64,000 nucleotides of DNA, taken from the NCBI GenBank assembly GCA_009192285.1, contig WBVU01000012.1:248001-312000 (forward strand), given 5' to 3'. Of this stretch, positions 1 through 64,000 are shown piece by piece. The position numbers were made by a program, and so were the translations under genes. Each line of letters begins with the position of its first letter. Positions within the stretch are counted from its first letter, which is position 1. The stretch is from Morchella semilibera (lineage: Eukaryota; Ascomycota; Pezizomycetes; Pezizales; Morchellaceae). The notes beneath the pieces were generated by a model, which was given only the letters and a program-made list of their open reading frames with translations, had not been told where the DNA came from and did no database searches.

Positions 1-261
1 ATCATCAATACGCGTGGTGGCGGTTTGTGGGATAGGTCGGGTTCCTAAGCGTCAGCTTTCATTCCTTTCATCGATCTCACTCTCTCTCTTTCATCCCTCT
101 CATCACTCTCTCTACATCTCTCTCTCTCACTGCCATTTGATATATCTACATACTATCGAAACGCAGCTCTCACTCCCATTTCATATATCTACATACTATC
201 AAAACACAGATTAAAGACCACCCTATCACCCCATCACCAGATCTCACCCACCTATATCAAA
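1..261 (+). promoter_or_regulatory. CT-rich leader/promoter with a 34 bp direct duplication
   Basis: The stretch from about 60 to 130 is almost pure CT with short TCTCTC runs, typical of a fungal promoter or leader. Two near-identical copies of a ~34 bp segment follow at 133-166 and 176-209, sharing the core ATATATCTACATACTATC. They end about 50 bp before the ATG at 262. No gene is seen here. Confidence 0.5.
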
Positions 262-1017
262 ATGCCCTACCTGGCCCCCACCGCCTCCACCGCCATCACT
301 GTGCGCATCTCCGCCGACAAGGCCCTCAAGCACTACCTCGCCATCTACACCAACCCTCCCAGCAGCGCCCCAAAGTACCTACAAGACCTCATCAACGCCA
401 ACCTCGCCGGCGAGCACACCGACACCTCCGCGCAGCTGCACCTGCAGATCCCAGCCACACACATCAGCCCGCTGTTCACGGTGGACTTCTACACGCACGG
501 CCAGCGCTACCACCTCGTGTCCTCGCGCGGCATCACCCAATGGTACACCGAGCCATACGTGGGCGGGCGCTCCACCGACCGCAACAGTGCCGTCGTCTAC
601 ACGCACGGCTTCTTCGCCGGAAAGCTCATGAGCGTCCGCTGGCGCGTCTGGAACCTGCTCATCTATCTGCAGCGCGCGCATCTGTGTCTGCCGCTTGCGG
701 GCGGCTGGGAGAAGGATAGGTGGTGGGTGGTCAATGTGGGGCTGTGCTGGGGGAAGGGCCCCGAGGACCCCGCGACGAGCTTCGTCACCCTCTATGTCAG
801 GGAGGACACGAGGGTCTCGGGGGTGTTTGAGGTGCTGGCGGAACATGGCGTCGAGGGGTGGTTCTCGCTGACGCAGTGGTGCTGGCCCGGGGTGCAGATG
901 GGGAGGCCGAGGTGCTGGTATTATGATGATGCGTTGGAGTGTGGGGTTACGCTGAAGGAGAGCGGGTGGAGGGGGAGTAGTGAGGAGGCTGTGTGGCTGA
1001 AGACGCAGGATGGGTAG
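262..1017 (+). CDS. Hypothetical protein, 251 aa, tryptophan-rich C-terminal half
   Basis: A single uninterrupted reading frame runs from ATG 262 (context TCAAAATGC) to TAG 1015-1017, predicting 251 residues. I do not recognise the family. The N-terminal 35 residues are Ala/Thr-rich, then the text suggests an alternating alpha/beta globular protein with motifs such as VDFYTHGQRYHLVSS. The C-terminal half is unusually rich in Trp (about 14 residues) and has three well-spaced Cys. There is no signal peptide and no membrane segment. GC content and third-position C/G preference match SLX9 and PPWD1 nearby, which supports a real gene. The opposite-strand reading frame at 379-846 is a codon-bias shadow. 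A CT-rich promoter lies immediately upstream. Confidence 0.7.
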   Translation: MPYLAPTASTAITVRISADKALKHYLAIYTNPPSSAPKYLQDLINANLAGEHTDTSAQLHLQIPATHISPLFTVDFYTHGQRYHLVSSRGITQWYTEPYVGGRSTDRNSAVVYTHGFFAGKLMSVRWRVWNLLIYLQRAHLCLPLAGGWEKDRWWVVNVGLCWGKGPEDPATSFVTLYVREDTRVSGVFEVLAEHGVEGWFSLTQWCWPGVQMGRPRCWYYDDALECGVTLKESGWRGSSEEAVWLKTQDG

Positions 1018-2247
1018 GTCGTATGTGTGCGTGTGTGTGTTGGGTGGTATGGCAGGTTCAGTAGAGCTGTGCCGAGTACTACATGTCCGTGAACAAAAGC
1101 TTTCCCTTTCTTTCCCTTTTCTTCTTTTAACATCTCCCCAGTCCCTTCCACCATTAATCCCCCTTCAAAAGTGTTTGTTGCTGTTGTCGGACTTGATAGC
1201 TAGCTGTAAAGCTCTTTCCTGTCTCCTACTCTACTCTGTATATTACATCTTTAGCATCCACCACAGAATCCGAGCTCGTGTCATGACCCAGGTATGGCGG
1301 TTTGTGTGTGTATTGGTTGTGCTCATAGAATGTCTATATCGACGTCGTTGCGTGTGGGTCGAGTGATAGTTCGTGCAGTAGGCTGGTTGGATCTAGCCAC
1401 GGGAGTACATACTTTAGCTAACTGTAACTGTAGGACGTGGGTGTGTAATGTAATGTAATGTAATTTGATATAACACAACTCGCGGTGCTGTGGCTTGGGG
1501 GCTAGACGGTGGTCGTGTGCTATGTATGTATTGCAGGTTGTCAAAATTATTCGGACGCAACGGGATCGACGCAATGAACGAGACTACAAATAAACTACGA
1601 AGAGACCACAAATAAATACCGAATAGTAGAACCCTCAAGATACATTAATCTTTAGTATACCAGCCATCAGCTAGCTTCGAGTACACGCACCCTGAACTCT
1701 ATCATGTATCAGATATCGAAGTGTCCGGGTAATTTTGGCAACTTGCCATAGTAGGACCGAACCCACGCCGAAAAGACTACCACAGCCACAGCCACAACTG
1801 CAGACACTTCTTGTGTTGGCGGACCAGAATTACCCCTGGGTGGGAGTTGGGGTTGGTGTGTTAAAATCACCGATATCGAGTGACACCCCGTGACCCCACC
1901 ACACACCGGGAGTCACCCGGGTGGGTGGGTGGGTGGGTGTTGTAAATTCTATGTGGTTGATTGGTGTACATGTTCTTGGGCACACGGCTAGTCATGGGAT
2001 ATCATATGTGGGCGTAGAATGTAGTTCATTGTAGCTGGCTGGCTGGTGGGGCGTTAATCGCCGGGCCGGGGATATATATGTACTTATATGAAGTACATAG
2101 CTGTGACAGTACTATGTATCTGCATGCACCTGCTATAATTATAATTATAATTACAAGTACATAATCTGCAGGCACCTGCTATAATTATAATTATAATTAT
2201 AATTCCACGTACGTAGCTACATGTCCGAACGAACGAACGAACGAACC
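1018..2247. other. Gene-free stretch with GTGG repeat and AT-rich tandem duplication
   Basis: No supportable gene. A (GGGT)n run at about 1918-1938 could form a G-quadruplex. A ~46 bp unit is tandemly duplicated at 2120-2153 and 2166-2205, each copy carrying GCACCTGC followed by (TATAAT)n. A CGAA/GAAC microsatellite at about 2227-2246 leads into the TATA box of the next gene. Confidence 0.6.
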
Positions 2248-2255
2248 TATAAAAG
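2248..2255 (+). promoter_or_regulatory. TATA box of the proline-rich gene
   Basis: TATAAAAG lies 94 bp upstream of ATG 2342, which has a strong fungal start context (CAACAATG). This supports initiation at 2342 even though the reading frame there is broken. Confidence 0.5.
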
Positions 2256-2341
2256 CCCACCCCCACCCCTCTAGCTATCCACCCCCCCTATCTCTCGTTC
2301 TACCCACCTACATCTATCCATCCATACCACCAAAGCCAACA

Positions 2342-2834
2342 ATGACAGACCCCACCCCCACCCCCACCCCCTCCTCGCCGAACTCGCCGAGCTCCGCCGC
2401 CGCCGCGCCCAGAAGCCCCCCCCTCCACCTCCGCCTCCACCGCCACCGCCACCTGTTGCCAAAACAGCACTCTACAACCCGGCACAGACAAACTCGAAGC
2501 TGTTCGACGTGACGCCCGCGGGGAGTCAGAGTCAGAGTCGGCCTGCCGCTGGTGATGGTGGAGTTCCGCAGGCACTGCCTGTAAATAGGCCCCCGCCGGA
2601 TTTTGGCGCGGGCTCAAGCAGGGCCCAGCCTCCCCCGCCGCCACCCCCGTTCGTGAGACCCTCCGCACGCCCTGCGCCGCCGCGGCCACGGCCGCCGCCG
2701 CCGCCCCGTCGCCCCAGAGACTAAAGTATCTGGCTGAGCAGCGGCAGCTGCGCGAGGAGGCGCGCAGGGAGAGGGAGCGCATATTGAGGAATATCGAGGA
2801 GGATAAGGTCAGGAGGAGGGAGAGGGGGCGGTAG
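2342..2834 (+). pseudogene. Proline-rich protein with basic coiled-coil tail, reading frame broken
   Basis: Three overlapping frames together look like one protein. ATG 2342 opens a frame of Thr-Pro repeats that soon loses sense. The next frame, open from 2275 to the stop at 2722, gives a Leu/Glu/Arg helix (LLAELAELRRRRAQK), a polyproline run and then YNPAQTNSKLFDV, but has no ATG. The last frame, from about 2622 to TAG 2832-2834, gives an Arg/Glu-rich helix containing LAEQRQLREEARRERERI. The first switch could come from one base gained or lost in the C-rich (CCCCCA)n tract near 2351-2370. The second could be a 41 bp intron at 2581-2621 (GTAAAT..CAG). The tail loosely resembles the charged linker that precedes UBX domains, but no UBX domain follows. 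It may be a pseudogene, an assembly error in the C runs, or a polymorphic gene. Confidence 0.4.
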
Positions 2835-3329
2835 GGACTGTGGTTGGTTTGTTTTGTTTTGGTTGTTTTATTTTTATGGGGTAGTTTTTACTTGGGTTTT
2901 GGTGTGTCGTCTGTGCTTGGTTGGTAGTTAACTAGTTTATTAAAGTTGTTATAGCCTGAGCCTGTTCGAGAACCCCTTGGCGTGTATAGTGAAAGCACCT
3001 ATATATTCCGGCTTAGTCGCTGCTGTGGTTGCATGCCATATAGATAAGAATAAAAGTGATGACGGGCCGCGAGTGATAGTCCATGATCAAACTTTCCCAG
3101 GATGATACGGACTACTTGTAGCTACTATTATTGTGAAAGTATTATGTAGACGGATGGCCAGCAGTATAGTAGCCGGCACCGTAGGTATGGGTTTCTACTA
3201 CATATAGTTTTAGAACACAGGAATCACATAGCATGCACTACACTTTTAGAGAATCACAGAGCAGAGGGGGGAGCCCTCAAAAGGAAACAGACCCAAACTT
3301 TTATTCCCCATTACCCCCCCACCATCTAT
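2835..3329. other. Gene-free spacer
   Basis: I see no gene or structured element. The stretch is the downstream region of the proline-rich gene and of SLX9, which converge here. Confidence 0.5.
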
Positions 3330-3935
3330 CTACAACACCATTTCCTCCTCCCCCTCCTTGTGCACCGCCGCAGGCGCCTTCACAAACTCCTCCTTCCTCT
3401 CCATGGTCCCCTCAATAAACCCCCTCAACGCGACCCACGTGGAGGGCCTCCCCCCCGCCACCTGCGTCGCCGCCATGCCAGCCTGCATGATAGCCAAGTT
3501 CTTCCCGAAGCGCTCGCACTCGCCCTTCACGACGGCCTCCTTGCGCTTCATTGCGCCGGGCCTCGAGCTGATGCTCTTCCCCCCGGGCGCGGGGGGGGCG
3601 CTGGTGATGACGTCGTCGAGCGCGTCCGCGAGCGAGTCGAGCTCCGTGACGAGGTTCTGCTGCAGCGCCTTGTTCTTGCGGCGCCGGGAGCGCGCGGACG
3701 CCTTTGGCGACGCCTTCTCGATCTTGCGGAGGAAGGTGGTCTTGCGGGTGAGGAGCTTGGCCTTCTTGGTGGGTTTGGCACTGGTGGGGCGGGGGGTGCT
3801 CGTGCTCGTGCTGGTGGGGCGGGGGGTCTTGGAGCGGAGGGAGGGGCGCTTGCTGGGTTTTGTGGGGGCCTGGAGTGGAAGGGGTTAGTGATTGGTATGA
3901 GGAGAGGGGAAGGGAGAGGGAGGGGGAGGTACCAT
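3330..3935 (-). CDS. SLX9: Ribosome biogenesis protein SLX9
   Basis: SLX9 binds pre-ribosomal particles and helps process ITS1 and export the 40S subunit. The predicted protein has 180 residues in two exons: a first exon that is only the ATG (3935-3933), an intron 3932-3870, and a second exon 3869-3330. The layout is typical of fungal SLX9: a basic Ser/Thr/Pro N-terminus, a KKAKLLTRKTTFLRKIEKAS segment, an Arg/Lys patch (RSRRRKNK), a short acidic helix (LVTELDSLADALDD), then GAMKRKEAVVKGECERFGKN and a final WVALRGFIEGTMERK motif. The splice was chosen because the second exon has no suitable earlier ATG and joining gives MAPTKP. The gene diverges from PPWD1 across a 275 bp spacer. Family assignment rests on recalled motif order. 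Confidence 0.85.
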
Positions 3936-4210
3936 TTTGAGCTCTGGATGTGGGTGCGATGTGGGTGCGATGTGCGTGTGCGTGTGTGTGTTCGATGTTT
4001 GAGAAAAGTTTGGTTGTTTGTCAGTGATAAGATATGAGTGAGTGAGGCTTGAGTACAACAAGTATGTATTTAGTAGCGGTGGCTGATTACATATGTAACT
4101 CTTAACAAGCCACACAACAACCCCCTTCTGCTTAATTCGCGACACCCCCGAGAAATTCACTTCTCTCCACCATCGACACCCACAGTACAGACAACACCAA
4201 AAAAAAAAAA
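3936..4210. promoter_or_regulatory. Shared divergent promoter, SLX9 / PPWD1
   Basis: This 275 bp spacer separates two divergent start codons. It contains GTGTGCG repeats near the SLX9 side and a run of A bases directly before the PPWD1 ATG. No clear TATA box is seen. Confidence 0.5.
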
Positions 4211-6484
4211 ATGGCATCCGACAATGAATCTGCCTCCGGCTCCGGCACGCGTCCCGCAAAGCGTGTTCGTACCGACAGCAATCCCGTTCCTCCAGCTGAG
4301 GTCTCTGGCTCTACCGGCGCAGCAGATGGTAGGCACCCCCGGCGAGCTCATATCGTCCCCCCTCTTCATAGAAAACTAACTAAAAAACTACAGATGACAG
4401 CTCCTCCTCGGACGACGACATTGGCCCCACGCTCCCCCCCGCCGCCGGTGCAGCAGCCAAGAAGAAGAAGCGACGCACTCTCCCCCATGAGAAGCTCTAC
4501 CTGGCAGCGCTGCCCACAGCGCCGCGCTACTCAAAGTCTCTGATGCACCGCGACAACCTGGCGTTCGTGACGATGACGCCCTTCACAGACTTCCTGATCA
4601 CGACGAGCTTCGACGGCGTCGTAAAGTTCTGGAAGAAGATGGCCGTGGGGATCGAGTTTGTAAAGATGTTTCGTGCCCACCAGGGGGAGATTGTTTCCGT
4701 GTCTGTCAGCACCGATGGGCGCAGCTTTGCCTCGGCGGGGGTGGACGGGAGGGTTGCAATCTTTGATGTGGTGACGTTTGGTGAGTTTTCTTTCCCCATC
4801 CAGGGAGGGTAGTGAGTGAGTGGGCTAATGTCAAAGGGTAGATCTGTTGACGACGATAACGCTGCAGAGCGCGCCAAAGGCAATCTGCTGGGTGAATCGG
4901 CGGGGGTCGTCTCTGCCGCTGCTGGCGGTGTCGGATTCGGTGAACCCACATATTGTGATCTATGACGGCCGGGGGGATAATCCAAAGGTGCTGTACACGG
5001 TGTCGGATCTGCACCGGAGCATCGTGCACCTCATGGCCTTCAATGACAAGTACGACTGCGTGGTTTCCTGCGATGAGAGCGGTATGGTGGAGTACTGGTC
5101 GCCGAAGCCCGAGCGCGAGTTTGAGAAGCCCGATAACGTCTTCGAGTACAAGAGCTCCACCGGGCTGTTTGATTTCAGAAAGGTATATCCCGTCTTCCTC
5201 TTTCGATCATTGGCCCCTTCCACCACCACTAACCAGCAGAGCACAGGCAAAATCGGTCCCAACATCCATCACAATGTCCCCCACGCACGAGTCCTTCGCA
5301 ACTTTCTCGCACCCAGACCGTCAAATCCGCATCTTTGACTTTCCTAGCGCACGCCTCACCCGAACCTACGACGAATCCATCGCCACCCTAACCACCATGC
5401 AGCAGGCCGCCGCCCCAACCTCCAAGCTCCCCGACATCGAGTTTGGCCGCCGCATCGCCCTCGAATCCGACCTCTCCTCCCTCGCCAGCACCTCCGCCAC
5501 CCCCTCCACAACATTAACAACAACCCACCTCTCCAAAGCCAACATCATCTTCGACGAGTCGGGCCACTTCATCATCTACGGCTCCCTAACGGGCATCAAG
5601 GTTCTCAACACCACCACCAACCGCGTCCTCCGCACCCTCGGCCGCGAGGACCCCATCCGCCCCCTCCACCTCGCCCTCTACCAGGGCGCACCAAACAAAA
5701 AGTCCCTCGTCACCGTCGAGATGGCCGCGTCGTCCAACCCGCTGCTCAGCGAGGCCGAGTCCCGCGACCCGATGCTCTTCTGCACGGCCGCCGCCAAGCC
5801 CCGCTTCTACATCTTCACCAACGACGCCTCGGCGGGCAAGGCCGACCGCGACATCCTCAATGAGAAGCCCCTGCGCGACGCTGGCGCCGCCGGAGGCGCT
5901 GGCGGCGGCTCCGCGGCCGACGCGGCGCCAAAGGAGAGCGGAAAGGCGGCAATCATACACACCAGCATGGGCGACATCCATGTGCGCCTGTTCCCGGAGG
6001 CGGCGCCGCGCACGGTCGAGAACTTTGTGACGCACGCGCGCAACGGCTACTACAACGGCACAATCTTCCACAGGGTCATTCGCAAATTCATGATCCAGGG
6101 CGGGGACCCGTGCGGTGATGGCACGGGCGGGGAGAGTATCTGGGGCGGCGAGTTTGAGGATGAGTTCTCGACGCTGAGGCATGACAAGCCGTATACGCTG
6201 AGCATGGCAAATGCGGGGCCTAGTAAGTTTTTTTTTCCCCTCCTCTTTCTTGGTTTCTTTGTGAGGGAGAGGGCGGGGGGCTAATGCGGGATGGGGTACA
6301 TGTAGACACGAACGGATCCCAGTTCTTCATCACGACCGAGAAGACGCCGTGGCTGGACGGGAAGCACACCATCTTTGGCCGCACAATACAGGGCCTCGAC
6401 GTCGTCCACAAGATTGAGAATGTACGCACGTTCAAGGAGAAGCCGGAGGAGGACGTGAAGATTATCAACATCTCTGTTCTGTAG
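4211..6484 (+). CDS. PPWD1: WD40-repeat peptidyl-prolyl cis-trans isomerase (cyclophilin, PPWD1/CYP15 type)
   Basis: A nuclear cyclophilin of the spliceosome-associated PPWD1 type, interconverting Xaa-Pro bonds. Five exons (4211-4328, 4394-4780, 4842-5182, 5247-6222, 6306-6484) splice in frame to 666 residues, close to the human length of about 646. An acidic/basic N-terminus with KKKKRR is followed by WD40 blades (for example [16 protein letters not shown] and [16 protein letters not shown]) and, in the last ~160 residues, a full cyclophilin domain. Catalytic signatures are present: [14 protein letters not shown] supplies the Arg and Phe, and [10 protein letters not shown] the Trp. The motif ANAGPNTNGSQFF is created exactly by the last splice. 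A Gly/Ala-rich linker separates the halves. The gene diverges from SLX9. Confidence 0.96.
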
Positions 6485-9400
6485 TGCGTTGCAGTGCATT
6501 GCTGCGGGGGGGATCCGTTTAAAATTGTTGTGTGCATTGGTAGATTATAGACGTGGGAGGGGGGGGGAATGGGGGAGTGTAGGAATATACATGTATGTAC
6601 TGTAATGTGGGATGCCATAATGTGTAGCTGTAGAGAGCTTTATATTTATCTGGTTTTGGTCTTTTGGCTCTCCGTGCCTACCTACACCATCCCATCCGCG
6701 CCCAGAACCTCCCCTTACGCCAAACATATCACACCCCCAGGACATAAGATGGAGAAAAAAAATTGAAACGACCAACCGGTGGGAACCACCAGGGCTACAG
6801 AATGGCCATTTCGACTTCCCGCTCTTGCAAAGCCTGAGTTTACAGATTCGGGTGTGCTGGGTCTAATACCACACCCAAAACCACGGTTTTGGTTTCACAT
6901 ATATTACATGTAAAAGAAGATTCGTTTTGTTCAAAAACCACCAAGTAAATCGTTCTTGGACGCGGTGGTGGTGGGTTTATCGCGATATGCAGAGAAGAAG
7001 GGGGCTGGGTTGTGGCTGGTGGTGGTGGTCCGCCTGTCGGTAGTCGGGGTGCGTGGTGGGCCTCACTACTGGCACTGGCACTGGCACTGGCGTTGGAAGG
7101 TACATGGAGCCACAAAGCATCCTGTGTATTTACTTACATGCTAGCACCAGCGGGTAGTCTATTGGTATTAACCCCCCCCCCTCTATCCCTATCGCATCCT
7201 TTGCTGTGGGGAATCTGCCAGTACCGCCTTACACGCGAGGGGCGGGTGGGGGGTCGATAATTCAGATGCAGATGTATGCACATTCCGGATGTATGGGGTT
7301 GTGGCAGCACTGCGGTCATGGTCCGTCACTCGGTGGGGTGGTTCTAGAGCGGGGGTGGGGTGGTGGGGTTCGTGCTATACATACATGTTTCATCACATCA
7401 CGGCGGTCTGACTCCTGGGGAAAAAATGGGGTAAAGCATAGGATGTACATATCCCCGCCTTGACGTGACGGCAGCAGGTGGATGGGCGTGGGGCGTTTAG
7501 TCTGATTTATATAGCCCTGGCCCAAAGACTCGGTCACGGTGGTTTCGCGTTGGAAGGGTCACGGTGGTTTCGCGTTGGAAGTGAGTACACTCACTACCAG
7601 GGGGTGAACTGTGGCACAGGAGGGTTAGCGCTCCTGGGTGCGGGGATGGTATTATACATGTAGTTGCTCTGTGGCGGTGGTGTGTGCTGTGTGCCGGCTT
7701 GCATCAGACCCAAACCAAACCATTGAACCAGCGCCCACAAGGCCTCCGCCTGCTGAAATAAATGGAAACCAAAGTATCCATCCAACCATGTTTCTGAAAA
7801 AAAGGCAAAAGACTTAGGCACCCCACGCGGGTGCGGCTTTCCTACGCTAGATTGTGTTAGTGGGGTTGGACCTGAGTTGTGGCGGTAAGAGCGCCACTCA
7901 GACAACCCCCCGATGGAAGTAGGTGGTATCTTTCTGGCTTTGGCCGCTGTGACTGCGTGGGTGGGCAGCCCGCCTTCTCTGTCACATCCATCTACATATG
8001 TACATGCCCCCCCACCCACTGCATCTATGCATGAAGTATAAGTGCGTGTAAATAGCATACCCCCACGCATACAGGAAAAGTATGTGCCTCCCCTTCCCCA
8101 CCGCCCTCTCTCCACGCTTTACATGGCTCCTTGAACAAATATAGACGCAAACAAGAAAGGGTTAGCATCGTGGAGAATAGTATGACTGAGAGCAAGAAGG
8201 TATGTTTCAACGACCTGGTGTTCATCATGAATCATCACTCGGTGCGAGTGACCATCTATGAGGATTGTGGTATCGGGGGGCGTTGGTTATAGACTCGTCA
8301 TAAAGGTTACTGTATCGGTTTTAGGTGCTCTAGAGTCATGGCGTAGTGGCCTTTACCTAGGAAAGGTGATACTATCGGCATTAGGTGGGTAGTAGATGTG
8401 GTGAGGTTTTTGATTCATATGGGCATCATTCATCGTGATAGGAGTTTTGAGGTGCGGAGAACTCCATGGATGGAAGCGTTCACTGATTCTCTTAGTTAAC
8501 TTAAACAGGATAAGTGGCGAGACCCCAATAATGTAACCGGGTTGATGATAGCAAGAAGCCTATAGTATAACCAGCACCCTCTGTAGCAAGAAAAACAAAC
8601 CGACAGTGCGAAAACCCCAACAGAACCCAAACACCCAGGACCACAACAAACCCAGAAGCAAAACAACCTACTCCAGAGATGATTCCGTGAAAATAACCAC
8701 AACATGTGAACTCACAAGCAACAATGCCACACACTCACCCCTGCATCTCTCATATGAACATTTAAGGATTCCCACAACCATTGCCGTCTTTACCATCAGA
8801 CCTTATGTGGAAATTTGGATAAAAGTGGTTTTGGTGCTGAGCAGTTAGAGGTCAGGTCTCAACTATCATGGGTTGGCAACCAGGCGGGTTGGTTTGTTGT
8901 ATGTTTCTATGGGTTGGGTTTCTTTCTGGCTTGTTTGGAATTTTTATACAAGGGCAAATACGGAAAAATAAGCCGGAGAGTATCTGAAGGGGGTCTAGTA
9001 CTTCACTACCAAGAAAATTGAAATTCACATTCCTAGCTTTCTTTCTTGGCTAAGTTCTATAAACGAATCCTAGGACTCGTACCCAATGGTCAGCATAGCG
9101 GGGGTCATACTGGTGGCACAATAAGATGTCCGCTTGGGTATACAAGCATTTACTCAATGTCCAAACCGGGGAGCTATAGATTATAGTGTAACTGCCTCCA
9201 AATGTCTATATGCAGGACCGGAATTAAGGAAGGGCCATGAGCAAAGAGCCAGCCACCTCCCAACCCGTTGGAAAAGTAGGCCTGAGGCGCCCGGCCGGTC
9301 AAAGACCATGGGCAGCTGGGTACTTGCGGTTAGGAGGGCCGGGGCTGTTCTTCCGCCGCGGTTCGTCCCTGGTTCGCTGGGTTTTGCTGTGGTGGTTGTC

Positions 9401-11331
9401 TCTCTCTATCTAGGGGAAATTGAATACATTGATTCTATGGGTAGCGGGGGAAATAAGCCTTTGATCGATCGCCGTAGAGATAAGTGAGGGTCCCCTATCA
9501 AGGCCCGAGGGCCGGGCAGCGGACACATACATACATGAAACATGATATACATGGTTTTATATTTCCACTGTGTAGTTCGCTCTCCCAAGAACTATACAAG
9601 GTCTCCACAGTCCTAGGAGAAAGGATATTTTAGACTCCTGTTTGGCCTAAGGAAACTCTAAGGATTCCACCTCGGACGGAACTGCCTCGAAACGAAGCTT
9701 TTTGTCCTCTATATTAAATCATAATTGTGTCTGTTGTCTTCTCAGTGAATCTTCTCAGTGAAGTTTGATATAATATTCAATTCAGGCCGGTGAGGCTAAC
9801 GGCCCTAGAAGGTTCTCCGCTGCGCCGTGACCGCCCAGCTTGGCTTTGCCTACCCGCCGCTTTTCAAGTAGCACGAAACTGTACGTCATGAGTAGAGAGC
9901 CGTTTCTGCGGCATCTGTAATAATCGAGACACCTAATCGTGTCCCTATAGCGTCGTGTCGTGTTAGGTGCCAGATCACACTGCCCCTTGCCCCACGGTGA
10001 ATAAACATCACGCCGCCGCCTACTCCCGCATCCTGAGGTCTGTTTATCACTAGCTATGTGTATTCAACCACAGCCTCGTCGAATGCAGGCTGGCGGGGAA
10101 GCACCGTGACCTCATTGAACTGCTGTCGGGTCGGTCTTCTGGGAGATGTCTCTTCTCAGCACAGCAGATCATCATCGATGCTGTTTACAGGCTCCTTGAT
10201 CGCTCTATGGCTTTAATGGGGGTGAGCTGTCCCAAGGCTGGATCGTCCATCTAAAGGCTTCTGAGACTAGACTGATCTTATTCACACGATATTCCGGCCA
10301 TGCTTGTAGTGCACTGCGATACCAAATTGTGACCAACTTCATCAGCGACTTCGCCAACATTTACGGCGGTTAAATATCGGTTGGGGATTCAGCAGGAGGT
10401 GTTGGTGCCTGGTCAGTTTCTCCTTATTGGTTATCGGGTATGTACGGTGTTTGGTCAATTAGCAGCTCTTTAGCAATCAGGTATCGTTCTAATTCTTGAG
10501 TTGTGGGCAATTAGATTTTTCCTAAAGCGGCTAGTGGGCCATTCTATTACGCTGCCTCATAAAACCTAATGCCAAGGAACCTGGAAATCTTGAGCCCCTT
10601 GGGCCTCACAAATTTCTCCTCAAGCCAGAGGTCGGGATTATCTGGCCCGGGGCCTTATGGGGCTGCCTTTTAGAAGGAGGAGAAGCGTTGGGTTTTTGCA
10701 CTTGTCAAACAAACGCAATTCAATGGAGAGTTGTCAAGAAAGAAACATTCTATTAAGCATGCACACTTGTTCACGGTGCTCGTAATTGATTGTTTGGATA
10801 CTCTAGCCTATTTCTAATAATATAAATCGCTTATTCATATCGCTAATATCATGAGTTTGAGCCCAGGATTGCTGTGGGGTGTCTTTGAATCAATCACCAA
10901 CTTAAGTCACTAATAGCTGCAGCAGACTTTACTAACTACATAGAGACTCTCTCAATCCACGCTCATCCCGATACAAATGTCTGTATAGAGTACCGTCGAT
11001 GCTTTCTTAGAATCTCTCCATCAGTTACAATGAATAGGATTGTATGAAGCGGTGAGTTTCGACTCGAAAAAAAAAAAGAATGAAATTTCTTATTAAGACT
11101 AGCCAAGTTATAGACCTCCGTACTATTATCTTTGTACCTCTTGAATCCAGCCGTTGCCATAGTAATCTTGATTTACTCGGTTGCTTGGCCTTTCGGGCGG
11201 CTTACCAGATTCATGAAAACATAGGTGAAAGTCTACACGAAAAATAAATTTCCAATAGTAAGTAATCCATCTCGCTGAATACATCCATCCACACTCTTCA
11301 TCCTCACAAACCTGCCCATTCAGACATATCG
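6485..11331. other. Gene-poor 4.8 kb stretch
   Basis: I find no reading frame that I can support as a gene. Three TACATGTA octamers lie at about 6588, 6905 and 7652. A short imperfect direct repeat (AAAGGT..TATCGG..TTAGGTG) occurs at about 8303 and 8365. The part from 9.7 to 10.9 kb looks like decayed sequence but shows no recognisable transposon protein. Confidence 0.5.
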
Positions 11332-12123
11332 ATGAGTTTCCACCGCACCGCGCGCCCTCCACACCTCGATCTTTGTGTCGCCGAAGATGAATCTCCTTCA
11401 TCTGACAGCACAGAGGATGAAACTTCCTGCCCCACTTTATCCGAGTTTATGAATCCCCTTCTCACACCCTCCGAAATCACCATACTCGAAACTATCCACT
11501 TTCATCTCGACAAGCTCCTCTCCCCCACCCACTCCCCCGAAACCCTAACTTCCCTCCTCAAAGAGTTCCGTCCACTCCTCAATACTACTCATACCTTCCT
11601 CCCCATTGCCCTCCAGCAACGAGTCTCCACACTACAGCGCCAAATTCGCCTAGCCACTACCGCACTCGCGCAAGCAAACCGCGTCCAAAGCCGCCTGGAG
11701 CACTTGCGCAAGACGCTGCAGGAGATATCCCGACCTACAAGCCCACAGCAGAAGCGGAACGCCGTTTACGCAAAATTAACTCTCAATAAGCCACTCAAAC
11801 AGAGACTAGTAGAGGTGCTCGGTGGAAAAAACGAGTATGCGAACTACTTGGATACAGAGGTGCTTGCAGATATTAGGGGGCTAAAGCAGAAGGCAAAAGT
11901 CGAGAAGGGTCAGCTGGAGAGGCTTCTTGTGGTGGTAAGGAGTGTGCTTGATAGTTTTTGGGATATCAAACAGCAGTGGAGGGGTGGAGGGCTGTGGGAA
12001 TTGTTTTTGGCGGAGGGGGAGGTTAGGGTCGCCATTATGAATCTCTGGGCCGTAGAGGAGGTGAATAGGGCATGGGTTATGAAGGCAGTGGAGACAGTGG
12101 AGGCAGTGAGGGCAGTGGCATAG
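11332..12123 (+). CDS. Hypothetical helical / coiled-coil protein, 263 aa
   Basis: One intron-less reading frame from ATG 11332 to TAG 12121-12123. I do not recognise the family. Residues 1-40 are acidic and Ser-rich. From about residue 45 onward the protein is almost entirely alpha-helical, with heptad-like leucines in FHLDKLL, LLKEFRPLL, IALQQRVSTLQRQIR and LEHLRKTLQEI, and a final segment rich in Val, Glu and Trp. There is no signal peptide and no membrane segment. An alternative start is the Met in EFMNPLLTPSE at about residue 40. Codon use is moderate and consistent over the whole length, which is the main argument that it is real. It is isolated, with several kb of gene-free sequence on the left. 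Confidence 0.6.
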   Translation: MSFHRTARPPHLDLCVAEDESPSSDSTEDETSCPTLSEFMNPLLTPSEITILETIHFHLDKLLSPTHSPETLTSLLKEFRPLLNTTHTFLPIALQQRVSTLQRQIRLATTALAQANRVQSRLEHLRKTLQEISRPTSPQQKRNAVYAKLTLNKPLKQRLVEVLGGKNEYANYLDTEVLADIRGLKQKAKVEKGQLERLLVVVRSVLDSFWDIKQQWRGGGLWELFLAEGEVRVAIMNLWAVEEVNRAWVMKAVETVEAVRAVA

Positions 12124-13113
12124 CTTTTCTCCGCCACAAAAATAGTCGATTTGGGCTTTTTCTTTGATGGGTATTGAATTCGTCTGGCCCTGAGATTTAG
12201 TTGTGTTGGTGGCTGTTTTTTCTGCTATATTGTTCCCCTGTATCTTGTTACATCAGCAACTACTATCTCTAGATCATAACCACCTCCTATAGTAATTTAC
12301 TCAGCCACCAACAAAAAGCATAGAGCAATGACTGTTCTATCACTGTGGAGTTTGATGGCTTTGGATGTTTATCATTGCAATAGCGGTCACTGGTTTTCGG
12401 TTTGTCACTCGGGCTACCTTTTTTTCTCACAAAATGCTGACCGCAAATTGGTGTGTATAAAGATTGTTTGGATAACTAACACCAATAGACAATTCCCCCC
12501 ATTAGGGAACTCGATCGGCCGAGTGACTACTCATGAAGAATATTTGGGATCACGAATAATCACTCGACCGAGTGCTGCGGGGTAGTTTACGGCCGTACCG
12601 TGGATTAAACCTTCGACCTTTACAGTAGCTCACTCTAGCAATAGCTCGTATGGGCATGAAATAAGGGTGTGTATACAAGACCCCTAGCCGTGGAGCGTTT
12701 CGTTAGGGTGTTCATCTGTTTCGTTGAAAGGAAGGTGTGTTACGGTTAATTGCCTCTTACGTGTTACTGAGATAAGTCTTTTATATCTCTGATGGTGGAA
12801 ATGTGAAGGTATACAGCCTTATCATGGGTTGGGCTATTTTGTACCCGAGAGTGGTGCTGTTTCGTTTGCATTCGGTCAGTGAATGGAGTCAGGCCATTTT
12901 CAAATGTTTTAGTCCCCATAACCTTTCTGAGAGCCCTGCCTGCCTATTTAGCGGTAGATAGCAGTTGCAAAAGATGATTAAGTAAAGTCTTTGTCAAGAT
13001 AAACACAATCTCTAGATACTATATTCTTTTCTTTCCCTCTTTCTTTTTTTTTTTGTTTTGAGGCCACCCGCTGCGCCTAGACTTGACTTGGTGTTCCTCT
13101 GGTAGGTGGGGGG
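12124..13113. other. Gene-free stretch, possible small inverted repeat
   Basis: No gene. Around 12505-12575 an imperfect inverted repeat is built on ACTCG..CGAGTGA. T-rich runs occur near 13025-13055. Confidence 0.4.
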
Positions 13114-13298
13114 TATCTCTTTCACTGGTGGTTAAATGCTGCCAACTTTTGAGGGGCCACTGGCCGGCCTCTGCCACCGTGACAACTATGAACTAGTTCT
13201 TAGAAGTATAGGCGGCGTGTTCCTGGGGGAATTTTTCGGGTGCACGGTGCACTATGCGGCCCCCTTAAATGTTGGCAGCTTTACCGGCAAAAGAGCTA
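13114..13298 (+). mobile_element. MITE, family 1, copy A
   Basis: The left end TATCTCTTTC.CTGGTG..TGCTGCCAAC is an inverted match of the right end GTTGGCAGCTTTACCGGCAAAAGAGCTA. The same ~180 bp sequence occurs in opposite orientation at 52324-52497, so this is a repeat family and not a chance palindrome. TA at both ends suggests a TA target duplication, as in Tc1/mariner-type elements. No protein is encoded. Confidence 0.8.
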
Positions 13299-14330
13299 TG
13301 GGATACGGGTTATTGACAGTCTTTTACGTCCCAAGGGTGCGCAAGCCCCGAACCCCCCAATAACCTGAAAGAGAAGTTGTTCTAGCCAGCCATGGTTTTT
13401 TTTAAGACTGAGGAGTTGGACCGATTTGTAGGGATCTGACAAGATCCGTGGTACTGCCGACGCCTCCTCAGTATCGAAGACGTTGCAATAAAAACTAGTA
13501 GGGTTAGGGCTCCAGTCTTCTTGGCACTGGGTATTTATTATTTATTTATACTTCATACTGCATGCTCTTGGCAATAGCTCCCCCTAACATCAACTTCAGA
13601 CATTGTCAAACCGTGACAGCCACCAAGGAGTCTCAGGAGGTCTCGGATTCGGCGCAACGGCTAGAGAGCTACTGTAGGCCGAGGTTATTCGTCCTGATGA
13701 TGGCGTTCTGATAAAAGGAAAAAAGGAAGAAAAAAAAATGCTAATTAAAGCAAAGTTTGTAGCCCGCCTTGTGAGGTGGCCCTTGCCAAGATTTCTCAGG
13801 ATTTACTATTAACGTCGGAGTTTATGTGCATATGACGTGGAGAACTACATCTGAAACCTGCCTAGATAACACTACCTTAGGCCGGGCCCTCAAATGGTTT
13901 GTTATGGCAATGGCTTCATGCGCGTGGTAGGGTTAGCTTCAGGGTGAGGACAACCTTTTGCTTTCTCCCCCCTTCCACCGTGCCCGTTTTTTTAATTTTA
14001 AATTGTTATCCAGGTCTTTCATCCAAGGAGACATCAGGTGCCAGACTCCCCTCCTGCCTTTAGTGGTTGACGCCCTTAGAGCCTCAACAAAGCTGAAGGC
14101 TGCGGTTGAAGTCAATCCGGAGCATCAGGATCTTTTTAAGGCCTTTAACGGAGTGGCGGATTACTAAGGTTGGTGATAGCCTCCGAGTGATGGTATGTGA
14201 ACCAAGCAGACTCCCGGGTTTTAGTTTTTATTTATTTTTACTATTTACACACCAGGCACAATCTAAGTCCTGTCTGCTAGTAATTTCTACTGTTGTCTCT
14301 TGAACCGGATCTGTAACTGCAGCGAAGACC
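13299..14330. other. Gene-free spacer
   Basis: A short open segment at about 13958-14167 has fairly protein-like text but no start, splice or family support. Nothing else is seen. Confidence 0.4.
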
Positions 14331-15969
14331 CTAATACTGCGGGAAAGGGCCGGCAACCCCGCTCTTGGCCCACTCTGCAATCCCGCCCTTTATGTCAAAA
14401 ACACGCCCTCTTGCTATACCTGCATCTTTCAGCTGCTTAGTCACATGCTGCGAGTCATTCCCGAGACGGCAAATCACATAGACTGGCGCTTCAGGTGGAC
14501 TTTTAGCTAAGATGGACTGCAGTGGTGATGGGATCTTGGACGTCGCATCCTCTGTGAGTTCAAGTGATTCGAATTCGGAGTATGGAATGTCTTTCTACTC
14601 GTTAGCAAAGCTCTGCCAAGTGCTACAGTGTGGGATACGCACTTAAGCTCCCTTCTAGCTTGCAGATCCCAAACTGCGTTTCATCTCTCACGTCTAATAA
14701 TGTATGTTCCTTCCCTTCGTCCCGGAGTTTCGCATACTCTCTAACATCTACTCTTTCCTCAGGTCCCAACAACCCCACCGGGGTGCTACTCCCACAAAAC
14801 GCAATATGGTCGATCAGGCCCTTCTCCATTGCCTCCCTGGTAATCTTGTCCTTTGCATCAGCTGGCTCCCCACATGCCACGCAGGTCTTCCTTCTCCCAC
14901 GCATCTTTAAAGTTCTAAATGCCATTTGTGGAAAGGCCGAGAATATAGTCATACCCGTTGCTTTCGGCTCCGGGGGCCCCGGCCGAGAAAGAAGTTTTAT
15001 CGCTTCAAGGGCCTGGAGAACGCCCATGACGCCCACCACAGGGCCTAGAATCCCGCCTTCGCCACAACTGGTGACGGTAGAGGCTGGGGGTGGGTTTGGC
15101 CATATACAGCGATAGCAGGGACCAACACCAGGGGGATCGTTAAGCACGATTAGCTGACCGTCAGCGCGTAAGGCAGAGGCAGAGACGATGGGTTTGTTGA
15201 GAATTATTGCAGTATCAGAGATAAGATAACGGAGGGAGGGATGGTCAGTGCAATCAAGGATTAGGTCGTAGGGTGTAATTATGGATAAAGCATTGGCTGA
15301 GGTGAGCGCTTCTATGTGAGGGATATAAGTGGGATTTGGGTTTAAGCTAATGCGATTTTGGTGAGTTAAAATCCATTCGGAAGAGAGAATTCAGTAAGTA
15401 CTCTTTCAGGTAAGCTATTGCAGACTCAACTTTTGACATTCCAACCTTCGAAGTGGAATGCACGATTTGCCGGTGTAGGTTCGAGTGCTCAACAGTATCA
15501 TGATCTATTATCCCTATAGTTCCTACCCCAGCTCCAGCAACATATGCAGCAGCCGGTGACCCTAATCCTCCAGCACCCACTATTAGCACCTTGGCACGCT
15601 TTAGCCGCAGTTGCCCTACACCCCCCAATACTCCGAGTCAGCGATCATTGACCATGAGATATTTGGGACCTTAAACAACTAAACCTTACCATCGAACCCA
15701 ATCTCGGGCATTATCATCTGTCTTCCATATCGTCTATATTCATCCAAAGATAAAGGCAGATCTACATCCTCTTCTTTTTGAGCTTTGTACTGCGATGTGG
15801 TGTCATCGCTAGAAGCTGCTTGAGCAGAAGTACGAAGAGTAGCCAACTCGGCCTCGAGCTCCTGTATACGAAGCTGAACTGCTGCGGGGTCTTGAGATGG
15901 CATTTCAACTACTCTCTTTTTATGGGGGGATGTTTGGTGGAGAGCTAGCTCGCTCAAAGTGCGAGTCAT
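14331..15969 (-). CDS. UBA4: Adenylyltransferase/sulfurtransferase UBA4 (MOCS3 ortholog)
   Basis: An E1-like enzyme that adenylates and thiocarboxylates Urm1, supplying sulfur for tRNA wobble-uridine thiolation and protein urmylation; in many fungi it also activates the molybdopterin synthase small subunit. Four exons (15969-15690, 15615-15402, 15346-14643, 14590-14331) join in frame to 485 residues. A short N-terminal coiled coil is followed by the nucleotide-binding GAGGLG (about residues 107-112), the zinc-binding CYRC (242-245) and CVAC (320-323), and the E1-type cysteine at about 259 in TSCGEGG. A C-terminal rhodanese domain has its active Cys at about 440 in ICRLGNDSQ. Exon 4 has several AG acceptors after the GCTAAC branch site; only the furthest keeps the frame and gives NIPYSEF. 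Length suits the family (yeast about 440). Confidence 0.95.
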
Positions 15970-18034
15970 TGTTCGTTAGTGAAGGAGGGTAGTTACCCGG
16001 CTGGCTGGTGTGGTGGAAGTGACGTTAGTGGGATTCATGGGCGGTCACTCGATGCTCATGTCGTAACTAAGACCGCAAATGACTTAATGGTCAGTCCCAG
16101 GATTTCGAAATTATTTTCAGCCTTGTAGGAAAGGCGGGACCCCTGACTTTTACAGCTGCTTATGCCGTGCTCACTTAGGTAGTGTAGGGTACCCACCTGA
16201 ATGTTGACCGTACCGTCCGTGGCAGGTAGTACAGATCGCTGATCTGATCATGGTCACGCTCCCCCACACTGCCACACTCCCAACTGTTGAAAAGATGATT
16301 CCCCATTAATTCCCTATCTATTATATATACTTTGTATCTAGCTAGATTAAAAACATCTCAACACTCTAAGCCGGTGCTAGGCGATATTAATAGGGCTGAT
16401 ATATCATTTGTCAGACGTTGGTAAAATAGCCTAAGTACGCCCAAGTGGTATTCGCAATTTTCGGAACTATGTAGGTGGGATTTCTATTTTTGTTTAGGAA
16501 TCTAGACATCAGTGCTCCCTGCAAGAATGCTTGTGTGTGTGGGGTAAGAATGTTGGTCTCGAATCACATACATAGTTGGGTTTGGGGCGTTGTATACCCA
16601 CCACCACCGAAAATTGAGAACACTAGCAACGAGGACTCAAGCTGCCCTTTTATGTCAGAGAAAAATGTTTTTCCGTCTCCACCATCTTTTAACTTTCCCA
16701 CTCCCATCCCCGAGCCGCCGGGCCACTCACTCACTTACTCACTCACTCACTGTGTCTTGATTCGTCCCACCGAGGCCCGCACACACACACAGACCAAGGA
16801 ATCATACATGAGATTACCCACCCACCGTACCAGGGCGCTTTATCCCACGGGTATGTAGAAAAGAAAAAACCAGTATGTACCTGCATCTACCCGCCTGGTG
16901 TCTGTGTGTGTACGGACGGTGCCTAGCTAGGCTGGTAATGTATTCATGTATTTGCACGGGGTGGTTATCAGCCCTTTCCTCGATGCTCGCGTGGAGCGCT
17001 GCGGCTGAGGAAGGGTACGGGGCGGAGGGGGGGTTGAAATGATCGGTTGTGTAGCTATAGCTGATCTCGTGCAACGTATATAATTTGTGTCCCCAGTTAC
17101 ATGTATGTAACAGACAAGAGACCCTCGGATACGTGGTGCGGGATCGATCAATCGATCTGCTATATTCTAGACGCACTCTAGACGCGCGAAAGGACATACA
17201 TACATACATGTACATAGCTTGATTGCAGAGTTATATTTTATATATGAAGCAGCAACCAGTAGAATAGTAAAAAAAGGAATTATCAGAAACCAGCCATATT
17301 TTTTTTTTGTTTGGAAAAAAACTAATAACTATGTTCGTAGATGCCCTTCCATCCAAGTCCATCATACCATCCCGTCCCATCCTGATCATAACATAGAGAG
17401 AGAGAAAGTAAAAAACAAGTAGGAAAAAAAAAAACTCCTCATTAACACCACCCTAAAAATGGAAAAGGGAAAACGAAACATTAGAGATCGAAAAATGGTA
17501 TCCGTAAAATGCATCAAACATAACATGCCTCGAATCATAGATACCATGTCTCACAGGGCATGACATAACAGAGCATAAATCCTCCCTGAATAAAAAAAAA
17601 GATGAAAACGAGAGATTATGTGCCAAATAGCAGTTTAACAAAGTCAGAAGGCAATAAGATGGCATCATAACAGAGCGAGGGACGCAAAATGAAGAGGGTC
17701 GAATGAAAACAAGCGATAAGAAATGCACAATATGAATATGGTATATAATAGGTGAAGTCATGGAGGCAAGAACATTTCAGCAATGAAGTAAAAAAAAAAT
17801 GGATATGGAACGAAACGAAATGAAATGAAAAATGAAAACCCCAACTGAAAGAGAAAAAAAAAAAAAACCAGAAGCCCTACATGCTACACGCTTAATGCCA
17901 GTGCTAAGTCAAACTTTTTTTCGGACGAAAAGTCCCCGTGGGGACCAACGATTGTCGTCCCTTCACCTCCCCGCCCCAGTTAATCATAAACTTCGTTAAA
18001 TCGAGTTGCCGACATTCCAATCCAGTAAAATCCT
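15970..18034. other. Gene-free spacer between UBA4 and the Zn2Cys6 gene
   Basis: No gene supported. It contains an ACTC repeat at about 16730-16755, two TACATGTA octamers near 17098 and 17208, and several A-rich runs from 17.4 to 17.9 kb that are probably the 3' flank of the Zn2Cys6 gene. Confidence 0.5.
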
Positions 18035-21018
18035 TTATCCGATAAATTCGCCGTTGGCCATCTCCCACCATGGCTTGTCCTCTTTCCATACTCGCTGCAT
18101 CAATAATCTGGCATGCCTCACCTAAATAAAACAAATATGATTAGCCGACATTGCCGCGTTAGAGGAAAGAAGCGATTGGCTTACCTGTGTGAGACCACTC
18201 TTTTCCACCTCTACCATTCTACCTAGGGTGTAATCCCTATGATATTGCTGGATCGCTTCACAACCCGCGGAGAATAGAGGGAAAAGCAAACAATTCTCCG
18301 CTGTGCCTCCTTGCCGCACCTTTGACATGGCCATAACTATTTGCTCAACCGCGGTTTGGACGTTCGGATGTCCTGTAGGATAGTTCAATACGCGACGATA
18401 TAGGTGCACCAACGCCGCCCAATGAAACGCGTCGTTCGCTGCCAAAAGTTCTCCGGCGTCTAGGGCATCCGTAGGCGAGCCCATCTGGAAATGTTTTCCT
18501 TGGTGATGTGTGTGGCTGCAGTGACCGGAGGCCTTGCCCCTAGCATCCTCCAATTCTTTTTGCAGGACCATTGCCTGAGTCCGGATAGATTGCGAAGGTC
18601 TCCACATGTCCATTTGCTGGCGATAGGTCTGAGTATAGTTCGAGGGATCCTCCAACATGAATCTCTTCTCCCTCTCACATTGCCTCGCCAATTCTCCAAT
18701 CTTTGCTAAAATACTGACACATCTCCCTGTAAAGCCGAAGAAGCAATCTACGGAATATTCCTCCTGTTCATCGTCCTCCACATCGTCGTTGGTCCAGTAT
18801 TTGCCGCTAAAAAACGGTTCCTCAATTTCCCGCCCACTCAGGCTTCCCAACAGGTCTAGGTACGCAAACCATCGCACCAAAAAGTAAGACACTTTGTCTC
18901 GACTGTGCATACCCTGGGCACCCCCGCGAGCAAGGATAATCTTCCGGGCAGCGCTCAGATGCGTTTGCCAGGTCAGGCCGCTCATGTGAAACGGATTAGG
19001 CGAGATGATTTGATATGACGATAGCATAATGGCAGTAGCGAGTGTTGAATCGCTCTTGGCATCATTGGGATCGTCAAGCGATGCATGAAGACTTCTAACA
19101 GTTTCATCCAAGAACCTGCCAATTCGTTCGGTAGGCTCCTTATGGGCGAGGAGTCGTGCCCGGTGGCTGGCAGAATATGCAAGCAGCAGATTCATCAGAT
19201 GATCCGTTTGCACGGCCACTAAAAAGATACCGGATTATGTCAGCTGAAACCCGCATACTACCCAAATAAGAATCTCTACCCGACGGGGAGTTATGGCTTA
19301 CTTTGAGGCAGAATGCTCTTGAACGGGTTCTCGGAGCAATCGTGAGGAACCAATAACCTTGCAGTGTAATGCAGATAATGATGGAAGTACATCATGTTCT
19401 TTTTGCTAGACAATACCAGCTGCGGCAACGGATCAAGCCGTCGGGGGATCGTTATTTGAACGGGGTAAAATGGTGAGTTAGGGTTCATGTTATACATCCC
19501 ACTGCTTCGGGCGCCACTAGGATACATCCGTGAGGTGTTGTATCTTTTCATAGTTTGGGAGTAATCCCCAAAATCATGTCGCGGGATTTCTTCCACATCA
19601 CTGTCCTGATCTAGATCTGGCTCACCATGATCTACACCAAAGTTCATGCCTTTAGGACTTTCCGCACCAAAGCTCGGACTATCTTCTTGTTTGAATTCAT
19701 CCATATCTGACTGGGCATATCTTTCAACATAGCCGTAGCCGTTATCCGGGTTAGGTAAGGGTGCGGCAAGTAAATTCTCGACGGAAACACGTCGAATTAT
19801 CGGCGTGTTCCCAATTCCCACGCCCGACACGCCTGAATGATCCAGCAATCCCATGTGATGTCCCATTGAAACACCGGATGATGTTGGCAAGTAATCAAGA
19901 GCCGTCCCAATAGATGTAGTATGTGGCGGCATGGTTACAGAATGCCCGTTCATATTACCGTAGATAAATGGTGAGTTGGGAGCGGGCTGGGTGGGCGAAG
20001 TACTAGTGCGTATTCTCTTTGTAGGTGATTGAAGAATCGGTGGCGGTGCATGGTACACCTTTTGTTGCTGGTGCAAAGGGGGCGAATTTTGCGGCTGAGA
20101 ATAGTGAGTGGGACTAGTTACAGAACCTGGGGGACTATGAACATATCCGTTCCCATGACTTGACCCAGGTGACGCGATCTGTGTGACAAAGGACCCAGAC
20201 ACTGGTGTGTATGGGGTGTAGATACTCTGATGATGCTCCGTTTTATAAACGACGTCATCGTTATAACCTGAAGAATGGGGAGTGGCAGTTGTAGGAGTCA
20301 GGTTTTGTTCCCAATCAAAAGGATTTGGCCTATTTTGTGGGTGCATTATTGGGGTTTGGGGTTGTAGAGGAGGCGGGCGTCCATTAGTTATCCTCAGCTG
20401 AGGGTCTAATTGCACAGTGGAGGCTTGCATTACAGGTTGTGGTGGAGTCTGAGGTTCTGCTACCGAGAACACAGTCTGGTAATTTGACAATGTTGTCTTC
20501 TTTCCGCTTCCAACCCTCGGTACGGGGGCCTTCCGTGTAGTGCCATTGTTATGTGTCGTCTGTACAAAGGTTTGGGGCGATGGGAAATGTTGATTGATTG
20601 AAAACTGACCAGCACCGGGGATAAACTGTGACTGGTCGTCGGGGTTGGGATCTTGACCGTTCGCTCCGTTTTCCAGCTGCTTTTTCTTCAATGGGCGACC
20701 GCCCCATGATAGGCGAATTTTGTAATCGCAGTCTTCATCGAGTCGCTCACAGTTGCTACACCGGGGCTTCTCTTCTCCGCATTTCACCTTGCGAGCCTTG
20801 CAGTTCCTGCACGGATTACGCCGTTAATAAGCACCATCTTGGTCGAAATTAACTGATCGGGAGAGGGAAGAGAGGGGGAGTGGGAACGAGGAAGGGAAAT
20901 TAAGCGGAGAAAACGGAATGGATGATGATGCGAATCAAGGAAGTGAAATAGTAGCATACCAGCAACCGTTTCTGCTGCGACGACGAATCTCACGCCCAGC
21001 GACTGGAGCCCGAGGCAT
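18035..21018 (-). CDS. Zn2Cys6 fungal transcription factor with Fungal_trans_2-type domain, 894 aa
   Basis: A nuclear DNA-binding regulator. Exons 21018-20960, 20806-19302, 19218-18185 and 18121-18035 splice in frame to 894 residues. The binuclear cluster is complete (Cys at about 19, 22, 29, 36, 39, 46; spacing 2-6-6-2-6) and is split by a 153 bp intron after the first Cys. It is followed by DYKIRLSWGGRP and KKK. A ~420-residue low-complexity middle region rich in Pro, Gln, Ser and His follows, then a helical C-terminal half (YSASHRARLL, SGLTWQTHLSAARKIILARG) of the Fungal_trans_2 type. The last exon gives VRHARLLMQRVW; reading through instead would end in nonsense. Target genes cannot be told from sequence. 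The 3 kb upstream stretch is pyrimidine-rich on the coding strand, which suggests a long regulated leader. Confidence 0.94.
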
Positions 21019-24000
21019 TGTTGAGTTGGTTATCTAATTAAATAAGGTTGGTGGGGAATCGCTATAGCGCGACGGAGTAGGAGAAGGAGGGAGAGTAAGG
21101 TTCAATTCGATGTTGTGGCGATAACGTCACGAAAGATGGCGGGGTGGTAGGAAGGAGGTTAATTCAACGACAACACGGGACGAGAATGAGATCGTCGCGG
21201 CAAGATAAAACGAACAGACGCTGAAGGAGAGAGAAAATCTTGGTGTGAAATTAACGCGAAAGGGAGACGGCGCCTGAGACCTTGATAATAATTTTTTTTT
21301 TTTTTTAGATACCGACGAGCGGATGAGCGGGCAGGCGGGAGGCGGGGGCGGGAAGGGGGTTAGTACAATAAAAAACTGAACCCTTTTTCTTTCTTTAAGG
21401 TAGTGGGCGGACAGTAAGTATTGTGGTATGATGTATGAGATAGTCAGACAGCCCAGTATCAAGTAGGTAACTGTAGCAGGAGCCGCAGTGAAGGGAAAGA
21501 GGAGGGGGGGGGCGATAGTAATGATAGCAATGTGTGGTGTAAAGGGAAATAGTAGTATCAGAGAAGTAGCAGCGAAGGAGGAGGGTTCGAGCGCATGCAG
21601 TACAGAATGTATGTAATGATCCGGGGGGCTATATCTGGTCGGGCAAAACACAGAAGGCAGCAGCAGTATCAAAACAAAATAAGTATTTGTAAGAAAACAA
21701 GAGTGGTAGTGGTAGGCAACGCTGCCTACTGCTGTGGGTGACCGAGATTCGTACTCAGACCGTAGCGTGCTGACTCCGAGTGACTGACTGACGAACTGAC
21801 CGACTGAAGTCTGACTTGACAGACTTTCGAAGGGGACGGAGAGAAGAAAGTGGGAGGGAGGATAGAGAACTGAAGTAGAAGTGCGATCCGAAGAGAGAAG
21901 ATGAATAGAGGGGCCTGGAGGTAGAGGGGGGGGGGGAGGTGGGTCGTCGTCGTGGTGGTGGTGGTGGTGGTGGTGGTGGTGGTGGTGGTGGCCAGTGTGG
22001 GTGTGTGGGTGTGAACGGGGGAGCAGGGTACCCTCTTTTAGTTACATACAGGGTCTAGGGAACAACCGTATGAAGTGTCTGGGGAGGCAGCCTTTCAGTC
22101 GATCATAGGGTGGGGGAGGTTAGAGATATTGCTGAGAGGGCGATGGCAAGCATCTACTGGACGAACCACACAAGGTGGAGTACACGGACGAGGGCGAAGG
22201 CATAAATTGTGGAGAGGCCAGTCGGTATCTCCATATGTACGTCCGCTGTATCACGGGAAAGCACAATCTAGCGAGGCGGCACTGGCAGTAGGTATGGTAT
22301 GTATGTACATGTACCTAGCTATAGTATAGAATTAAGCAGTAACGTATCGAGAAAACTGTCGCAGGCTGCTGGTAAATCGAGTAATGCCGAGGGATTTGAG
22401 AGCCGCTTGTCTGGCAACAACAACGTACAATGCATCGTGGTGATACTCTATAAGTTATAATGTGGTATTGTAGAGAGTAAATGTACATGTACTGTCTAAC
22501 TGTGCCTACATGTAGGTACCCTAGCTGGCCAGTCCTTGTTAACTACTTTGCTTCATGTAGATATGAAGTACCTCCACCTAGAATACGCATTTCTTTACGT
22601 CCTTACTCTACGGTAGATTTTTATTAGGTACATGTACCTCCTTTAGAGTACCGACCTACACTGCCATGTACTTACAATATTACCATACATGATGTATCCT
22701 ATGGTTTCCCTCTCCCTCACACCCCAGAAATATATTCAAATCTACTGGCTATATTTTTTTTTTTTCCTTTCCAACCTCCCCTGGTCTCTTCCCACCCCTC
22801 CAAAAAAAAAAAAAGGGAAAAATTAGGAGAAAAAAGAAAAGAAAAAAAAATCCCCTGCCCTCTCTTAGGAATTGATCTCAATCGTAAAGATTAACGCCGC
22901 CAACCGCAGAGGAGAGCAACAGTAAATCGGTGGAAAGAGGGAGGGGAAAGGGGCCTATTGAACAGAGCGGAGAAGGGCAATAGGCCGATCTGGTTGTCGC
23001 TGGTAGTAAAACGAAGCCACAGTAGTGGACGCCCGCCATGCGCGTGTCTATGAGACCATGTTCTACCTACTCCTGGTGACACACCTGAAAGCTGCGAGCT
23101 GCGGCAGGGATGAGGGGGTTTCTCTTTAGTTAACGCACAGTGTTGTCCAAGTAAAACTCACATATCTAACCGCTTCGATACGTTGCGACTGCACCCCCCC
23201 CCCCTCCTTAAAAGACCCTTGAGGGCTAAATTTGTGATCCAGGTAGCTTGAAGTGTATCGTGCATTTCTGTCTTCACTTTTTGGAGTGCCGTGATGTACG
23301 TGATACCCGTACGTACAAGGTCGGCACAGACGCAACAATAGGTATGAGACAAGTAGCGAGTACATCTTTGTAGGTACATGGTAATAGATAACGGTTAATG
23401 ATGTCTCCCATCCTTTTTTTTCCCTGATGATAATAGAATCGTCATGAGGAAATCTCGATCACTTAGTAGGATAATAATAAGCATCGGGTTACCTCGGCAC
23501 ACGGTCCGGCTCAATAACGGTGACCCAATTCCACACTCGGATTGCCACTGACCGACCACCCTATTCGGAACGGACTCGAAAGAAGCCGAGAGCAAATGCC
23601 CAACAGTAGAGTAGGTAGAGTACTGCTTCTTTATTCTATTTGTCGTCGCTAGGTAGGGGTCCATACTCTAGACCAACTCTACATACCGTACCACGGCTGT
23701 AAGTCATTTGAGACTACTAGGTACTCACGCTATGGTCTTGCATGCTTGATCCTCAGCAGGCTCAAATCCGTGCGTTTCTTTTTTGGAAGCTTCTTTCCCT
23801 AGATTCAACTCACTACGTCAGCCCTACAAGGTCCAACCAGAGCGTCCTTGATAACACGTATGAGAGAATACGGAGTGTCTATCCGTAGCTGTCTTTGCTT
23901 TATCTACTAAGGTGCAGTACCTGTCTCGACTTTCAAGCATCAGTTTCATCAAACTATTTCTTCTACTTACGACCCAAATCCCCCTCCCCCAATTAAAGCC

Positions 24001-24055
24001 CAGAAACCCCCCATTTTCCTGAAAGATCCAAGTGTCATAGACGACGACGACGACA
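21019..24055. promoter_or_regulatory. Long divergent intergenic region, Zn2Cys6 gene / AIG1-like gene
   Basis: About 3 kb without a supportable gene lies between two divergent starts. The side next to the Zn2Cys6 gene is CT-rich on its coding strand. A (GTG)n microsatellite occupies about 21944-21990. Four TACATGTA octamers cluster at about 22307, 22486, 22509 and 22628. Poly-T and poly-A runs flank 22750-22850. Confidence 0.6.
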
Positions 24056-26525
24056 ATGAGCTATAGGAAGGATCATAAGATTCCCGGCCACACAAGCGGA
24101 GTCGATATGGTGTTTCCCTATCAACCTGATAAAATCGAGAGTTCGCTCATCAAGAAACATCCTCTTCAGCGGATTCATTCTCCATCACGGTCAATTTCAG
24201 CTTTTGTGCACGTATGTCATTCTTCGGCAGAACCCTTACCCGTTGTATTTGCGTTCCCCATGTTACACTTGTTTGATGAAACTCCCTCACCTGGAGTGGC
24301 GATGCGGGCAGCCCCGTTGCTACCTGAATGGCAATTGGTGCCCCCAAGCATGCAGGCCCTTGATGGATAATTTGTTCACACCCCACGTACGGCAGGTTAC
24401 CGGACTCGTGAGCTTCTTTTATTCCTTCCAATAGTAAGTGAGCCACACCGGCGTATGTCCAATTGTTCTGCGTCAAAATTGAAATGAATGTTTCTTCAAA
24501 GCTCTTATCACCCATAGCTGCTGACACATTAATCTTATCATAAATCAGTTTACGATATTTCCCAGGCGAGATGTAAGAGAATTGCCCCTTTGCCGCCGCT
24601 TATTTGTTCCTCCTTTGCCACACACGTAGTGTTGCTGCATCTCTTATTGGGAGCAAACCAGCCCCACCTGTAATTGGGCCATATCTCCGGTTTTCTAATA
24701 AACACAATTTTTATGAAACGTATGCTGACATCCTTCGTACAAAACCACAGAAACGAGGCATATGGGTATGGACGATCTTCTCATCTCAAGATTTTTCCCC
24801 CCTCACCCAAGAGGCAAACGCGGGGAATACTCCGTCTTATCCGACCTTTTTCTTGCATCTCTCATCTAGATAAACTGCTGACTGGTACGATCCGCGAGGT
24901 GCTTCGAGATGATGCAGATGGCACTTCCAATTCCTTACGTAATATCTCGTTTCCATTTTGTTTTCTTGAAGGCGAAATTTCCTGCTTTTTTGCACATTTC
25001 CCCACCCTAATCTCGAACCCTAACTAGAGCCCAACCATCTTTTATCTGCTGCATGTTTTTGATAGTTGGCTCACGGGCCACATTGCTACCCGTCCAATGC
25101 GGCTCAAATCCTTATCGGATCTTATACCCTTTTTTGTGAAGGGCTCGAGCGACCAAGAATTTGGCTAAATGACCTCACGATGCTCTTCTAGGATTATCGC
25201 TCTGTCGATATCTACCCTGACCTTTATTTTCGGCTTTCTTGCGGATATAACCCTCAATCCCAAGCTATTTTTGGTCAAGAATGCTCTGTCAGTGGCTAGT
25301 GCACCTTTGGAGGTGCTGATTAGTCTGCTGTACTGGGGCCTCACAGCTGTGAGTCTCACCCCCTTTGTCCCTCATATGATTTGTTTATATACATCTATGT
25401 TGTTTATGTACTATATTTCTTTTTGGTATCGGTGTCATTTCCCCATTCTCTGTTCTATGTGTCGTGTGTGCTATACGCGAGATATGGATCCACTCGGATA
25501 CACGCGGCATATTGGGGCAACTCTTTTAACTCTGAACACACTGGTTCAAGCTGAGCCTATGAGTTCAATATGTATTAATATTACCCAGAGTGCAGGAGAT
25601 TGCGATAATACATGTAGTTACTCTATATGCGATCCCCACATGTACCATCCATTTCTTTCTCGCTAATCGTTGTTAACTGTTTCCTTTTGACCGTTGTTTG
25701 CCCCTCTCCTCCTCCAACCAACCACGTTCAAACATATCATGCATCACAAAACATAGGGGGACCACCATGTGATAATCTGAATCTGCCTTACCACATCTTT
25801 ATGAATTTCGCTTTTTTTTTTTTTTTTTTTCTTTCCCTTCCCTAATTTATTAATTTGAATGGGAAATGAAGGATAAAACAGCTAACGCCTCATGTGCGTC
25901 GCTAGATAGACCGCACGCTAGTCATGCCGCCTGGAATGCACATTGATACATTTGTCGGTCAGTACATACATATTCCGGCCCGGTCCGATCAAATTTGCAA
26001 ATCTATTTCCTGGTTTATTTTTTTTTTTCCGGTTACCAAAAGATGTTAAAGTCTTAGTTGGAGACTACATGTATTGACTTGTTGTTGACATTGTCGACGT
26101 TGTCGCACCATATCTCAAATCATCACTGCTCACTCATCGTTCTAAAACCGACATTAGAAGGCTTGGTACGTTTTATGTTAACTCGCTAATTCACCACAGA
26201 TCTTAGCCTGCATCTTTTTCCTGCCGCCCTTCTCCTTATCGATGCACTTCTCCTGTCTCCTCCGTGGACCATAGGTTTAGTCCCGGCGCTCCTAATTCCA
26301 GGTTGTCTCGCAACATTCTACTGGTTTTGGCTGGAACACTGTTATTCCTATAACGGGTGGTATCCGTACCCAATCATGGAGATGCTGAAGACAGAGCATA
26401 GGATCATTCTTTTTGCTAGTTCGGCGTTGACCATGAGCGCGAGTACATTGGCTTTGAAGTGGGCCTTTGTCAGGTTTAACGGGCAGCTTGCAAAGGCCGT
26501 CCCTGGTGATCTCAAAAGGAGATAG
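24056..26525 (+). CDS. FAR-17a/AIG1-like integral membrane protein, eight exons
   Basis: A multi-pass membrane protein of the AIG1/ADTRP family; the animal members hydrolyse fatty-acid esters of hydroxy fatty acids with a Thr and a His in the membrane. Exons 24056-24211, 24396-24433, 24549-24572, 24751-24765, 24918-24938, 25192-25348, 25906-25957 and 26200-26525 join in frame to 262 residues. The joined text reads like one family member: HPLQRIHSPSRSISAF, then LVSFFYSFQYLRYFPGEI, NEAYGWHFQFLTIIAL, FLADITLNPKLF, SVASAPLEVLISLLYWGL, IDRTLVMPP and DLSLHLFPAALLLIDALLL. Thr85 (FQFLT) and His159 (SLHLF) may be the catalytic pair by analogy; this is inference. Three internal exons are only 24, 15 and 21 bp. 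An opposite-strand frame at 24150-24527 is a shadow. Confidence 0.9.
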
Positions 26526-26859
26526 ATAAATATCACACCCCAATGGTCGTAACATATCTGAGGGTTTACTTGGAGGTGGTTGAGGCCTGCTGTAAATGGT
26601 ACCCGCATCAAGATACATATGTGTGCAATACAATACAGTATATGGAAAGCATTGTTAGATGGTTCCAGTTTTGTTTATACTTGTATTAGCTAGAGTACAA
26701 AGAACATGGATATATACTAAGAGAAGGCCCACAGTTGAAAAAAAGTATTTTAATTGCCTAAACCTAAACTTTTAATGTTCATGACGCCGTGAGCAATTCC
26801 TAATTTACAAGACTTTTGTTTTATTACATCAAACGAATCCTTTTTAGAGATAGCTACCT
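26526..26859. other. Convergent 3' spacer
   Basis: The AIG1-like gene and the LYAR-like gene converge on this 334 bp AT-rich stretch. I see nothing else in it. Confidence 0.6.
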
Positions 26860-28077
26860 CTAGATCAGACGTATGATGACCTTCCCGTCCTTCTCCTTTT
26901 TCAAGCACAGGGCTTTCCACAGATCTCTTTGTACAGCCTCCGCACCGTGCGTCTTCTCCAGTTTCTCAACTGCTTTCTTGACCTGCAGCGGGTACGACCC
27001 TGGCTCAATTAGATCAATGAAGGCCTGTGCTAGAACGCGCCTTTCTGCAACCTCTTTCGCGATCTCCTCCTTAGGCTTCTTTGACTTCGGCGCGTCCCCC
27101 TTTACGTCTCCGGCTTCTTCTTCTGCTTCGAGCTTACGCTTCTGCTTGAGCACCTTCTGTTCCGAGCGGCTCAACTTGGGCTTTTCGGCAACGGCTTCAA
27201 GCTCCCCAGAGGCCCCAGCAAGAGCTTCTTTGGGCTCACTGGAGGCGGCTTCTTGAGGCTCTTCGGAGGTGACGGTTTCGGCCTTGGGCTCTTCGGCAGT
27301 AGCTTCCTTGGATTCTTCGGTAGCCTTCTTGTCCTTCTTGTCCTTCTTTGACTTCTTATCCTTCTTTGATTTCTTATCCTCCTTAGGCCCCTCGATGACT
27401 GACTCGGTTTCGGAGACTTTGGGGGCTGCCTCGGCGGCCTCGGGCTCAGAGGTGATGGCTGGCTCTTCGGTCTTCTTTTCCTTTTTGCTCTTCTTTGACT
27501 TTTTGTCCTTCTTTGGTGTAGCCTCTTCGACGGCAGCTTTGGGCTCCGCAGCAGCCTCAGTGGTAATCTCGGCAATGGGCTCAGCGGCCTTCTCCTTCTT
27601 CTCCTTCTTGTCTTTCTTCTCCTTCTTTTCCTTTTTATCCCTCTTCGCCTTCTCCTCTGCCACTGGCTCCTCCTTCTTCTCCTCAACTACAGGCTCTTCA
27701 ACTTTTTTCTCCTCTGCCGCGGGCTCCTCAATTTTCTTCTCTACAACCACTGGTACCACAACCTGTTGCTTAGTACCCTTCTTGCCCTTGCCCTTCTCGG
27801 GCTTGTAAAGGGCGCCTTGGTACTTTTGCGCTTCCGTGATACAGCTGGTGTGTGTCTTGTGGTCGTTTCCACTGAAGGTTGTGTTGCAATCGATACACGT
27901 AAAGTATGCGCCCCGGCACTGGCCTCGGTGCGAGTCGAGCTTTGGCTTCTTAATCACGTCATTGCAGACTTCGCAAGAGACTGTGTTTAGACGCTGTATT
28001 AGTACGAAATGGGGAATTGAGGAGCACGGGGTAGTAAAAGAGGGGGGGGGGGGATGTAAGGGCTTACATGAGACCAT
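26860..28077 (-). CDS. LYAR: LYAR-like C2HC zinc finger nucleolar protein
   Basis: LYAR-type proteins are nucleolar factors linked to rRNA transcription and processing. Two exons (28077-28068, 27980-26860) join to 376 residues. The first exon is only 10 nt; splicing gives MVSFSCEVCNDVIKKPKLD, matching the family start, whereas reading through the intron inserts a proline-rich tract. Two zinc-binding modules follow within the first ~70 residues (CEVC, HRGQC, CIDC, HTSC). Residues about 90-300 are a long low-complexity tract of KKDKKSKKDKK and EEP/EPAAE repeats, highly charged. The C-terminus (about 310-376) is a conserved folded tail with YPLQVKKAVEKLEKTHG and KDGKVIIRLI. The Lys/Glu repeats give long open frames on the other strand and in another frame, which I treat as shadows. 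Confidence 0.92.
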   Translation of the reverse strand: MVSCKPLHPPPPSFTTPCSSIPHFVLIQRLNTVSCEVCNDVIKKPKLDSHRGQCRGAYFTCIDCNTTFSGNDHKTHTSCITEAQKYQGALYKPEKGKGKKGTKQQVVVPVVVEKKIEEPAAEEKKVEEPVVEEKKEEPVAEEKAKRDKKEKKEKKDKKEKKEKAAEPIAEITTEAAAEPKAAVEEATPKKDKKSKKSKKEKKTEEPAITSEPEAAEAAPKVSETESVIEGPKEDKKSKKDKKSKKDKKDKKATEESKEATAEEPKAETVTSEEPQEAASSEPKEALAGASGELEAVAEKPKLSRSEQKVLKQKRKLEAEEEAGDVKGDAPKSKKPKEEIAKEVAERRVLAQAFIDLIEPGSYPLQVKKAVEKLEKTHGAEAVQRDLWKALCLKKEKDGKVIIRLI

Positions 28078-30368
28078 TGTGGCGAATTTGTGGTTTTTAT
28101 CAAGTTTTTTTGAAGTTTTTGCAATGAACGTATCGTGGGTTTGAAAGTTTTGCGAAGGCTAGCCGCTAGGGCCAGGGTCTTGGCGGGGCTCTGTGAACAA
28201 GGGTCCTGTTCGCTGTCTCGTCCCCCACGCGTCTGAGTAGCGGGCACTAGCCTGTATTTGGTGAGCCCTAACCCTGAAACTTAGGGTTTTGCGGTTTTGT
28301 GACGCTTGGGTGCATGAGGCTGGGAAAAAGTTAATATTGAGTTTGATAAGGATGTGTAGCCGTGTTTTAGGTACGTGGGGGAGGTGGGGGGGTGAGAAGT
28401 CTAATTAATTACATGTAGGTGTTGAAACGGCGGGTGGAATTGTGGTGATTTGGGACATTTTGGGGGTTGGGGCTTTTGTATGTACATGTATGTACCTCTA
28501 TGCCCTTAAATGATGCACTATGAGTTGTGAACTTTGGGAATATGTATGTACTCAACGGTTGAATAGTAACAATAAAATGTATTATGAAGTGTAGATTCGA
28601 ATAGTAATAGTATTACTAACGGGGCACTTTGTGTAACTACCAGGCAGTATTTCTTAGTATCTAGTACTGAATGCCGTAACGGGATATATACTTACTTGAT
28701 ACTACATAGTAAAATCTCATCCCTTACCTCCCATGAGCTGTCAAACGGCTTCCACCCGCTGCTTACCCAAGAGCACGAGTTTGCCTAGCCCTACCTATCC
28801 CCCCTCCCCCCCCTCCCCCCCCATAGGGCCATCACGCGAGTCCCTACTGTGATCCCTTGCTTTTCCCAATGTAACCTTGCACAACATAACTCGGTAGTCG
28901 GCTCTTTGCATTACTCTCTACATACAGAGACCACCCACTACATGTGGGTGTGGGTGTCGCGGTGAACATGCTAATTCTCTTGCTTCCCAAACGGTTAATC
29001 TGCCTGCAGGATGCAAAAACAAAGTTGTAACTATCACCCCCCCGTCTCTCCCCGCCCGATTGGTACACCGATGATAAGCTTTTTTTTTTTCCCCTTCCCC
29101 TTCCCTCCCTCGTCGGCTCGGGTTGGGTTGGAGAATTTGGTCTTGGACTTGGGACTCGGAGGGTTTGGGATAGGTTGCGTTGCGTTGCGTTGCGTAACTT
29201 GCGTTTGAGGTTGGGGTTGAGTTTGGGAAGGGGAGGGGGGGGGGGGTCTCAGATGGCCGATGGATAATCGTCAATCGTCAATCGTGTTGGGGGCGGGTAT
29301 ATGTATGTAAGTCCATGGTACATGTGGGGGGGGGGGGGGGTGAGAGTGGGGTCTGGGAGGTGAGACTGAGACATTGTTTCGTTTCGGATGACGGTGGTGA
29401 CATTTTTTGTGTTGAAGCTTAATTGAGTGCATTTTTGGTCCGGGTGTTTGTATTTAAGCTTGTATATGTAAGTACATGTATGTATAAGGTTAATTAAAAC
29501 TGATAAATTGCTGTGCAGTATCCTGATCGGGTTGTCTGTCGCTTTATGCTATTTGTTCACCGGGTCCGTGCTTTAACAATACATAAAATTACCGTTTCGC
29601 TGATGACATATTGAAAGGATACATACTGGACAGCACATGTATTTCAAAGATATACTCTCTTTGATTTACCTGATACAGATCCCTAACTTGATATTGGGTT
29701 CATACATGTAGGCAGGCGTAGTACGCGTTTCTCTCTCATACATACAACTCTCTATATTACGCCATTTGTACCTACTACGAACCGGTCCATACAATAATCA
29801 AGTATCATGGATGCGGCTCCTCGTTTATATTTATCGTCTCTGCTGTATGCACAGCGGAAGTACCTAAGCATATGTAATATTCAAGTTCCAATATTCTCAT
29901 ATATAGACCTATCTTATGACGAACCCAGCACCTTTTTAAAACGTCCCCAGTTTATTTGTGCACGCCCATGAATTCGGCATTTCCCGTCTTTCTTGATGTA
30001 TATATCCAGACTTAAAGCCAGCTATTACGAGGGCATTTCGCTTGGCAGAGGGCAAATAAGGCTGTGAGCTTAGCTCCAGCAAACTTGTAGCCAGAGAAAG
30101 AGTTCTATAGGCCCTGCTTTCTCGGCTCTATTTATTTCCCTCTCCCTCCTCTTCTCTCTCCTTCTCCTCTTCCCTTGTCTCTCCTCCCCCTCTTCTCTCA
30201 TCATCAGGTCACCCCTTCTCATCCTTTCATCATCATGGGGAAGGAAGAATCCGCTCTCTTGTAGGGCAATTGTACTGGGAGAATAATACTAGCCGTATGT
30301 ATCATCTCATCCTGATAAGAAAAGCATTTAACTGAAGGCAAAAACTGACTGTAGTAGCAGTGAATGGT
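28078..30368. other. Gene-free stretch with homopolymer G/C runs and TACATGTA octamers
   Basis: No gene supported. Long C and G runs occur at about 28800-28822, 29235-29247 and 29325-29341. TTGCG is repeated five times at about 29175-29195. TACATGTA occurs at about 28413, 28485, 29474 and 29705. Confidence 0.5.
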
Positions 30369-30710
30369 GGGGCCCAGCTACTATGTCCGTATGTGTCTTT
30401 CCTCTTCTCTCCTGTCCGTGGTTTTTCTTTTTTTATAAAGCCATCCATTGCTCATTTGTTTATCAGAGCTGAACACACGGACCTGGGGTCCAGACACCTG
30501 TTCGTATATTTCTCTCTCCCCCTCTCTTATCTCCTGTGTAATCGTTTTAAGCAGCCATCCATACTGATTGATTCTATCAGCACGGATCGTACAGCATCTG
30601 GCTGGGGTCTAACCACTTGTTCGTATGTTTTTCCCTCATAACTCCTGTGTAATCGTTTTTATGAAAACAATTTCTTATTGATTGATTTTATCAGTGCGGA
30701 TCATACATCC
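30369..30710 (+). repeat. Tandem repeat, three diverged units of about 107-119 bp
   Basis: Units start at 30369, 30485 and 30604, each opening with GGGGYCYA. They share CTCCTGT(GT)AATCGTTTT, a C/T-rich first half, and TTGATT..TATCAG followed by GGAYC. A fourth start (GGGGCCC) follows at 30711 and then diverges. No protein-coding pattern is visible. Confidence 0.75.
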
Positions 30711-31272
30711 GGGGCCCGGCTGTCTTCCTACGGCAGCTGATCGCTGGGTCTGGCAAGTTTAGGGGTCAGAGGGTAAGTTCTGCATCATCCTCATTCCCTA
30801 CCGCCCTGAAGTGTGTATGCATAGGTACTAACTAGATATAAGAATATATCAGCAACCTATATGGGGTATGGGCATCGGGGATCATCTGCCTCCGTGCAGG
30901 TGCGATGGGAAACTCCGCCCACCTGCCTCCCTCCCCTCCTCCCCCCAGATCCTGTAATGGGATTCCGGTTAGTTTTCTCTTTTTGCTGTTCCCTTTTACT
31001 AAGTTACGCAGTCATTGACGGATAAACCAGGTTAATAATCCGGGGAGTGGGGTAATAGCAGCGCAGAATCCCTTGGGGGTCTGTGGCTCCAGGTGCACGC
31101 ATGTGCTCCTTGCCTTTGGTGGTGGAAAGGAGGGTGGAGGGCTTGCCTCCACAGAGAGGCTGAAGCAGAATCCGGGTCCGGTCAGTATTGGTATTTCTGC
31201 TCTTTCTAGCTTTCTCCTTACTTACTTTTGTCAGGTTCTTGATGCCTAGCCCTGGGGTTCTCGCTGGGGACA

Positions 31273-31331
31273 AATGGAGGCAGCCGGATGCATGGCGGGC
31301 ATCAAGAAGCCATATATCCGGCTGCCTCCAG
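31273..31331. repeat. Perfect hairpin, 15 bp arms
   Basis: TGGAGGCAGCCGGAT and its exact reverse complement ATCCGGCTGCCTCCA are separated by about 25-30 bp. No T tract follows, so a bacterial-style terminator makes no sense here. It may be a small element or a structured transcript. Confidence 0.6.
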
Positions 31332-31554
31332 GTAGCCCTGAACAAATACTCCATTCGGGCCTGGGAAGAAGCCATGTGCCTTGCAAAGAGGGTAGTAATT
31401 GTAGAAATACAATTAATCTTTTGTGTTTTTGTCCTTTTTTCTTCAGGAAAAGTCCGCTGTGATTCCTATGTGTCGTGATGTGATCCCAGATCTTGCCGTG
31501 TCCATTATCGAGTGATGGTCCATGATTCCGCGTGGGGCGTTTTTTTTTTGTTTA

Positions 31555-32022
31555 TTCACTAATTACGCGCTTTTCATTGCCCGTCATATCTATCCTGTTT
31601 CCGTTGATAAATTACGACCGGGTTTCCAAGAATTAACAACAGGTTCCAGGAAACATCATCGCCTAACTTGCAGCGCACGTATTAGTTGGTAATTATTTTC
31701 TTTGGTCCGAACATACCATTTACCTGTGTGAATAGAGAGGATTACTCGATAAACAATGGTATATCCAAAGGTGGTGATGTTTCCTGGAACCTGTTGTTAA
31801 TTCTTGGAAACCCGGCCGTAATTTTATCAAAGAAAACAAGATAGATATGACGGGCAATGAAAGGCGCGTAATTAGTGAATTTCGAGTAATTCTCTCTATT
31901 CACACAGGTAAGTGGTATCTTCGGACCAAAGAAAATAATTGTCAACCAATACGTGTGCTGCAAGCTATTTTCTTTGGCCCAGACATATCATTTACCTACG
32001 CTTAAATAGTGGATTACTCGAG
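31555..32022. repeat. Compound inverted repeat A-B-A'-B'-B''
   Basis: Segment A (31555-31663) is repeated in inverted form at 31771-31880, sharing AACAACAGGTTCCAGGAAAC and ATTGCCCGTCATATCTATC. Segment B (about 31668-31749) recurs inverted at about 31882-31964 and again in direct orientation at about 31967-32022, sharing ATTATTTTCTTTGG and GATTACTCGA. No coding sequence is seen. Confidence 0.8.
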
Positions 32023-32769
32023 AAATGATCGTGTTAGGGCGCGGCGGGTTTGGGGCGACCCGATGAACTGGATCCATGGCTATTATAGGGGTGCATTATT
32101 TGAGACAGGTGTTGTTCAATCCAGCTATACTCGTGTGTTCACTAGGTTGACAGAATTTTTTGAAGGATTCTGACAACTTAATGAACGCACGAGTATATCT
32201 CGAAATCGGTCTATGCTCGGTCGCGGTTTATTCTCCTCCGGAAAGTTCGAGACGTGTTATAGATGTCCCGAAAGTCTTGTATCTTGTAGGGCGTTTCGTC
32301 CGATTATCTGATGGCTTTGCTCGGTATGAACAGAAGTTGTATGACATGATCTAGTGGCCCATTGGCAACCACCTTCTGGGAGTATCCGGATATTTAGAAC
32401 ACGATCCTGAATAATTCACTGCTATATGATAGGTACATGTAGGTTACTGCGGTCAACATATCTAATGGTTTGATATTTAAGAGGATCTGGTCGAGAAGGT
32501 ATCTTAACCAGGTCGAGTGGATATGTACTTACCTTTAACCCAACACTGTCATGTGACAAGCACCTTGCTGTCCTGATCATTACCCCTGACATCTGAATTA
32601 TTGTTAGAAAATCGCTTTGGAGGTAAAAGGGGGCGAGCTGAGGAGGGTACGCTTATATTAAGTATCAAACATGGTATCGAGATGGAGGTATCGATTACTA
32701 CTACGTTACTACAATGTAAGCCTACAGTTAGGAATCCACCTTCACTTAATTTCTTTGCCTTGAGCTAAC

Positions 32770-34560
32770 AAGAATCAAAGGAAGGGTGCACTTAACAGCT
32801 CATCATCTCAACAGGGCCGTCCTCGCGTCCCTTCTAGTCGGTAGTCCTGTTTGGATCTTTATTACCCTCACTGGATGTGTTATTTCTTGCCCAACCGGGC
32901 CAGACAAAGTCAGAATTGGGTGTTGTAATTGCCGGCACCTCAATCGACTGATTGGCATTTGGCCGGACAATATCTCGTTCAGTCTGACCAGACTACTACG
33001 GCATCTAGCTAGGGTAGCTAGGTATCGAGCTGCAGAACTGCAGAACTGCATACCCACAATCTCCACTACTACCGGCGGCGCACAACTAGCAACTCCGCCG
33101 CTCTGGAGTATGTAGTAGGTAAAATGCGGAGAGGGGCGCACCTAACGCCTCAATACCCCGACGCCATCTCGCTGTGCCGGCCATCACCCCCACCACCGGG
33201 GTTGCAATTAATCAGCACAGTCTTCTTCGAGACAAACGATTGGTGGCTGGTGGTACTTGGCAGCTCACACTACCTTAACGCTACTTCGGGGTGGATCGAG
33301 GCGCGCCTACCGTTGGGTATTTTGCCCCCCCAAGGCGGGGCGGGCGGTGGGCTTGATAATCACTATCTCGATGCCACTCACATACATTCTTCCTACCACC
33401 TGAAACAGAATCACCACACCTTTCCGGCCTCACAAAGTTAGATGGAAAGGTGAACTTAACAATCCGCACCGCAACGCAATTACCCTGCTGCCAAACCATT
33501 ACCGTCGCTAGTAACAGGAGTACCTCTTCATGCCCGCTTCTCCAAGGAATTTATAGAGGGCGCTGGACAATTGGTAGTTAGCCAACTCAGTATAGAACTA
33601 GCACCTGATGGCAACTAGCACTCTTCCCCTGTCTGGAGAAAGAAAGGAGGCAAGAAGGGTGTACTTATCAAGCAAGAGCGGAAAGTGCCCACCCTTAGTT
33701 ACACTACCAGGGGCCAAACCAGCCACATCCTTATAACCTTCCTCTCCGAGGAATAAGGAAAGGTCAGCCAGTGTCTCGAAGCTTTATCAGGATTGCTATT
33801 ATTGCGAGAGTTGGTGGCATAGTTAGCATACCTATCCACCTATCTGGAGCGGCGGAAGAAGAGGGAGGTGTACTTAACAGTAGTATCCCAACAATGGAAT
33901 CTCGATGTACCTACCTACAATTACCGCTGCTACCACCACCGGAGCGCATCTAATTCCTTTTCTTTTGAAGCAGAGGTGGACTAACGATAAACTAATTAAT
34001 TAATATCCAACACCGTAGCACGTGACCGTCACTGCTACCATCGGGAAAATAATTAGCACGTCTCTTCATTTACCCCCCCCTCTCTCTCCCCGAAGCAGGA
34101 AGGAGTGTGTACTTAATACCTTGTCTACCAACACCCCAATCTCGTATCGAGACGGACTTAGTCGGTCATCACCACTGCTACTAGAGGAGCATTCGATTAG
34201 CAGCCCTACATTTTCCTTCCCCTTACTTACAGGGGATAAAACAGAAAAGAGAGGCGGGGAGGGGGGGGGGGTACTTATCGACCATTATCCCAACACAATA
34301 TCTCACTGCTGCTATAACCAGTTTAATAGCCAGCACCGTTCCTCTACCCTACCTTTCCGGCGGAGCAGAAAAAGGTGAACATACCTATCATCATCATCAT
34401 CAATTGTACCCCACGGTTACAATTACCGATACCATCAGTAGCGGCTCATCTGGTTGGACGCATGCATGAGGCATAAACAAACAAACAAGCAGCAGCTCCC
34501 CGCCGCCCGCAGGAGATAAACCAGAAGGAGGGGTCAACTTAACAACTATTTCTCCAGACA
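32770..34560 (+). repeat. Highly diverged repeat array with a GGTGTACTTAACA core
   Basis: About ten short blocks resembling GAAGG.GGTGTACTTAACA, several followed by ATCCCAACACAATCTCG and by CTGCTACCACCACCGG-like text, occur at about 32780, 33125, 33445, 33660, 33865, 33975, 34105, 34260, 34375 and 34525. Spacing is irregular (about 100-330 bp). No gene is supported within the array. Confidence 0.55.
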
Positions 34561-34569
34561 GAACCAAGC

Positions 34570-35299
34570 CGTAGCAGTAACACAAGACAGCAAATTATCT
34601 AGTCGTAGAGCCCGACGACTCTTCACATCCCGCCGCCGATACCAGCGATGGCTGAATGTGTTTTGGGTGAGATGAGATGAGGAGGGGCGGAGGAGGAGGA
34701 GGGAGGAAGCACTAAGCTGGGAGGGTTTTGTCGGCTGACTAATTTTATTATGCCGGTTCGTTATGTGTCGGTCCGTATATATGAGCACCAAAGCCATATA
34801 GGGCTGCATGCGTGTTTATGTGCCACGGTCAGGACCCGAGGGTGGTATAATACTACATGTAATATTGTATTAACCCACAACTATTCCCGTCCGAGGACAC
34901 CCTACAATGCCACATGTATGTATGTAGTAGTGAAACCGCAGACACCCAAGCACCGCACACATAATCCCAGTAGCGGTACAGCCCAGAACCATGAAAATTC
35001 CCCTACTCTAATTTATGGGCAGCACACCGAGTGATATGCCAAGCCACGAGTGACGCCGTATGATGCACATGTATTTTCGACCACATCGACATCGTCAATT
35101 CACGCAGTTATTAGAATTAATTACCCACCACCTGCCCATCCACAAAGATAAAAAAAATTCTACAAGCAAATGCAATGGGTACACCATTACCCAGCCCCAC
35201 GCAAGCTACAAAACCCGGGCACAGGCCGAAACTGCCCCCCACCAGCAATTAACGTCTCTACTTCGATTACCTAGCTAGCTTACAATCCTGCCCACCCCC
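34570..35299. other. Gene-free 3' flank of MSH3
   Basis: No gene seen. One TACATGTA octamer lies at about 34853. Confidence 0.5.
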
Positions 35300-38200
35300 C
35301 TACAGCCCCACCAACTCCGCCAGCAACATCTCCGGCTCCCAACTCTCCCCCTTCACCGCCTCCAGCACCGTTTTCGCCCTACGCACGCACGTTAGCACCA
35401 CCAACTCCTCCTCCGGCGTGGGGGTACTCACCATCTCACCGACTCGCGCTTCTTCATCTCCATCTCCAGCTGGGCAGCCTTGATACCGGCAACCTCGAGG
35501 CAGCGCTTTGGCAGTCCGGCCAAGCGCGCAACGTTAAGCCCGTAGCTGCGGTGCGCGATCCCCTCCACGATCTGGTAGAGGAACGTGATATCCTCGCTGC
35601 CGTCTGTTATTGTTACCCGCCCACGTCAGCTACCCGCAAAAACAGGAAAAGGAAGGAGAGAGAGAAAAAAACGCACCCGCCGCCTCCTCAAACGCCATAT
35701 GAGCACACCCCACCCGGCCGCCCAACCCCTCCGCCACCCTCTCCAGCACCGGATAGTGCGTCACAAACAAACACAGGCACCCCAGCTCCCCCACCACGTG
35801 CTGCAGCACCGCGCCCGCAATCGCCACGCCATCATGCGTACTCGTGCCGCGCCCCAGCTCGTCCAGGACCACCAGGCTCCGCGCCGTCGCCGTCTTCAGG
35901 ATGTCGCTCGTCTCGCTCAGCTCGACCATGAACGTCGACTCCCCGGCCATGACGTTGTCCATGGCGCCCATGCGCGTGTAGACCGCGTCCAGCAGCCCGA
36001 GCTCCGCGCGCTCCGCAGGGACATAGCTCCCGATCTGTGCCATGATGGCGATGAGCGCCACGGCGCGCACGTAGCTGCTCTTGCCGCCCATGTTTGGGCC
36101 CGTGATGAGCATGGCGGGGGCCGCGGGGGTGAGGTTGATCGGGTTGGGGACGTAGGGGGTGAGCAGCAGCTGCTCGACCATGGGGTGGCGGGCGCCCGCG
36201 ACGACGATGGACGGCGTGTCCGTGGCGGTGAAGGTGGGCTTTACGTATCCGGGCTGGGCGGCGACGAGGGCGAGGGAGAAGAGGCAGTCGAGGGTTGCGA
36301 GGGCCGCGATGGTGTCGCGGAGGGGCTGGTAGTGGGAGGAGATTGAGGAGAGGAAGCGCGCGTAGGCGGCGTCGCAGGAGGCGCTGAGGGACTCTTTGCG
36401 CTGGTCGCGTTCGCGGAGGAGCTTGCTGACCGTGGGGGTGTGGAAGCGGGAGACCTTTTTGGTGCCGTTGAGTTTGGCCCAGGTGGCGGGGACGAGGGAG
36501 AGGGAGGATTTGTCATTGTAGACTTCGATTAGGTACTAATTGGTGTGAGCGATGAGGACTGGAGAGGGGAGGGAGAGGATTGAGGGGGGGTACCTCGATG
36601 CCAGAGACGGAGACGTAGGCGACTTTGGGCTTTCTGAGCGTTTTTGCAATCTCCTTAAGATGCTCCTTGAGCTCTGCCTCTACTGCCGCAATGCCCTAAA
36701 CCTGTCATCAGTATCATTGACCCTCCAACCTACCACACTCATATCACAAGAAGTGAACATACCAGCTTATGCTCAGCAATCTCCTCATACTCATCCTCAT
36801 CCTCGTCCTTGAAGAAATTGTATTTATCATCCTTACAGGCCGCCTGGCCCCTAAACGTGTCCAAAAACCCGTCCACACACCCCTTCACCCTTGGGAGCGC
36901 CGCCACCGCCTCATTCAACAACCTGCTCCCAAAGCCGACCTCCTCCACCTCCTCCACCCCCGGAAACGCCCCCGCGATCCTCTGCATCGCCTGCAAGATC
37001 CGGAACAGCTCCGGCCGCGTACACTTCCCATAATAGATCCTGATGAGGCCCTTCTCGAGGTCGCCGCCCGTGCGGGCCAGCAGCTCGCGGACACAATCCA
37101 ACTTTGCGTCCTTGGCCGCGAGGATCTCCTCCACGGCTGCAAAGCGCTCCTCGAGCGCCGGCTGGTGCAGCAGCGGCCGCCCAACCCACTTGCGCAGCAG
37201 GCGGCGCCCAGGCTTCGTCTTTGTGCGGTCGAGGGCCCAGAAGAGCGAGCCGCGCGTGGTGTGGTCCGTCTGGTTGCGGTAGATCTCGAGCGACGCGAGC
37301 GTGTTGCCGTTCAGCAGCATGTGCGAGCGCGCGCTGAAGGGGGCAAAGTATTTCGTGAGGTCGAAGACGTGCTCGAGGCCGTAGGCGGACAGATGGGTGA
37401 TCATGGCCGAGAGGCAGATTGTCACAAGGTCCGAGAGGCCCGTCACTGTGTCGAGCAGCCGGTTTGCGCCGGTGGCGGTGGGGGAGGAGGCATCGGAGGA
37501 GGCGTCGGATTTGAGCTTGTCGGCGTAGAAGGCGGCGACGTGGGAGGTGGCTGCGGCGATGGCTTCGCCCTTCTTTGCGCTGCGGGGGACCCGCTCGACG
37601 CGCACCTTTTCGCCAAAGACAGAGATTGTGCTGCCAGCCAGGTGCGTGACGAGCTTCTCGGTGGCCTTTGTGAGCTCCCCGACAATCAGGAACTCGCACG
37701 GCGCGATGTGAAGCAGCCGTGTCTCGGTCTCGCTGCGCATGAAGCCGTCATCAAACTCATCATATATCACGTCGCCCGTCGCCGGCTGCACCGCGACAAT
37801 TCCGACATGCGACTTTTCATCTGTCCCTGTCCCGCCCCCCGGCTTCTCCGTGATGCACAGCAGGTACCCCGTGTTTGGGGCACCGCCGCTACCAGAGCCC
37901 GCAGAGACATCGTCGAGGGCGTCAACATCGTCGATATACGTCCCCTTGGTGTACAGGTTCGTGAGCTCCCTCACAAACGGCGCATTCCTGTTATCGCCCG
38001 CGGCCTTGAGAGCGGCCGTCTCGCGCTGGCGCACGATGCCGACCTTGTATCCGGCCTCGACGAGACGCTTGACATGGACGTGCAGGCGCGGCACGGGGAT
38101 GCTCGCGCTGGCGAAGCGGTCCAGGTGTGCTTCGGACGGGTGTTCGTCGAAGCGCATCTTTCCGGGGACACACATTATGCTTAGGTTCTGGCTGGCGATG

Positions 38201-38997
38201 CGGGCGTCCTCGCCGAAGAAGCGGTACTTGTAGCCCACCTCGACGAGGAGGACTGTGTCGGGGTTCCGCCGCTTGATGTCCACCACCTGCTGCTCGAGCG
38301 GTGTCAGCTTTGCCTTGCCCTTGCCCTTCGCCTTTCCCCCTGCTGCTGCTCCTGCGGCCTTGACGCCCCTCCCAAACTTCTTTGCAATTGGTCCAGGTTC
38401 GTCGTCGTCCTCCTCCTCCTCCTCCTGCTGCTGCTCCCCGCCGTCCTCCTCCCCTTCCCCTTCCCCCTCCTCACCGTCGGCGCCTCCCCACCGCGCATCA
38501 AGCAGTGCACCCGGCCCCGCAAGCCTCTTTACAAACCGCTCATGCACCAGCCGTCTCTGCGGATCCGCCGTTTTGGCACCGTGCACCCCAGTGCCAAAGC
38601 GGTACCTTGCCGCCCTCTCCGCCACCACCGACCGCTTCTTGCCACCATCTCCACCACCGCCTTTATCCGCCGGCGTAGTGTGCACCACGAGCACCGTGTG
38701 CTCCTTCTCGTCATCGGCCTCGGCCTCGGAGGGCGAGAACCTGGCTGTGCGCTTAACCTTCTTGCTGGGGGCTTGGGGCGCGCGGTAGAGGTCCTCGTCG
38801 TCACTGCTGAGGGGGTCGAGGGCCCGCTTGGGGGCGCGGCGGCGGGACCGGGGCGCGCGGGGGAGGTCGTCCTCGTCTTCGTCGTCGGGGGCTTCTGTTA
38901 CTGGTGACTCTGCAGGGGGGGCGGCATTGGTGGGAGTCTTTGGCGTGAAGAAACTGGAGATTGTGCGTTGGGAGGAGGGCTTCTTTGTCGGCCCCAT
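35300..38997 (-). CDS. MSH3: DNA mismatch repair protein MSH3
   Basis: MSH3 pairs with MSH2 (MutSbeta) to recognise insertion/deletion loops in the nucleus. Five exons (38997-36763, 36695-36594, 36535-35677, 35603-35432, 35378-35300) join in frame to 1148 residues. A PCNA-binding PIP box QRTISSFF lies at residues 10-17, which favours the Met at 38997 over the Met 53 codons upstream. An acidic, low-complexity linker follows. The MutS domain I has [18 protein letters not shown], then the connector and lever domains. The ATPase has GPNMGGKS (about 925-932), an ST motif ([11 protein letters not shown]) and Walker [17 protein letters not shown]. The C-terminal helix-turn-helix region ([18 protein letters not shown]) is complete. 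Coding GC is high, unlike the AT-rich accessory region that follows. The complementary strand shows long shadow frames. Confidence 0.97.
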
Positions 38998-40215
38998 TTT
39001 TTTGTGGGGTTTGGTGGTGTTTGTGGTGTCGGTGGTTGGGGTCAATTGGTGGTTTGGATTTCTTTCTCTTGGAATTGACGCGTGACGTGACGTGAAGTTG
39101 GAATTGAAAAAGTGACAAACGCGTTGCGGTGTGTGATAAAGTGGCTTGGCGGTCATGGGCTGTCACTCGGTGGTTTTGGAGGGTGTTTTTGTGCGGTTGT
39201 TGATTGGTCAATTATTATTAATTACGCATGTGATATTCATACGGGAAATAGAGACATCTTTTGATATGACCTTTGTATCCATCATTATGCAAATACATGG
39301 TCGGCTATATGTGGGGCGGTGTCTATAACAAGCCCAAGGCTGCTCCGAGTTCACTAGTAGCCCAAACTGGACACCGTAGTTCATATAATTTATACCATTG
39401 CACAAGAGACCGGAATTAAGTCTCGAAGTTAGCCGATGATCATCCTGCTAGGTCTCGCGGTACCAGTAGACATCTCATTCTTAAACCGTAGATGCCGCTC
39501 TAGACAGGGTCTTCTTTTATCCGAAGGCCCTGAGAAGTTGGTCCTGAGCAGAGGGCCAAGAAACTAGGGCACCGCCTAGTTATGGGTGTCGAAAGTGGGT
39601 CATATGCCCTTAGATACTGTCTTTTCGTTTTGGCGTCCGTCCAGGACACCCCAGTGGGTATGTGGAGCAGGACAAGAACTGCACAGGTATATCTCGTGGT
39701 GCCTACATGTATGTTTAACACTGGCGTCTGGGTTCAGGCCATCGCGGCCTCACAGGACCGGCCTATCCGGGCTGCGGTTCAGTTGATTTGGGTGGCGGGA
39801 GCATAGCTGGTTGCGGGCTGGGCAGGACCACGAATGTGCCTGGAGTAAGTGGCGCGTGTAGAAGGAGAGCGATAGTTCCTTCTATGCAGCTTGGTCTGGG
39901 TGAGTGATTGATCCACACGTTGCCTGGGGGTGGTAATGTTTGATCTAGAGATATATGGGGTGCCACAACCCTGAACTGCTCCTGGGGAGGTATCTTTCCC
40001 CGGGTCGGTTTTGCTGTAGCTTGCTGTCTACATGTAGTTTGTATTGTCGGGGACTTGGGCTTGGATGTGTGGATTTGATCAAGATTAGATCATCTTATCT
40101 CTGCCGACTAAGCCGTTTCTGGTAATCGTGATATAAACAGCGCAGTAATGTACAAAATGTCACGCGTGCCGAAAACTACCGCCTAGCGTTAGATTCATCA
40201 CGTTACCATAAAGGG
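38998..40215. other. Gene-free 5' flank of MSH3
   Basis: No supportable gene. TACATGTA octamers occur at about 39700 and 40030. The shift from GC-rich to AT-rich sequence starts here. Confidence 0.5.
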
Positions 40216-40270
40216 TTTAGGTTGATTTTTTAATTATTTGTTTTATTATTTGTTTTATTATTATTATTAT

Positions 40271-40303
<33 letters not shown>

Positions 40304-40480
40304 TATTATTATTTATTTTTATTATTTATTTTTATTATTTATTTTTATTATTTATTTTTATTGTTTATTTTTATTATTTATTATTATTATTTATTTTTAT
40401 TATTTATTTTTATTATTTATTTTTATTATTTATTTTTATTATTTATTTTTATTATTTATTTTGTTATTTTGATTGTTACT
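40216..40480. repeat. TTATT/TTATTTTTA microsatellite, about 265 bp
   Basis: Almost pure T/A in units TTA, TTTA and ATTTATTTTT. The apparent Tyr/Phe/Ile reading frame through it is a compositional artefact. Confidence 0.9.
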
Positions 40481-40862
40481 TGACTGTTTTTACTTTACTG
40501 TTTTTATCTTGCTTTCATGTGCGTTCTTAGTAAGGTCGGACAGATCCAGGCAATTCTACAGACAAACATTTTGTTACTCAGGTTGCAATGTGGATTCACT
40601 GTTCTCTTTTCATTATAATTGTTTTTCTCATAGTAGACCGGGGGGCCACTGACATCTTCTACGAAAGAGCACCGAGAAGATTCAACCCCCAAACCCACCG
40701 CCCAGCACTACCAATGCTACTTACGGCCTATCCACCAGCAAACACCACCAACAACGCAAACCAACCCGACCAAAGAAGGGGTAACAAAAGCAGAACAAAA
40801 CCCCAAGAACCCCCACCACCCACACCAGACCAAGAGCGGCAATACCCCCCGCACCCCGACCC

Positions 40863-41675
40863 CTAAGCACAACTCTTCCCATTCCTTGTACAGAACTGAC
40901 ACTTCCTGCCACGCAGCAGCGTCTCCCTAGCGGGGTCCATGACTCTGCACGGATGGCAGCCCCCGCCGCCCCTGCCGCGGATAACGCACTCGCTGCACGC
41001 CGGGTCGCGCAGCACCGTATACACCCTGCGGCCCGAGACGGTGAGGTCGCCGCTGAGGAAGCGGGCTTTGGTTGCAGATCTGGTCATGCCTATCGCCTTC
41101 GCGGCCGCGGCCCAGATTGAGGGGGCGGCAGGGTCGAGCTTGCATTCGGTGGCGGGACTGGAGGTGGTGGTGTTAGCCAGTGCAGCGAGGCTGAGGAAGA
41201 TAGAAATTTGAGTGGATGGAGAGAAAGGGGCATACGTAGAACTCTGGGCTTCCGAAGGCAGACTTTCTGGTTGGAAAGCCATGGCAGAGGTGGAGGACCC
41301 AGCGTTTCCAGAATCATCTTCGTCGACCTCTTCGGTGTTATCGGGGCCGTGCGGCGCAGCATCAGACTCGCCATCAAAGTCATCCGGGAACACCTCAGCG
41401 CGAAGCCGTTTCGACCCGATACGCAGGGTGATAGCCTGTGACCTCGCCTCCTTGCTGGCGGCAACAATCTCGCCAACCCTAGTCTCGATATAGGGAGCTG
41501 CTGCGGACCCGGGGGACGCCGCAGGGGCTTGCTGGCCCCTGTTGAAGTTGTCGAGGACATTGTCTAGAAGGACGGAAATGTATGAGGTCACGGGGGGGCG
41601 CAGGACTTCGTACATTGCTTTACGGATGTCCTGGATTGCAAGGTTGTAGCCTGCTTTGAACTGGGCGTCGGACAT
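40863..41675 (-). CDS. Cys-rich lineage-specific protein, copy 1 (intact), 270 aa
   Basis: An intron-less frame from ATG 41675 to the stop at 40863-40865. Not a family I can name. An N-terminal helix (QFKAGYNLAIQDIRKAMYEV) is followed by an acidic Ser/Pro-rich middle, then a helical region (SIWAAAAKAIGMTRSATKAR) and a C-terminal cluster of seven cysteines with the pattern CxxC, CxxC and a final CxxCx6C (CQFCTRNGKSCA). The order C-x2-C..C..C-x2-C-x6-C resembles an expanded Zn2Cys6 layout, so metal binding and possibly DNA binding are inferred. A broken paralogue lies next to it at 42391-43281 on the same strand, and 59258-59911 shares the Cys pattern. The coding region is clearly GC-richer than its flanks. 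Confidence 0.7.
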   Translation of the reverse strand: MSDAQFKAGYNLAIQDIRKAMYEVLRPPVTSYISVLLDNVLDNFNRGQQAPAASPGSAAAPYIETRVGEIVAASKEARSQAITLRIGSKRLRAEVFPDDFDGESDAAPHGPDNTEEVDEDDSGNAGSSTSAMAFQPESLPSEAQSSTYAPFSPSTQISIFLSLAALANTTTSSPATECKLDPAAPSIWAAAAKAIGMTRSATKARFLSGDLTVSGRRVYTVLRDPACSECVIRGRGGGGCHPCRVMDPARETLLRGRKCQFCTRNGKSCA

Positions 41676-42390
41676 GGTGATGATGGATGCGTGGGTTCAG
41701 AGAGGATTTGTGGGTGGGGGAACTTAATGATTTGAGGGACCTGGGACGAGTGAGCAACTGGTTAGGGTCAGGGTAACTAGTTGCAGGTTTCATGCGAGAA
41801 TTATCATTTCCAGTATTGCTGACTAAACATTTGCAGAGCCTGGTATTGCATATTGTCTACGTACGTACGTAGCACATGAAAGGGCATCCGCCCTAGGTTG
41901 ATGGAGTGGCGGGGACTGAGGCTTGGATACTGTTTTTGAGCTTTGGGAGCTAGTCTTGTAGCTGGTAGTGACGAGGCTAGGTGTCCTTGGAGTCGGGTGG
42001 TCTACTGAGGCGCTCGTACGTGCATTAACTTATAAACAAGTATCCGCCTGAAATTAGATGGTGATACTGGGTGTACTGTGGCAAGCTTGCATGCCAATAA
42101 TAAACCTTGTATTCAGAGTATATACATATATTTAACAATAAAGAACTACTCAGAGATCAGTTACATGACGCTTTGTTAATTACATGTAGCTTTACCTATA
42201 ATCTATGGTGAGGATCGATGTAACAGGCTTAGGACAGAGATTGCAATTACATGGAAACTGAGACTGCATAGAGAGCTGAACCCCTCCTCTAAGGATACTA
42301 ACCTTTGGCCCTAATGTACCCTTATAGAGATTCTCGACTATGTCCGAATGTTAAATTTAGCTATTTATAAATGCAATTCTAAGCATGGAA
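41676..42390. other. Spacer between paralogues
   Basis: No gene. It contains a TACATGTA octamer near 42180 and a CGTACGTACGTA run near 41860. Confidence 0.5.
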
Positions 42391-43281
42391 TCAGATATAA
42401 TATTGCCTATAACTCCCAAGAACATAGAAAGCTGCTAGACACGTTTTGTGCCAACTAATGCAAGGAATGCATTCCTTAGAACCCCCAAGTAAAGGCTCTC
42501 TCTCAGGACCAGCCACCCTACACTCACGGTCCTTATTACCCTTACAGTTTTTGCAAGGTGGATCCCTCAACACAGTAAACACCTTGCGCCCATCAAGGGC
42601 AAGCCGGCCAGCTAGATAATACTCTAGGACTTTCGGTGACCTCACAGACGGCATTCCAGACTTCGGCCTTGGAAAGATTGCGATGCTGTGGTAGAGCGAC
42701 GTTGAAGGTGCCAAGATGAGAACATTTCCATCTAGTGCTAAAGTAGCTAGGTCGGGTGTTAGGAAGGATAAAACAAGGGTAGATAAAGGTCTATCTTACG
42801 AGACGAAACTCTCGCCCGAGGTGGAACATTTGGCTGGGTGACAGCGGAGTCGGATTCGGGGTTGTAGTCGGGGTCGGGGTCGGAGCTGTCCTTGACACCC
42901 TTATTCCCTCAATGCCCTCTTCCTCTATGATACACTCATTCCCATCGAGATCAATAGGATATTGCTTTGCACGAAAGAGTTCGAGACAAAACAGCGAACT
43001 GCAACGCTAACAGGGAAGCGGCCGTCTGGGTCTGCACTTCCTTCTCAGCACCAGCAGTCTCTGGGCCAGTAAGCTCGACGGGGCGGCAGTCTCAGTGTAA
43101 ACTGACTCGGTAACCTCAGGAGATGGTTGATGAAATCGAGGGTTTTGGTTGAAGGTCTCAAGGAGACGACAGACATGCAGGAGCTGACGTTAGGGCGAAG
43201 CACTTCGTGCATGGCTTTGCGAGCATCGTGGATAGCCAAGCGGTAACCTGCACTGAATTGGCTATCGTTCATCTTGGACAT
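42391..43281 (-). pseudogene. Cys-rich protein, copy 2 (broken)
   Basis: The first part (43281 to about 43160) reads MSKMNDSQFSAGYRLAIHDA and matches the N-terminus of the intact copy (MSDAQFKAGYNLAIQDI). The last part (42714-42391) reads GRKVFTVLRDPPCKNCKGN and ends in CIPCISWHKTC, matching the intact Cys cluster. Between them the reading frame shifts: after SCMSVV the sense moves to another frame (ETFNQNPRFHQPSPEVTESV), hits a stop near 43010, and an acidic tract (SSDPDPDYNPESDSAVTQP) continues in a third frame. An intron could explain one gap but not all of them. I call it a decaying tandem duplicate. Confidence 0.65.
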
Positions 43282-46069
43282 GCGTGTGGGGGCTGCAGTA
43301 ACACGGATTATTGTTCAAGAGCAAAGGTATATGGAATGTAGGAGGGTTAGGGGTAGGTTTGAAGCTAGGATGCTTAATGTGGCGGGCTTTGGTAATTTTT
43401 AAATTTCAGTCTATCCCCGACCGCTAGAATCGTTTGTAAGAATCTTTCTAGCTCTCTACAACAACAACGCCTTAGATGTTGCATTAAGTAAGTGCCCGTT
43501 CCCTCGATACCCGATCTGCGGGGAGAGATCAGGTGTAATCATATGTTCATAATTCATATGATACTTACGGCTCCAATGTGGTCCATGGGGTCGAAATTTC
43601 TTGTGCCCTATCTCAAGGTATATACTCGATTCAGCTGATCAGCCTGGGGAGTACTCTCCAGCATTCTAATCTCTCTCGATAGACTATAGTCTCTTCCTCA
43701 GCGAAGATTGAGATAACTTGAGATGTACAACTGCGTGGTTCCAGGGTCCCAATGCAGGTATTGTCCAAAAACGAAGTAACTTGATAAGCCCCTCCACCTC
43801 CTTACCTCGATTATATCCCTCGTGGACCGCACTGACATTTTTGCTACCCCATGGACAAGGGTGACCACCATTCCAATAATCCTTGTATCGCATGACCTAG
43901 GTTTCTGAACACGGAAATAATACAGTTAGCCTTACTATAAGCTACAACGGAATACATCCGGATAGTCCTAAACTCGAGCTATGTTATGTTGTAAGCTATA
44001 TATAGATAGCTCTGTGTGTGGGTTAATAGTGAGGTTTCCCTCATCACGAAATTTAGCTTGCATGATGCTTAGTGCTATACAGAATCTAAGACTAAGGGTT
44101 TAGAGACAACCTAGGATGGACACTCTTTGAGGCAGAGGCAACCCGATACATCCCTCCTTACCTCGATACGGCCTATGAGCCACACTAACATCGATCAAAA
44201 GAACCATCGACCTTCTGGGTTGGCTAGAGTAAAGACTACCACAGGCCCGGAGTAGGCAGGAATCTCAGGCATTCATGGCTGAGTAACCATCTCTGACGAA
44301 TACGGCCCCTTCTCCGGTATTTGGTATTCGTGTAGGATGGCGACTCTCGTGTGATGGGAGGGATGATTATCTGACACTTAAAGACAGTTTATCATTTAAT
44401 TCGCTGTTTGATAGCAAGTGGGGAGGAGGAACGGAGGAGAAGGCTGGCTACCAGAGTGGTTGACTAGCTCTGTATTACATTACATACGTGTATGAGGGTT
44501 ACCGCACTAGATATGGTATATGTGATCCTAATCGCCGTCCCCTAAGCTGTACATGTAGCTAAATCAACTTCTAACATCTAAGGATGGTGCGTTTTCCTAT
44601 TTAGAGAGTGCTGTAATACTGATGGGTCGTACTCACACATCAAAACAAATGGTTAGATATCGTTTTGACCACCAAGTCCTTATATGAAGAGCTCTCACTG
44701 CTGATGGACGCGCGAGTATATTTCCTGAAGCTACGTAGTTGGGGGTATAGGCACTCGGGCCTCTTGCTCCTAAGTTACTGGTGGATAAATAGCCAAGGTC
44801 AAAGGTCCTACAAAGGTTCTGTCCAACACCCATCATGGGCCTCCAATAGGTGAAACCGATTGTCTCGGGGTTTCATACCATATTGAACTAAGATGGACCG
44901 ACTCTAAGCTCTAAATCGAACTGAACTGAACGGGGCGCGGGGGGGGTGGCGGCTGGGAAAACCAGTTCAGCTACCAGAACTATTCTCTCCAGGTAAGAGA
45001 CCCTCAAAAACAAGCTTCGATATAACCTTATGACTTATTCAGTTGTATAAGCGGACAATTACAAGGCATCACCCCGGAAGGTGGTGAAGCATCACTGGGT
45101 GGCTGCATCCTACAACTGTTTATCAAACCAATTCAAACCAGCTCTTGTCTAGAATCAACCGCTGAAACCGGGAACTGGACTGAACTTCCGTCAGAACCGT
45201 TTTAAAGAATAGGTTATCAAAGCAAAATGGACGGACCATCGGGGCCCAGCACCCATGTAAGTACGCAACAATATATTAATTGAACTCCCCCCGTGTACGT
45301 ACGGTCATCTACTACTAATGTTAAATCAGTGAGGTAATATGATTAGTACTAGCGCATGTGTGGGCTTCAAACACTAGATAACCCGATTATCACGTTCACT
45401 CCACGTGTAGGTACGAGTTGCAGGCATATATTCTTAACCGCAGCATAAGAAAGCACTGTCTTTCAAGCTAGACATTCCTATCAAGCAAGTCCGACCCCTA
45501 GCCCAAGAGTGCCCTAACCAATACTGGATCGGGGTTAAATCGCCTGACGCGAGTGACGCTAGTGAATTATTAGGGAAAGCAACATTTGTACTCTGTAAAA
45601 AAAGGCTCAAGGCTACTAAAATCTATATCACACAGAAAGCTAATACTATGTATATATGGAAACCGGGCTGTTCTGGTGACACGTTACACTAGTTAGACAA
45701 ACCCTTATGATTCGTAGGCTACTCATTCAGGTTCATTAGACCCCGCCCCAATGGGGCAAAATGCCAAAATCTAAAAGATGCCCACCATATAAGTAATAGA
45801 TCTAGACCTCCCCAAAGTATGATACCCTATATAAGTCTCTGATTACAAAAGCTTGGAACCACTAATTGGACCAACTTTAACGCATCCAAAATTTACACCC
45901 TATTATATACTCACGTATATGTATTGAAAATTCTTGGTAGCAACGGGCTCACGAAATTTCTCAGGAATTAATTAACGCGTGGGTATTTTCTGTAAGATAT
46001 GCTGTCTTCTCTCCCATTGGCTGGGCCGGGCCCGAGACAACCGTGCCCGGTCTTGGTTTTGCCTTGCAT
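43282..46069. other. Gene-free accessory stretch
   Basis: No supportable gene over about 2.8 kb. One TACATGTA lies near 44553. The part around 44900-45200 contains scattered GAACTGAACTG-type words that may be remnants of an inverted-repeat element, but I could not define its ends. Confidence 0.45.
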
Positions 46070-46178
46070 GCATATACTGCCAAAATCTTAAGTCCTTTTG
46101 GTACCTAACATTTGGTTGCGCTGCAACCGCGCAACACCCAGTACAAAAGGGACAAACTTAAAATTTTGGTGAGTATGC
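46070..46178. mobile_element. MITE, family 3
   Basis: The left arm GCATATACTGCCAAAATCTTAAG pairs with the right arm CTTAAAATTTTGGTGAGTATGC over ~22-34 bp, with ~45 bp between. A related right arm (CACCAAAAAGGTCAACAGAC..CTTAAAAATTTGGCGAGTA) is found at about 52120-52166, which supports a repeat family. No coding capacity. Confidence 0.65.
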
Positions 46179-46658
46179 TCAACGCTTGATATCGACAACT
46201 CGTAAATTCCTGACGTTTTTGAACGCGACTAATATTGCATGCATACCATACAAAAATACCCCAAGCTCCTGATTTTGGATTTATGCCACTCTGGTTAATG
46301 CCTAACCAGAAGGCTACAAACAAGCTTAATTGAAATTTAACAACCAATATCGCAACCAAACTCATTAAATAAGGAATTTTTCGTACAGCTGTGTGTGTGT
46401 ATCAAGTCTTTATCCGTCATAATATGATATCGATGTTAAGTTCACTCTCCCCCATCTTCCCCTCAAATCAGACACTACATGCAGTCACCACTACCGGGAA
46501 CATTAAACCTGTTGTCTTTACCATTACCAAAGACTAGGTCGAATAGAGCTTAGCCCCACGCTAGCATATATGTAGGTAATGAGATTACATAATATGCAAA
46601 TGCCAATCTAGACGAGTGATAATTCGTGACTACAATTATATCTATCCGTAGGTATGTC

Positions 46659-48903
46659 TTAACCGGTAGCAACAGGATTTGGCACCCGTCCGGGCTTGAA
46701 ATTTAATTGATTCTTTTTTAAGAGATGACAACCACAGATCTACCCAACAAACTTGCATCACTAAAGGTACGTAATGATGAAATAATTATTATGGAATAGA
46801 TTTTTGTAGCTTTTGACCCTTAGTGGCTTCTGGAGCTGCGCCCATATGGCTATAAAGCATAAGCACTCCCTACATACAAAATATATTCCCATCATCTATT
46901 ACTTCACCCACATCATACAATGTCTAGCAGAGTACTTAGAGCTCGAAACTCGGCACTTTCTTATGCTCCAATACCTTCTAAAAGTCCAGAACCTCTACCT
47001 CCAGCCAGAAGGGGTAAATCTAAGCCCCTAAAGACTCCAAAGCCGTCGGTCATGAAAAATCACTCGGCCTCGGCGCCGCTACAATCTACACTACCTACTG
47101 CCCCAGTATACAATCCCCTTCGACATACAAAACCTATAAAGGATGCTGAAAATACATTGCCTCGTTCTATAGCTCAGGCTGAATTTATAGAACCATCTAC
47201 AATCGTCAATTTGTTTTTTACTCCATCTTTAATGGACGATATGGCAAGAAATACCAATCTTTATGCAGAAGGTAAAAATGCAGGTGTTGACGGCCGGGAT
47301 TGGAGCCCTATAGAGGCAGCGGAATTGAGGTGTTGGATCGGAATTCTGATTTATATGGGTGTTGCTCGCATGCCTGCCATAGAGGATTACTGGAAACATG
47401 ATGGTCTTTATCCAACTCACCATTTTACCACCTACATGAGCCTAACCAGGTTTCAACAAATACGCCGCTATTTTCATGTAGCTCATCCAAACGAACCAAA
47501 AGAAACTGCAGATGGCCGCCGTCTCTGGCATTCAAAAGTAGATCCAATTCTCAATCAGCTCCGTGAATCGTCACAAGCATATCGATCACCATCCTCTCGT
47601 GTCGCAATTGATGAAGCTATGATACGCTGTACAGGACGGTCTAAAGATACCTATAAGATGCCTAATAAGCCAATCGATCAAGGTTTCAAGTTCCACTGCC
47701 TCGCTTATGCTGGTTACATCCATGACTTCATACCTACGTCAAATTTTAGCGGGGCCGATCCGATTACACCTTCTGGTTTTGTCGAAGTTGACGATATAAT
47801 GAGCACTACGAGCCGTCTCGTATTCAGCCTCATACAACGTAACTGCATTCGAGACAATCAAGCTTTTGATCTATTTCTTGATAACTACTACGTCAACCTA
47901 CCTTTATTTGCAGCATTACGTCGTCGACTGGGAGTAGGAGCTTGTGGAACGGCAAGGTCAAACTCTAAAGAATTTCCTACAGAGCTAGCTATTCCTAAAA
48001 CAGCAAAATTGGACTATCATTTCCGAACAGCTGTAGTAAAGGATGGCGTAGCTGTAATACTTTGGATGGATAACGGTCCTGTTTGTATTATGACTACAAT
48101 ACATCATGTTAAAGGAAGGCGTTCTGAGGTGGATGCATTGCGCAAAAAGCCAGGTCCAAAAAGCACTAATGCTGGTGGAATCAAAAGAACAGGGGAGTCA
48201 GTCTGGAAGTTAGGCGAGTGGTCTGCTATCACGAAGATTCCTACAGCTATAATGGATTACAACTATAATATGAATGGGGTTGATAGAGCTGATCAGTTGC
48301 GGTCCTATTATGAAGTTCATATAAAATCCTGGAAAACCTGGTATCCTATTTTTTTTTGGGCGGTAGATACAATTCTGGGAAACTCCTTCCTCATCTACAA
48401 AGACCACCCGAAGTCACAAAAAGATCTAGAACATAAAGAGTTCAGGATAAGAGTTGCGTGGGAGTTTATATTGGGGTGGAGAGTTAAGGGAACAGCGCCG
48501 AGCCAAAAGCGGAAACCTCTCTCAGAACTTGGTCTTCTCAACCCTAAAAGACAACAACGAGGATATATCACAAAGAATAGTATAGAAGCACCATATAAAG
48601 CAGAAGGCGAACATGTTCCTCTACACCTTGAAAAAAGACTGGAGTGTGTTCATTGTAGGTGGGAGAAAGTTAGAAGTGGAAAGTCTGTACCGGTCCAAAT
48701 ACCTAGAACCCACTGGAAATGTGGAACCTGTAATCACCCACTTTGTCTCTCAATTGAGCGAAATTGTTTTTTAAGTTTTCACTATAAGAAATAAATATAT
48801 ACTGTACTTTACAGGCCCTGCTTTGGTCATTTCATTGGGTATTCGTTGCGTTGGCATGTCAGAATTTGGAACCCGAATAGGCATGGAATCGCCTACAGGT
48901 TAA
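46659..48903 (+). mobile_element. piggyBac-type DNA transposon with TTAA ends
   Basis: The element is bounded by TTAA at 46659-46662 and 48900-48903, the target site used by piggyBac transposases. The ends facing inward are similar when one is reversed: TTAACCGGTAGC on the left and TTAACCTGTAGGC on the right, followed about 20 bp in by CGGG.TT..AAATT on both sides. The transposase gene lies inside in full. The boundaries are inferred by eye; other TTAA sites exist nearby. Confidence 0.6.
46920..48794 (+). CDS. PiggyBac-family transposase (DDE_Tnp_1_7), 624 aa
   Basis: A cut-and-paste transposase that targets TTAA. One uninterrupted frame from ATG 46920 to TAA 48792-48794. A basic N-terminal region is followed by the RNase H-like core, with the three catalytic aspartates visible at about residues 231 (RVAIDEAMIR), 321 (FDLFLDNYYVN) and 455 (YNMNGVDRADQLRSYY). 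The insertion region includes the family motif MDNGPVCIMTT. A C-terminal Cys-rich domain (CVHCRWEK, HWKCGTCNHPLCL) is present, as in active piggyBac elements. Length matches the family (about 600). No stop, frameshift or intron is seen, so the protein could be active. AT-rich codon use differs from the neighbouring conserved genes, in line with a mobile origin. Confidence 0.95.
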   Translation: MSSRVLRARNSALSYAPIPSKSPEPLPPARRGKSKPLKTPKPSVMKNHSASAPLQSTLPTAPVYNPLRHTKPIKDAENTLPRSIAQAEFIEPSTIVNLFFTPSLMDDMARNTNLYAEGKNAGVDGRDWSPIEAAELRCWIGILIYMGVARMPAIEDYWKHDGLYPTHHFTTYMSLTRFQQIRRYFHVAHPNEPKETADGRRLWHSKVDPILNQLRESSQAYRSPSSRVAIDEAMIRCTGRSKDTYKMPNKPIDQGFKFHCLAYAGYIHDFIPTSNFSGADPITPSGFVEVDDIMSTTSRLVFSLIQRNCIRDNQAFDLFLDNYYVNLPLFAALRRRLGVGACGTARSNSKEFPTELAIPKTAKLDYHFRTAVVKDGVAVILWMDNGPVCIMTTIHHVKGRRSEVDALRKKPGPKSTNAGGIKRTGESVWKLGEWSAITKIPTAIMDYNYNMNGVDRADQLRSYYEVHIKSWKTWYPIFFWAVDTILGNSFLIYKDHPKSQKDLEHKEFRIRVAWEFILGWRVKGTAPSQKRKPLSELGLLNPKRQQRGYITKNSIEAPYKAEGEHVPLHLEKRLECVHCRWEKVRSGKSVPVQIPRTHWKCGTCNHPLCLSIERNCFLSFHYKK

Positions 48904-49880
48904 GACATACGCCGCTAACACCGCGAACTCCCGCTTGCGCATATATCCTCAGAATATATCTGCTTGCTGTAAACACGGACGACGGCCCCATCACAAACAC
49001 CCAGCCCCCGTGGTGAGTGTTGAGGACACTGTGACAGTAAACAACCCAAATAAGGGTGTGTACTTTAATTCCAGTTCTAGAAGTATAACATACAGTTGAG
49101 TTATTATTGATAGCAGCAGACTAAGCTAGATTCTTTTTTTGACTAAGTACTACGCTTATCGAAGAAGTTTCCTCATCGATATGATTGGATAATACTTAAC
49201 ATGTCCCATCGGACATTTAGGTTTGGCGGCGCTGCTAATATAATATTACCTTTGCCCCAAGTTTCTACTTCCCGGGATTATAGAGCTTTTTCGTTGGTAT
49301 GGCATCTTTTGATTTAAGTTTGTTGCTGTCATGGCTAATGATTTTTGAATATGGGTAGAAGTTGGAGCTCTTAGCTAGCTTTCTTTTGTAATAGCTAGGA
49401 AGCTGAGAGCTTTCTGGTCTGGCTTATCTCTACGATGTACATGATACACTGCCTTTAAGCACCTACGCCACCAGGTAGCTATAGGACGTTTCCCGAGGTA
49501 CAATGCTGCGTCACTCAATGTTGAAATATTAGCTCAATCCCTTAGAACCGCTCTATTCTTCATTTATCTGCTAGCCGTTTTCTCTGGGGTAGAGGTGCTA
49601 TGGGTAATATATGGCATGTGTGCAAGAACATCAGTACAGCAACCATAAGATCAGCGTATGTTTGCAATTTTCAAAAGAGTTAAAAATGATGACTAAGGTG
49701 GTATCTGGTGAATCTATCGAAGCTATTATTCTGCTTTTACTAACTTATGTTGGTAAGGAGACTGATCATGACATTTAGACCAGTGTGGGTTACAACGTAA
49801 AGTTGTGTGAGGGGCCGAGTAGCCAAGTATTATTCGTCTAGTGGTTACTTCCAGAGGGTTCCAAGGCATCACAAGTGATT
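48904..49880. other. Gene-free stretch
   Basis: Nothing supportable is seen. The sequence is of moderate AT content with no long open frame. Confidence 0.5.
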
Positions 49881-50078
49881 TACCCCTGGACGGATGAGAG
49901 TGGTCAAATTCGCGACCTCCCTCTTATAGCTAATATTAACCTCGTGTGGCAACTGTTGGAAATTCTTGTTTGGTTCTGTTGTTGCTATTTACTATATATA
50001 ATAAACAATATAATTTTTTTACTAAGTGGTGCACGGTCCAGGTCGCGAATTTGACCACTCTCATCCGTCCAAGGGGTA
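49881..50078. mobile_element. MITE, family 5, near-perfect 36-38 bp inverted ends
   Basis: The left end TACCCC.TGGACGGATGAGAG, continuing through TGGTCAAATTCGCGACCT, is matched in reverse at 50038-50078 with only one extra base. TA occurs at both ends. The interior (~120 bp) is AT-rich and non-coding. The very low divergence of the arms suggests a recent insertion. Confidence 0.8.
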
Positions 50079-51330
50079 GTTTGTAACTGGGTGTAAGCCT
50101 TAGCCTTGCCAACATTGCAAAAACCCACAACAAAATGGTTTCTGAGAGATTCGGCATCATATCCCACAGTAGATTGATCTACTCGCTAGGTAATGATGTT
50201 AGGCATGTTTTGAAACTCGCGTCTAGGTACTCTATAAGATAGCTATAGGGTATAGTGTCTAGTGGAAAGCGCCGTGGCTAGGACGTGTGTGCACCGACCC
50301 GTACCCAGCTCTTGAATTCCTTAGCGCGGCGCACAGTCGGAAGCTCGCCTGTAACACCTCTTAATTATAAGCACATACCCGATTAAAGTGATATTAATAA
50401 TATAGTGTAGATTGCGCCTGAGGATTAGATCTGCACTTGAAAACCCGGTAACCTAGCAATATTTGCGAATTATACATGTAACACTAATAGGCTGGCACAT
50501 ATACATAACGATGATCAATGAATGTCACGTGTGCATGTGTGGGTGGTCTAGGACCAGAGGACTACTGCATGTTGTCTCCGCACTTACCCCTACACCCGAA
50601 GTACATTCCCCGAATGACGGCCGTGGCCAGGCAGACCTGAAGTCGCCTATGGAGTTGTATAAAATTAAATGTACCTATATATAAGCTTATAACTTGCTCG
50701 CTACAAGTCAATAATTACAAGAATATCAATAAACCCTAACCCATTCAAGCAGCCTAGGATCAGATCATTTGTATTTGTTAGGCCCGTTCCCATGGTCCCA
50801 GCTTCAAACTTAAATGGTGGTTACATGTATGTATATAGTTGGTATCTGGTTGGGCCTACATACATTTACCTACATGTATATACCGTATTAGGACATAAAT
50901 TTTGGTAGATTACACCTTTTACAGCTAAAGTAGCCATGTTTAGCAACCTAAACCAACTATACAGAGTCTTGGACAAAAAGTTCCATCACTTAAAATACAT
51001 TAGAACTTATCTCAAGGTGGAACTCAGGGGGAATTCTAAGCCCACTTTCTAGGTGTGTGTAATGCGTTTTTCCAGGTGGTCTTTCAAGGGTTCCTGATTC
51101 TGTATGGTGTCCCCGTATGGATTTAGCGTTACAACGGCCGTCGAAAACTACCGAAACTCCTGTACCCCGACGCAATTATATATACAAGAAAGTCTTTGGC
51201 ACAGTTTTATCATACATAACCAAGCCCTCACGAGCGTTAAACCAGAATCTAGAAGATTAAGGCCTGGTATTTGGGTGTTAGGTAAAGCTCTACCTAGTGG
51301 GGTTATGGCTGAAATTCTGGAGAATTAACA
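50079..51330. other. Gene-free stretch
   Basis: No supportable gene. Three TACATGTA octamers lie at about 50473, 50822 and 50872. Confidence 0.45.
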
Positions 51331-51332
51331 CG

Positions 51333-51780
51333 CTAATTAGCCAGGCTGCTCGCACCCAGTACTACATACACTCCGTTTCCCTGCCAAGCGAGCTCCCTGC
51401 CAACCGTGCCTTGAGAGCCTCCTGCACCCAAAAACTGGATGTCAGGTGATCTGCGGCCAAGGCTCGCTGGGCAGGAGTTCGCTGAGCAGAGAAACGGAGT
51501 AATAGCTACCGGTATACCAGAAAGGGAACCCAGGCGCTGGTTTGTTGCGTAATTAAGGGCCTGTTCCGTTACAGCGATATTTGGCCCCAAGAGGAATAGT
51601 CGTTACTACATGTACAGTCGCACCGGGGTCAACGACGAAACTGGTTGAACGACGAACAGGCTGATATGCAACCACTTGGTTGACTGAAATCTGTGTTTTC
51701 GCCGTTGTCTCAGGTTCGCCGTTGCCCCAAAGTTGATACACATAATTTAATGCAACACTCCCCCTATTGATATTGTACAT
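51333..51780 (-). pseudogene. Hypothetical reading frame split by a one-base shift
   Basis: Two reading frames join into one sensible text if a single base is gained or lost at the GGGG run near 51580: an upstream part ending VDPGATVHVVTTIPLG and a downstream part beginning PNIAVTEQALNYATNQRLG and ending NGVYVVLGASSLAN. Combined length would be about 150 residues. I do not recognise the family and there is no clear signal peptide. A TACATGTA lies within it at about 51609, which would be unusual for a real exon in this window. It may be a decayed gene or chance. Confidence 0.3.
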
Positions 51781-52119
51781 GTGGTGTAACCAAATATATT
51801 AATAGAAGTGCAAATATAAGTGCAAATATAAATAAGTATGTGAGGCTTTTTTACCCTCCCTCCCTGATTGAGCGTGAGGAGGTGAGATCCTTCTGACTCG
51901 GACTACGTGTATCGCTTGGTGGGTAGATTGAATATTTGGTGCAATATATCTTTCGTATAATAAATATATGTATCTTCTACTGTCCTGGCGTCCTAGTCTC
52001 GCTCCCAGACCCAATCGGTATTTCTTTATGTGGTGTGCTCAATACTACATCTCCAACCACACCAAAATAGGGGATGGGCACGCCCTGCACGAGACTACCG
52101 GCGTCCCGGATATTTTACG

Positions 52120-52166
52120 TAGCAACCGCACCAAAAAGGTCAACAGACTTAAAAATTTGGCGAGTA
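52120..52166. mobile_element. MITE family 3, partial (right arm only)
   Basis: The stretch matches the right arm of the element at 46070-46178, including CTTAAAAATTTGG and GAGTA. I could not identify a left arm. It abuts the family 2 element directly. Confidence 0.45.
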
Positions 52167-52316
52167 TCCCTTAGACGGTCAGTCCACATTGAAATATAAA
52201 ACTAACCGCATCTATGCATTTGTGCTGTGTTGAACACACTGGATGTTTATTCTAGCACTTGGTAACACAGTGTACGGTTAGTTTTATATTTCAATTTTGA
52301 CTGACTGTCTAAGGGA
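52167..52316. mobile_element. MITE, family 2, ~42 bp inverted ends, TA target site
   Basis: The left arm TCCCTTAGACGGTCAGTC, continuing through ATTGAAATATAAAACTAACCG, pairs with the right arm CGGTTAGTTTTATATTTCAA, continuing to GACTGACTGTCTAAGGGA. TA flanks both ends (52165-52166 and 52317-52318). The 150 bp element has a central ~65 bp AT-rich loop and no coding capacity. A TA target site fits Tc1/mariner-type mobilisation. Confidence 0.8.
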
Positions 52317-52323
52317 TAGTAGC

Positions 52324-52497
52324 TATCTCTTTTGCTGGTGAAGCTGCCAACATTTAAGGAGGCCGTAGAGTGCACCGTGCACCCGAGAATTTCCCCAGAA
52401 ATACGCCGCCTGTACTTCTGAGAACTGGTACATGGTTGCCACGGTTCCGGAGGTGGCCTCAAGAGTTGGCAGCATTTAATCACCAGCGAAAGAGATA
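52324..52497 (-). mobile_element. MITE, family 1, copy B (reverse)
   Basis: Reversed, this is about 80 percent the same by eye as 13114-13298, including the shared CGGGTGCACGGTGCACT block and the inverted ends TATCTCTTTTGCTGGTG / CACCAGCGAAAGAGATA. It starts only 7 bp after the family 2 element. Confidence 0.8.
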
Positions 52498-54072
52498 ACC
52501 CTGCCAGAGGCGGGGCTAAGGCCAGGTGCCTTGCAACCACTAAAATCCGAGGAACCAGCACCTGTGGTAAGGTTTCAAAATGATATAAATCTAGATACTA
52601 CTTCTACTATGTACTAGATTATGACATTTTCGCACTCCTTGGCATAGCAACCTTATTGGTTGAGAGTGACGGAGGTATTGACTAAGCACGACACATCAAG
52701 ACCTGTGAACTGAATTGTATCACAAGGCAATGAAAGGTTAAACTGGCGGGAATTGGGGGGGCCGAAGGCCATAATTACATGTACGTACCGTAGAGAGAGG
52801 ATTAGTTTACCGCTGTTCCCCAAAATCTACACAACTCGCGAGGTGGAACCCCTAGTACATAGGTACGTGCAATTGCCTATTGAGCGGAGTGGTTCTTGAA
52901 AACCCGTGAAGAATTAAGCACTCGAATTAGAAATTCCCGTACAAACATTTGACTCAGGATTCCCTTAAGATGGCTCCCACATAAGAGGAATAAATGTTTA
53001 TAATGGACCTAGAACCTAGATCTGGCCAGTGTGGCAAAGGCTCACGAACAACCATTCATACTACTGGTCCCCCGAAGCCCAGAAATCTGAACCGACCCCG
53101 ACCCCCCCCCCCTCTGTCCAAATTCAGATCCTATGTAGAATCTGAATTTCCACAGGAAGTCATCCAATGATTTAAACTCCATCTTCCTCCTATTGTTTGA
53201 CCGAGCCTTGCCTGAAGCATTAATCCTTGCCGAAACCTATAGCTAGCGTACTACATCAATCACACTAAGCCGAATTAGGTCTGGTTTGAGACAAGATCGA
53301 CCACACAACACTACATGTAGTAACAAGATCGATCTCGACACCCGGCAATGAAAGGAATGACTGGACAGCGAAAACAGTGAAATGTAAGGTCTTTTTATTT
53401 TCTTATCTTTATTTCTCATGTGTCTCCCCGACCTTTTTGGTTGCAGCCACAACCGGGAAGGAACGGAAGGGGGTGTTGAAGCTTTTATCCCTTAGAACGC
53501 CAGGCCGAACCGAAACCGGAGGGACCCAAAGTGATATAGTAAACTCAAGACTGATATGGATGTTTGTCTTGCAACGTGCAATTCGTCACTTATAGACTCC
53601 ATGATAATTTCTTTCGTTGCTACTCTTATAGGCGTGCTTAATATCACGATTCCTATTTTGCGTTAGGTCATGATCACTCTGATTTCGATTCGGCCTGTAG
53701 ACGTGGTGCTGTTACCCGGTATTGTAGATGCCCCCCCCCTATAATTCCGTGTTACAGAACAAACGCAGCGGGGGGGGGGGGGGGAGAATTAGCGGCGCCC
53801 ATACAAATCTACATTTTCCGAAACTTCTAACCGGACCACTTTTATGGGCCAACTTCAACCACTAATAACTTTCCCCAACCACACCCCAAACTATTTTCCT
53901 CTCTATTAAGTGATAGCCCTGCTTCTTCTCTATAATCTCATAGAGCCAGATTAATTTTATCCTCCGTTGTGGTAGAACCACTGATTTTCTAAAAGTTGGG
54001 TTTTTGGTGGGGAGCCAAACGAATGTCACCAGGTAATTGCCTATTTAGGACAGAAATATTACTTTATTGGGA
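52498..54072. other. Gene-free stretch
   Basis: No supportable gene. TACATGTA occurs near 52779 and 53314, and runs of C and G lie near 53105 and 53770. Confidence 0.45.
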
Positions 54073-54308
54073 TATAGACGAGCTCCTGGGGGTATGGTTA
54101 AACGGGGGGTATGACTAATACCACCCAATTTCAGTAATGAATTAAACGAAATTCTTAAGAACAGATGGTACTTTTTGTAAGAATATGGAGAGCGTTTCTT
54201 AATTGTCAGCACCCATCCAGAGCATTGTTTTGTTGAACTTGGTCCTCAAATTTATGAGGAGTTAGTCGTACCCCCAGGATAACCATACCCCCAGGAGTGC
54301 GTCTACAT
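54073..54308. mobile_element. MITE, family 4, ~46 bp inverted ends
   Basis: The left end TATAGACGAGCTCCTGGGGG, continuing TATGGTTA..GGGGGTATGACTAA, is matched in reverse by GTTAGTCGTACCCCCAGGAT..CCATACCCCCAGGAGTGCGTCTACATA. The interior of ~140 bp has no coding capacity. Confidence 0.75.
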
Positions 54309-54452
54309 AACTGCCAGCCTTTGCTTGTCTCGGCACCCCCGACTAGGAAAGTGATCTTTAGAAATCAATGTCACTTATGCAGGCACTTTTTTGACGCCTA
54401 CAGGTATCTAAGTTGGCCGGGTGACGAATTGTAATGAACTACCTGTGGTTAC

Positions 54453-54593
54453 ACGAATTGGACTGGGCTGGAACACCACTTACCTATTGGTCAAGACAGC
54501 TAAAAGTTACGCTTTGGCTTTGTCAGATTGAGGCTCAACAGGCATTTGACCAATCCAAAGTCTAATATTCCAGTCCGATCCAGTTCGATTCGT
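54453..54593. mobile_element. MITE-like inverted repeat, ~140 bp
   Basis: The left arm ACGAATTGGACTGGGCTGGAA and the right arm TTCCAGTCCGATCCAGTTCGATTCGT are imperfect reverse complements, and inner parts TATTGGTCAA / TTGACCAATC also pair. The arms are more diverged than in the other elements. Confidence 0.6.
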
Positions 54594-55119
54594 TCTTCCT
54601 GAGATTCTGCGGTAGGCGTCCCCAACCATAAGAGATGGCCAACAATTAACGCCCAAGTGCGGGCACCCATTGGAAACTCTCCCATTAATGATTGGAAGTT
54701 CCCTAGTTGTGAGAATAAATACTGATGGCGTTCAATTAACAGAGCATAGTAGTCACATGCGGTTGGTTGGTTTTACCATTCCGATTCTGACTGACCGCCG
54801 AAGCGATAGGGGTTAGAATTGTAGAATTATTATTACCTACATGTAGCTAATTAGTTAGTGAACATACTTAATTATCATCACAGACAAACGATTTACACAC
54901 TGACACCCCTAGCCCCTAGGACGCTGAACATGCATCAATACTGGCAGCCAGTATATACATACATAACCTTCATTGAGTATATATCAGGTTGATATCTTCT
55001 CGATCAGACCTATCGTTACCTTATCTTCTAAACCTCAAATTACAGCCTTTACCCTGAATACCTAGACCTCATAACATTATTTTAGACACTTGTCCTTCAA
55101 AGGATAACCGAGACGCAGA

Positions 55120-55922
55120 ATGAGTGCCAAACGTAACGAATCACAATGTTGTTATTGTGGATCATGGAGGGAAAGCTCCCTAAAATGTGTTAGGTGGGGA
55201 GAACTACCTTCCGCTCGAGATTCCCCCGCATATACTTTATACAGCCATCGATTAATATAAGACCCATTGTCTCCAGGAATCACCTCCACAGAGTTCATAC
55301 AAAGTCCTTGCAGTGCCCCAAGTGCGCAAAACGTTTTGGCAGAGTGTTCGAACTTAACCGCCATATGGGCTCTACCAATGGAATCCGTTCACCCAATTCT
55401 TGCAAACCAAAGCAGAACTTTAATAGTGTTTCGGAAGACCTTATAAATCATGCGGCAAGGATGAACGCATGCAGAAGCGTTGAGGAGCTTTGGGGGATGA
55501 TGTTTGTGGAAGGGGAAAAGGTATATGATGAGAATGACGGGACAGACAGTACGTATCTGATCCGTGATTCTGTCTATCTAAATTCTGACGTCTGTCTAGA
55601 TTTAGACAAAGTCAACCATCTGAACAGATCCAAGGACCAGCCTGTACTTCACGGCACGAACAACCATCTATACGGGACAGTGGACGACGCCCTGAACCGA
55701 TCAGAGGTGAACGTGGTGTTGGGTAATAACCAACAGAATTTTGAGCACTGGGGATATGTTGAGGAAATGGAACAACTTGAGGATTGGTCTCTGACTCCGG
55801 CGGTGCTTAGTTATGTGCACCAACAAAGCTACCAGGAACAGCCTGCAACGGAGCCCTTCATGGAACTCGAGCGTGAGGCCATTGAATGGGAGGATATATG
55901 GGGAATATGCATACATATGTAA
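55120..55922 (+). CDS. C2H2-type zinc finger protein, 239 aa
   Basis: Two exons (55120-55193, 55277-55922) join in frame to 239 residues. Splicing restores a first zinc finger-like block (CCYCGSWRESSLKC then NHLHRVH), followed by CPKCAKRFGRVFELNRHM and a later Cys. The paired arrangement of a finger, a short KSLQ linker and a second finger suggests nucleic-acid binding. The remaining ~170 residues are acidic, with no recognised domain, and end in ELEREAIEWEDIWGICIHM. I chose ATG 55120 because the downstream ATG at 55194 would start inside the intron. The gene sits alone between inverted-repeat elements; its function is unknown. Confidence 0.7.
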
Positions 55923-56394
55923 TATGCTACTAGCTAGTGTTAACATATATAGGGTCTATTATTATTAGCTCAGGTTTGACGTTATTCATGTATGATGAGG
56001 ACGTTATGAGTTATATATGGAGATATGTGTGCATATGTCAATTTTGGAGGATTCTTTTGCTTGTATATTAGAAGCTTAAGTCTCGAAAGTCATTCATTTA
56101 GGGTTTTGGAACCTTCCCAATTTATGATGTCTAAAAGCTTACGTCCTTTACCCTTAAGAAATATATACATTCCCGGTTACCTGGCTGGCCATGGTGCTTG
56201 TTTATTTACCGAATTTTGCAGCTTGGGGTGCTCTTAAGCTTTCCCGGCTCGTACTTTATTTACTAGGGGTAGCCACCTCGCGACCGCGAGTTGTGTAGAT
56301 TTTAGGGGACAGCGCCTCTCTCTACGGTACATATGTAGTTATGGGGGCCTTCGGGTCCCTCCCAATTCTCATTCTTGCCTTTCTCTACCATCCC
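55923..56394. other. 3' flank, no gene seen
   Basis: I see no reading frame or structure worth calling. Confidence 0.5.
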
Positions 56395-56785
56395 AAGAAA
56401 TGCATCGCATAATGTATCGATAATGTATCATGCCGTAAACGGGTGGCTATTGCATCTATAATGCATCCATAATGCATCACAGTCTCATTTCGCCAAGAGT
56501 TCAATATAATATATCAATAAAAATACAAATTTCCGGGTTCGAACCTGTGCTATTACGCCTCTCAAGCCCATACCCCACCGCCTAAGCTACTAGTTGATAT
56601 ACTAGAACTATGAACTATACCAATAAACCGAAGTTCTAGTAAAGTAATCAATAAAGTAATCAATAAAGTTGTCAATAAAGTCATCAATAGACGACATTAC
56701 AGAGGCCTCAACATGTTTATGCATCAGCCGATGCATTTGTGCACCATTCTAGTATGGGAAATGTATCAAGTGATGCATTTTTTGC
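56395..56785 (-). mobile_element. tRNA-related element with pol III A and B boxes and tandem repeats (SINE-like)
   Basis: On the minus strand TAGCTTAGGCGG (56589-56578) matches the A box consensus TRGYNNARNNGG exactly, and GGTTCGAACCC (56545-56535) matches the B box, with 32 bp between as in a tRNA. A stable tRNA fold is not obvious: the anticodon stem is mismatched, so this is not a clean tRNA gene. ATCAATAAAGTA repeats lie at 56640-56690 and ATAATGYATC repeats at 56405-56480. The outer ends AAATGCATC and GATGCATTT are inverted. Confidence 0.55.
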
Positions 56786-57817
56786 GCTGGTAGAGTTTCA
56801 TATTGGGGTTTTCGGCCCCGCCTCCCCCAGGTTCATCTTTTTGATAAATGCTGTTTGCCCACCCAGCAAAAGATCCCTGCAACTAGTAATTTTGACCAAA
56901 AGTGATGGTTGGCCTAAGGTTTCTATTCTCCCGGCGTCTAAGCTTGGACCTAGCGGGCGTTCCTACCAATCCAGAAAACTCATGATCACGTGATTACGGC
57001 GTGCATGTTGGCGGCGCGCCAGCTGCAGAACATGTGGGATGACCCATCCTTGGGACGCTCCTCTAGACATATCATAGTGAACCCATGCAGCCCTTCGTAT
57101 GATGACACTATCTGACAGTTGATCTTCCGCCCCTATATTTCTCCAACGGACTTTCGCATCTTAATTGAGCAAAGAAGATAAGGTAAAACAAAACACCAAT
57201 TTCAAAACCCGCAGCATGTTTTCAGTCTCTTCATATTCCTGGGGCATAAAACCACCTGGTGATCTAGCCCCTCAAGACAATTGAGACTCCCACGTACCCA
57301 TGTACTCCAAAAGGTGGGGTATGCATATAAGCACCGTACTAGTTCCCGGGCGTAGTACTAGAAATGTGGTGGGCCGGGCTAGAGACACATCTAGATTTCA
57401 AACCGCTGTCAATAATGGTACCTGCACACATGTAATTAAACCCGTCAGGCCGATTTTAAATAGGAGGCACTTTTAAAACCTTATGGCACCGTGATGAATT
57501 TAACGCCCAGAATGTAGTTTTTGGCATGCATGACAGGTTGTAACAATGTCTCAATTCATTGCGTTGTTTATATTCACGATTGCCGGAAAAGGTTTAGCCT
57601 AAGTGTCTCGCTCTACTCGGGAGAAACAAGGATTATTTGCATAGAGTGGCGCCATACAAATGGCCTCATCCCGTGCCCTGTTCTGAGATCGACCCCTGTT
57701 TCTATAATTATTCTATCTCTCGCTGTACCGGTCGCAAAAACTCGAAAAAAAACTGGCTATCTCCGGCCAGGGGTTACCTCCTTCACGATTGATTGGTTGA
57801 AGGGCGTAGATCAGATC
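56786..57817. other. Gene-free stretch
   Basis: No supportable gene is seen. Confidence 0.45.
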
Positions 57818-58005
57818 TGCTTATGTCCTGGGCGTATGAGACATTCGCGTTGCCTTTGTAGGAAGTGATTGACGAGAATACAAGTAATTTCCAGACTGAT
57901 AATGCCGCAAGCAGACATGTCACATATGTTACAGCAAAAATTGGATATCACATGACTTTCATGCATGAGAGAGATTTCGTGAATGTCTCATACGCCCAGG
58001 ACATA
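57818..58005. mobile_element. MITE-like element, ~28 bp inverted ends
   Basis: GCTTATGTCCTGGGCGTATG then AGACATTCGCG on the left is matched in reverse by CGTGAATGTCTCATACGCCC then AGGACATAGC on the right. The interior is ~125 bp and non-coding. Confidence 0.7.
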
Positions 58006-58085
58006 GCAAATTTTGATGGTACTTGCCGCGAGAATAAGCTTCTGCGAAAAACTTATTCTCACCGCAAATAATCAGCCGCGTAATT

Positions 58086-58217
58086 ACTCGTCTACCAGGG
58101 TAAGAACCAGAAAATGCGAAAGGATTATTTGTATGGCAGAAAGTTGCCACTCCATACAAATAATCCTTGACTTTGTCACTCGCATTCCCCGGTTCTTATG
58201 CTGGTAGCTAGACGAGT
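58086..58217. mobile_element. Long palindromic element, ~60 bp arms
   Basis: The left arm ACTCGTCTACCAG..TAAGAACC..AATGCG..AAGGATTATTTGTATGG is repeated in reverse in the right arm with a 4 bp insertion near its outer end. Only a short loop separates the arms, so it could fold into a long hairpin. It lies 80 bp after the previous element. Confidence 0.7.
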
Positions 58218-59257
58218 ACATGTGCACATGCCCCGACTTCAAGAAACCCTAGCCCTGTGTCAAACTTATCCTATTTGACACCAGAGGCTTTCAGTTAACC
58301 CCTACTTTCCATTTTCAAAAAAAAAGGAAACCCCTGAGAAATACCCAAGGACACATGACAATGGTTATGACGGATGAACGGTCTTTCAGTAGAGGCTTTT
58401 CCGTAGTTAACCTGAATTTCCAGTTCCAAAGTGAGAGAGAAACTCATGCGTCTGCTTCTGCCCTAGCTGACATGTCACTTTTTGATAAATACTTAATGCT
58501 TAATATTCTATTTGGCAAAACGTTGGTAGGAAGGAGCATAGGTACATGTATGTAGAACCATCTGTTGTCTCGAACCAGTCCCAATTGGGTTTGGTGTCAT
58601 TGCTAAATAGAAATTGAGAAATAACGCCAAGTTTAATAATTGATTAATTCGATTAAGACCACCCAACCCAATGTCTGGTTTGAGACAAAGCCATCTGTTG
58701 ATACGTTTACATGGGGCATTGCAGTGTTTTGGTGTGGTGAAGGGCATAAGATACACATTGCATTTTACCAGGCTATTAGAGCGGAAAAACCACAAATAGG
58801 TTCAATATCAAAACGGGGGGTCCCCACAGTGTTCCAATCAACACGCTAGCAATGCGGTATTCTTCCTGCAATGCTAGTTTAGAGTGGGTGCTCTAGGGGC
58901 TCATAGAACTAGAACATGCAAAGAACAAGTTACTTGCATGGCAGGGGAATTCCTGTTATCATGACCGTAATTCTACCGCTACCCTATATATATAGCAGGC
59001 CTTTGTATAATATGTAGTGCACTACATGTAGATCCTGAGCATGTCTCGGCCTACTAGGCGGCGCTGCATATAACTGCACCCCATTTAATTTGGGTCGTAC
59101 ATGAGCCGCCTCCGCAAAAATGCTCGTGGTTCTGGCCGGGTTGGGAGTGAAACATCCTTTCTATATGTAATCTCAACTAGGGTTGACGCGCAGGTGCTGG
59201 GAGCCGATGCTGACATGTCCAGGAGCGAACTGTTAATTTAATTACATGACCAAACTA
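58218..59257. other. Gene-free stretch
   Basis: No supportable gene. TACATGTA octamers lie at about 58543 and 59019, the last ones before the TET/JBP block. Confidence 0.45.
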
Positions 59258-59911
59258 TTATAGATCCAACTTAAGTAGCTCTTCACTAAGCTCCAATACA
59301 AGCATATCTATTCTAGAAATCTGATTTTTACAACTGGTAATTTGTTTTTTGTATTCCTCCCGCATAGTTTCCTGTTCATACTTAGCTATTTCAATCTGAT
59401 CGATGAAACTCATTTTCCTCTCCAGATGGCATTTCATTTCCTTTAGAAGTTTTTTTCTCTTTCCCTCGGTCCCTCCTTCTTTATTTACTTCCTCTTTCTT
59501 GATTTCTTTATCTTGTAGGAATCGTTTGATGTTCTGTTGAGGTGGAGAATGACTATCGCTGCTAGTATCCTCTTCATCGGAGAGGAGACTAATGACTGAT
59601 CGCTTAAGGGCTCGGGGGTTTAAAGAGCATTTGCGACCATTACGTAAACAGTTGTTACAGGAGGAGATGACTCGGTTGGTAGGATCAAGTTTCTGCACAC
59701 AGAACTCGCGACCACGATCTTGTAGAGCAGAAATACATGTTGTACACATAGGAGTATTGATTTGTATAGAGTTATGGAGGCTGGGTAAACGAAAGGCACG
59801 ATCAAGCCAATCAGCTCGATGTTTATTGATAAATTTGTCCCAAACTGGCACTCCATTACGGACAGGCCAGGAGGGGGTAGAGGAGGTAAAGGAGGTAGAG
59901 GAGGTAGACAT
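59258..59911 (-). CDS. Cys-rich coiled-coil protein, 217 aa
   Basis: No named family recognised. I start it at the Met in MSTSSTSFTSS (ATG 59911, context CAACAATG), because the open frame upstream to 60058 is encoded by a copy of the neighbouring repeat unit and the TATA box lies between. Residues about 50-105 hold a six-Cys cluster (CTTC, EFC, CNNCLRNGRKC) with the same C-x2-C..C..C-x2-C-x6-C order as at 40863-41675, suggesting zinc binding. The acidic/Ser region SDEEDTSSDSHS follows, then a Lys/Glu-rich coiled coil (about residues 130-217) ending in LVLELSEELLKLDL. It diverges from the TET/JBP-like gene across the repeat array. Confidence 0.7.
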   Translation of the reverse strand: MSTSSTSFTSSTPSWPVRNGVPVWDKFINKHRADWLDRAFRLPSLHNSIQINTPMCTTCISALQDRGREFCVQKLDPTNRVISSCNNCLRNGRKCSLNPRALKRSVISLLSDEEDTSSDSHSPPQQNIKRFLQDKEIKKEEVNKEGGTEGKRKKLLKEMKCHLERKMSFIDQIEIAKYEQETMREEYKKQITSCKNQISRIDMLVLELSEELLKLDL

Positions 59912-59954
59912 TGTTGTTGCTGTCAAAAGGAGGAAATATGAAGGCATAAGCCAT

Positions 59955-59962
59955 ATTATATA
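59955..59962 (-). promoter_or_regulatory. TATA box of the Cys-rich coiled-coil gene, inside a repeat copy
   Basis: TATATAAT on the minus strand lies ~45 bp upstream of ATG 59911, at the 3' edge of the inverted repeat copy. The other repeat copies carry CACTATAAT or CACTATATT at the same place. Confidence 0.6.
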
Positions 59963-61245
59963 GCGCCGGGTTTTTACTCTTTCCTGTACAGCGCCATGTA
60001 CAGGCGTCACACTCAATCGTTGATACATGGAAATGAAAGCACTACTTTTTAGCTTCATTCTGAGCCATAAATCGCCAGGTTAGCGCAAAAACTGACGGAG
60101 ATATGAAGCCTTGACTAATGCAGAGTCCATTGCATTAGTCAAGGGTTCATATCTCCGTCAGTTTTTGCGCTAACCTGGCGATTTATGGCTCAGAATGAAG
60201 CTAAAAAGTAGTGCTTTCATTTCCATGTGTCAACGATTGGGTGTGGTGCCTGTACATGGCGCTATCAAGGAAAGAGTAAAAAACCCGCCACTATAATCAA
60301 GGGTTCATAACCCAGTCAGTTTTTGTGCTAACCTGGCGATTCCTGGCTCAAAATGAAGCTAAAAAGCAGTACTTTTATTTCCAGGTGTCAACGATTGGGT
60401 GTGGTGCCTGTACATGGCGCTATCAAGGAAAGAGTAAAAAACCCGCCACTATAATCAAGGGTTCAGTTTTTGTGCTAACCTGATCATTTATGGCTCAAAA
60501 TGAAGCTAAAAAGCAGTACTTTTATTTCCAGGTGTCAACGACTAGGTGTGACGCCTGTACATGGCGCTATTCAAGAAAAAATAAAACCCGCTACTATATT
60601 TGAGGCTGCATAGCTCAGTCAGTTTTTGTGCTAACCTGGTAATTTTTGGCTCAAAATGAAGCTAAAAAGCAGTACCTTTATTTCCATATGTCAACGATTG
60701 GGTGTGATGCCTGTGCATGACGCTAGTAAGGAATTGGTAAGAAACCCGGCACTATAGGAATCTATTAGTCAAAGCTTCATAACTCAGTCAGTTTTTGTGC
60801 TAACATGGGGATTTTTGATGCAGAATAAAGCTAAGAAGTACTGCTTCACCCCCATACCATAACGGTTGCGTGGGACGCTTGTGAATGTAACCATTCAGGA
60901 AATAGTAAAATCCCGCCACTATAGTAAAAGCCTCATAGCTCAGTCAGTTTTTGTGCTAATCTGGCAATTTTAAGCTCAAAATGAAACCAAAAGATAATAC
61001 TTCACCCCACACTACAACGATTATGTGTGACGCCTGTACATGACGCTATTCAGGAAATGGTAAAAATCCAGTACTATAAAACTCCATGCCGCTGAGCCTT
61101 ACTATTTCCTGATTAGCACAATGCATAAGTATCAATTCATATTGTTGAAATTGGTAAATAGAAGTACGCATTTGTAGCTTTGTCCTGAACTACTAATCGT
61201 TACGTTAGCATAAAAACTGACTAAGATATAAGCCACTACGAATAG
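59963..61245. repeat. Array of ~160 bp repeats: one inverted, six direct, one inverted
   Basis: Direct copies start at about 60140, 60298, 60456, 60599, 60769 and 60926. They share CAGTTTTTGTGCTAACCTGG, GGCTCAAAATGAAGCTAAAA, CAACGATTGGGTGTG and CCTGTACATGGCGCTAT, and most end in CCCGCCACTATA. An inverted copy at 59963-60120 is nearly identical to the first direct copy, so 59963-60297 forms a long palindrome. A more diverged inverted copy lies at 61088-61245. Direct copies diverge more toward the right. No coding pattern is seen. Confidence 0.9.
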
Positions 61246-61346
61246 GCATCTGATATTATAATAGGACTTAACAAATCAATCATATCAATTTTCTATATAT
61301 AGCAGTAACATTCCCCAATATTCATACCATATCTTAAATATTCTGT

Positions 61347-62725
61347 ATGGATTATCGCAAATCTCGCAACACACTCGGTCGCCTCGATGATGCTGGTAAG
61401 CGTGTCGCTGAACGCGGAGAGAACTCTATCGCTCTCGATCGCCTCGATGATGCTAGTAAGCGTGTCGCTGAACGCGGAGAGGATCATATCGCATCGAATC
61501 GTCACTTTGCAATACGTCGAAATCAAAACAAACAAATACTGGATCGCAATACCCAACGTCAAAATCGTAAACTCGCAAAACGCAACAAACGCAAATCTAA
61601 TCGCAAGCTAGAGATCGATATCGAACGGAACTCAGCTCTGGATTTCATTGATAAGAAACCAGAAGGTAATTAGATTCTATATTGATATTATCAACTCTAC
61701 TAATACCCCTCTTCTTAGATGTTGAATCGGAATCGGTATTTCTCATGCATCGTAAACGGGACGAAAAGATCGCTATGGAAATGTTTGGGAAGGAATGGAC
61801 ATATAATGATACTATCTGGAATGATCGCAAATTTAAACGAATTATCGGAGACCAATCGAAGACGGTATACATTATCGATTCGGCTTCCAGAGAAGTTCGA
61901 ATAATCTACAAAATTACTCTCTTTAAAGATCTCGCACCGGAACGCTTATCGGAACTACAATTTAACTTCAATTATGTTCAAAAAGATCAAAAATTTCACT
62001 CAGAAATTAAATGCAATCATGCCCAGACTGGTGGTGTCATGAAATCTATAGGATATCGCGCCGGAACGGAATCGGGTTGGGATTTCGGTACATACACAAT
62101 GAATAAAAACATATGTCCAGATACACTATCTGAACATTTCTCGCAAGCGCTACGATTTCATCGCAATCTCGGTAGAAGCTTTCTCGATATGGCACCGGCA
62201 TTCTTTCGGCAAAGGCAACAGCAAGTCCGGGAACTAAAGCTACCACTCCTCGGCATCGATTACGGAACGGAGTCGGCTATATTCTTAAAGAATGAGACTC
62301 TTTTCACACCACAAGTTGCTTATACCTATGGTGGATTTCGGAATAAATCGCACCGAGACAACGATGTCTCTAAATATACATCTGGAATATGGGCACCTAT
62401 TCGGACATCGGACGGTTCGATCGTTCGCTTCTCTGATGGCTACAATTCCTATGGACACTTCTTCTACTGTACTATCTATAAAACGCTAATTGATTTCGCA
62501 ACGATCGATGGAATTACGGAGATCGTTTGGTGTGGTCCGGAGGATGATCACGGTACCGCAACGGGCGGTTTCGGATCGGGATTTACAAGATATGCAACTA
62601 CATGTCAAGTGAATAAACAGCTAAATATAAGAGTACAAAATGCTATTCAAATAGGGGTAGCAAATGTTAAAGATAATGTAGTTAGATTGAAGGAGTTGTT
62701 AGAAAGGATTACCGGAACTTCGTAA
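61347..62725 (+). CDS. TET/JBP-like 2-oxoglutarate/Fe(II) dioxygenase, 441 aa
   Basis: TET/JBP enzymes hydroxylate methylated bases in DNA (5-methylcytosine or thymine) using Fe(II) and 2-oxoglutarate. Two exons (61347-61665, 61719-62725) join in frame, with a consensus-like CTACTAATAC branch site in the 53 bp intron. The N-terminal ~105 residues are very basic and include a tandem 20-residue repeat (RLDDASKRVAERGE). The C-terminal half has HRDND (His318, Asp320) followed by VSKYTSGIW, then GHFFYCTIYKTLIDF, DGITEIVWCGPEDDHGTA (distal His384) and Arg397 as the likely 2-oxoglutarate ligand. This order matches fungal TET-like domains as I recall them. The metal triad looks complete. AT-rich but TCG/CGA-dense coding sequence differs from the conserved genes in this window. 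Confidence 0.82.
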
Positions 62726-63082
62726 CGGAAATATCGATCTGCTTTGTAGTTCAGCATGTATTTTAAATGGAAAGATTGTATAAGATAGGATTTAAATTAA
62801 ATTATCGCATCGATCGGATTCCCGATCTAGGCTAGATTCGAAGATTCATAATCGCAAATCTATTGAGTAGACATATATATATATTGATTAATCCAAGAAA
62901 AAAAATAATATAATTTAAATACAACCTATAGCAAAAATATTTCTTTTTCAAAAACAAATATAGGAATGAAAAGTTACCGTCACAATTCTTCTGATCGCTC
63001 TAAAAGTAATAGAGATATTAGCTTCTGATATTCATGATCGTAATATTGATATGATCAATACAGATATTTCAATACGTACATT
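62726..63082. other. Convergent AT-rich spacer
   Basis: The TET/JBP-like gene and the next gene converge here. The spacer is AT-rich with an ATATATATAT run near 62872. No gene is seen. Confidence 0.5.
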
Positions 63083-63938
63083 TTAAGGTGTACCTTGACC
63101 CGATGGATATGGGGGTGGGGTAATACTGGGTTCATTAGGCTGTATCTCATCCCGATCATCTGGCCTTACTCTTTTCCTTCGGAGATTTAGCTCTCTTTCT
63201 AAATCATCGTCATCATCTTGATGTCCTTCAATTTTTGTTGAGATATCATTTGTTGAATTTTCTTCGATCTGCGAGTCTCATCTATATTAAGATTCATAGT
63301 ATAAAAAAATAATTATAAGATTTTACCATTTGTCGTAATTCATCTTTGATAAGTCTCAATAGATGCTCCTGAACTGATGGCCTTCGATCCACCTAAGTAT
63401 TTTTTAGTCGTGTATACGTAGCTAAGAAATATTTCTATTTTAGTACTTGAAAAAGCTAAATTCGATACCAGGCTTACCTAAAACATCTTTGTTTTTGTAC
63501 CCAAAATGCCCCAATTGTTTTGCTTTCGTTGGATTTCCTAATGATATTCGACGTAAATTATACCATATGGCAGTCGAAACTAAACAAATAAATTTATGAT
63601 TTATTTGTTCAAGAAATATATCATCTTTTCGAACTCGTCCGGTGGTATCATGGTAATATATATGGTATATTAATTCAATCAATTCGGGAGCTAAAAAATA
63701 GAATTTAATATCCTATATGAGATAATTATTAGTTTTTTTGCTAATTTTTATAAAGAGATCTGATTACCTCGTAATGCTTTGGTTGACATAGGAATCTATC
63801 TTTATACAAAAGATATACTGCACGTTCAGTTTTTTTCTCTGTGGTTGATAGTTCACTGAATCCGTATAGTGATCTTTCCAGTTTTGACTTCATTCGATTG
63901 AGTAATCTAGATTTCGCATAAACATGAAAGTCTTTCAT
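63083..63938 (-). CDS. Hypothetical protein, probably partial, DUF6532-like
   Basis: Likely exons on the minus strand are 63938-63768 (MKDFHVYAKSRLLNR), 63712 to about 63478 (DIKFYFLAPELIELIYHIYY through FICLVSTAIWYNLRR), 63392-63327 (VDRRPSVQEHLLRLIKDELR) and 63268-63083 (ending in an acidic then Pro-rich tail, PPPYPSGQGTP). Introns 63767-63713 and 63326-63269 have normal ends. The junction between exons two and three is out of phase by one base with the obvious GTAAGC donor, so either the donor differs or the frame is broken. The central pattern (FICLVSTAIWYNLRRISLGN followed by GHFGYKNKD) is reminiscent of the fungal DUF6532 domain, which is a guess. The ATG is preceded by TACAAG, so exons may continue past the window end. 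Confidence 0.5.
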
Positions 63939-64000
63939 CTTGTAAAATTAATAACCATTTATTCAAGTAATGGAATTTATAACCTACAATCTTGAGGTAG

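Follow-up and report, generated by a model that had tools for sequence, protein, structure and literature searches.

The window analyzed here is a stretch of 64,000 nucleotides, at one end of which lie a two-exon oxygenase gene, a divergent gene for a Cys-rich protein across a repeat array, and a third gene that converges on the oxygenase. The features, all within a Helitron that continues beyond the window, are as follows:

59177..64000, minus strand: in-window part of the Helitron, delimited by the ends shared among copies and by the extent of homology
59258..59914, minus strand: Cys-rich partner gene (217 aa, ATG at 59911), an open reading frame divergent from the oxygenase
59915..61250, no strand assigned: repeat array of seven units between the divergent partner and oxygenase genes
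61347..61665, plus strand: oxygenase exon 1, with two 20-aa peptide repeat units
61666..61718, plus strand: oxygenase intron (53 nt, GT..AG), joining two frames to give exactly 441 aa
61719..62725, plus strand: oxygenase exon 2, with the Tet-like 2OG-Fe(II) oxygenase domain recognized by PF20515 and motifs
63340..64000, minus strand: in-window part of gene 3, DUF6532-like, converging on the oxygenase

The spliced oxygenase gene (61347-62725, plus strand) encodes a protein of 441 aa, and the 53-nt intron was the sole open solution within the scan (donors 61655-61699, acceptors up to 61744). A first-pass annotation of this DNA had proposed a TET-like enzyme, and Pfam agrees: the protein matches PF20515 (Tet-like oxygenase) at E 4e-36 and 125.4 bits against a cut-off of 27, over profile positions 2-209 of 211, and this is the sole family listed at E<=10. 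PF12851 (Tet_JBP), with which the annotation had suggested a comparison, is not listed at E<=10 in a search whose HMMER filters discard most matches above about E 0.1. The HRDND..H..R layout that it had read is likewise there, with HRDND (318-322), DDHGT and FTRYA starting at 318, 382 and 395, in that order. The HxD...H...R triad and 2OG Arg (H318, D320, H382, R395), with roles assigned by motif alone, are therefore present; the labels H382 and R395 give motif starts, and a strict count puts the His at 384 and the Arg at 397. By ungapped count, V and G occupy the fifth and eleventh positions past the first His (+5 and +11). Searches of NCBIfam gave no match for the oxygenase or the Cys-rich partner, PDB sequence searches listed no TET enzyme or oxygenase relative, and a single scan of viral contigs gave no relative (three pattern matches, none confirmed). 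An AlphaFold2 model of exon 2 (6 rows) had a mean pLDDT of 30.6 and a pTM of 0.23.

The arrangement of a Cys-cluster gene divergent from the oxygenase across a repeat array also stood up to the open reading frames, Tandem Repeats Finder and TCAGTTTTTG counts. Tandem Repeats Finder reported periods of 156 and 158 (and 303) with scores of 351-888, and the core TCAGTTTTTG has six direct occurrences 147-169 bp apart and one inverted. Because a longer, 266-aa reading of the partner starts within the array, we set its start at ATG 59911. By eye, the partner has a CxxC..C..CxxC..C cluster, a Lys/Glu-rich C-terminus and a putative coiled coil; its match to Zn_clus (PF00172), the profile for Zn(2)-Cys(6) factors, misses the cut-off of 21 at E 3 and 8.5 bits. 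The third gene converges as had been claimed and extends past the window (64740-63340, minus strand, when spliced by hand), and its hand-spliced protein matches PF20149 (DUF6532) at E 1.3e-8. To our knowledge, neither DUF6532 nor the Cys-rich partner has a known function.

The oxygenase, Cys-rich and DUF6532 genes are almost certainly Helitron cargo; they sit at the 3' end of an element of ~14.75 kb whose far end lies at 73926 on the running count (L040:9926, or G000:C11:321926). Its copies have sharp termini and flanks that are unrelated from copy to copy. The left edge falls on the same base in 9 of 10 rows extending that far, a count that includes the row from the window itself but not six further short stretches that stop before this end; the right edge is GTATGTTTAA in 10/11 rows, again with the own copy counted. 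The absence of a transposase from the block, as first annotated, holds within the window and no further, because the window ends 3.4 kb before the Helitron helicase. The PIF1 helicase (E 1e-30) and Rep (Helitron_like_N, E 2.1e-12), both above their Pfam cut-offs, lie 3.4-7.7 kb beyond it, so that the pairing of Rep (HUH, Y2) with a PIF1-type helicase by which Helitrons are recognized is found here as domain matches. HTH and KYITKY motifs were also read by eye.

Canonical Helitron1 elements begin with 5' TC, finish with 3' CTRR preceded at a distance of 10-12 nt by a short hairpin, and insert between A and T. The 3' terminus here, CTAG at 59177 on the Rep/helicase strand, fits this pattern, whereas the 5' end, TTAAAC.., is not the canonical TC and its position is uncertain by ~2 nt. 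A terminal hairpin sought at the 3' end did not stand out from shuffled sequence (z 0.87 for the last 39 nt, 0.97 for 74 nt). Read on the Rep strand, all nine rows with an intact end are followed by TT on the 3' side, and 6/10 have an A next to the 5' end. The host is probably a filamentous ascomycete of the Pezizomycotina rather than a basidiomycete, and the element, which is of autonomous type, has multiplied in its genome.

Oxygenase sequence occurs at 12 places in the host genome. A match to the divergent Cys-rich gene adjoins it at every one, gene-3 DNA accompanies it at 10, and a helicase match is listed in the expected position at nine. Some copies are very similar to the window over 2.5 kb (C6, 99.8%; C2b, 99.2%; C2a, 99.0%). 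Exon 2 is under purifying selection: C11 and C4, the pair of listed copies whose exon 2 is complete and free of stops, give a Ka/Ks of 0.23, and all 27 computable pairs fall below 1, 25 of them at 0.14-0.40 with extremes of 0.10 and 0.57. These values come from 8 of 11 rows (C2a, C2c and C21a excluded), some with stops or frameshifts. The HRD, second His and Arg are retained in all eight copies that cover these residues, decayed ones included, while the number of 20-aa repeat units in exon 1 differs among copies. All 51 listed genome matches to one array unit fall at seven places of this Helitron, in a list that scored 10 first-look candidates and may be partial. Gene-3 DNA is also found at two places that lack a listed oxygenase match of their own, C2:3576549 (some 6 kb away from copy C2b) and C19:4174744, so related oxygenase-free copies may exist.

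TET-encoding Helitrons of fungi, Pezizales included, were published in 2025 (Kojima, PMC12730594, seen here in excerpt), and the kind of element is therefore already known. The excerpt places TET-positive Helitron1 in Pezizales and Puccinia graminis and TET-positive Helitron2 in Agaricus bisporus, and distinguishes a PU type that clusters with Pucciniomycete sequences, an AG type with Gly/Ser and Asp at the positions of CcTET 331 and 337, and a PE type that holds the Pezizomycete enzymes and is marked by HxE for HxD. Our element resembles these as a fungal Helitron that encodes a TET/JBP-like dioxygenase, but its motif is HRD in 8/8 copies covering it. CcTET and the AG-type enzymes of Kyakuja/Zisupton are likewise HxD...H...R Tet-like oxygenases on transposons, yet of another transposon class, and the equivalents of G331 and D337 are absent here by ungapped count. 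A Cys-rich partner, DUF6532 gene, array and peptide repeat, all present here, do not appear in the excerpted text of that study. The element is thus set apart from the published type by HxD, the absence of the AG-type residues (ungapped) and a variable 20-aa repeat, and further by an array at Helitron places alone, among the matches listed, and a strong sense-strand TCG excess. This suggests that the PU/AG/PE typing of fungal transposon TETs (PMC12730594, in excerpt) may not cover all ascomycete lineages. The FoHelis of Fusarium are also ascomycete Helitrons with non-canonical ends, but these end in ATTTT or CTCCTGT (PMC5148889, in excerpt), compared with CTAG and a Tet-like gene here.

The host encodes DNMT-like proteins (PF00145) at four places, one of them with an E of 4.7e-59 to PDB 9baq, which is a DNA (cytosine-5-)-methyltransferase. 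We consider it probable that the cluster as a whole is Helitron cargo whose Tet-like oxygenase counters silencing by host DNA methyltransferases; the anti-silencing role by itself, suggested by family and host, we put at somewhat better than even. Rep and PIF1, judging by their domains, would move the element by rolling-circle replication. The oxygenase, for which DNA would be the substrate as in its family, most likely oxidizes 5-methylcytosine on Helitron DNA; the product would then be diluted or repaired to cytosine, and the loss of methyl marks would counteract silencing. We tentatively add that the Cys-rich partner and array probably have a part in targeting the oxygenase or in regulating the pair of divergent promoters.

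CpG content also speaks for this reading, with an o/e of 1.00 in the Helitron versus 0.74-0.78 in two host stretches, though six host ORFs range from 0.65 to 1.06, and a recent arrival or base composition may be simple causes of the normal CpG content. C-to-T changes are about 1.2-fold to 5-fold higher than A/T transitions in C4, C21b, C7, C1, C19 and C21a. Their preference for CpG is about 1.5-fold (88/1053 CpG versus 161/2876 other C sites, a manual total for six middle-aged or older, non-independent rows of eleven, the four youngest and C2c excluded), and C2c runs the opposite way (5/76 versus 26/153). With the bias this weak and, in C2c, reversed, the copies show no clear sign of having once been heavily methylated at CpG, and on the same figures we rejected RIP as the main force.

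Several other accounts of the oxygenase deserve consideration. Instead of removing methyl groups, it could make or feed a persistent modified base (5hmC, oxidized 6mA or a CMD1-like adduct) that marks or protects the Helitron. Non-canonical activities are permitted for PU- and PE-type TETs in the excerpted text (PMC12730594), and by ungapped count V and G stand here in place of the G/S and D that this text ties to the 5mC/6mA activity of CcTET; the subset of Helitron ORFs run against Pfam, however, held no glycosyltransferase or other second-step enzyme, and we consider this account improbable. We give still less credence to the oxygenase being a passenger, captured by the Helitron but serving no purpose in it. 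Gene capture by Helitrons is known (PMC5148889, in excerpt), and gene-3 DNA does occur at the two places without a listed oxygenase match, but Ka/Ks below 1 in every pair and catalytic residues kept in 8/8 copies argue for function. Shared descent could partly lower Ka/Ks, yet the few active ancestors must then have been selected.

The first-pass annotation had read the three genes as one module. They do travel together in the host genome, but as Helitron cargo. A stand-alone DNA-modification module of the host, which their divergent and convergent arrangement around an ordered array had suggested, is very hard to credit: several copies share common termini with Rep and helicase inside them, array repeats are found at Helitron places alone among the matches listed, and the Helitron termini refute it in this genome.

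A more specific form of the anti-silencing account, attractive but in our estimate unlikely, is that the element demethylates itself, with sequence-specific anti-silencing of the VANC kind built from a TET enzyme. The VANC system of Arabidopsis VANDAL transposons, by analogy, likewise pairs an anti-silencing protein that has variable tandem peptide motifs with copy-variable tandem DNA repeats in non-coding parts of the element; experiments demonstrated that VANC binds motifs and brings about a loss of methylation (PMC5735166, in excerpt), whereas the protein here is an oxygenase known from sequence. The array would be a docking platform read by the partner, the variable 20-aa repeats or both, so the oxygenase would act on its own family and spare the host, and the HxD enzyme would belong to neither of the published PE and AG types but to a lineage of its own. 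A TET enzyme encoded by a transposon might shield just the family that carries it, or might work in trans on every transposon; the choice bears on the broader question of how transposons can resist DNA methylation and yet leave their host unharmed. Within this one genome there are recent copies that are nearly identical, enzyme copies both stop-free and broken, several DNMT-like genes, and places seemingly without the oxygenase gene, and a single methylome could therefore separate the two modes of action.

If the element does target itself, the TCG excess would be a further self-tag or a methylation sensor. Sense-strand TCG reaches 43.1 per kb in the oxygenase gene, compared with 6.9-18.6 in 19 other open frames. 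Codon usage alone was rejected as its cause, since the 57 occurrences exceed both the 20.8+-3.7 expected under Rep/helicase codon usage and the 41.1+-3.2 obtained when the gene's own codons are permuted. TCG sites in repeats are reported to be hypermutated in Pucciniomycotina (PMC12730594, in excerpt), which we could not connect with the excess here. Active retention of TCG finds no support in copies C7 and C1, where TCG decays like other C triplets; in the most diverged copy, 12 of 20 TCG survive, as against 28% for NCN triplets other than TCG and 4 of 15 for ACG, CCG and GCG.

The element that holds the oxygenase, its Cys-rich partner, the repeat array and gene 3 is a Helitron. Comparison of copies within the genome showed that homology begins abruptly near 59177 and extends beyond 64000, and the 10 kb adjoining the window on the right encode, both on the minus strand, a Helitron_like_N Rep domain (E 2.1e-12) and a PIF1 helicase (E 1e-30). 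The first-pass annotation had seen no transposase in this block, which holds for the part inside the window but not for the next 10 kb. The right limit lies at position 9926 of the adjoining stretch (L040), giving an element length of about 14,750 bp. Ten rows, the window row counted, extend to the left end. In nine of them (L033 and L035 are one site in 99.9% identical contigs) this end is CTAG with AA immediately outside, and the tenth, L038, has lost its terminal bases; six further stretches (L054-L059) fell short of this end, gave no usable match and stand outside the count. The right end reads GTATGTTTAA in 10 of 11 rows, the window row counted and one of the ten being a tandem duplicate of this end; L060 is the row without it, and the flanks of the copies are otherwise unlike one another. 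The 3' CTAG agrees with canonical Helitrons, but the canonical 5' TC is absent from the 5' end, and a hairpin sought near the 3' end was not found. A second tandem copy of the 5' end stands at C7:101172-101285 and resembles the multiple 5' termini reported for some FoHelis (PMC5148889).

The genes with limits inside the window are as follows:

59258-59914, minus strand, partner gene, with six spaced cysteines by eye
61347-61665, oxygenase exon 1, the first of two frames in the 441-aa protein
61719-62725, oxygenase exon 2, the second of these frames

A 53-nt intron connects the two oxygenase frames. When the 441-aa protein was run against Pfam, as had been proposed, the sole family listed was PF20515 (2OG-FeII_Oxy_6, Tet-like), on residues 180-387 with E 4e-36 and a score of 125.4 bits (cut-off 27). 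The HxD, second His and Arg stand in the expected order (HRDND from residue 318, DDHGT from 382, FTRYA from 395), bearing out the TET/JBP-like layout first noticed, and the catalytic residues are unchanged in all eight copies that span them, three other rows being without coverage. An N-terminal 20-aa repeat has two units in the window copy and, as read from translated frames (broken in C2a, C2b and C6), about three in C4 and C21b, at least five in C2a and at least nine in C2b. The rest of the predicted arrangement was also recovered: the partner diverges from the oxygenase across an array of seven units, of which one is inverted and the direct ones are spaced at 147-169 bp, and on the far side gene 3 converges from the minus strand, runs over the window edge and carries DUF6532 (E 1.3e-8 for a hand-spliced protein). 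The Pfam search gave no significant match for the partner (Zn_clus at E 3).

The genome (23 contigs, 56.76 Mb) has oxygenase sequence at 12 places, in 17 matches: C11 (window), C4, C21 (two), C22, C2 (three), C6, C7, C1 and C19. All 12 matches of a PF20515 profile search fall within them. Since C21:538005 and C22 lie in regions 99.9% identical, the independent places may number 11. Where compared, the contig pairs C12/C13 and C21/C22 are near-identical, the first agreeing at 100% across 3.9 kb and the second at 99.9% across 18 kb, with coordinates almost equal, reflecting either a duplicated or a two-haplotype assembly. A divergent partner match adjoins the oxygenase at 12 of 12 places, that at C2:1431563 being only a 60-aa piece (52% identity) and that at C7 standing 9 kb away. 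Gene-3 DNA is present at ten, all but C19 and C2:1431563; two more places carry it with no oxygenase match of their own among the matches listed. A helicase match in the expected direction accompanies nine, with none among the matches listed at C4, C21:2451507 and C19. Repeat counts by this search method are lower bounds. The array unit gave 51 matches among those listed, all at seven places of the Helitron, to which the array is confined among these matches. The suggestion that the three genes form one module is thus sustained as to linkage, although that linkage lies within a Helitron.

Identity with the window copy across 2.5 kb is 99.8% for C6, 99.2% for C2b and 99.0% for C2a; the family has therefore been mobile recently. 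The oxygenase is under selection: Ka/Ks of exon 2 is 0.23 between C11 and C4 and 0.14-0.40 in 25 of 27 computable pairs (of 28, from 8 of 11 rows), with extremes of 0.10 (C2b-C6) and 0.57 (C7-C19). The CpG observed/expected ratio of its exons is 1.59 versus 1.00 for the whole element, 1.25 for the non-coding stretch that follows (to 63320) and 0.65-1.04 for the remaining listed parts; host values are 0.74-0.78 in two stretches and 0.65-1.06 in six ORFs. TCG reaches 43.1 per kb in the exons (n=57; 35.9 in exon 2 alone) versus 6.9 to 18.6 in 19 other open frames, with permutation z of 4.6 (exon 2, 3.5) versus at most 1.4. The sense strand has 37 cases of TCG with C or G as the next base, and the reverse complement has one. 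The most diverged copy (71% identical) retains 12 of 20 TCG versus 28% of other NCN triplets; in C7 and C1, TCG triplets decay as other C triplets do (0.67 vs 0.66 and 0.68). We take the excess to be characteristic of the functional lineage or to stem from the origin of the oxygenase gene.

TET+ Helitrons in Pezizales are described in PMC12730594, so the kind is already known and the element is a variant: the PE type described there has HxE, other types occurring elsewhere, whereas the oxygenase here has HxD, and by ungapped count it is without AG-type residues. Two host exons point to Pezizomycotina. The best matches of a ribosomal protein uL3 exon are chains 7r81, 8oo0 and 7olc, from Neurospora/Chaetomium, and an acetyl-CoA synthetase exon gives 687 bits with 7kdn and 647 with 7kq6 (Aspergillus/Coccidioides), compared with 549 for 7kds (Candida), 544 for 1ry2 (Saccharomyces) and 542 for 5ifi (Cryptococcus). 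Given the genome size and the TET+ Helitrons of Pezizales, the host may be related to morels or truffles. PF00145 matches mark DNA methyltransferase-like genes at four places in the host, two of which sit on contigs that do not differ across 3.9 kb, and one such protein matches PDB entry 9baq (E 4.7e-59). By eye the host gene at C19:4046k looks RID/Masc1-like; its PDB matches are general DNMTs. The Tet-like domain suggests that the oxygenase probably acts on DNA, oxidising 5mC, which would give the element an anti-silencing benefit in which partner and array could take part; VANC of Arabidopsis (PMC5735166) offers a working analogy for the array and peptide repeats. The C-to-T pattern hardly points to strong CpG methylation of the copies, and this weakens the strong form of the anti-silencing idea.

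A 643-aa open frame (46863-48791) that lies to the left of the element, at a distance of about 10 kb, matches PF13843 DDE_Tnp_1_7 (E 2e-56), a piggyBac-type transposase. Short inverted repeats at 57822-57849/57978-58005 (28 bp at 96%) and 54072-54118/54262-54308 (47 bp at 85%) may mark miniature elements, and 40228-40462 is an AT-rich tandem array of 18 copies of a 13-bp unit.
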